Virus record (IMG/VR): IMGVR_UViG_3300032053_000336
Coordinates: 1-30,779 of that record
Length of the DNA stretch: 30,779 bases
Direction: 5' to 3' (one strand)
Source of the DNA: a virus
In this document: positions 1 through 30,779 of the stretch, piece by piece
How positions within the stretch are numbered: position 1 is the stretch's first letter
Layout of the letters: the number at the start of each line of letters is the position of its first letter
Made by a program: the position numbers and the translations under genes
Notes under the pieces: generated by a model
Database searches by the model: none
What the model saw: only the letters and a program-made list of their open reading frames with translations
Told to the model about the DNA's origin: nothing

Positions 1-56
1 ATGATTTACTTGTAAGTGGTAGACTGGTTGCTAGTCGTCTTTATTATTTAAATTAA
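1..56 (+). CDS. C-terminal end of an upstream gene (partial)
   Basis: The frame beginning at base 3 is open from the window edge to TAA at 54-56 and encodes a 17-residue tail, DLLVSGRLVASRLYYLN. The other two forward frames stop within the first 15 bases. The stop lies 27 bases before the next gene, normal spacing for this rightward run. Too little is present to assign a function, and it may be non-coding. Confidence 0.45.
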   Translation, partial: DLLVSGRLVASRLYYLN

Positions 57-83
57 TTTTTTTAACATTTAAAAACAAAAATT

Positions 84-251
84 ATGAGTACAAATTGGAA
101 AACAACCATTGGTGGCTTATTAGCTGCTGCTGGTACATTCTTGGTGAATTCTCAAACAGGTTTATTAAACCTTGCTGGACAGATTCTTCAAGCGATTGGT
201 TTATTCTTCTTAGGTTTCTCAGCACAGGATGCTAAGAAAATCGAGGGATAA
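84..251 (+). CDS. Small membrane protein, holin candidate (55 aa)
   Basis: A 55-residue protein starting MSTNWKTTIGG. A hydrophobic, glycine- and alanine-rich first half (LLAAAGTFLV) is followed by a second hydrophobic stretch (LLNLAGQILQAIGLFFLGF) and a short charged tail (AQDAKKIEG). This fits two short membrane segments. Small phage proteins of this kind with a WKTT-type start are often annotated as holins; here that rests on size, hydrophobicity and position, not on a diagnostic motif. The ATG follows an A-rich leader (aaaaacaaaaatt) like other starts in this genome. A strong terminator follows directly, so it may close the preceding transcription unit. No lysin gene is visible beside it. 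Confidence 0.7.
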   Translation: MSTNWKTTIGGLLAAAGTFLVNSQTGLLNLAGQILQAIGLFFLGFSAQDAKKIEG

Positions 252-262
252 AAGAAATTAAA

Positions 263-301
263 AAAAACTTTTGGGAAATAAACCAACACCCAAAAGTTTT
301 T
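263..301 (+). terminator. Rho-independent terminator
   Basis: A perfect 13-bp inverted repeat (arms 263-275 and 289-301, aaaaacttttggg / cccaaaagttttt) encloses a 13-base loop. The U-run is the 3' arm itself. It sits 12 bases after the holin-like stop codon and before the lysine-rich cluster, so it separates two rightward units. Confidence 0.85.
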
Positions 302-334
302 ATTATATTTATATCATAAAATAAAAATATAAAG

Positions 335-559
335 ATGGCAACGATAAAAAAAGCAAAGAACCTATCTGCAGGACCTAGTAAAATGACCAAGAGAGCTGGT
401 CCTATTGATCCTAATGGTAAATGGACAAAGGTACAAGAACGTACAATTGGTTCTATGAAGAAGGGTGGTAGTGTTAAGAAAGGAATGCACAAAATGCCTG
501 ATGGATCAATGATGAAAAACTCAATGATGAAAATGGGTGGTAAAACTAAAAAGAAATAA
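335..559 (+). CDS. Lysine-rich small protein, MATIKK family (74 aa)
   Basis: First of a run of lysine-rich genes. It starts MATIKKAKNLSAG and ends MKMGGKTKKK; 20 of 74 residues are Lys/Arg against 3 acidic ones, giving a strongly basic and probably disordered protein rich in Gly, Met and Lys. Repeated short units are GGSVKK and KMPDGSMMK. The MATIKK start and GGKTKKK end recur in the downstream genes, so it belongs to a local paralogous family. I recognise no enzyme domain. A nucleic-acid-binding or virion-cargo role is suggested only by charge and by position in the rightward, presumably late, module. Confidence 0.75.
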   Translation: MATIKKAKNLSAGPSKMTKRAGPIDPNGKWTKVQERTIGSMKKGGSVKKGMHKMPDGSMMKNSMMKMGGKTKKK

Positions 560-561
560 TC

Positions 562-669
562 ATGGGTGCACCTAAAAAAATAAGTTGCTGGAAGGGCTAT
601 GTCAAACAAGGCACAAAAAAGAAAGGAAATAAGACAGTTAATAATTGTGTTAAAGCTAAAAAGAAATAA
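562..669 (+). CDS. Small basic cysteine-containing protein (35 aa)
   Basis: ATG at 562 opens two bases after the previous stop, and TAA at 667-669 ends one base before the next ATG, so the gene fits the tight spacing of its neighbours. The 35-residue product begins MGAPKKISCWKGYVKQG and ends VNNCVKAKKK. Two cysteines (positions 9 and 29) bracket a basic centre with a CWKGY motif; such short Cys-Trp-x-Gly-Tyr peptides occur in other tailed phages, function unknown. It shares the KAKKK-type tail of the cluster but not the MATIKK start. Confidence 0.65.
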   Translation: MGAPKKISCWKGYVKQGTKKKGNKTVNNCVKAKKK

Positions 670-670
670 C

Positions 671-1072
671 ATGGCTACAATTAAAAAGGGTGTTAAAAAA
701 GCACAGAATGGTGATTCTACAGCTTATAAAAAAACTTTATCAGGTCTTACAAGTCAAGGATTAGACTTTGAAATAGGAAAACTTTCTAAAATGATCACTC
801 CAAAAAGTGCACCTTCTGTTATTCAGCAGAAAATAGATATTATTAAAAGAGAGAAATCTAAAAGATCAGGATCAAATACAACTTCTTCTGTTAAGAAAAA
901 TAAAACTGGTGGAGTAACCAAAGCTAAAGATGGTAAATGGATACAAAAGGCGACTTCCTCTATTAAACGTAGAGGTACAGAGGGTAAATGTACTCCTATA
1001 ACAAAGAAGGGGTGCAGTGGAAAAGCTAAATCATTAGCTTTGACATTTAAAAAAATGGCCAAGAAAAAATGA
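671..1072 (+). CDS. Lysine-rich MATIKK-family protein with C-terminal conserved block (133 aa)
   Basis: The start at 671 is chosen over a longer in-frame opening at 599 because it begins MATIKKGVKKAQNG, like its paralogues, and lies one base after the preceding gene. Residues 1-14 carry the MATIKK and KKAQNG signatures. The last third has KAKDGKWIQKA, then SSIKRRGTEGKCT and a GCSGKAKSLALTFKKMAKKK tail. That 'KWIQKA...KRRGTEGKCT...LAxTFKKMAK' arrangement resembles a short basic block I associate with phage and other large-virus proteins, but I cannot name a family. Its stop overlaps the next start (ATGA). Confidence 0.75.
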   Translation: MATIKKGVKKAQNGDSTAYKKTLSGLTSQGLDFEIGKLSKMITPKSAPSVIQQKIDIIKREKSKRSGSNTTSSVKKNKTGGVTKAKDGKWIQKATSSIKRRGTEGKCTPITKKGCSGKAKSLALTFKKMAKKK

Positions 1073-1293
1073 TATACGAACCTCACAATAGGGTGGATGT
1101 TAATACACCTAAAGGTGATGGAATGATATGGTTGGTTACAGATTATGGTCATGAAACTGATACAATATATACAATCATTATTAATGAGACAGGCGAAATG
1201 TGGCAATATGCACATAAGGACATTAGAGTGAAGAACAATATAACCTTTGGAAGAAATGGCAAGTTTAAAGAAAATAATACAATCAGCTCCTAG
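1069..1293 (+). CDS. Small SH3-like protein, paralogue of the gene at 12134-12418 (74 aa)
   Basis: The ATG overlaps the preceding stop (ATGA), indicating translational coupling. The 74-residue protein has a beta-rich pattern, VDVNTPKGDGMIWLVTDYG, then TIYTIIINETGEMW, then KDIRVKNNITFGRNG. A second gene in the leftward module has the same layout: a VxTPxGDG start, a DYG, a TIY/TIW strand, and a DIRVxxN end. The spacing suggests a small SH3/KOW-like barrel, an inference from pattern only. Unlike its neighbours it is not lysine-rich. It overlaps the next gene by 38 bases. Confidence 0.75.
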   Translation: MIYEPHNRVDVNTPKGDGMIWLVTDYGHETDTIYTIIINETGEMWQYAHKDIRVKNNITFGRNGKFKENNTISS

Positions 1294-1639
1294 GATGCGT
1301 GGTGTAACACCTGTTCCTAATGGTCCTCTTGTTAAGAAGAATGGTTCTACACTTAAAAAAGGTGGAACTGTTAAGAAGGCTCAAACTGGTGTAACAGAAA
1401 AAAGTAAAGTGGTATATCGTAATCCTGATAACACTTATAAAACTGTTATTAAGTCTAAGAAGGGTCCAGGAATGGAACAAAAGAGTGTTAAGGAAGTTCG
1501 AACATTCAAAGGTCTTATAAAAGGAATGCCTAAAACATCAGGAGCTCTTCAAAAGAAGAATGAACCAAGACAAGTTGCAGAACAACCTAAAATGATTGCA
1601 AAAAATGGTAATAAATTAAAATCTAAAAATAAGAAATGA
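1256..1639 (+). CDS. Lysine-rich MATIKK-family protein with block B (127 aa)
   Basis: ATG at 1256 is preferred to the TTG at 1247 because it gives MASLKKIIQS, matching the family start. The protein carries VKKNG, LKKGGTVKKAQTG (about 33-45), and at 77-96 a block SVKEVRTFKGLIKGMPKTSG. The gene at 2693 repeats that block as SVKERRTVKGFLTGAPKAGG (121-140), so the two share a conserved module beyond lysine richness. The tail NGNKLKSKNKK is basic. It overlaps the SH3-like gene by 38 bases and the lipoprotein gene by ATGA. Function unknown. Confidence 0.75.
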   Translation: MASLKKIIQSAPRMRGVTPVPNGPLVKKNGSTLKKGGTVKKAQTGVTEKSKVVYRNPDNTYKTVIKSKKGPGMEQKSVKEVRTFKGLIKGMPKTSGALQKKNEPRQVAEQPKMIAKNGNKLKSKNKK

Positions 1640-1821
1640 AAAAGTTAATTCTAATTGCTGCTGTAGCATTTACAGCTTGTGGTTCACCTAAGACGCAGGA
1701 AACCAATTGTGATTCTACATGTACAGATTCTTGTACAAAGGTGTGTACAGATTCTACGAAAATAGACACTCTTAATCCAAGAGGTACAGTTGACACAACT
1801 ATTCTTAAATCAGTAAAATAA
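1636..1821 (+). CDS. Small Thr/Cys-rich lipoprotein (61 aa)
   Basis: MKKLILIAAVAFTAC is a short type II signal peptide: two lysines, a hydrophobic core, and a relaxed lipobox ending at Cys15, followed by GSPK. The mature part is about 46 residues, rich in Thr, Ser, Asp and Cys (NCDSTCTDSCTKVCTDSTK). Its composition is opposite to the basic neighbours. The start overlaps the previous stop (ATGA). Phage lipoproteins can act as outer-membrane spanins or superinfection-exclusion factors; the position a few genes after a holin candidate suits the first, but nothing in the sequence decides. Confidence 0.75.
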   Translation: MKKLILIAAVAFTACGSPKTQETNCDSTCTDSCTKVCTDSTKIDTLNPRGTVDTTILKSVK

Positions 1822-1827
1822 TTTAAA

Positions 1828-2451
1828 ATGGCAACAATTAAAAAGGCTATGAAAGCCCAGAAAGGTAAGACAGTCTCTCCTACTTACAAGAATTTACCAA
1901 TGGGTGTAAAAAATGAAAATTATCAAATAACAGGTGTAAGTAAAAATATTAAACCTAGTTCAAGTGATAGTGCTAGATATAGAGGAGGTTTTGAACAAGG
2001 AATGAAAGGAAAGAAAGGAATGCCTAACGAAGGTAATATTGAGAAAATGGGAAGATGGGAAGGTCAGAATGCTTCTAAAGCTCCAAAGAAATCTAAAATG
2101 GGTAGTAAAGTAAAGAAGGCTCAAAATGGTACTAAAGAAAGTAAAAATCCTTTTGTTAAAGGTTATCAAAAAAAGCTTGAAAGAGTTAAATCTGAAGGGA
2201 ACCCAAGCAATCCACCATTAAAGAATACATATTCTACTCCTAGTAAAAGTGGTCCTAAACTTAAATACAGTGTCTCAGCAGATACTACAGGACTTGCTGC
2301 AGGAAAGAAAGAATTTCCATCAAAAACAACTAATGTAAGAACTGGAAAGACTAGTGAAGGAATAATTGGAAGAAAAGCAGTAGAGTATAGAATGAAAAAT
2401 CCTAATAAAGTAGGATTTAAAACTGGTGGTAAAATGTCTAAAAAGAAATAA
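1828..2451 (+). CDS. Lysine-rich MATIKK-family protein with block A (207 aa)
   Basis: Largest member of the family. It begins MATIKKAMKAQKGK and ends FKTGGKMSKKK. A KKAQNG unit lies at about 97-101. A block DTTGLAAGKKEFP at 152-164 is repeated in the next gene as DTSGYAAGKKAGYP (24-37). The middle contains Gly/Lys/Met-rich low-complexity sequence (GMKGKKGMPNEGN). No enzyme motif or membrane segment is visible. The next gene starts two bases after the stop, so they are surely co-transcribed. Confidence 0.75.
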   Translation: MATIKKAMKAQKGKTVSPTYKNLPMGVKNENYQITGVSKNIKPSSSDSARYRGGFEQGMKGKKGMPNEGNIEKMGRWEGQNASKAPKKSKMGSKVKKAQNGTKESKNPFVKGYQKKLERVKSEGNPSNPPLKNTYSTPSKSGPKLKYSVSADTTGLAAGKKEFPSKTTNVRTGKTSEGIIGRKAVEYRMKNPNKVGFKTGGKMSKKK

Positions 2452-2453
2452 CT

Positions 2454-2690
2454 ATGTCTAAAATTAAAAAAGCACAGACAGGTGTTTCTACTAAGAAAGG
2501 TAGAACTACCATTAATGTTACAGACACATCAGGGTATGCAGCTGGTAAGAAGGCTGGTTATCCTGCACAAATGATTTCTCCTAAGACAAAATATTCTAAA
2601 GGTGACACCACTAGTGTAACTGTTAATCGTAAAATGATAAAAAAAGCTATTGGTAAACAAAAAATGGGTGGTAAAACTAAAAAATCATAA
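2454..2690 (+). CDS. Lysine-rich MATIKK-family protein, short (78 aa)
   Basis: Starts MSKIKKAQTGVSTKKG and ends KQKMGGKTKKS, both family signatures. Residues 24-37 hold block A (DTSGYAAGKKAGYP), shared with the preceding gene, and the region after it (SPKTKYSKGDTTSVTVNRK) could form beta strands. It reads like a reduced copy of the 207-residue neighbour, consistent with tandem duplication. Two-base spacers separate it from both flanking genes. No function can be assigned. Confidence 0.75.
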   Translation: MSKIKKAQTGVSTKKGRTTINVTDTSGYAAGKKAGYPAQMISPKTKYSKGDTTSVTVNRKMIKKAIGKQKMGGKTKKS

Positions 2691-2692
2691 TT

Positions 2693-3208
2693 ATGGCAAC
2701 AATTAAAAAAACTGCTAAAAAAATGCAGATGGGTGGTGGAATCAAACCAATGATGAAAAAAGGTGGTTCATTCCCAGACTTAAACAAAGATGGTAAAATC
2801 ACTAAGAAAGATGTTCTTATTGGTAAAGGTGTTCTTCCTAAGACAGCTAAGAAAGGAATGAAAGTTAAGAAGGCTCAGGATGGTAAAGAAGTTGGAGATT
2901 ATTTTTGGCAAACTGGTAAGTATAAAGGAGGAATGGTAGGAGATAAAAGACCTATGACAAATGTTAAAAAAAGTAATGATAAAAATTATAGAAAAAAAAC
3001 AACATATTTAGACTACAAAGATACAGAGGATGGTAGTGGTATTTCAACAAGGAGCGTAAAAGAAAGAAGAACAGTAAAAGGATTTTTAACAGGAGCACCT
3101 AAAGCAGGAGGTAAATTTGTAGAAACTTTAAGAAAAGGCAGTTCTATAAAAAAGTCTATGAAGACTGGTGGGAAGATGACTAAAAAATGTATGACAGGTT
3201 GTAAATAA
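2693..3208 (+). CDS. Lysine-rich MATIKK-family protein with EF-hand-like loop (171 aa)
   Basis: Starts MATIKKTAKKMQMGGG. Residues 29-40, DLNKDGKITKKD, match an EF-hand/dockerin-type calcium loop (Asp, Asn, Asp, Gly, Ile and a final Asp at the expected positions) and are followed by VLIGKGVLPK. KVKKAQDG lies at about 57-64, block B (SVKERRTVKGFLTGAPKAGG) at 121-140, and the tail is KTGGKMTKKCMTGCK with two cysteines. The FPDLNKDGKIT segment is a motif I associate with small phage proteins in general. Calcium binding is inferred from spacing only. Confidence 0.75.
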   Translation: MATIKKTAKKMQMGGGIKPMMKKGGSFPDLNKDGKITKKDVLIGKGVLPKTAKKGMKVKKAQDGKEVGDYFWQTGKYKGGMVGDKRPMTNVKKSNDKNYRKKTTYLDYKDTEDGSGISTRSVKERRTVKGFLTGAPKAGGKFVETLRKGSSIKKSMKTGGKMTKKCMTGCK

Positions 3209-3214
3209 TTAACT

Positions 3215-3391
3215 ATGGCTGCAAATAGTATGACTGCTGGTAAAGCTAAGAAGTCTGGTAAGCCTAGAATGGCTTCAAAGGTAGGTATTCCTAAGAAGGA
3301 TAAGCCTTTTTCCAAGATGAAATCTATGGATGATAAAGCAATACGCACTGCTCCTATGCAACCAATGAAACAAAAAAGACTTTCTAAATAA
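3215..3391 (+). CDS. Lysine-rich small protein, end of cluster (58 aa)
   Basis: ATG at 3215 is six bases past the previous stop and TAA at 3389-3391 is two bases before the glycosyltransferase start. The product begins MAANSMTAGKAKKSGK and ends MKQKRLSK; it is rich in Lys, Met, Ala and Ser, with GKAKKSGKPRM and GIPKKDKPFSKMKSM units. It lacks the exact MATIKK start but shares composition, size and direction with the cluster. Function unknown. Confidence 0.65.
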   Translation: MAANSMTAGKAKKSGKPRMASKVGIPKKDKPFSKMKSMDDKAIRTAPMQPMKQKRLSK

Positions 3392-3393
3392 TA

Positions 3394-4128
3394 ATGAACT
3401 TACCAAAAGTATCTTGTATATGCCCTACATTTTGTAGGGTATATTTATTAGAGGAGGCTATAGAGTCTTTCCTTAGACAAGATTATGCAGGAGAAAAGGA
3501 ATTGATTGTATGCAGTGACTTCCTTCCTCAGGAGTTAGTGTATGAACATCCTTCTGTCAAGATAATTAACCTATCTGAAAGAGCTCCTAATCTTGGTGCT
3601 AAGAGAAATGCAACATACGCACATGCTACAGGAGATCTTCTACTAACATGGGGAGATGATGATATACATCTTCCAGGAAGGATATCTAGAATGGTGAACA
3701 AACTGCAAGACAAAGAGTTTCTATATGAAGGACAATATTATGTTCTATATGGAGGAAAGCTTTATTGGGAACGTGGTAAAACATCAGGAGCACATATAAT
3801 TACAAAGAGACTGTTTGATGAGCTAGGAGGTATTCCAGAGATGAACTCTGGAGAAGACCAAGCTTTTAACACTCTTGTTAAAAATAAGATGGGAGAGATG
3901 CACACATGCACAGAACCTCCTCAATTTCTATATAGATATTCTACAGGTAGAGCACATGTTTCTCAGTTTGGGAACGACAAACCTGATAAGAGAAGTGGAT
4001 ATGATCGTGTGTTTGATAGTGCAATGCAATACATCACCACTGGAATAGAACCAAAAGGTAAAATACAGCTTCAACCAAAATGGTCCAAGGATTGGGTGGA
4101 AGAAGTTAAACATGCTATAAAAAAATAA
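3394..4128 (+). CDS. Family 2 glycosyltransferase (244 aa)
   Basis: A GT-A fold glycosyltransferase, expected to transfer a sugar from a nucleotide donor. The opening VSCICPTFCR (7-15) is the first strand and loop of the GT2 Rossmann-like domain, GAKRN (68-72) is a donor-contact segment, and WGDDD (86-90) is the metal-binding DxD-type motif. About 240 residues is the size of a catalytic domain alone; no membrane segment is seen, so it should be soluble. It is the last gene of the rightward unit, directly after the lysine-rich cluster, which suggests modification of a virion or host-surface component rather than of phage DNA; the acceptor cannot be read from sequence. Confidence 0.85.
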   Translation: MNLPKVSCICPTFCRVYLLEEAIESFLRQDYAGEKELIVCSDFLPQELVYEHPSVKIINLSERAPNLGAKRNATYAHATGDLLLTWGDDDIHLPGRISRMVNKLQDKEFLYEGQYYVLYGGKLYWERGKTSGAHIITKRLFDELGGIPEMNSGEDQAFNTLVKNKMGEMHTCTEPPQFLYRYSTGRAHVSQFGNDKPDKRSGYDRVFDSAMQYITTGIEPKGKIQLQPKWSKDWVEEVKHAIKK

Positions 4129-4151
4129 AGCCCTCAACTAAGAGGGCTTTA
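4126..4151. terminator. Bidirectional terminator between convergent units
   Basis: A 9-bp GC-rich stem (aaagccctc at 4127-4135, gagggcttt at 4142-4150) with a 6-base loop has A-rich sequence on the left and T-rich sequence on the right. It begins inside the glycosyltransferase stop codon and lies 22 bases beyond the end of the last minus-strand gene, so it can stop transcription from both sides. Confidence 0.9.
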
Positions 4152-4172
4152 TTATTTGGCATGCAAGAAGTT

Positions 4173-4562
4173 TTATTGAAACAGATTATAGAATCTCTCT
4201 GCATCAGCAGGATCTAAATAAATCTCACTCTGGAAAGTGTTACGTTCTCTTTTGTAACCTTTCATCTTGTTTGTTTTAATGTCTAGATCAGGCACTTGTT
4301 GTACTCTCTCATGAAGATCATCTAATAGAACAAGAAGTCTGCTATCATCTGCTGTAATTGTTCTAATCACTTTATCAGGATTAAAACTGTCTCTAAATTC
4401 TTTAAATTCTGGGTTCTCAGGAGTTCCTGAGACAAGCTCTTTACGAGTGTAGAAAAACTGTTTCATTGTTGGTTTTGTTTTATATGGGCAATTGACACAA
4501 CCATTGTTGCAACAAAAGCCTCTTGTTAATAAAAATTCTCTGCTTAAAGGTTTATTTGCCAT
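4173..4562 (-). CDS. Cysteine-motif protein, DUF5522-like N-terminus (129 aa)
   Basis: Residues 14-27, RGFCCNNGCVNCPY, contain Cys17, Cys18, Cys22 and Cys25 in the CC-x3-C-x2-CPY arrangement typical of the small DUF5522 family of unknown function; I infer metal binding. The rest (about 30-129) is charged, with helix-like EFKEFRDSFNPDK and DDSRLLVLLDDLHERVQQ, and matches nothing I know. It is the last gene of the recA operon: its start overlaps the PhoH gene by 11 bases, and the bidirectional terminator follows. Confidence 0.75.
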   Translation of the reverse strand: MANKPLSREFLLTRGFCCNNGCVNCPYKTKPTMKQFFYTRKELVSGTPENPEFKEFRDSFNPDKVIRTITADDSRLLVLLDDLHERVQQVPDLDIKTNKMKGYKRERNTFQSEIYLDPADAERFYNLFQ

Positions 4563-5202
4563 ATTCCACCTCTAGGATTTTACCCACTAAATCTGATCTA
4601 TGGTTGTGTTTAAGCTTAATGTATTTAATCTCTTTAATCTTTTTAGAAAGCTCTATAGCATAACTAAGTCCATTGACACCATCTTTAATATCTTTCTGTT
4701 CATTATCTCCATTGATGATTATTTTTCCTGATTTCCCCAGTCTGGTGAGAATAGCAAGCATTTCAGCTTTTGTAAGATTCTGAGCTTCCTCCACCACCAA
4801 TACATCATCAACAGTCTTACCCCTAATGAACTGAACAGGAAGCGCATTAACTTTTTTAGAACTAATAAGTTCTTCCACTTTAACTTTGTCATAGCACTTA
4901 ATTAAGTTTTCTTGAAAGGCTTCTAAATATGGATCAAACTTTTCATTAAGACTTCCTGGTAAAAAACCTAATGAATGCCCCACTTCCACAGCTGCTCTAG
5001 TTACTAATATTTGATCACATTCCTTCTTAAACAGGAAATCAAGAGCACATTGTGCAGAGACAAGACTCTTACCACAACCTGCTCTTCCTGTAATAATAAC
5101 TATTTGATTTTCAAGAATGAGTCTTTTCACCTCTTTCTGTTCCTCATTTAGAGTGATTTTATACTTAATATCGTTCTTCCTCTCTCTGTTTGGTTCTTTC
5201 AT
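4552..5202 (-). CDS. phoH: PhoH-like ATPase (216 aa)
   Basis: A P-loop ATPase of the PhoH family, related to the helicase core domain; cellular and phage PhoH proteins are linked to RNA metabolism or phosphate stress, though the phage role is unsettled. Walker A is GRAGCGKS (39-46), then LVTRAAVEVGHSLGFLPG, the family's conserved post-Walker segment. Walker B is VLVVEEAQN (134-142), a sensor motif INGD (163-166), and HNHRSD (199-204) supplies a likely arginine finger. About 216 residues is a complete single-domain phage form. It overlaps the upstream HNH gene by 38 bases and is translated within the recA-dUTPase operon. Confidence 0.9.
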   Translation of the reverse strand: MKEPNRERKNDIKYKITLNEEQKEVKRLILENQIVIITGRAGCGKSLVSAQCALDFLFKKECDQILVTRAAVEVGHSLGFLPGSLNEKFDPYLEAFQENLIKCYDKVKVEELISSKKVNALPVQFIRGKTVDDVLVVEEAQNLTKAEMLAILTRLGKSGKIIINGDNEQKDIKDGVNGLSYAIELSKKIKEIKYIKLKHNHRSDLVGKILEVEYGK

Positions 5203-5584
5203 ATTTACGTTTTAGATTGTCACGTCTTCTATTTACCTCTTCATACTTATACATGTTCATCTCCACATTGTTGTGCTCATCGAAGGTAAGTAAAATTATA
5301 TTATCCTCATCGTATTCAGCCTCAGGAAATTTTTCCTTAGGAAGAATGTGGTGAAAGAAAATTGAGAGAGGTTCATTTCCCAGGTAGGTCTTACTAATTT
5401 CAGAGTAGTGTGTTCTCTTTCTCCAAACTTGTAAGAAAAAATCATTTCTATCGAATATTTTTCGATAATCTATTGATTTTTTTACATTTTTTAGAGTGTG
5501 AACAACCTTTTTAAAACCTTTCCTAGGCTTGTGCAAAAAACAAAAATCTGATTCTGCATTCTTGCCACAGGTTTTGCATTTCAT
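5165..5584 (-). CDS. HNH-type nuclease with N-terminal zinc motif (139 aa)
   Basis: The N-terminus has C3-x2-C6 and C15-x2-H18, a probable zinc site. The middle has FFHHILPKEKFPEAEYDEDN followed by EHNNVE: His78-His79, Asn95 and His104 match the HH...N...H order of an HNH nuclease. The C-terminus (about 108-139) is a highly charged helix. It overlaps the neighbouring gene by ATGA and PhoH by 38 bases, so it is embedded in the operon rather than a recent insertion. A NinG-like recombination nuclease is possible; activity and substrate are inferred. Confidence 0.7.
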   Translation of the reverse strand: MKCKTCGKNAESDFCFLHKPRKGFKKVVHTLKNVKKSIDYRKIFDRNDFFLQVWRKRTHYSEISKTYLGNEPLSIFFHHILPKEKFPEAEYDEDNIILLTFDEHNNVEMNMYKYEEVNRRRDNLKRKYERTKQREEERY

Positions 5585-5808
5585 TTTACTTTGTTGTAAG
5601 TTTTAAAAGATGATCTTGCGTTATACAGTTCAATTAAGAAGTTAATCTTCTCCTTCCAAGCATTGTATTCTTTCTTCTTACGTTTATCTATAGTCTTTTC
5701 TTCTTCAAATAGTTTCTCTATTTCATCGTAAAGATCTACAAGATTAACATATTGCTTCTTGAATAGATTAAGTTCATCATCATCAACTGTTAATATCAAT
5801 TTTGACAT
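5581..5808 (-). CDS. Small charged helical protein (75 aa)
   Basis: Starts MSKLILTVDDDELN; the rest is rich in Glu and Lys (YDEIEKLFEEEKTIDKRKKK) and probably forms one or two long helices or a coiled coil. No motif is recognised. It overlaps the dUTPase gene by 26 bases and the HNH gene by ATGA, so it is a bona fide member of the operon. Confidence 0.7.
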   Translation of the reverse strand: MSKLILTVDDDELNLFKKQYVNLVDLYDEIEKLFEEEKTIDKRKKKEYNAWKEKINFLIELYNARSSFKTYNKVK

Positions 5809-6322
5809 CTGCTGTAGTATTGGTTATAAATTTAGGATCAATATGATAGGTAGTATCTGAAGTGGTACCAGAATGAATGTTTATCACTCCTATTCCTGTA
5901 GATCCAAATCCTCCTTCACCTCTTACAGTTTGGTCTAGTTCTTCCACCTCTGCAAATGCTACATCTACATTCTTCTCAAAATAGATTTGAGCAATACGAT
6001 CACCCACTTGATAAGGGGCTGCTTCACGTGGATTAATACTAGTAGATTTCATCTTCACCATCCACTCTCCTCTATAATCAGAATCTACAATTCCTATAGA
6101 GTTGGATAGAACCCATCTGTGTTTAGATAGATTGCTACGAGGTATAATAACACCTCTCCAACCTTCAGGGATTTCTGTTGCAAACCCTAGTCCATAGGTT
6201 AACATACCTACATCATCAAGGGCCATAGATGTTGCATACACGTCATAACATGCAGCAGAAGAGCTCCCCTTAACAGGGAGCTTTGCTGTGCCTTTTAGTT
6301 TTTTAAAGTTCACTACTAGCAT
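5783..6322 (-). CDS. dut: dUTP diphosphatase with C-terminal extension (179 aa)
   Basis: Hydrolyses dUTP to dUMP and pyrophosphate, keeping uracil out of DNA and feeding thymidylate synthesis. All five trimeric-dUTPase motifs are present: I AACYDVYA (23-30), II PRSNLS (61-66), III GIVDSDYRGEW (77-87) with the catalytic Asp, IV GDRIAQIYF (107-115), and V RGEGGFGSTG (134-143), the mobile P-loop-like arm. About 36 residues follow motif V (GVINIHSGTTSDTTYHI...), although in most homologues motif V lies almost at the end. The start overlaps recA by 20 bases. A UDG-like protein is encoded elsewhere in the window. Confidence 0.95.
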   Translation of the reverse strand: MLVVNFKKLKGTAKLPVKGSSSAACYDVYATSMALDDVGMLTYGLGFATEIPEGWRGVIIPRSNLSKHRWVLSNSIGIVDSDYRGEWMVKMKSTSINPREAAPYQVGDRIAQIYFEKNVDVAFAEVEELDQTVRGEGGFGSTGIGVINIHSGTTSDTTYHIDPKFITNTTADVKIDINS

Positions 6323-7352
6323 TTTCTTCAGTTTTAATTTCTGTTTGATTAATCTTGTTTATGATTTGTTGCTTAATGGAGAATTGAAACTCTTCATTAT
6401 CCATAAGCATTGTCTTAAATTCATCAAGTGCATACTTAGTTTCACCTGCAGTTCCTACACCTAGAGTCATAGTCTTACCATACTTTCTACCAATCTCATG
6501 ATCGTTGATAAGCTCCATTAATTCTCCAAGTTTATCAATACCCTGACCATATATGATTTCAAACTGAGACATTCTATATGGAGGACTCATTTTGTTCTTG
6601 ATAGCTTTGACTTTTGTCAAATTACCATATGTAACATCGCCTTCCTTGGCTAAGCTTCTAGAGACTTCTATACGAACGTCTGAATAGAATTTAAGAGCAT
6701 GACCTCCTTGTGTTGTTGTAGGATTACCAAACATAACACCAATCTTTTCTCTATACTGAGAAATAACAATAACACAAACATTGTGTTGAGACAGAGCACC
6801 TTTAAGTTTTGGATAGGCATTGCTATTTAACAAAGCCTTCTTACCAATAGATGAATCACCCACCTCACCATCTAACACCTTCTTAGGAATAAGTGAAGAA
6901 TCTGAATCGATGATAATAAGATCAATAGTTTCTGTTTCAATCATTTCCATAGCAATGTTAAAACCTTCTTCACCACAACTAGGCTGAGCAATAAGCATTT
7001 TAGTTGTGTCTACACCAAGAGCTTCAAAGTAATGCTTATCAACAGCATGCTCACCATCTATATACAGAACAACACCACCTTTCTTTTGGCATTCTGCTAC
7101 AGCATGACCACAAATTGTTGACTTACCTGTACCTTCCCAACCCATGAGTTCGTACATCTTACCTTTTACAAATCCTCCTGTTCCTAATGTGAGATGATCA
7201 AATCCAACAGACCCTGTAGATATGACATCATAATTGCCACTGGTCTTGGAATCTAGTGTAAGTACAGTGCCTACACCATAAGTCTTATTAAGTTTCTCCA
7301 GAGCTTCCTGGAACTTGCTTTTACCCTCTGTGGGTTCTTTTACTTTCGCCAT
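6303..7352 (-). CDS. recA: RecA-type recombinase (349 aa)
   Basis: Forms ATP-dependent filaments on single-stranded DNA and catalyses strand exchange. Close in layout to bacterial RecA: GVGTVLTL near the start, Walker A GWEGTGKS (71-78), DGEHAVD (99-105), Walker B LIIIDS (145-150), and MFGNPTTTQGGHALKFYSDVR (about 207-227) covering the L2 loop. The Walker A residues differ from the classic GPESSGKT but keep G-x4-GKS. First gene of a six-gene operon (recA, dut, two small genes, phoH, cysteine-motif gene). A Bacteroidota-type promoter lies 23 bases upstream of its ATG. Confidence 0.93.
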   Translation of the reverse strand: MAKVKEPTEGKSKFQEALEKLNKTYGVGTVLTLDSKTSGNYDVISTGSVGFDHLTLGTGGFVKGKMYELMGWEGTGKSTICGHAVAECQKKGGVVLYIDGEHAVDKHYFEALGVDTTKMLIAQPSCGEEGFNIAMEMIETETIDLIIIDSDSSLIPKKVLDGEVGDSSIGKKALLNSNAYPKLKGALSQHNVCVIVISQYREKIGVMFGNPTTTQGGHALKFYSDVRIEVSRSLAKEGDVTYGNLTKVKAIKNKMSPPYRMSQFEIIYGQGIDKLGELMELINDHEIGRKYGKTMTLGVGTAGETKYALDEFKTMLMDNEEFQFSIKQQIINKINQTEIKTEENASSEL

Positions 7353-7374
7353 ATTTTAGTTGATTTTTTGTATG

Positions 7375-7406
7375 TAAAGTTAATAAAATTCCATGTTTTT
7401 AGCAAA
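7375..7406 (-). promoter_or_regulatory. Bacteroidota-type promoter of the recA operon
   Basis: On the minus strand a TTTG box (7403-7406) is followed after exactly 20 bases by TAACTTTA (7375-7382), one mismatch from the TAnnTTTG -7 consensus of the Bacteroidota primary sigma factor. It lies just upstream of recA and downstream of the reductase terminator. The spacing is identical to the promoter at 9921-9952. Confidence 0.65.
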
Positions 7407-7414
7407 TAAAATAA

Positions 7415-7440
7415 AGCCCCAATGTAGACACATCAGGGCT
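7415..7440 (-). terminator. Terminator after ribonucleotide reductase
   Basis: Two stacked stems, AGCCC/GGGCT and ATGT/ACAT, are separated by a symmetric 2x2 internal loop with a 4-base apical loop. On the minus strand they are followed by TTATTTTATTTG. It lies 25 bases past the reductase stop and before the recA promoter. Confidence 0.75.
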
Positions 7441-7465
7441 AATCAATCACTAAAACAAAAACGAA

Positions 7466-9337
7466 TTATTCTACTGTGCAAGCTCCACCTGCACATGCAT
7501 TAGTTTGTCCAAACTCTACATGATCTTCTATTTCAGTCACCTTAGTGAGATCTAGAGAATGTAAGTTAGCAATTCTTTTATTATATTCTTCTTCTGTAAT
7601 GTCTTCAAAAGGAGGCTGAACATAACTTCCATTATCATATGGTAGTACACTCAATCCATTATACACATCTCTGTTCTCCCACATCCACTCTCCTACATTA
7701 GGCCATTCTCCTTCTCTAATAGAGATTGTAGCACTTACATTATGTGTATTATCTCCAGACATATGTCCTGCCATGATCCATTCCTGAGAGAACTTCTTAA
7801 CACGTTCTAATGTGTCAATAGCTGTCTCTGTTCTAAATATAGAACCTTCAGGTGCCTTGATAGGAATTCTTACACAGATGGTGTCATTTGGTCTAAGGAT
7901 ATCATCTTCACATAATTCAGGATGATTTACCATCATGTAAGCAGCAAGATCTTCACTCTTTCCAAATCTCATTGTTCTTAGGTAGTATGGTGCATGCCAT
8001 GCATGAATACCACTAGCTGTTCCTAATACACAAGATGTTGTTCCAGAGGGCTTAATACAAGTCACTCTAGCTGCTTCATTGATTCCTGTTTGAGAAGATA
8101 TCATCCTATTTACAACCTTGGCTGTGTTAGCAGCATAATCAAGGTTTAGTTTTAGAATTTCTCCTGAACCAATGCCTGTCATACCAATACCTAAAAGAGC
8201 ATCTTTTTGTGTTGTCTGTCTCCAGATGTTACGAAGGTAATGAAAGTCTGTAAATCCTGCCTGCAGAGTTCCAAAGAATGAAGCTACAGCTACACGATTA
8301 TTAAGATCTTCCTGGTTTGTAACATCACTTACATTGATTTCACATAAGTTACAGAACTGATATGGTCTAAGTCCTATCTCACAACAAGGATTAGTTCCCC
8401 AATCTTTATTGTTAGTCCAGTAGATTCCTGGTTCACCTGAACCAGAAGCTTCTATTCTCTTCCATAGATTGAAGAATTCCTCAGCTAGTATATCTCCCCT
8501 TTCAAGAACAGCAGAGTTGTTAGCCCTACCTCTTTGTTCATTTAGTTCCCACCATGCTCCATACTTAGATGTAATCATCTCTTCATCATCATGAGAGAAC
8601 AATGAGATCATTGCACTCCTTCTGATACCACCTGCTAACACAGAGTTTGCAATGTGACACAAGATATCATGACATTCTAAAGGAGATAGTTGTTCTCCAT
8701 CTTGCTTTCTCTCCATAACAGCATCAACATGTGTGAGACATATCTTCAATGGTTCAGGTCCAGGAGCTTTACCACCAGCTGTAACAAGTCTTGCACCTTT
8801 CTGTCTGATAGCTCTGAAATCAAACTTAGGTTTTGCACCACCCTCAAAATAGAATTTCATTAATACTTTCACTGCATCAGCCCATCCCATGATAGAATCT
8901 TCAATGAGCCAAGTTTTTTGTTTGTAGGTTTCTTGCTTTATAATAGCAGGGAGGTTTGCAACGTGATGTTTCTGTACAGAATATCCTACACCTGTTCCTC
9001 CTAATAAGAGGAACATTGTTTCACTAAAACAGTGTAGACTATCTATAGGAAGGAAACAGCAATTATATATTCTTGCATTGTTCACTTCTGCAGCTGTACC
9101 AGCAAACTGTAAAGCTCTCATAGAAGGTAACACCTTCTTCTCTCTAATCCATACAGCACTAGCCTTAACAGCTTCTTCTAGGTATGGGTATTTCTTGATC
9201 ATCATATCCTGGTAGCGATCAACTATTTCATCCCAGGTTTCTCTTCTCTTTAGCTCTGGTAGATACTTTGCATATTTACCAAACACAGTCAGGGAACTTA
9301 ATGCAGATAGCCCCAAATCTTCTTTTAATTTGTTCAT
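7466..9337 (-). CDS. nrdJ: Adenosylcobalamin-dependent ribonucleoside-triphosphate reductase (623 aa)
   Basis: Class II reductase making deoxynucleotides from ribonucleoside triphosphates with a B12-derived radical. Visible signatures: the N-terminal LSSLTVFGKYAKYLPEL and RRETWDEI segment, GGTGVGYSV (113-121), an active-site region NPCCEIGLRPYQFCNLCEI (316-334), KPSGTTS (429-435), and a C-terminal redox pair NACAGGAC (Cys615 and Cys620). The overall pattern is that of the monomeric triphosphate reductases found in many phages; no ATP-cone is seen. A class I NrdA would need a partner subunit, and none is in the window. Start overlaps the endonuclease VII stop (ATGA), so both are co-transcribed from the promoter at 9921-9952. 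A terminator follows. Confidence 0.93.
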   Translation of the reverse strand: MNKLKEDLGLSALSSLTVFGKYAKYLPELKRRETWDEIVDRYQDMMIKKYPYLEEAVKASAVWIREKKVLPSMRALQFAGTAAEVNNARIYNCCFLPIDSLHCFSETMFLLLGGTGVGYSVQKHHVANLPAIIKQETYKQKTWLIEDSIMGWADAVKVLMKFYFEGGAKPKFDFRAIRQKGARLVTAGGKAPGPEPLKICLTHVDAVMERKQDGEQLSPLECHDILCHIANSVLAGGIRRSAMISLFSHDDEEMITSKYGAWWELNEQRGRANNSAVLERGDILAEEFFNLWKRIEASGSGEPGIYWTNNKDWGTNPCCEIGLRPYQFCNLCEINVSDVTNQEDLNNRVAVASFFGTLQAGFTDFHYLRNIWRQTTQKDALLGIGMTGIGSGEILKLNLDYAANTAKVVNRMISSQTGINEAARVTCIKPSGTTSCVLGTASGIHAWHAPYYLRTMRFGKSEDLAAYMMVNHPELCEDDILRPNDTICVRIPIKAPEGSIFRTETAIDTLERVKKFSQEWIMAGHMSGDNTHNVSATISIREGEWPNVGEWMWENRDVYNGLSVLPYDNGSYVQPPFEDITEEEYNKRIANLHSLDLTKVTEIEDHVEFGQTNACAGGACTVE

Positions 9338-9882
9338 TTGTTTAAATATTTAATTGCATTTGTTAAAAATTCTACATTATCGTCAAATTGACCAAGTCCT
9401 TTATTACACTTTTCGCATAATATCCCTCTCACTTTTCCTGTTTTATGACAGTGATCTATGTGAGATGAAGATTCATCTATAATAATTTTACAAATTACAC
9501 AAGCATTATATTGATCAATTAACATTTGATTAAATATTTCTTTTGTAATTCCATATCTATCGAATCTAAAAACCTCTTTATGATATTGTTTATTATATAT
9601 TGTTTGACAATCTTTACATCTAGACTTTAACTTATCATCACCATTTGTTCCAAAATCATTAAAGTCTTTATAAATATTACAATATGAACAAATTTTCTTA
9701 TTGTTTTTTATCAAACAGCCTTTTCCTCCAAGTTGTATAGAATTAGAACAAGATCTACAAGGTTTATTATATTTTCTAGCTTTATAAAAATATGATTTAC
9801 TTGCAAAATTTCTCATTTCTCCACAAATTGGACATGGAAGTCTATAAATTATTTCTGTTGGCTGTTCTAATCCTAAATCCAT
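9334..9882 (-). CDS. Recombination endonuclease VII family protein (182 aa)
   Basis: The C-terminal half is an endonuclease VII/HNH fold: YGITKEIFNQMLIDQ, CVICK, then SSHIDHCHKTGKVRGILCEK and CNKGLGQFDD, giving four zinc Cys and the catalytic DHCH. The first half has more Cys pairs (CPICG, CRSC, CSYC, CKDC), likely zinc fingers. Family members resolve branched DNA or act as homing nucleases. ATG at 9882 is chosen over a TTG at 9966, because a promoter and A-rich leader fill the 90 bases between. The protein starts MDLGLEQ; the reductase has the same DLGL at residues 7-10. Its place directly before the reductase gene suits a mobile endonuclease. Confidence 0.85.
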   Translation of the reverse strand: MDLGLEQPTEIIYRLPCPICGEMRNFASKSYFYKARKYNKPCRSCSNSIQLGGKGCLIKNNKKICSYCNIYKDFNDFGTNGDDKLKSRCKDCQTIYNKQYHKEVFRFDRYGITKEIFNQMLIDQYNACVICKIIIDESSSHIDHCHKTGKVRGILCEKCNKGLGQFDDNVEFLTNAIKYLNK

Positions 9883-9912
9883 AAATTTTGTTTTTGATTT
9901 GGTTAAAAAATG

Positions 9913-9936
9913 AGGGGATGCAAACTTACACCCCCT
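9913..9936 (-). promoter_or_regulatory. Palindrome centred on the reductase promoter -7 box (operator or terminator)
   Basis: Arms AGGGGGTG (9929-9936) and CATCCCCT (9913-9920) match at 7 of 8 positions, with an 8-base centre that is exactly the -7 element TAAGTTTG. On the minus strand the right arm is followed by CATTTTTTAA, so the same hairpin could terminate the upstream operon, whose last stop is at 9973. Operator and terminator readings are both open. Confidence 0.5.
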
Positions 9937-9952
9937 ACACTTACTAACCAAA
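9921..9952 (-). promoter_or_regulatory. Bacteroidota-type promoter for endonuclease VII and reductase
   Basis: On the minus strand TTTG (9949-9952), a 20-base spacer, then TAAGTTTG (9921-9928), a perfect match to TTTG-N(19-21)-TAnnTTTG. Transcription would start near 9914, about 30 bases before the ATG at 9882. This is the best promoter in the window. Confidence 0.75.
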
Positions 9953-9972
9953 AAATGAAGTAACAATATTAA

Positions 9973-10332
9973 TTAAAGTTTCTCATTCAGAAGTTTGAAT
10001 GCTTCCTCAATAGCACCTTTTTCACATTCTCTTCTTGTGTTGTATTTTGCATCATCGACATCACAATTTATAGAGAACCAAAACTTAGGTCCCTGAAAGT
10101 ATGTAATATCAATAATCACTTTATGATCATCAAATACATCATACAATGCTCTTGGGGAAAGCTCTATAAGCTTTCCTATTTTATCATTGTTAATATCTTG
10201 TTCTCTAACATATTTCTTGAAGTCTTCAGGAAGATTTTCATCCTTTAGACCATTAAGCAATTGTTCTAGAAACCATTGTTTAACTACCACTGCTGCTTTA
10301 GGATGGGCTTCTAATAATTCTATCCCTGTCAT
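9973..10332 (-). CDS. Hypothetical protein (119 aa)
   Basis: Starts MTGIELLEAHPKAAVVVKQWF; ends AIEEAFKLLNEKL. The first half is helical (VKQWFLEQLLNGL), the second has strands KVIIDITYFQGPKFWFSINCD and a final helix. Nothing identifiable. It is the last gene of its unit; two bases separate it from the upstream 68-residue gene, and the palindrome and promoter at 9913-9952 follow. Confidence 0.7.
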   Translation of the reverse strand: MTGIELLEAHPKAAVVVKQWFLEQLLNGLKDENLPEDFKKYVREQDINNDKIGKLIELSPRALYDVFDDHKVIIDITYFQGPKFWFSINCDVDDAKYNTRRECEKGAIEEAFKLLNEKL

Positions 10333-10334
10333 AA

Positions 10335-10541
10335 TTAATGTTTTTCTTTTGTTAACAATTCTTCATATCTATTATTCCACCAGAACGCATCATAGTCATG
10401 ATCTCCAGGATCATAACCACTCACACTCTTAATTTCAGCTGTCAAATAATTATTAGCATCAGCTTCCATTTGGCAATAAATCTTAAAGCTTTCATTTCCA
10501 TATTTTTTTTGTAGCATCTCTGCTATTTTTTCATTATACAT
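10335..10541 (-). CDS. Hypothetical small acidic protein (68 aa)
   Basis: Starts MYNEKIAEMLQKKYGNESF and contains a Tyr/Asp-rich centre (GYDPGDHDYDAFWWNNRY). Probably helical at both ends. It overlaps the upstream 183-residue gene by 8 bases. No family recognised. Confidence 0.7.
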   Translation of the reverse strand: MYNEKIAEMLQKKYGNESFKIYCQMEADANNYLTAEIKSVSGYDPGDHDYDAFWWNNRYEELLTKEKH

Positions 10542-11085
10542 ACTCTTTTAGTTTTTCAATGTCAAGAATTTCATTTTCTAAAATAAACCCACTCCAAACT
10601 TCCATAGATTCATCAAAGTCTACACCAAGCTTTTCTTCCCAATACTTCCTAAGATCATCTGTCTTATTAAAGACACGATGTTGCAAGGACACTTCATCTT
10701 TGAAATATCCATTACGTTTCATCTTAACAACCTTTGGAAACACTTCTTGAAATGCTGCAGAAGTTTTAGAATATTTGCCTTGCTTAACAAGCTCAATGTC
10801 TCTTTTGAATTTACCATCAAGCTGATATACAATTACAACATATCCATCTTCATAATCATAATCCTCGACTACACTTCTAACACTTTCATATTCCTCCTGA
10901 AGGAAGTCTCTGAATAGACCTATATCATTTGGTTTAAATAATAAATACACACAGTCGTTATACACTGTGTCTGTTTTAACATCATCAATATATCCATTGA
11001 TGTAATTGTGATGCTGTAACTTATCCCTTCCTATCTTTAGTGTGGGGACAATAAATATACTTGTGATTGTTTTCTTTATATCCAT
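10534..11085 (-). CDS. Hypothetical protein (183 aa)
   Basis: Starts MDIKKTITSIFIVPTLKIG. The alternation of strands and helices (NDCVYLLFKPNDIGLFRDFL, GYVVIVYQLDGKFKRDIELV) suggests a compact alpha/beta protein, with YWEEKLGVDFDESMEVW near the end. I do not recognise it. It overlaps the PD-(D/E)XK nuclease gene by one base (stop/start TAATG) and the downstream small gene by 8 bases, so it probably serves the same recombination or replication unit. Confidence 0.75.
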   Translation of the reverse strand: MDIKKTITSIFIVPTLKIGRDKLQHHNYINGYIDDVKTDTVYNDCVYLLFKPNDIGLFRDFLQEEYESVRSVVEDYDYEDGYVVIVYQLDGKFKRDIELVKQGKYSKTSAAFQEVFPKVVKMKRNGYFKDEVSLQHRVFNKTDDLRKYWEEKLGVDFDESMEVWSGFILENEILDIEKLKEYV

Positions 11086-12137
11086 TAATTCTTGAGGTTT
11101 ACAATTCCATTATTAATATAATTTTCTCTGCTGATGTTCCATACATCATTAGCCAAAGCCCATTTAAGATCTTCAATGATTTGTTTTACACCAGGATATT
11201 TACGTCCTTTATGTTCAAACCCATGATAGGCATTTAACATGTCAGATTGATCTGTTGTATAAATCAATGGACTGAAATAGTTAGTGCTGTCACAAACTAT
11301 GAATCTTGGATATTGTACATCATATCCAGACACCTCACTTTGAGAATCTATTGTCAGGCTTTTTACAGCATGAAAATACAAATATGCCTGAATATATGCT
11401 CTACGATAGAGATAGTATTCTTCTAAGAAGTTCTCAACAGACCATGTGCATTTAAGATCATAAATCCATATCTTCTTCTCACTGTGGTCAATTATCATCT
11501 TATCAAGCATACTCTTGAACAGATGTGAATCTACAGAATATCCCTCAATCTGAAACTGGTTATGCACTGTATAACGTGCACTGTTCAATAGATTAACAAC
11601 ATCTGCAGTGATGGAATTTGTTCTCAGCTCATTTACAATTCTTTCAGCATTTGTAACATCTTCTGTTGTAATCACTGTAAGCTTTTTAGCTCTCACCTCT
11701 CTAATCTCTTTGTAAAATATTTCTGCATCACTTCCTACAAACTTAGCAAGTACAGCTTCATATTTAATCTTGAATCCAGAATCTGTATATGCATCCTTAG
11801 AAATACCTTCAAACGATCTTGTTACATTGCCCATCTCATCTGTTGCATTAACTGTATGTCTATACAAAGCCTCAACAAACTCATTCATAAGTCCTGTTGG
11901 TGCAGAAAGACATGTAGACATATAAAATCTACCATCAAACTCTTCTGGTTCTAACAATAATGTTTCCACCACTCTGCCTGTAACAGCAGCTTTAGAATCT
12001 TCATCTTCTACAACCTCACTAAGTATATATTTCTTCTGATACTTTCTCCTGTTCATGGAGAACTCTTTTAAGCTAGAGGAGCTATCTAATGTCAGAGCTC
12101 TATAATTAGCCTCTGTTTTGGTTTTACCTGTAATCAT
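11085..12137 (-). CDS. PD-(D/E)XK exonuclease, RecE/YqaJ-like (350 aa)
   Basis: Likely a DNA exonuclease for recombination or replication. The N-terminus has SSSSLKEFSMNRRKY and AAVTGRVVETLLLEPEEFDG (50-69), the 'G..vE.lLLeP..F' helix seen in exonuclease VIII/DUF3799-type nucleases. The catalytic core is D212 in LDKMIID, then Y226-D227-L228-K229 (IYDLKCTWS), and Q250-x3-Y254 in the following helix (YIQAYLYFHA), matching motifs II, III and IV. With RecA, a Sak4-like ATPase and an SSB-like protein in the same genome it may supply single strands for annealing. Overlaps the SH3-like gene by ATGA. Confidence 0.8.
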   Translation of the reverse strand: MITGKTKTEANYRALTLDSSSSLKEFSMNRRKYQKKYILSEVVEDEDSKAAVTGRVVETLLLEPEEFDGRFYMSTCLSAPTGLMNEFVEALYRHTVNATDEMGNVTRSFEGISKDAYTDSGFKIKYEAVLAKFVGSDAEIFYKEIREVRAKKLTVITTEDVTNAERIVNELRTNSITADVVNLLNSARYTVHNQFQIEGYSVDSHLFKSMLDKMIIDHSEKKIWIYDLKCTWSVENFLEEYYLYRRAYIQAYLYFHAVKSLTIDSQSEVSGYDVQYPRFIVCDSTNYFSPLIYTTDQSDMLNAYHGFEHKGRKYPGVKQIIEDLKWALANDVWNISRENYINNGIVNLKN

Positions 12138-12418
12138 AAATCTTTATTTGTTTTAGTTTTAAAATCCATGTTTCTAACAGCTCCTGGAGGAAGCTTCTGA
12201 ACAATCTCATCTAGCTTTTCACAATCCCACCCTTTGCCATTCATAGGATTGCCCCATACACGAATGTCATCAGAATAGAAATGTTTCATTACGCCTTTGT
12301 CCAGTCTCACCACCCAAATAGTGTTCACATTAACTCCATAGTCTATTATGAACATAGCTTCACCATCTCCTAATGGAGTGTGCACCTCAATTGTTGGATT
12401 AAGTTGTAGCATCATCAT
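12134..12418 (-). CDS. Small SH3-like protein, paralogue of the gene at 1069-1293 (94 aa)
   Basis: Start set at the first of three consecutive ATG codons (12418, 12415, 12412); a longer opening at 12442 would overlap the upstream gene by 44 bases. The core IEVHTPLGDGEAMFIIDYG, then TIWVVRLDKGVMKHFYSDD, then DIRVWGNPMNGKG aligns with the rightward gene's VDVNTPKGDGMIWLVTDYG...TIYTII...DIRVKNN. A small beta barrel is inferred. The C-terminal 35 residues (KLDEIVQKLPPGAVRN) are unique to this copy. Confidence 0.75.
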   Translation of the reverse strand: MMMLQLNPTIEVHTPLGDGEAMFIIDYGVNVNTIWVVRLDKGVMKHFYSDDIRVWGNPMNGKGWDCEKLDEIVQKLPPGAVRNMDFKTKTNKDL

Positions 12419-12653
12419 AAGCTTTCTGTTTAAATGCGTCAATAATATATGGGACCATAGCCCTTACTTCCCTAGGAACTCTCTGAAAGAACCATCTAAC
12501 GTCCACTTCATAGCTGTTTCCATTAATGTCTGTTCCTTTTGGATAGATTAACCAGAACAAATGCTCCTGATTATCGTATTGTATTTTTCCTTCGTACCAG
12601 TGTTCAACAAAAGATACATCCTTGTTAATCTCAATTTTTAAATCGTTACTCAT
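12399..12653 (-). CDS. Hypothetical protein, intact counterpart of the remnant at 13399-13470 (84 aa)
   Basis: Starts MSNDLKIEINKDVSFVEHWY. The segment LKIEINKDVSFVEHWYEG aligns with LKVSINRDPSFTEIWYDF of the truncated ORF on the far side of the GIY-YIG gene, so the two share a 5' end. The rest (KIQYDNQEHLFWLIYPKG, then WFFQRVPREVRAMVPYIID) suggests a beta sheet with a C-terminal helix. Function unknown. It follows the endonuclease gene by three bases. Confidence 0.8.
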   Translation of the reverse strand: MSNDLKIEINKDVSFVEHWYEGKIQYDNQEHLFWLIYPKGTDINGNSYEVDVRWFFQRVPREVRAMVPYIIDAFKQKAYDDATT

Positions 12654-12656
12654 TTA

Positions 12657-13385
12657 TTAATTTTTAAATTTCCAAATATACCCACCTGCAGATAGGTAAT
12701 GTTTCTTGCCTTTACAACAACCAGATATTGAAGAATTTGATATATTCAACTCTCTTTCTATATCCATAGTACTCTTCCACTCTTTTATAAATTCTCCTGA
12801 TAAACTATATTGACAAATAGATTTTGATCTTTTATCTTTATAAGAATAATTTTTACTAATATCATATTCATTTTTATAAACAAATAAGTAATCTTTAAAC
12901 TTATCTCGTTTGCCTATTAAAACTCTATGAATAGAACTTGGAGAAGTATTTATGTGCTGAGCAGCATCTGATACAAGAGAAAATTCCTTTAAATAGTTTC
13001 CATTTAAATCTAACATTACAATAGGTCTAATTGCCATACTTTTTAATTTATTACTAATCCTTAGTTTATCATTATCAGTTATTTTTCCTTTTTCAGGATG
13101 AGTTGCTTTGATATTATATCCATACTTAGGATTATGTACATTAAGAATTGTACACCAATAATGTTCTTCAGATTCTAAAAATTCTAAAGAACAAGTAACA
13201 AGTATTTCAAAAGAAAAGTTTTCTTGTCCATATTTGTTCCATGCTTTTTGTAAATGTTCATTACCATGAACTTCTCTATTTAAAGTATTTATATGATTAC
13301 AAAATCTTTCTTTAAAGTTTTCTGTATAACCTACATAAAGTTTCTTTGTAATCAAATTTTCTATAGTGTATATTCCTGATTTCAT
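12657..13385 (-). CDS. GIY-YIG homing endonuclease with NUMOD1 repeats (242 aa)
   Basis: A free-standing mobile nuclease. MKSGIYTIENLITKKLYVGYT contains the GIY and YVG strands, with the catalytic Arg in FKERFCNHI and a Glu in ESEEHYW. Two NUMOD1-type DNA-binding repeats follow: RPIVMLDLNGNYLKEF...SIHRVLIGK and SICQYSLSGEFIKEW...SISGCCKGK. Start set at 13385 (MKSGIY, usual for the family); a longer frame begins at 13409 (MIFEEMWY). The gene lies between a 5' remnant of a phage gene and the intact homologue of that gene, which points to insertion at that locus. Confidence 0.9.
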   Translation of the reverse strand: MKSGIYTIENLITKKLYVGYTENFKERFCNHINTLNREVHGNEHLQKAWNKYGQENFSFEILVTCSLEFLESEEHYWCTILNVHNPKYGYNIKATHPEKGKITDNDKLRISNKLKSMAIRPIVMLDLNGNYLKEFSLVSDAAQHINTSPSSIHRVLIGKRDKFKDYLFVYKNEYDISKNYSYKDKRSKSICQYSLSGEFIKEWKSTMDIERELNISNSSISGCCKGKKHYLSAGGYIWKFKN

Positions 13386-13398
13386 ATACCACATCTCT

Positions 13399-13470
13399 TC
13401 AAAAATCATACCATATCTCTGTGAATGAGGGGTCTCTGTTAATACTGACTTTCAATTGTTGTTCTTCCAT
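13399..13470 (-). pseudogene. Truncated 5' copy of the gene at 12399-12653
   Basis: ATG at 13470, five bases after the preceding stop, opens a 23-codon frame: MEEQQ then LKVSINRDPSFTEIWYDF, then TGA. From residue 6 it aligns with LKIEINKDVSFVEHWYEG of the intact gene beyond the GIY-YIG gene; similar at protein level, diverged at DNA level. It ends where the endonuclease gene begins. I read it as the remnant of a gene interrupted or displaced by the endonuclease. Confidence 0.7.
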
Positions 13471-13474
13471 AATT

Positions 13475-13714
13475 TTATTTTTTAGGATTCCATTTATAAG
13501 ATAGGAGTCTATAAGGAGTTTTAAACTTAGCTTCACTTATGATTTTTCTTCCAACACATTCTTTTTGAAGTTGTTCAGAAGAAAGAGTCATATACTTTCC
13601 ACTATAAAAAACTGTAAAGTTTTCATTCACATTAACACAATCTCTTACATTGTGATCTATAAGATCTATACAATCGTTGTGTAATTTTTCAACTGTTCTT
13701 TCGTATTTTTCCAT
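13475..13714 (-). CDS. Hypothetical protein (79 aa)
   Basis: Start placed at MEKYERTVEKLHND (13714), leaving a 26-base overlap with the HNH gene; MKR three codons earlier (13723) is equally possible, while the full open frame (13819) would overlap by 130 bases. The protein has a helical start, then FTVFYSGKYMTLSSEQLQKECVG and a basic end (LLSYKWNPKK). No family recognised. Confidence 0.65.
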   Translation of the reverse strand: MEKYERTVEKLHNDCIDLIDHNVRDCVNVNENFTVFYSGKYMTLSSEQLQKECVGRKIISEAKFKTPYRLLSYKWNPKK

Positions 13715-14093
13715 TCTTTTCATTTTGAGTTTTAACATTATGGCACTTCTCACATAAAATTTGCAAATTGTCAATTTCACAGAAGAGTCTTTCAACAAAT
13801 CCTGGTAGATCATTAGCACAGTTTAATGAACCTGCAGGTCTTATATGATCAACATTAATCTTCTTATCAGGAAACCAACTTTTACATTCGTTACATTGAT
13901 ATTCAAACTTCTGTCTTTTCAAGGGACCTTTATAAGTTCTTCTGTTAGCCATTTTACATTGCGTAATAGGTTTCCAAAATCTACTCTTTTGTCTTAGTCC
14001 ACTCCTGATGAAACTCCAAAACGCACTCTCTGTGAGCGTACCAGCATTTCTAGTTTTAGGTGCTTTAGCAACAGCCTTTTTCTTCTTTATCAT
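13689..14093 (-). CDS. HNH endonuclease domain protein (134 aa)
   Basis: A basic N-terminus (KKKKAVAKAPKTR) leads into an HNH nuclease: CNEC (67-70), DHIRPAG (82-88), N109 in IDNLQILC, CEKC (114-117) and H118. The two CxxC pairs should bind a structural zinc and D82-H83, N109, H118 form the active site. It lacks the NUMOD domains of the other homing enzymes and could be a resident nuclease or a homing enzyme. First gene after the rIIB terminator. Confidence 0.8.
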   Translation of the reverse strand: MIKKKKAVAKAPKTRNAGTLTESAFWSFIRSGLRQKSRFWKPITQCKMANRRTYKGPLKRQKFEYQCNECKSWFPDKKINVDHIRPAGSLNCANDLPGFVERLFCEIDNLQILCEKCHNVKTQNEKNGKIRKNS

Positions 14094-14103
14094 AATTAAA
14101 AAA

Positions 14104-14137
14104 ATGTCTCACAATTTACTAAAAAACTGTGAGACAT
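14104..14137 (-). terminator. Terminator after rIIB
   Basis: Perfect 10-bp arms ATGTCTCACA (14104-14113) and TGTGAGACAT (14128-14137) with a 14-base loop. On the minus strand the stem runs straight into TTTTTTT. It starts 12 bases past the rIIB stop. Confidence 0.9.
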
Positions 14138-14148
14138 AATTTATTTAA

Positions 14149-15660
14149 TTAGTCAATAATATTGATTCTATTGGCAATTTCATGCTTCATTTCCTCTAGA
14201 GAAGAAACAATGTTCTTGATCTCTGAAACACTGATGTGTGGCAAGTTGAAATCATATTTCTTAGCCTCTGCAACAAAGCCTGCTTTCACTTTCTCTTCAA
14301 GACTTTGAAGTTCGTTGATAGCATATTGCTCGTCCAATTGTAAGAAATCAAAATCACGTGAGTTCATAATTTCATCTGCTTCCTGAACAGTGGTAGTCAT
14401 GAATGGAAGATACTCATAGCAACGACCCTTCTCTTCACCAATACCTACAACTTTCATAGGATTGTGTAAAGTGAACACAGTGGTATCACCACACAATACA
14501 TAAGGAGCTGTGTGACCAGCAAAGTGTAATCCTGCTGTAGCACAATCCTGTGTAGACCAATTACACTCATCAATAGGCATACTTACAACCTGACCAACAC
14601 GAATGTCAAATGTCTTAGTCCAGTTGTCTGTATATCTATTCTCATGTCTATTAGGAAGATCAAGATAGAGTTCTGTCAAAAGACCAATCTTCTCTCCATG
14701 CTCTATTTCAATCTGATGTGTATATTCACCTTCTCCATCACACACATCACATGCTGTGTATTCATTGTAATCCTCATCCCAAGATTCACCAGATCCCTCA
14801 CAATTATCACATTCTGCTACTTTAGCTTCATAAAGATCATCATTGTGAACCAATTTGTATTCTCCATTCTCAAGGAACACAGTGTAGTTATCAGGACTCT
14901 TCTTCCATACAGCTTTCACCTTGTTGTATGCATTGCTTACAAAATCTACAAGAGATGCAGAACCATGTTTAACAACGATGTTCCTAAGAGCAATAAAGAA
15001 ACCTTGTTTAGTAATCTTCATACCATTCTTATTAAGGAAGTCATAAAGACTATCTGCAACTTCTGCTCTTGGATTCAGACAGCACCACATAAAGAATCTC
15101 TTGTGAGCTAAGAAGTTTTCATCATCACTGATGCAATATTCTATTTCCTCTTGAGATAAATGAACATTGTTTACATAAGGATAGACAATCTCAATAAACT
15201 TTTCTACGAGCAACTGAGGAAGACTTCTGTTAATACCCTTTAGATAAACTGTATTACCCTCCACCTTGAAGTGTTGAAGACCTTTCAATTGATCAATGCC
15301 CTTGTGAAGAGCTCTAAGTTTTGCAACTTCAGCTTCTCTGTCTCTTTTCTCAGAAACCACATCTGATGAAGCAATGATCAAATAGATGTCTTCTTCTGTC
15401 ATTGCTGCTTTAGCCATAACAAAATCCTTTGCTGTTGCATTTGGCTTTGTGAGAATCTCACCATCCTTCATAACAACAGTCAATACATCATTTACCATTT
15501 TGATGTTTAGATAGGGTACTCGCTTATCTACATCATAGTCACTTCCAGGAACATCATTGTCTTCTTGTTCCATTAAACTTTCGATCTTGTTAGTGATAAC
15601 TTTTTCTACTGCAAATTCAATTTTACTTTTGAACCATTGCATGCTGAGGAATTTACTCAT
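14149..15660 (-). CDS. rIIB: rIIB-like protein with DnaJ-type zinc motifs (503 aa)
   Basis: RIIB-type segments: VMKDGEILTKPNATAKDF (63-80), HKRFFMWCCLNPRAEVADSLYDFL (186-209) with KITKQGFFIALRNIV (215-229), and the C-terminal block GQVVSMPIDECNW...CATAGLHFAGH (356-383), the 'C..GLH' signature. T4 rIIA/rIIB are membrane-associated proteins affecting lysis timing and exclusion; their biochemistry is unresolved. Unusual is an insertion with CDNCEGSG (284-291) and CDVCDGEG (304-311), two CxxCxGxG units like a DnaJ zinc finger. It follows rIIA as in T4, with a hairpin between them. Confidence 0.85.
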   Translation of the reverse strand: MSKFLSMQWFKSKIEFAVEKVITNKIESLMEQEDNDVPGSDYDVDKRVPYLNIKMVNDVLTVVMKDGEILTKPNATAKDFVMAKAAMTEEDIYLIIASSDVVSEKRDREAEVAKLRALHKGIDQLKGLQHFKVEGNTVYLKGINRSLPQLLVEKFIEIVYPYVNNVHLSQEEIEYCISDDENFLAHKRFFMWCCLNPRAEVADSLYDFLNKNGMKITKQGFFIALRNIVVKHGSASLVDFVSNAYNKVKAVWKKSPDNYTVFLENGEYKLVHNDDLYEAKVAECDNCEGSGESWDEDYNEYTACDVCDGEGEYTHQIEIEHGEKIGLLTELYLDLPNRHENRYTDNWTKTFDIRVGQVVSMPIDECNWSTQDCATAGLHFAGHTAPYVLCGDTTVFTLHNPMKVVGIGEEKGRCYEYLPFMTTTVQEADEIMNSRDFDFLQLDEQYAINELQSLEEKVKAGFVAEAKKYDFNLPHISVSEIKNIVSSLEEMKHEIANRINIID

Positions 15661-15687
15661 TTTGTTTTTTGTTTTAAATTTTAAAAT

Positions 15688-15710
15688 GGGGGAGTGTATA
15701 TATCTCCCCC
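15688..15710 (-). terminator. Hairpin between rIIA and rIIB (partial terminator?)
   Basis: GGGGGAG (15688-15694) and CTCCCCC (15704-15710) form a perfect 7-bp GC-rich stem with a 9-base AT loop. It starts 10 bases past the rIIA stop and is followed on the minus strand by ATTTTAAAATTT, a weak U-tract. No promoter is visible before rIIB, so it may attenuate rather than end transcription. Confidence 0.6.
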
Positions 15711-15719
15711 TTATTGTTT

Positions 15720-18068
15720 CTAGTCTTCTAATAATGTTTCAACAATTTCTTCTATTAGTTCTGTAGGAACATCTTCATTCATCTTGATGTTGTAGTTCTT
15801 CCAGTCAAGTCTTCTTCTATGATATTTAAGCATATCTCTTATGATAGAAATCATAGAGTCTTTTTCCCAATCACCACCACCATAATAGGAAGACTTGTCA
15901 AGCAAGGTTTCAACAAACCCATATCTGTCTAAGAAAGCTTTCACTTCTTTATAGATAGGATAGATTTCACCATCAAATAAATTGTTCTCTTCTGCTAAAG
16001 CCACTATAGCTGAATAGAATGTATCACCTGCATATATGAAATGATTATTCCTATACTCTTCAAGGAGCTCAAGTTTGCTAGTAAGATCTTCTGACAAGCA
16101 TTTTAATCTTTCACTCTTACTAAAAGTATCATTATACTTATCTATCAATTGCTTAACTAAATATGCAGTGACAATTCTCTTAAATGGTTTGTTCTTACCT
16201 TCCATAAATGTTTCAAGTTTTATCCAGTTATGTAATTCAAATTTCTCCATGTTCTTCATCTCTCTCTCTGAGACAGCTACAAACTTAATATGTGTCTTTT
16301 TAAGACCATGTGTAATCTTAAAGAGATGATCCATAGCTGTTGTGTCAGCTTCAACCTGACGACCATACACTGTGAGATAACTTTTCTTATGAAGATCTTC
16401 CAATTTATATGTTGTAGGAACCCATTTACAGTTTTTACCATCTACATATCTCTCAAGAGGAGAAGCTTCTTTACCAACAATCTCACCCTTAAGTTTGATT
16501 CTTCTCACCTTAGGACCAATTGTTCCTCCAGATATGGTGATTTTAGCCTTCTTCTTGGAATCAATCCAATCCTGAGGAACTTCTATATCCTCAATCTTTG
16601 GAAGACTGCCAACATACATAGCTACAATAGATTGAAACTCCTTAATAGCAGCTCTCCATAGATGTCTCTGGATCTTTCTAAGACCAATTATGTCCATATA
16701 AGTTTCATAATCACTTGACTTATTTATATTACCAAGCTTATAAGATTTAACCTTCTTAATTAGAAACTTATTATTTCCATATCCTGAGTTCTTACCCATT
16801 AGCTCTCTCAAATAATCTTTCTTCTTACCAGATAGTTTATCATCATAAATAAAATGTCTGTCTTTGGTCATGTCACCAATTCTGATAACACTGTCCCAAT
16901 GTCTTTTACATTCTCTGAATTTACCATGATCTATCTTAAACCTCACATGATATTCATTAAGAATATAATCTCTATTTCTGTGAAGAGTTTTGAGATCGAG
17001 GATGTTGATACCTTTCAGTTTAGGATGAGCTATTCCTGTTGTAGAAAATTGTTCCAATCCAGAAATATCATACGTTTTGCCATTAAAATCAAGGTTTCTT
17101 TTATCACTACTATAATAGTTCATGATTTCAATGATGTTAGTTGTTTCAAATATACTTTCGTTATATTTCAACACCATGTATTCAGAAACTTGTTCAATCT
17201 TCTCCATTATAATGGCTTTAGCTTCCTTAGTATATCTAATAGACTCTCTATTAGGCGTAGGAAATAGTCCATCAGTTAATCCAAATCTCAATGCTATTGG
17301 GAAATATATAGTGTCAGGAATTCCCACCTTATCAAACTCCAAAGGATAGTAGACATTGTCTAAGCATATATGCATTTTACTATCTGTAGCAAGAGGAGAC
17401 TGTTGAAAATGCTCACTTCTGATGATTTTAAAATTGTTATCTACATCACCACCAGGAACATCAAAATACACACTCTCAAAATAAGCAAGTTGCTCATTTA
17501 TCTTACTATAAAAGTCACTTCTGTCATAATACTGAACAGGAACAATCACCTTTACACCATTTCCTTCTTTTGTAGGCTTTTCATACAAAAGATCAATTGT
17601 ATTGGTGTCTTCTCCTTCATACATCATATACTTACGTTCCATACCATCCTTACGACATACAAAATAGAAACTAGAACTATAAGCTAAGGGAGCTTTGAAA
17701 CCTAGACCCATCATTCCTAACTCTGTTGTACTATTACGCTTTGTACTCTTACCATATTTACTAATGATGTTTCTTACATCATCTGCATCTAGACCAATAC
17801 CAAAATCTTCAACACAGAAATCATAGTTGTTAGATCCATTTGGCTTAAATGATACAACGATTGGTTTGTCAACACCAGCTCTTCTATGACTATCGAGTGC
17901 ATTAGATGCACATTCTCTGATAGTTGAGCCTATTGAATCTGAATAGAGATTCTTACTTAACATCTGCATCAACACTTGTGCAGAATCTAAGTCTAATGAC
18001 ATACCAATTGAGTCTTGTGATTGTCCTTCTTGCTGGACAATAGCTTCTGTTTGCTTCTCAAGTATCAT
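15720..18068 (-). CDS. rIIA: rIIA-like GHKL ATPase (782 aa)
   Basis: An ATP-binding protein of the GHKL fold (gyrase, Hsp90, histidine kinase, MutL). Within the first 125 residues: N box RECASNALDSH with E52, N56, D59; G1 box EDFGIGLD with D88, G90, G92; G2 box LGMMGLGFKAP with G118 to G123. The remaining roughly 650 residues resemble no simple family; length is close to T4 rIIA. Starts MILEKQ, and the HNH gene upstream also starts MILEKQ with different codons. Its ATG overlaps the HNH stop (ATGA). rIIB follows after a hairpin. Confidence 0.9.
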   Translation of the reverse strand: MILEKQTEAIVQQEGQSQDSIGMSLDLDSAQVLMQMLSKNLYSDSIGSTIRECASNALDSHRRAGVDKPIVVSFKPNGSNNYDFCVEDFGIGLDADDVRNIISKYGKSTKRNSTTELGMMGLGFKAPLAYSSSFYFVCRKDGMERKYMMYEGEDTNTIDLLYEKPTKEGNGVKVIVPVQYYDRSDFYSKINEQLAYFESVYFDVPGGDVDNNFKIIRSEHFQQSPLATDSKMHICLDNVYYPLEFDKVGIPDTIYFPIALRFGLTDGLFPTPNRESIRYTKEAKAIIMEKIEQVSEYMVLKYNESIFETTNIIEIMNYYSSDKRNLDFNGKTYDISGLEQFSTTGIAHPKLKGINILDLKTLHRNRDYILNEYHVRFKIDHGKFRECKRHWDSVIRIGDMTKDRHFIYDDKLSGKKKDYLRELMGKNSGYGNNKFLIKKVKSYKLGNINKSSDYETYMDIIGLRKIQRHLWRAAIKEFQSIVAMYVGSLPKIEDIEVPQDWIDSKKKAKITISGGTIGPKVRRIKLKGEIVGKEASPLERYVDGKNCKWVPTTYKLEDLHKKSYLTVYGRQVEADTTAMDHLFKITHGLKKTHIKFVAVSEREMKNMEKFELHNWIKLETFMEGKNKPFKRIVTAYLVKQLIDKYNDTFSKSERLKCLSEDLTSKLELLEEYRNNHFIYAGDTFYSAIVALAEENNLFDGEIYPIYKEVKAFLDRYGFVETLLDKSSYYGGGDWEKDSMISIIRDMLKYHRRRLDWKNYNIKMNEDVPTELIEEIVETLLED

Positions 18069-18499
18069 ATTTTATTTTTTAGTTTTTTATATTGGTTACC
18101 TTTAAATTGTTTTTTGCCTTTTTGTAAGGCATGATTTTCATTTTCTTCTTTGCTTACCCATTCTAAATTCCAAATTTCATTACATTCTTTATTACAGTTT
18201 ATGTGATTTACTTCTGGTTTATTTTCTGGATTACATAGAAAATGTAGAGCAACAAGTCTGTGTACTGAAAATTTATAAGACTTATCAGAATGTAACTGTA
18301 CAACTAGATAACCTCTTGAGGTTTTAAAAGGTTTTTTAATTTTTTCATTAACTTTTCTAATTCCTTTTTCTCCAGTTTTACTTGTATGTATTGCAGTTCT
18401 CTCTAATGAAAGTATATTTCCTTTACTAGATATTTTATACAAACCTTCAAATCCTGTTACATCTTTCCAGACTTCTAAGTCTTGTTTTTCTAAAATCAT
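18065..18499 (-). CDS. NUMOD4-HNH homing endonuclease (144 aa)
   Basis: NUMOD4 (EVWKDVTGFEGLYKISSKGN) is followed by an HNH_3 domain: FSVHRLVALHFLCNP, VNHINCNKECNEIWNLEW and KEENENHA. A compact homing endonuclease. ATG at 18499 overlaps the upstream stop (ATGA); the 50 extra codons open to 18646 lie inside the upstream gene and are rejected. The first six residues MILEKQ equal those of rIIA, whose start lies at the end of this gene, so the enzyme seems to have inserted at the rIIA start while keeping a copy of it. Confidence 0.88.
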   Translation of the reverse strand: MILEKQDLEVWKDVTGFEGLYKISSKGNILSLERTAIHTSKTGEKGIRKVNEKIKKPFKTSRGYLVVQLHSDKSYKFSVHRLVALHFLCNPENKPEVNHINCNKECNEIWNLEWVSKEENENHALQKGKKQFKGNQYKKLKNKI

Positions 18500-18882
18500 T
18501 TTTGAATAAAGTTTAATGTTAATAATGCTTCTCTTGATTTTTCGTATATTTCTCTGTCTTCTTGCTCTGTAAATATGTCTTCTATGTTTGTTATTTTCAT
18601 CACTCTTGTCGTATGTACAACATTTATGTATGATTTCCATAAACACTTTGTAGTAAACCCTTTCTCAAACTTTTTAGTTCTCCAACTTTTCTTTTTTTCT
18701 TCATCAGATTCTAATAGCCATTCTTGGTAAGTGTTATATACACTACTAGGGCTTCCCCAATAATAATATTGTAATGTACCACGACCATCTCCTGCATACC
18801 ATCCAAAGCTTATATGATTTCCATCGCTAATAGCAATAAAGTCTCCAGGGTGTAACACACCTCCATATTTTATTTTTCTCAT
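18496..18882 (-). CDS. Hypothetical protein (128 aa)
   Basis: Starts MRKIKYGGVLHPGDFIAISDG and continues HISFGWYAGDGRGTLQYYYWG, a Gly- and aromatic-rich beta pattern resembling a small SH3-like barrel. The second half is charged and helical (WLLESDEEKKKSWRTKKFEKG). I know no function for it. Before the endonuclease arrived its stop codon probably overlapped the rIIA start directly. Confidence 0.75.
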   Translation of the reverse strand: MRKIKYGGVLHPGDFIAISDGNHISFGWYAGDGRGTLQYYYWGSPSSVYNTYQEWLLESDEEKKKSWRTKKFEKGFTTKCLWKSYINVVHTTRVMKITNIEDIFTEQEDREIYEKSREALLTLNFIQK

Positions 18883-18893
18883 GTTTTAGTGTT

Positions 18894-19610
18894 TTAGAAT
18901 GGTGGGAGTTCATCCAACCAATCGATTGTAAAATTGTTGTTGTCTTTCAAAACTTTATTCACCTTACCAAACACACCCTCTGTATCCCATTCTGTTTGCT
19001 TATAAGAAGCAGATGCTGGATGTGATAAGACAAATGTCCATTTGAAAGGACCAACAAGCTTTTTGTATTTAGCAGCGTCCTTACCTAAGAATATTACAGG
19101 AGCTCCTTCTGTCTCTATACAATCAAAGAAATGTTTGACAAAAGGTTCCCAGAGTGCTATATGTGAACCTGCTTTATTTATTTCTGTAGTGAGAGCTGCG
19201 TTAATCATCAGAACACCTTGTTTAGCTAAATAGCTAACATCTGATGGGAATAGAGCATTAAGATTAAGCCCTTCAAACAGCTCATCTTCTACACCATGAT
19301 AGAACTTCTCAAGGGAAGGTTGTATCTCTTTAGTTATAGAACATCCCATAAGAAGACCATCTGCTACATAGCTTCCACTCTTTTCTGAGTGATAGGGACA
19401 CATACCCATCATCACCACCTTAAGATCTGTGAGAGGTGTTTCTTTAAATGCTCTAAATACATTAGAAGAAAGAGGGGCAATCTTCTTGCCCCTTCCACTC
19501 TCCTTCTTTAAATATGCATAAATCTCATCACACGCTGCACTCTCAATGAATGGCTTCATTTTCTCATGCCAGCTCTCATGAAAGCAATCTTTAAATTTAT
19601 CCCAAAGCAT
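18894..19610 (-). CDS. ung: Uracil-DNA glycosylase-like protein with altered active site (238 aa)
   Basis: Family 1 UDG layout: motif A region VVMMGMCPYHSEKSG (65-79) corresponding to GQDPYH; ADGLLMGCS for the uracil-stacking Phe loop; GVLMINAALTTE (132-143) with the uracil-binding Asn137; and LSHPASASYK (195-204) for the HPSPLS leucine loop. At the position of the catalytic Asp the residue is Cys71 (GMCPYH). Family 1 enzymes need that Asp to activate water, so this protein may be inactive, slow, or adapted to binding, as poxvirus D4 also works as a polymerase processivity factor. Overlaps the DUF932-like gene by 14 bases. Confidence 0.85.
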   Translation of the reverse strand: MLWDKFKDCFHESWHEKMKPFIESAACDEIYAYLKKESGRGKKIAPLSSNVFRAFKETPLTDLKVVMMGMCPYHSEKSGSYVADGLLMGCSITKEIQPSLEKFYHGVEDELFEGLNLNALFPSDVSYLAKQGVLMINAALTTEINKAGSHIALWEPFVKHFFDCIETEGAPVIFLGKDAAKYKKLVGPFKWTFVLSHPASASYKQTEWDTEGVFGKVNKVLKDNNNFTIDWLDELPPF

Positions 19611-20409
19611 AATTTATATCATTTATATCATTACCAAAAAGATCTAATTGTACAAAAGGAGTTTCAGCCACCTGAATAGTCATTGGATTAACCAATATAC
19701 CACTCTCATTCACAAAGAACTTGTGAGCATCCATATGCTTATCCATCCACAATGCTGGATGTGATTCCTTCATAGCAAATGTTGTGAAGTTGTACAACTC
19801 CCACATGCTATCCTTAGCACCATAATCGTGTGTAGGAGACTTTAACTCTCTACTGATTATATTCAATTGTGTAGATGTGATGATTTGGTTCTCCAGGAAC
19901 ATTCTACCAATAAGTTCTGCTTTAACTCTAGCAGTTATTTCCACCTGCTTCATCTCTTCTCTCTCTTTCTGCATTCTATTAAATGCTTCTGCTGCAGATT
20001 TGATGTATTCTGATATAGCTGATGGTGTGAAATCTTGTATCTCTCCTACATGCTTCTTCTTGAACGCACCCATGTCACCAGACACACAACCATTCTGACA
20101 AATAAAAATCTTTGTACCAATAGCAAACTTTAATGTTAAGCTCTTGTCATAAGAATTCTGCCATCCAATTTGTAATTGCATTTCTGAATCTGCTACATTA
20201 GCAATAGAAAATCTACCATTGGCTATATTGCCACCTCTAGCTGCAGCGTATGATTCACTATCTAATTTGAATCCTGCATTGTGAATACCATTTAACGTAA
20301 GATCGATAAGCTGTCTGTGAGAAACAGGCTTATAGGTCTTTGTCTGTTGTGGGATTTGAGCATTAACTAAAATGTCTTTTGCTGATACGTAGCTTGTACT
20401 AGTTTCCAT
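19597..20409 (-). CDS. DUF932-like protein with sliding-clamp motif (270 aa)
   Basis: Resembles the DUF932 phage/plasmid protein family: SHRQLIDLTLNGIHNAGF, RFSIANVADSEMQLQIGWQN with LTLKFAIGTKIFICQNGC (93-108), then FKKKH (116-120). The middle is a long charged helix (YIKSAAEAFNRMQKEREEMK). Near the C-terminus FVQLDLFGND (252-261) carries QLDLF, a consensus beta-clamp-binding pentapeptide. The family's biochemistry is unknown. The clamp motif suggests attachment to the replication machinery; the same QLxLF pattern ends the DNA polymerase. Confidence 0.75.
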   Translation of the reverse strand: METSTSYVSAKDILVNAQIPQQTKTYKPVSHRQLIDLTLNGIHNAGFKLDSESYAAARGGNIANGRFSIANVADSEMQLQIGWQNSYDKSLTLKFAIGTKIFICQNGCVSGDMGAFKKKHVGEIQDFTPSAISEYIKSAAEAFNRMQKEREEMKQVEITARVKAELIGRMFLENQIITSTQLNIISRELKSPTHDYGAKDSMWELYNFTTFAMKESHPALWMDKHMDAHKFFVNESGILVNPMTIQVAETPFVQLDLFGNDINDINYALG

Positions 20410-20554
20410 TTTCTAATTTGATTGTTTGGTTAAAATATCTGGTTAAAATTCCTTCTAGGTTTTCTAATGTGATGCACCCATACACATCACCTTCTGTAGA
20501 TTCTAAATATTCAGCCTCTAGCTGAATTGCTGAAACAAGATTTTCTATTGTCAT
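20399..20554 (-). CDS. Small acidic protein (51 aa)
   Basis: ATG at 20554 overlaps the upstream stop (ATGA), and the TAG end overlaps the DUF932-like start by 11 bases, exactly the packing of this genome. The product starts MTIENLVSAIQLEAEYL and ends NQTIKLENGN. It is acidic and mostly helical. Function unknown. Confidence 0.65.
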   Translation of the reverse strand: MTIENLVSAIQLEAEYLESTEGDVYGCITLENLEGILTRYFNQTIKLENGN

Positions 20555-20772
20555 GCTATTTGTTTTAATCTTTCACTAAAATAATTAACCACTTCAGGGA
20601 TGTGCTTCTTGTAATATGGCTGTTGATCCATGCACCACTTCTTTAATTCATCTTTAGAATTAAATGGTTTTTGCCAAGAATTACCATCCATAATTTGATT
20701 GAATGATGGTTCTAGTTCATCTATAAAGGATTGAACTGTCCATCCTTCCCATACATGTCTTTCTAGATTCAT
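20551..20772 (-). CDS. Hypothetical protein (73 aa)
   Basis: MNLERHVWEGWTVQSFIDELE begins a helical, aromatic-rich protein (KPFNSKDELKKWCMDQQPYY, then VVNYFSERLKQIA). No known motif. It lies three bases after the 31-residue gene and overlaps the next gene by ATGA. Confidence 0.75.
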   Translation of the reverse strand: MNLERHVWEGWTVQSFIDELEPSFNQIMDGNSWQKPFNSKDELKKWCMDQQPYYKKHIPEVVNYFSERLKQIA

Positions 20773-20775
20773 AAT

Positions 20776-20871
20776 TTAGAATTTTAATATTTGTAAATAA
20801 TTTTGATAGGCTTCATCGTATGTATAAGCCCAAATTCTGTAACCATCGATTTCAAATAGTTTCTTTTCCAT
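20776..20871 (-). CDS. Very small protein (31 aa)
   Basis: The ATG shares a base with the primase stop (TAATG), and the stop lies three bases before the next gene. It encodes MEKKLFEIDGYRIWAYTYDE followed by AYQNYLQILKF, rich in Tyr. The tight junctions on both sides, and a sensible start and end, argue for a real gene despite its size. Confidence 0.55.
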   Translation of the reverse strand: MEKKLFEIDGYRIWAYTYDEAYQNYLQILKF

Positions 20872-21875
20872 TACAATAAGTTTTTTTCTGTTAAATAATT
20901 CTCAATAGCCTGTAGGCCATGAGTTTTTGCTAAGTCAGCCCAATCCTTTATTCCTTCTACTAGGAACTTCCTTGGGACGTTACAATAACCAAAGTCAAAT
21001 AGCTTAGTGATTTGTTGTGAATTTTGAACACCTGTAACATCTGCATCAAACGATAGGATTTGTATGTCAGAATTGTCTTTAAGGAATTGTACATTCTCTG
21101 TAGAGAAGCATCCTAAGCCCTCATTCTGTACAGCACAACAGTTGGGATAGAGTTTCTTCATCACCATATAATCCTTCTTGCTTTTGTTAATAAAAGCAAG
21201 CCTGCAGTGTTCTACATCCTTCATACCATCCATTGTTGTAATGGGAACATTGTTGGGCATCCATTTGTTTTTCTTATCAGCAAATGGTCTATATATTTTC
21301 CAATGCCCATCATAGAAATAACCAAACCTCAATTCATTGTCCTTTAGAGTGAATCTAGACTTGTTAAGAAACACCTTGTCGATAGAATAAATGTTATTAT
21401 CTCTGAGATCTTGTATGTCCTGGTGATACTGATTCCAGTATTCTAGTTCTTCATTAGTAAACTTTCTTGTCTTCACTTGAATCATAGAATATCTTTTACC
21501 AAGATCTTCAGGTTGTTTATACTCAGATATAATCTTCTTATATTCCTGTGTAGGTTTTCCATTAACTATTCCCATATTGAAATCTCTGTCAATAACTTTG
21601 AGAACATCATCCATGTTTTGTAGATTGTACAATGTCTTCACAAATGTGAAACAATCTCCACGAAGACTTGTATCTGCAAAATCTATAAAATTCAATCCTC
21701 CATGTTTATTTCCTATAAGGAAAGAAGGATTGTTTTCATATCTAAAGGGAGAATAAGTCACTTGGTTTATTTTCCATGATTTGTCAGGCATGTACCATCT
21801 GAAAATGTCATATTCTGATATTCTGTCTAAGACTGCATCTATTGTAAGTTTTGTCTTTTTTCTGCCTGAAATCAT
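20871..21875 (-). CDS. DnaG-like TOPRIM primase without intact zinc finger (334 aa)
   Basis: N-terminal domain has the CHC2 layout (YSPFRYENNPSFLIG, then DTSLRGDCFTFVKTLY), but the usual Cys/His ligands read Ser-Pro-Phe-Arg, so zinc binding seems lost. The TOPRIM half has LAFINKSKKDYMVMKKLYP, NEGLG, SFDADVTGVQNS (the DxD metal site) and IKDWADLA. It should make primers for the phage polymerase. Start at 21875 (MISGRKKTK); the longer opening at 21902 has its first codons inside the terminator hairpin and is rejected. Confidence 0.82.
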   Translation of the reverse strand: MISGRKKTKLTIDAVLDRISEYDIFRWYMPDKSWKINQVTYSPFRYENNPSFLIGNKHGGLNFIDFADTSLRGDCFTFVKTLYNLQNMDDVLKVIDRDFNMGIVNGKPTQEYKKIISEYKQPEDLGKRYSMIQVKTRKFTNEELEYWNQYHQDIQDLRDNNIYSIDKVFLNKSRFTLKDNELRFGYFYDGHWKIYRPFADKKNKWMPNNVPITTMDGMKDVEHCRLAFINKSKKDYMVMKKLYPNCCAVQNEGLGCFSTENVQFLKDNSDIQILSFDADVTGVQNSQQITKLFDFGYCNVPRKFLVEGIKDWADLAKTHGLQAIENYLTEKNLL

Positions 21876-21894
21876 ATAGTAAAGATAAAAAAAA

Positions 21895-21916
21895 TCCCCC
21901 ACATTTCTGTGAGGGA
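21895..21916 (-). terminator. Terminator after the SSB-like gene
   Basis: On the minus strand TCCCTCACA, loop GAAA, TGTGGGGGA: a 9-bp stem with one G-U pair and a stable GAAA tetraloop, followed by TTTTTTTT. It closes the polymerase-to-SSB unit. Confidence 0.92.
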
Positions 21917-21942
21917 CTTCTTATTTAACAAACAAAACGAGT

Positions 21943-22809
21943 TTAATAATCACTACCATCAGTAGACATTGGTTCATCTGATGCAACCAGATTATCGTTT
22001 GGATTATAGTCTTTTAAATCCTTCAAGATATAAAAGTCTTTACAACCATACTCACCTGTTACATTGAGAACAAATCTCTCGTGAGGTTTCAAGTCTTTAG
22101 ACTTCTTACCCTTAAGACCACTTATGATGTTAGGGCTAGAAAAGTCTACAAGTCTGAATTGTTTAATGGTGTACGCAGGAAGAAATGCTCTGTTATAAAC
22201 ACCCTGATATTCCTTTGTATCATCTTCTTTGATTACAGTTTTAATAGTTGCAAGAGCAACAACATTTGTGCAATACTCACCATTTACTTGACTCTTAAGA
22301 TCTTTAAGATTACCTTTTATCAACTTCTTCCAGTCTAACTGCAGAGTGGTTTCAGCATCACGATAATCTAATTCACCTAACCATGTCTTGATAAAGCTAT
22401 AAAAATCTTCCTCTCCAACATATGCTACACGATAATCTCTTTCAGAAAACCATTTAGGAAGATTGTTTGGATCATCAGCCCAAGAGCACGTACCAACATT
22501 GTTGATGTATTGCTTCTTAGTTTGATCTTTGTTCTCTTTCTCTTTGTTCTCTAAGAAGAATGTCACTTTAAACTTATCTTGATTTTTAACTTCTTCAAGC
22601 CAAAAATCAACTCTAAGTGTTGTGTCACCATCCTTACTTTCGCCAAGATACTCTGTGGCTTTACTTTCTTCTTTTAATTCCATACCAAGGATTTCTTTAT
22701 ATTCCTCAATAGATGGATTAATTGCAATCACTTTGCCTTCAAACAGACCTACTTTCTTCTGTGTTTCTGTAAATTGTGATGTTTCTCTTTTTTTACCTCC
22801 AATGTTCAT
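21943..22809 (-). CDS. Putative single-stranded DNA-binding protein (288 aa)
   Basis: Not a textbook OB-fold by eye. It has an N-terminal MNIGGKKRETSQFTETQKKV segment, alternating strands in the first half (TTLRVDFWLEEV, KFKVTFFLENKE), a central aromatic- and acid-rich region (WADDPNNLPKWFSERDYRVAYVG), and a short acidic C-terminus (ASDEPMSTDGSDY) as in T7 gp2.5 and bacterial SSB, where the tail recruits partners. Its place beside Sak4-like and helicase genes supports an SSB role. Structure prediction would settle it. Last gene before a strong terminator. Confidence 0.55.
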   Translation of the reverse strand: MNIGGKKRETSQFTETQKKVGLFEGKVIAINPSIEEYKEILGMELKEESKATEYLGESKDGDTTLRVDFWLEEVKNQDKFKVTFFLENKEKENKDQTKKQYINNVGTCSWADDPNNLPKWFSERDYRVAYVGEEDFYSFIKTWLGELDYRDAETTLQLDWKKLIKGNLKDLKSQVNGEYCTNVVALATIKTVIKEDDTKEYQGVYNRAFLPAYTIKQFRLVDFSSPNIISGLKGKKSKDLKPHERFVLNVTGEYGCKDFYILKDLKDYNPNDNLVASDEPMSTDGSDY

Positions 22810-22832
22810 GATTTCATTGTTTTAAATTGTTA

Positions 22833-23504
22833 TTAATTATAATATTCATCAATAGTACTCACTACAAGCTGCAAATTGTTAGGAATCTTTAGTTCACTAA
22901 ACATTCCATCAGGACTCTTTGCAGGATATTTCTTGAATCTATTAGTTATAAAATTATAACTAGCAGACCCATCTTTGTTCTCTTCAATATGTGTATATAA
23001 ACATATTGTGAAGAGACCTTCTAAATTAATTTGATTATCTAACATCTTACCTGATGTCTTAATTCTATATCCAACAATCTCACCACCATCCTCTATTATC
23101 TCAGGATGTGTAAAGTAGAACACTTTGAGATCATCACGAAGCTTACGAGCTTCTCTAAATAATTCAACCATGTCTTTAGCAAGAATGGTAAACTTTGTAA
23201 AACCAACCTCAGCTGCTTTCTCAGCCATTCTGAAGCTCATCATGTAATTACTGTCTTCTATAACTACAGTTTTAATGTGTGGGGCTTTATCAGAAATCGT
23301 TTTAAGCAAACGTGTTATTTCTGTAATGTCATCCACCTCTTTGTAATTTTTGCTTTCTGCGTTGTAAAGTTTTTCTGCTCCTTTGAATGGTAGTTCTTTC
23401 TTCGCTGTGTTAATAATGTAAGTTTCTTTTGAATCTAAGTGTTTGATTGAAGTGCTTTTACCTGTACCAGTGAAGCCAACAATCCCAATTAATTTGCTTG
23501 CCAT
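22833..23504 (-). CDS. Sak4-like RecA-fold ATPase (223 aa)
   Basis: A small P-loop ATPase: Walker A GFTGTGKS (10-17) at the very N-terminus, Walker B TVVIED (79-84), then YFTHPEIIEDGG and GYRIKTSGKML. That is the plan of Sak4-type phage proteins, which promote single-strand annealing with a cognate SSB. The SSB-like gene lies 23 bases downstream, fitting this pairing. A generic AAA-like repair ATPase is the alternative. Confidence 0.75.
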   Translation of the reverse strand: MASKLIGIVGFTGTGKSTSIKHLDSKETYIINTAKKELPFKGAEKLYNAESKNYKEVDDITEITRLLKTISDKAPHIKTVVIEDSNYMMSFRMAEKAAEVGFTKFTILAKDMVELFREARKLRDDLKVFYFTHPEIIEDGGEIVGYRIKTSGKMLDNQINLEGLFTICLYTHIEENKDGSASYNFITNRFKKYPAKSPDGMFSELKIPNNLQLVVSTIDEYYN

Positions 23505-23543
23505 GTTTGTAATTTATTTAGTTAGAAATGTCTGTAAAGATAA

Positions 23544-23729
23544 TCAAATTTGTTGAGATTTCAAAACAGTTTTTGTTTCTTTTACAATTTCAGGATTTTC
23601 AATAATATCATTATACATCCCTTCTATTTCTTCTAACTTTTTTGAGCATTGTATTGCTAAACCATCAAGTTTTAATATATACCATGTAGGCTCATTAAAT
23701 CTTTTGTCTTCTATGATTTCTAGTGTCAT
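23544..23729 (-). CDS. Hypothetical small protein (61 aa)
   Basis: MTLEIIEDKRFNEPTWYILK is followed by LDGLAIQCSKKLEEIEGMYN and an acidic/basic tail. The start overlaps the SF2 helicase stop (ATGA). A strand-strand-helix pattern is plausible. No family known. Confidence 0.7.
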   Translation of the reverse strand: MTLEIIEDKRFNEPTWYILKLDGLAIQCSKKLEEIEGMYNDIIENPEIVKETKTVLKSQQI

Positions 23730-24802
23730 AAATAATTGATTTTAGTTTGGTCTAACATTGAAAGACTTTCTTTAATCTTCTTTATCTCTGCTGTCTCATT
23801 CAGACAGATGATGTGGAGATCAGCCACTTTGCCTTGGTAGTCTAGCTTGATAGCTCTATTGAGGATTTGTGAACTCTCTTCTGCATTGTATGTAAAGTTT
23901 AGCAGAATAACAGAGTCCAACTCTTTATATGTCACACCCATCTTACCCATGGCAGCTAATGCAAGATGGTTGTGTTGTTTGTTCTGGAAGCCTAAGTAAG
24001 CAGATTCATCTTTAGATTTACTGTGATAGGAAGGAACACCAAGATTATCAGCTGCTATTGTTTGTCCTGTAAATATCAATACTCTTTTGTCTGATAGTAC
24101 ACTAAGCAACTTTCTTACATGATTCATCTTTCCTAACGATGATAATGATAATCTGTTCCTGGAGAGAGCTAAATGCATAAAGTTTGATCCCTGCCTTTTG
24201 AGATTCTCAATCACCCATGTATATCCATCATATCTCTGCTTCTCTGTCTTAAGCTTTCCTTTTTTGTCAGCTGTCTTAACTGTATTGTCAAGATGGACCA
24301 TGTGCACTGTAATCTTATAATCAGCAAGGATACCATCTTGTATTCCTTGGTCTGTAGTGTAGGATGCTATTTCTTCAAGATCCCATTGAGATTTAGTTTC
24401 TTCACTAATAGTTCCAGACAGGCCTAATGTGTAATTGCTATTGTCCATAATAAAATGGCAAATAGCATTCTCATTGTCAGAAGCTGAATGAAACTCATCA
24501 ATGATGAAGAAATCAAAACATGAATCTTCATACTTTCCTAAGGAGGTAAAGTTTACAAATGTGATATTAGGATTGTCATATTCCCACAGTCTACACTCAT
24601 CATGCCATGTTTCTTTTAACTTATTATCTGGATAGGCTATCAGTATATTGCAATCATATCCAAACATCCTACCAAGGAGGTCAATTGTAGTTTTACACTT
24701 ACCAAATCTCATTGCGAGGTTATAATACCCCCTGTCATGTAACTTGAAGAAATGTTCTCCCTTATCTACAAACTCCTTTTGTAAATCATCTTGTTTTGTC
24801 AT
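23726..24802 (-). CDS. Superfamily 2 helicase (358 aa)
   Basis: A compact SF2 translocase. Motif I is MRFGKCKTT (31-39), a degenerate P-loop keeping Gly-Lys and Thr; motif II IIDEFHSA (100-107); motif III LSGT (128-131). Domain 2 has VLIFTGQTIAADNLGVPSYH (IV region), MGKMGVTYKELDSVILL (V region) and QILNRAIKLD in place of the motif VI Q-x2-GR-x2-R. It probably remodels DNA during replication or recombination. Short for the superfamily, without accessory domains. Confidence 0.85.
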   Translation of the reverse strand: MTKQDDLQKEFVDKGEHFFKLHDRGYYNLAMRFGKCKTTIDLLGRMFGYDCNILIAYPDNKLKETWHDECRLWEYDNPNITFVNFTSLGKYEDSCFDFFIIDEFHSASDNENAICHFIMDNSNYTLGLSGTISEETKSQWDLEEIASYTTDQGIQDGILADYKITVHMVHLDNTVKTADKKGKLKTEKQRYDGYTWVIENLKRQGSNFMHLALSRNRLSLSSLGKMNHVRKLLSVLSDKRVLIFTGQTIAADNLGVPSYHSKSKDESAYLGFQNKQHNHLALAAMGKMGVTYKELDSVILLNFTYNAEESSQILNRAIKLDYQGKVADLHIICLNETAEIKKIKESLSMLDQTKINYL

Positions 24803-24971
24803 GTCTAAAAGTTAATGATAAAGACCAATACAACCATTCAAAATTCACTGCTATATAAGGATCATATTCATCTACGCTGCTCAAGATTGAGCATGTAGGG
24901 ATTAACACAATCTGCCAAAAGCTATCGTTAGCCCTGGGCACAGTGTTATAGGTAAAACTTTGTACTTTCAT
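24786..24971 (-). CDS. Hypothetical small protein (61 aa)
   Basis: MKVQSFTYNTVPRANDSFWQ, then IVLIPTCSILSSVDEYDPY and a W-rich end (NFEWLYWSLSLTFRHDKTR). It fits between the DnaB-like gene (two-base gap) and the SF2 helicase (17-base overlap). Aromatic-rich and not obviously membrane-spanning. Function unknown. Confidence 0.65.
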   Translation of the reverse strand: MKVQSFTYNTVPRANDSFWQIVLIPTCSILSSVDEYDPYIAVNFEWLYWSLSLTFRHDKTR

Positions 24972-24973
24972 AA

Positions 24974-26038
24974 TTATTTGTTTAGGAAATATGTTTTATT
25001 TACAACTGCTTCATAATCTGCATCTGACATATCTTTCTTTCTAGGCAATTCTTTAAACATACCAATTTGACCAAGAAAACCAAGACCCACTCTGACATCA
25101 TCTTCACCATAGCTATTCTTTAATAATCTTAGGCTTCTGAAATACTTAGCACCATACTGATCGACTAACTTGTTTACATTATAGCCTGAAGAATCTGGTA
25201 CCTTATATCTCATAGGATCAAATAACGCTAAAACTACATCAGCATCATTTTGTGTACTTGAACTATCTGCAAAATCCTCCAATTGAGGTTCTACATCACC
25301 ATTCTTAATCCTCATAGGATTAGAAATAGATCTATTGAACTGACTAACAACAACAGGTGTATACCCAAAGAAGTCTCTTGCATATCTGAGCTCATCGCTC
25401 ATCTTATCAATAGCTTCTTTCTTAGTGAGTTGATCCTTTGTTGTCTTTAACAGGCCAACATGATCTATAACAACAATGGTTAGTGTGTTCTCATCCTCAG
25501 GAATATAAATCTTGTTATACTTATCTAGTTGTTCAATCCTACCATTAGCTTCAGCATGTGCTTTTAGCTCTTTAGCAATACCTACAGGATTCTCTGGACC
25601 ATCAATGATTGTAATGATTTCTGACATCCCTTCCATATAATCTTCATACATAAGAAATAGATCGTGCTCATCTTTAGTCATCTTTTGATCATTCCAACCT
25701 AATAGCTTTGCAACAGGAATAATAGTGCCCTGATCTAGAAAGATTTTACGAGAAACCCATTTAGCAAGTTTGTATGTTCTGCTCCTCTCCATTGATCTAT
25801 ATATTATACGTAACTTGATCTTTGGATCTTTTTGCATAATATACCAGTCAAATGGATTGAGAACAAATGCATCATCTATGAAGGATGTCTTACCTGAACC
25901 TGTGTTACCACCTATCAAGAAATACATGCTCTTCCTCAGACCTACATATCTATTCAGTCTATTAAAGCCCATAGGAATACCACTATTCCTACCATCCATA
26001 CCCATTTGCACTTCATTCTTTAATTGTTCAAAACTCAT
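24974..26038 (-). CDS. dnaB: DnaB-like replicative helicase, C-terminal ATPase domain only (354 aa)
   Basis: RecA-fold helicase of the DnaB/gp41 type, expected to unwind the fork as a hexamer. GFNRLNRYVGLRKSMYFLIGG leads to Walker A GGNTGSGKT (43-51); Walker B IVVIDHVGLL (188-197); SQFNRS (motif H3-like), and DFADSSSTQNDADVVLALFDP (H4 region). The N-terminal DnaB domain that contacts primase is missing, as in several phage helicases. The neighbouring winged-helix protein, whose gene overlaps by ATGA, is a candidate loader. Confidence 0.88.
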   Translation of the reverse strand: MSFEQLKNEVQMGMDGRNSGIPMGFNRLNRYVGLRKSMYFLIGGNTGSGKTSFIDDAFVLNPFDWYIMQKDPKIKLRIIYRSMERSRTYKLAKWVSRKIFLDQGTIIPVAKLLGWNDQKMTKDEHDLFLMYEDYMEGMSEIITIIDGPENPVGIAKELKAHAEANGRIEQLDKYNKIYIPEDENTLTIVVIDHVGLLKTTKDQLTKKEAIDKMSDELRYARDFFGYTPVVVSQFNRSISNPMRIKNGDVEPQLEDFADSSSTQNDADVVLALFDPMRYKVPDSSGYNVNKLVDQYGAKYFRSLRLLKNSYGEDDVRVGLGFLGQIGMFKELPRKKDMSDADYEAVVNKTYFLNK

Positions 26039-26655
26039 ATATCTGTACCTCCTCCTATAGGATTTGATTCTTCAATAGTGTTACCATCTCTGAGGAGCTC
26101 AATAAATGGTTCAAAGCTTCTTTGATTTAGATAGGTGAGACTGTTCTGCATAAAGGAAAGCTTATTAGTCTTCTCTTTAACAGAAACCTCTTTCTTCTGC
26201 ATCACTTCAAACTCTACAGCACTGATTAGCTCATCACATGTATAAGTTCCTTCTGCTAAGATTTTATTGAACTTAGCCTTACACTCATCTTTCTTCTGTC
26301 TAAGACTTCTAGTACCTGTGAACTTCTTGTTATGATGTGTGAAGGTGTCTGTGCCTGGATAGGCCTTCCACCAATCATCAAAACAAGAATCAGGAATCAA
26401 GATTTTATCAATCTTTGTTTTAGATTCTTCCTTCAGAAAGTCAAGCATAGATTTGCCTAATAGGGTTATACCACCCTCTTCTGTTATAAGTCCCTTTCTA
26501 TATAACCCATGATGAAGCACCTCTAGTTTAAGAGACCCTTTAACAAAGGATTTAACATCATTGTTGCTCTCCACTTGGCTCAAAAGGAACATCTGATCCA
26601 AATTGTAGCCCTTTTGGTGTAAGTCTGAAAACTTTTGCCACTTGTTTATCTGCAT
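26035..26655 (-). CDS. Winged-helix protein, possible helicase loader (206 aa)
   Basis: Residues about 16-75 (GYNLDQMFLLSQV, LEVLHHGLYRKGLITEEG, ITLLGKSMLDFL) have the helix-helix-wing pattern of a winged helix-turn-helix. The rest is helical (WWKAYPGTDTF, then RQKKDECKAKFNKIL). Its stop overlaps the DnaB-like start (ATGA); pairing such a DNA-binding protein with the helicase suggests a loader or origin-binding role. The ATG at 26655 makes a 98-base overlap with the upstream gene; ATG at 26592 would cut this to 35 but removes the first helix. Confidence 0.68.
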   Translation of the reverse strand: MQINKWQKFSDLHQKGYNLDQMFLLSQVESNNDVKSFVKGSLKLEVLHHGLYRKGLITEEGGITLLGKSMLDFLKEESKTKIDKILIPDSCFDDWWKAYPGTDTFTHHNKKFTGTRSLRQKKDECKAKFNKILAEGTYTCDELISAVEFEVMQKKEVSVKEKTNKLSFMQNSLTYLNQRSFEPFIELLRDGNTIEESNPIGGGTDI

Positions 26656-26785
26656 TTTCTGGGGTTTTTTCTAGTGAGGAGTATATAATTGCTTCCTGAC
26701 GAAGCTCTTGTCTGATGAGTTCTAATTCTTCTTGCAAATATACAAAATCTCTTAAAGCTTCATGTTCATAATCTTGATGTATCAT
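26558..26785 (-). CDS. Hypothetical small acidic protein (75 aa)
   Basis: MIHQDYEHEALRDFVYLQEE begins a long acidic helix (ELELIRQELRQEAIIYSSLEK), followed by VAKVFRLTPKGLQFGSDVP. The last 32 codons overlap the winged-helix gene in another frame. A coiled coil is likely. No family recognised. Confidence 0.65.
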   Translation of the reverse strand: MIHQDYEHEALRDFVYLQEELELIRQELRQEAIIYSSLEKTPENADKQVAKVFRLTPKGLQFGSDVPFEPSGEQQ

Positions 26786-26800
26786 AAATATTTATTTTTA

Positions 26801-27346
26801 TTATTCAGCAGCATAACCAAAGAAAATCCACTGACCATCTTTTTCTTCTGATGATGTTTTGTATGTGATTTTAGCCACCTGTGTATTGCCTTTCTCAAGT
26901 GTTTTTGTCATATGTATTGTACTAGGACTTAAATACTTTTCTGTATAAATTCTAGCAGCATTAACTGCAGCACCTTTTGTTGGATGACTACTGATAACAC
27001 CATCATAAGTCTGTACAGTGTATTTCAAGACCCACTTCTTTGTACCAGCAGTTATATTGTGCTCCACTTGTGTTTTAATCTTGTTCCTGTTGATAACAGG
27101 TTGATGTGTACAAATAGCAAAACAATCACGCTTACAAGCATCATCTAACTTCATTTCAATGAATACATCAAGACTCTTCTTGCTTGCTTTCCATTCATTA
27201 GTGAGATCTCTGAAGCTTGGTACAGTGCTAATAGTTCCATTGTATGAATCATCACCATATTCTCTTTCAGCACTCTCTTGTAATCTTGTAAATACAGCAG
27301 CTGCAGATCTTCCTCTTCCTGAGTTTTTAAATTGACATGCTCCCAT
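26801..27346 (-). CDS. Conserved phage protein of unknown function (181 aa)
   Basis: The start MGACQFKNSGRGRSAAAVFT and the following EREYGDDSYNGTIST match a pattern I recall from many phage proteins ('MGAC.F...G....AF......YG...Y.GTI'), without a known function. A beta-rich second half (WVLKYTVQTYDGVISSHPTK and QVAKITYKTSSEEKDGQW) ends in FFGYAAE. Cysteines occur in CKRDCFAICTHQP. It is two bases downstream of the lipoprotein-like gene. Confidence 0.72.
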   Translation of the reverse strand: MGACQFKNSGRGRSAAAVFTRLQESAEREYGDDSYNGTISTVPSFRDLTNEWKASKKSLDVFIEMKLDDACKRDCFAICTHQPVINRNKIKTQVEHNITAGTKKWVLKYTVQTYDGVISSHPTKGAAVNAARIYTEKYLSPSTIHMTKTLEKGNTQVAKITYKTSSEEKDGQWIFFGYAAE

Positions 27347-27348
27347 TG

Positions 27349-27666
27349 TTATTTGTTTTTAATGTTAAAAAATTGTAATGTATCTCCTTCTTCTGTTTCT
27401 CCTATGTAAGGAATGTAGATGTAATTGCTACGATAGGTTTTTTGTTTGATGTACTGACTACCATATTCATCAGCAACCAATTCAACAGAATCACCATCGC
27501 TCATGTGTATCCATATTCTTTCTTTCTGAGGAACAGAATGAGATGATGTGTTGCAGGAACATAAACCTGCTAAAATCATTAATATAAGACTTATAATAAT
27601 TAGTGCTATAAAAGCAAAAGCCCCAGAATCTTCAATCTGGGACTTCTTTTTGCCTTGGTTTTCCAT
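27349..27666 (-). CDS. Membrane-anchored protein or lipoprotein (105 aa)
   Basis: A charged N-terminus (MENQGKKKSQIEDSG) precedes a hydrophobic segment (about 16-35, AFAFIALIIISLILMILAGL) and Cys36-Ser-Cys38. LCSC could be a relaxed lipobox, otherwise this is a signal anchor. The outer part has beta patterns RIWIHMSDGDSVELVADEYG and SNYIYIPYIGETEEGDTLQF. A terminator-like hairpin lies within codons 8-16. Phage membrane proteins in an early unit often act in superinfection exclusion, but this is not shown. Confidence 0.72.
   Translation of the reverse strand: MENQGKKKSQIEDSGAFAFIALIIISLILMILAGLCSCNTSSHSVPQKERIWIHMSDGDSVELVADEYGSQYIKQKTYRSNYIYIPYIGETEEGDTLQFFNIKNK
27619..27644 (-). terminator. 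Terminator-like hairpin inside the start of the membrane-protein gene
   Basis: On the minus strand AGUCCCAGA, an 8-base loop, UCUGGGGCU (9 pairs, one G-U), then UUUGCUUUUAUA. It lies 24 to 50 bases past the stop of the 93-residue gene, where a terminator is expected, yet inside the next coding region. It may attenuate transcription. Confidence 0.5.
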
Positions 27667-27667
27667 A

Positions 27668-27949
27668 TTACAAAGTTGCTATTAATTCAAACACTTCATA
27701 GTGATCAAATAGGTTATTGTCAAACTGATCTATTAAATCTAGAAAAAGTTTAAGATCTGATATTTGTAAATAATCAAAATCTTTATTAATGTTCTTTTTA
27801 AATCTTATACCATCTCCATAATCTTCAGCATAGAAGACATCTTCATCATCCTTGTCTATTAGTCTATAGTTTCTAACAGGATTGTCTGACACAATAAATG
27901 TGTACTCTGATAGCTTGTCAGAGCTCAAGATCTTGTAAATCTGCATCAT
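27668..27949 (-). CDS. Hypothetical acidic protein (93 aa)
   Basis: Starts MMQIYKILSSDKLSEYTFIV and continues VRNYRLIDKDDEDVFYAEDYGDGIRF, then an acidic helix (DLKLFLDLIDQFDNNLFDHY). Asp-rich throughout. It overlaps the upstream gene by 32 bases. No family recognised. Confidence 0.68.
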   Translation of the reverse strand: MMQIYKILSSDKLSEYTFIVSDNPVRNYRLIDKDDEDVFYAEDYGDGIRFKKNINKDFDYLQISDLKLFLDLIDQFDNNLFDHYEVFELIATL

Positions 27950-28217
27950 TTGTTATTTTAGAGTTGTCAATACGTAATCCAAATTGAAGATTAAACCAGC
28001 CAAATATACCTTCAGCCCTCTTCTTGTTACACTTAAATACTTTTTTAATTAGAGGAATAGCATAACCTTTGAATTGTTCATGCTGCTCGTCTGTCATAGT
28101 CCACTCACTGTACCATTTATCTGTCCTGAGAGCTTCTGCTACAGTTTTACCTACCATGTTTAATTGGTAATCAACTAAATGATCACCAACATTAGTACGA
28201 TTTACTTTACTACTCAT
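27918..28217 (-). CDS. Hypothetical helical protein next to the polymerase (99 aa)
   Basis: MSSKVNRTNVGDHLVDYQLN begins an all-helical protein with WYSEWTMTDEQHEQFKGYAI, LIKKVFKCNKKRAEGIFGWF and NLQFGLRI. The type is familiar to me from other Bacteroidota phages beside replication genes, but no function is known. Forty bases separate it from the polymerase. Confidence 0.72.
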   Translation of the reverse strand: MSSKVNRTNVGDHLVDYQLNMVGKTVAEALRTDKWYSEWTMTDEQHEQFKGYAIPLIKKVFKCNKKRAEGIFGWFNLQFGLRIDNSKITNDADLQDLEL

Positions 28218-28257
28218 AATATTTTAAATTTGTTTTATTTTGTTCTGTTAATAGCCA

Positions 28258-30216
28258 TTAGAATAAATTTAATTGATTAGGGTTAATTGTGACCTTTCTT
28301 CTTTTTCCTTCATATAGGATTTTGTAAATGATTCTATTTGCACGCTCTATGTAATAATCATAGTTGATATTATCTAAAGGATGATCTGGTGTTAGATGAT
28401 TGCACACATGCATCACCCACTCACCTGCTTCAACCTGAGAAACATCTGCAGCATTAGTATCACACTCTTCATTCTTTACCTTCAGAAGCTTCTCTCCCTT
28501 CTTAGATACATAATAACGAATCAACTTATTATATATTGTCTTCTCACCTGTGCTTTTATTAACTCCTTCATAATGGAAGTCTTTAGAAGCTTTTTGTCTC
28601 AGGCAAAAATCATATACATTAGTGTGATTACAAATAGTATCAGTGGGATCAATGTTATGAACATAATAAGATTCAAGAGCAAGATTAACGACTCTAGCTG
28701 ATTTGTTTTTATGAAGTTCAAAATCTGTGAGAAAATCTCCCTTCTTTTTAATTTCTCCATCTGTTTTTATAGCAATATAATCATTTACTGTTGAAAATAT
28801 AATCTTTTGGTAGTCTGTTCTCTCAAGCTCATACTTAGTTGCATCACACCACCATTGATTAATCTCAAACATCTTATCCATCTTATCCTTAGAAATCTTA
28901 ACAGTGACACCATCTGTATTAGCAGAGATGATGTTAATACCATTCAATTCATATTGCTCAATAAGCATTAGAAGAGATAGTTCACCTGTAATAGTGGTGA
29001 ACATTGTGAGCTGTCTGTCATAAATCCAGGATTGCATATCAGAAGACTTACCATACACAGAGTTAACTGCAAGCTTTAATGCGCCCACTATTCCTTTGAT
29101 GCGTTTATCTTTCTTAGCAAGAGGCTTTAATTCGAGTCTTTTCTCAAACATTGCTTTATAGCCACGTAGAAATTCCTTACCCAAATGATAGGGATAACGA
29201 TTATTATTAATAATAATTGCAGGATAGTAAGAGCTAACATCCCAATCAATGATATCATGGTCTTCATCAGATTCAAATATTCTAGGAGAATTCTCTGTAT
29301 GAAGCCCACCCTTTGCAAATGTATATGAGTTATCATAAAATCTAATTGTTTCTTTAAAATCATCCTGTAGACCAAGAGTTGTATCCTTAATCATCTTAAG
29401 GAATGTTTTGAGCTCTTTTGTTTCAAATGTAACATATGGAGCAACACATTCTTTCAGTTTGATTTGCTTTCTAAAGAATCCTTTCTTTGGAAGGTCACTG
29501 TAAGTTATGTTTTTCTCCTGGCAATAAAACTTTTTAATCATCTCATCACCAATCTTGGAATCAGAATAGTTCAAGCATGGAATGCCAAACTCTTCCTCTA
29601 TATCCTGTCTCAGCTCAATCTGATTATTTCCACGATACAAAGGATGATCACAGTCACCAATAGTGATCTTATAAAAAGCATGAGTAGCCATAACATCATT
29701 TCTACAATAATCTTTAGTAACTCGAATTTCTTCATCAGTCATATCAATTTTAGTGTGGTGAATAGGCATCTCTTCAATGTTCTCAAGATCCATTTCAAAC
29801 TCCAGTCTCTTCAATGATACACGTCTGTTCTTATTATCATAGTGATTCACTCTAAATACATCTATCTGTTTTAGAGATAGTTTGTCCTCACTATACTCAG
29901 GTAAGACTTCAAAGTTTGCATCATGTATTACATCTGCTGCTTTCTGTGCTATCCTACTGCAGATATCAAGAGCACTGAGCTGTTGTAATGTTTCAAAGTT
30001 CCTTAGGATCCATTCTAAGACTTGACTATCAAATCGTAGATTATTATAACCCACCCAAAAATAGTGCCCAAATAACTGCGTAAACTCAACAAACTTACCA
30101 AGCTCATCCTTGTTCTTGCTCACCTCAAACTCTCTATATACGTCCTCCTGAGGATCATATATTCCTACAAGAAATAGTTCTTGCATGGTTTCAATGTCAT
30201 AGATTAGTACATTCAT
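28258..30216 (-). CDS. Family B DNA polymerase with 3'-5' exonuclease (652 aa)
   Basis: The replicative polymerase. Exonuclease motifs: I YDIET (Asp7, Glu9), II NNLRFD (58-63), III DYCRND (169-174, Tyr170 and Asp174). Polymerase motifs: A DVSSYYP with catalytic Asp326; B KLAVNSVYGK (381-390); C SANTDGVT (431-438). Motif C reads N-T-D instead of D-T-D: Asp435 is kept, the first Asp is Asn433. The last five residues (648-652) are QLNLF, a consensus sliding-clamp-binding motif at the very C-terminus. The length is compact for the family. Start overlaps the upstream gene by four bases. Confidence 0.95.
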   Translation of the reverse strand: MNVLIYDIETMQELFLVGIYDPQEDVYREFEVSKNKDELGKFVEFTQLFGHYFWVGYNNLRFDSQVLEWILRNFETLQQLSALDICSRIAQKAADVIHDANFEVLPEYSEDKLSLKQIDVFRVNHYDNKNRRVSLKRLEFEMDLENIEEMPIHHTKIDMTDEEIRVTKDYCRNDVMATHAFYKITIGDCDHPLYRGNNQIELRQDIEEEFGIPCLNYSDSKIGDEMIKKFYCQEKNITYSDLPKKGFFRKQIKLKECVAPYVTFETKELKTFLKMIKDTTLGLQDDFKETIRFYDNSYTFAKGGLHTENSPRIFESDEDHDIIDWDVSSYYPAIIINNNRYPYHLGKEFLRGYKAMFEKRLELKPLAKKDKRIKGIVGALKLAVNSVYGKSSDMQSWIYDRQLTMFTTITGELSLLMLIEQYELNGINIISANTDGVTVKISKDKMDKMFEINQWWCDATKYELERTDYQKIIFSTVNDYIAIKTDGEIKKKGDFLTDFELHKNKSARVVNLALESYYVHNIDPTDTICNHTNVYDFCLRQKASKDFHYEGVNKSTGEKTIYNKLIRYYVSKKGEKLLKVKNEECDTNAADVSQVEAGEWVMHVCNHLTPDHPLDNINYDYYIERANRIIYKILYEGKRRKVTINPNQLNLF

Positions 30217-30458
30217 TTGTATTTTCTTATAAGTTTAAAAATCTCACCAATATCAGTGAATTCAAATACCTGGTCTGGTCTAATAGGATGAAAACCTATA
30301 GTGAACCCATGGTTACCTTCAAAGTAATCTTCTCTTTTTATTCTATTACCATTTACAGAGTCTATATATATCCAAGGGTAGTTAGATGACATCTGAAGCT
30401 CTATACCAAGCTTCAGCATTCTTTTCCTAAAGATGTCTAGTTTAGTTAAATCACTCAT
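30213..30458 (-). CDS. Conserved small protein (81 aa)
   Basis: Start taken at 30458 (MSDLTKLDIFRKRMLKLGIE), which overlaps the upstream stop by 8 bases; the longer frame to 30485 overlaps by 35. The core NYPWIYIDSVNGNRIKREDY, then NHGFTIGFHPIRPDQVFEF and IGEIFKLIRKYK is a pattern I recall from many Bacteroidota phages, function unknown. Its stop overlaps the polymerase start (ATGA). Confidence 0.7.
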   Translation of the reverse strand: MSDLTKLDIFRKRMLKLGIELQMSSNYPWIYIDSVNGNRIKREDYFEGNHGFTIGFHPIRPDQVFEFTDIGEIFKLIRKYK

Positions 30459-30681
30459 CTGGTACGTTTTTATCACCCTGTTCATTTTGGTAATAGTTAT
30501 CTATAGCTTCATCTGGTTTTTCCCAGTAACGACAGTAGAAATGCTCTCCTAATGCATCTATTTCTGATTGAGGATATCCTTGTTCTACTAGCCATGTTAA
30601 AGAATCATATCTTCTGTCTTCAGGAATAGGTTTAGGAAAACCATACTTCCATCCTGATGGTGGGTCAATAATTAGTGCCAT
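30451..30681 (-). CDS. Small protein, first gene of the polymerase unit (76 aa)
   Basis: MALIIDPPSGWKYGFPKPIP, then EDRRYDSLTWLVEQGYPQSE and an acidic tail (NYYQNEQGDKNVPDE). No identified domain. Upstream lies a short non-coding stretch with repeated TTTTAGTGGAAA elements, the third and weakest of which overlaps its ATG. Confidence 0.7.
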   Translation of the reverse strand: MALIIDPPSGWKYGFPKPIPEDRRYDSLTWLVEQGYPQSEIDALGEHFYCRYWEKPDEAIDNYYQNEQGDKNVPDE

Positions 30682-30750
30682 AATGGAAAATTTTCTATGA
30701 ATTTAAGCTTTTAGTGGAAAATATTCTTACTAATTCTTTTTTAGTGGAAA
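30678..30750. repeat. Spaced direct repeats upstream of the polymerase unit
   Basis: TTTTAGTGGAAA occurs at 30709-30720 and 30739-30750, exactly 30 bp apart, and a degenerate copy (CCATAATGGAAA, 8 of 12) lies at 30678-30689, 31 bp from the first. The region to the window end is AT-rich and has no gene. About three helical turns separate copies, so a protein could bind them on one face: iterons of an origin, or sites for a regulator of the leftward unit. Confidence 0.5.
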
Positions 30751-30779
30751 AATATCTTGATTTTAATTGTTCTCTATAA

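Follow-up and report, generated by a model that had tools for sequence, protein, structure and literature searches.

The second start of a phage rIIA gene is probably a replacement copy carried by a homing endonuclease cassette

How do a homing endonuclease gene and the conserved gene behind it come to begin with the same six residues, written in different codons? The question arises in a stretch of viral DNA of 30,779 nucleotides (IMG/VR record IMGVR_UViG_3300032053_000336, positions 1 to 30,779; hereafter the window), on whose minus strand a 128-residue gene (gene X, 18496..18882) is followed by a NUMOD4-HNH homing endonuclease gene of 144 codons (18065..18499) and then by an intact rIIA gene (782 aa, 15720..18068) that encodes a HATPase domain. 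For named phages only distant matches were found, and the relatives used throughout the argument are metagenomic contigs; the recurrence of the same junctions in independent contigs argues against an assembly error.

Two MILEKQ starts at the rIIA locus

Both genes start with MILEKQ, encoded by ATGATTTTAGAAAAACAA in the HNH gene (18499-18482) and by ATGATACTTGAGAAGCAA in rIIA (18068-18051), and each ATG forms an ATGA overlap with the stop before it, that of gene X (end at 18496) or of the HNH gene (end at 18065). Codons 2 to 5 differ between the HNH gene and rIIA (ATT/ATA, TTA/CTT, GAA/GAG and AAA/AAG), and codon 6 is CAA in both. A search of the window for ATGATHYTNGARAARCAR returned exactly these two starts where the expected number is none, and when 2,163 further pairs of adjacent genes from the collected relatives were compared, not one had four or more of the five post-methionine residues in common. 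The codon comparison confirms what the first-pass annotation had reported, an identical hexapeptide with four of five codons changed and an overlap at each start, and the survey of gene pairs agrees with its judgement that chance is very unlikely.

A match of this kind could also be a property of the enzyme. By its domains the HNH protein is predicted to be an ordinary NUMOD4-HNH nuclease; both NUMOD4 (56.2 bits, cut-off 23.4) and HNH_3 (33.2 bits, cut-off 24.8) score above the Pfam curated cut-offs, which places it in the NUMOD4-HNH homing endonuclease family, and its sole relative found in the PDB is I-HmuI (1u3e, E 2.5e-11). If MILEKQ were intrinsic to this branch of the family, the resemblance to rIIA would be a coincidence, and the first-pass annotation had named relatives at unrelated loci with the same start as the observation that would point that way. 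We looked for such relatives and found no close one beginning with MILEKQ at an unrelated locus. Those in other phages start close to the NUMOD4 tryptophan with other residues (MEEVWK, MDTEVW, MNKEIWK, METWK or MSEEW), and one distant relative, in phage D6E, begins MILQEIW. As MILEKQ is a fixed feature of rIIA and the HNH gene spells it with native rIIA codons, we give this explanation practically no weight. Six NUMOD4-HNH loci from unrelated phages yielded no clear case of a captured start. At one locus, in Streptococcus phage SP-QS1 (L226, 1498 and 2055), a NUMOD4-HNH gene with the start MDTEVW is followed by a gene that begins MDTVYQ, the third codon being changed; only MDT is common to both, which is too short to judge.

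With rIIA as the query, 80 related loci were returned, and MILEKQ is kept in nearly all of them. Gene X is the native upstream neighbour, standing directly before rIIA in many loci that lack the HNH gene, many of them with the same ATGA overlap. The contig L003 reads ...ATCAAAAATGATTTTAGAAAAACAA straight into rIIA, thus combining the overlap with the exact 18 nucleotides that now head the HNH gene (junction ...ATCAAAAATGATTTTAGAAAAACAAACAGAAGCC), and the same rIIA start with the codons of the HNH gene is found in L002 and several other HNH-free phages. The HNH gene of the window therefore holds the native rIIA start (18482..18499), and rIIA begins with a variant copy (18051..18068). Both predictions made from the window, that HNH-free relatives would carry the 128-residue gene directly before rIIA and that some alleles would begin with the codons of the HNH gene, held true, and empty sites of the L003 type support the earlier proposal that the endonuclease uses a captured rIIA start and leaves rIIA with a second, divergent one.

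The variant copy is unusual for this position. Among 64 distinct HNH-free alleles encoding MILEKQ, codon 3 is TTA in 53, codon 4 GAA in 63 and codon 5 AAA in 63, so that the GAG and AAG of the replacement start each occur once. HNH-free alleles differ from the captured form at no more than four positions, the replacement at five. In the body of HNH-free rIIA genes, GAG makes up 35% of glutamate codons and AAG 49% of lysine codons, against about 1% at codons 4 and 5, which indicates that the native start is constrained and that alleles with the homing gene break this constraint; outside its start, rIIA uses CTT, GAG and AAG as ordinary codons. One HNH-free allele, L075, has an rIIA start a single base away from the replacement, and this likeness suggests that the replacement may be a foreign allele rather than a recoded one.

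These codon frequencies can be read in terms of expression only, in that the duplication would give the homing gene a ready start and stop/start coupling, with the codon changes being neutral drift after the initiation constraint was lifted and no escape from cleavage involved. The ATGA overlap at either end of the HNH gene fits this reading, as does the one at the ribonucleotide reductase described below, and the replaced codons match ordinary usage. For rIIA an expression-based reason and drift after relaxed constraint are possible. We also considered the firm claim that selection for cleavage resistance had recoded the start of rIIA and rejected it, as drift after the loss of the initiation constraint fits that single site equally well. 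The evidence that bears on expression as a general explanation comes from gene Y (see below).

The HNH gene is present in a second phage at the same place (L082). The window and L082 are 96.3% identical in the HNH gene, compared to 73.8% in gene X and 83.8% over the initial 340 nt of rIIA, and the conserved block runs from the captured ATG to just behind the second MILEKQ. An HNH gene 96% identical between flanks of 74-84% indicates that the unit is mobile. What precedes the captured start goes with the recipient: the stop of gene X in L082 does not overlap, as in some alleles that lack the homing gene. With its absence from L003 and others, the HNH gene is thus a presence/absence polymorphism at a fixed site. 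In L082, rIIA itself is broken after about 120 codons (from ~4790) by a further insertion, whose open reading frame resembles a LAGLIDADG enzyme, possibly in a group I intron.

The comparison with L082 bears on a simpler history, in which the start of rIIA was duplicated in tandem in the host phage, the HNH gene entered between the copies later and the second copy drifted. Slippage could produce two copies of 18 nt, and rIIA would need no more than a single event. However, the unit occurs in two diverged phages, that of the window and L082, and its replacement start falls within the conserved block; moreover, the arrangement is found again at several genes. At gene Y the replacement is specific to the cassette and the captured end to the recipient. 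We therefore regard local duplication as very unlikely.

A further possibility is that the homing gene sits in a self-splicing intron and that the captured codons are the 5' exon. Many phage homing genes are located in introns, and the uracil-DNA glycosylase-like gene of L032 and L033 (~3484-4560), split by an Endo VII-type gene in an apparent intron, looks like such a case. A search of the window gave no Rfam match to a self-splicing RNA, the captured codons form one frame with the HNH gene, and the rIIA frame behind it is complete with its own ATG, so that splicing is not needed; the locus thus lacks both the catalytic RNA and the open exon of a group I intron with a homing gene, and the probability of this alternative is close to nil. 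The presence/absence polymorphism of both the HNH and the GIY-YIG gene and the intact downstream genes with their own ATGs are, with the lack of an Rfam match, what is expected of free-standing homing genes outside any intron or intein.

Displaced 5' ends at other genes

All three homing genes of the window show a displaced native 5' end and a variant start on the target gene. The GIY-YIG locus, which the first-pass annotation had put forward as a second case of a homing gene at a duplicated 5' end, is upheld as such, and the Endo VII-type locus adds a third. At the GIY-YIG locus the order on the minus strand is orphan native 5' end, GIY-YIG gene and intact gene Y (84 aa, 12399..12653; homologues in about 100 relatives). 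The orphan frame (13399..13470) reads MEEQQLKVSINRDPSFTEIWYDF up to its stop, and its first 65 nt (13470-13406) are the native gene Y 5' end, with one mismatch to the uninterrupted gene Y of L001 up to the insertion point. The homing gene (12657..13385) encodes Pfam GIY-YIG and NUMOD1 domains and starts MKSGIYT, with a longer frame from 13409 possible. Gene Y then begins with a replacement 5' part (MSNDLKIEINKDVSFVEHWYEG..., 12513..12653), which is diverged from L001 over ~141 nt, and near-identical native sequence resumes at ~12512. L001 lacks the GIY-YIG gene, matches the window at 99.8-99.9% identity to either side of it, and represents the empty site. L163 and L027 form a second near-isogenic pair with and without the homing gene, in which the replacement covers only roughly the length that was captured. 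The gene Y start of L001 (~10599-10666, corresponding to 13470-13406 of the window) carries a TGG to TGT change, Trp to Cys, exactly at the GIY-YIG insertion point, and judging from this position the change could mark a cleavage-escape allele.

Homologues of the GIY-YIG gene in L163, L164, L165, L166 and L168 have the same insertion point as in the window, after TGGYAYGA of the recipient's own gene Y, with different native left ends. Besides a replacement 5' end, the five related cassettes carry a cargo gene of one of two kinds, placed after the captured end of gene Y and ahead of the GIY-YIG gene: a zinc-ribbon-like protein of 83-85 aa in L163 (2246-2497), L165 (492-749) and L168, and an unrelated protein of ~81 aa in L164 (2259-2504) and L166. 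Between L164 and L166, identity is 96.4% over border and cargo, 92.6% in the homing gene and 96.5% in the replacement, compared to 75.0% in the captured end and 82.5% in the gene body. A near-identical replacement beside a captured end and body that are not indicates that the replacement moves as part of the cassette. In L004 the left half of this layout is present with yet another native 5' end, and the contig ends within the homing gene.

The amino acids at the insertion point tell against expression as the whole explanation. All gene Y replacements alter the motif E[IV]W[YH]EG that lies there (EHWYEG, ERWHEG, EIWREG), a motif kept by 68 of 83 distinct gene Y copies that lack the homing gene. 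The change exactly at the insertion point is an indirect hint that the replacement may resist the nuclease. Furthermore, the orphan 5' ends of gene Y do not serve as starts for the homing genes. Expression with neutral drift thus appears rather unlikely as an account of these loci.

At the third locus the captured start lies in front of ribonucleotide reductase. Reductases of relatives that lack the homing gene begin MDLGL[DEQ].LS (ATGGATTTAGGATTAGA..., MDLGLEALSKITVFSKYAKY) behind a leader with a C-rich and a T-rich stretch. In the window such a leader and MDLGLE (9865..9882, minus strand) begin the Endo VII-type homing gene instead (9334..9882; Pfam Endonuclease_7, E 9.8e-23), and the reductase behind it (7466..9337) has an altered N-terminus, MNKLKEDLGLSALSSL, with an ATGA overlap between its start and the stop of the homing gene. 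The length captured varies: in L103/L104 and L177 the Endo VII gene starts with about 12 native reductase codons (MDLGLEALSKIT), and L024/L046 retain no more than the leader and ATGGA.

Similar remains stand at further sites. L049 has the orphan MENYNTAKGMLLGAPIPQQTKSYKP, ending in a stop, plus an intact gene MQTQNYNITKNILVNAVIPSSTRSYKA. In L085 and L111 the orphans MKCKTCGKNAESEYC and MKCKTCGAKAESDFCFRSIC, each with its stop, precede a GIY-YIG gene that is followed by an intact gene beginning MRQCKIEGC... or MKQCKIEGC..., and L003 has a short MNWDK remnant ahead of a uracil-DNA glycosylase-like gene. In the best cases captured ends match native genes of relatives without the homing gene at 0.77-1.00, and the replacements reach 0.46-0.78 in the same natives. 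When peptides upstream of homing genes were compared with their own next gene, 6 of 65 scored at least 25 where 1.4 were expected; this enrichment is only moderate because the replacements have diverged, which makes natives without the homing gene the better comparison. A duplicated 5' end is absent from some homing gene insertions in this phage family. An unbiased search of every pair of adjacent genes for N-termini in common returned mostly tandem paralogues. A run of small Lys/Gly/Met-rich genes on the plus strand of the window (335-3391), with repeated N-termini (MATIKKA, MSKIKKAQTG), looks like a set of tandem paralogues. In L067, L056, L069 (locus start) and L120 (1980-2453), homing genes lie at stop/start junctions and their 3' ends seem to repeat the tail of the upstream gene (ending KIKYI or EKNGNL), possibly a related way of keeping the junction.

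A proposed cassette that replaces what it displaces

These comparisons demonstrate the architecture, the empty sites, the repeated appearance of the arrangement at several genes with nucleases of three families, and the horizontal movement of the cassette together with its replacement copy. From them we consider it likely that the HNH gene belongs to a group of free-standing cassettes that insert in the 5' end of a conserved gene, leave the native start upstream and restore the gene with a variant copy, the nuclease presumably cutting the native form and the replacement resisting it. A cassette would enter at one point within the 5' end, and the recipient's native start and first codons would stay upstream as the start of the homing gene itself (rIIA, ribonucleotide reductase) or as a short orphan frame (gene Y and others), so that the homing gene could be expressed from the recipient's leader and upstream translation. 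The 3' end of the cassette would supply a variant copy of the displaced codons and restore an intact gene, the stop of the homing gene usually overlapping or lying close to the new start. The nuclease would target the native 5' end and cut it on or close to the point of insertion, the replacement copy would be spared, and the cassette would spread by double-strand-break repair. An identical replacement would rebuild the target site and form direct repeats; a variant copy avoids both.

The second rIIA start is then probably a replacement copy that moves along with its homing cassette and presents a site that cannot be cut. The first-pass annotation had suggested a common insertion strategy that preserves translational coupling. 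The recurrence of the arrangement bears out the common strategy; coupling is perhaps only part of the reason for it, and the second start is best read as a replacement borne by the cassette. On balance we lean towards the wider view that phages harbour recurrent natural cleave-and-rescue cassettes, with HNH, GIY-YIG or Endo VII nucleases and sometimes cargo, which would invade the 5' ends of conserved genes with a cleavage-resistant recoded copy and use the recipient's own start or leader for expression.

If this reading holds, selfish DNA-cutting genes could invade important genes without breaking them, and it would be clear how a free-standing homing gene can enter a conserved one with no need for splicing and with the target left in one piece. 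The signature (an orphan or captured native 5' end, a homing gene, and an intact gene with a variant 5' end) would mark probable cut sites and make homing directly testable. It also carries a warning for annotation, as start codons beside homing genes may be displaced copies.

Comparison with known mobile elements

The HNH gene resembles the I-HmuI type in its NUMOD4 and HNH domains. It differs in that I-HmuI is intron-encoded, whereas the gene described here has no recognisable intron and starts with captured host-gene codons. In engineered recoded-rescue (cleave-and-rescue) gene drives, a nuclease is combined with a recoded copy of its target that restores function. The phage cassettes would be a natural counterpart, differing in that only the 5' end is recoded and in that their resistance is putative.

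Like the seg and mob genes of T4, the cassettes are intron-less nuclease genes adjoining conserved phage genes, a type inherited by break repair with co-conversion (PMC2988022). The T4 seg genes, however, are intergenic and cut hundreds to thousands of bases away (PMC2988022), and mobE in nrdA of Aeh1 and mobA in gene 60 split their gene in two, where the cassettes restore it.

A search of the open-licence literature found no description of a 5'-end version in phages, which is weak evidence of absence, and did find a C-terminal case in fungi. There, mobile ORFs with duplicated C-termini occur in mitochondrial genes, namely atp6 of Allomyces and atp6, atp9, cox2 and nad3 of Glomus (PMC3630166). 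In both systems a free-standing endonuclease gene in a conserved gene brings a diverged replacement of a gene end, foreign and largely synonymous in the fungal case, and the native end is left behind (PMC3630166). The phage elements share with the fungal type the native end left in place and the diverged in-frame replacement, and lack its replacement at the 3' (C-terminal) side. The fungal ORFs replace the 3' end and leave the native C-terminus downstream, whereas in the phages the 5' end is replaced and the native start lies upstream, where in two cases it drives the endonuclease; the nucleases also differ, being HNH, GIY-YIG and Endo VII in the phages and mainly LAGLIDADG in the fungi. The phage elements thus work like the fungal mobile ORF system without being members of it, and that system is their closest parallel, of which they are the 5' mirror image.
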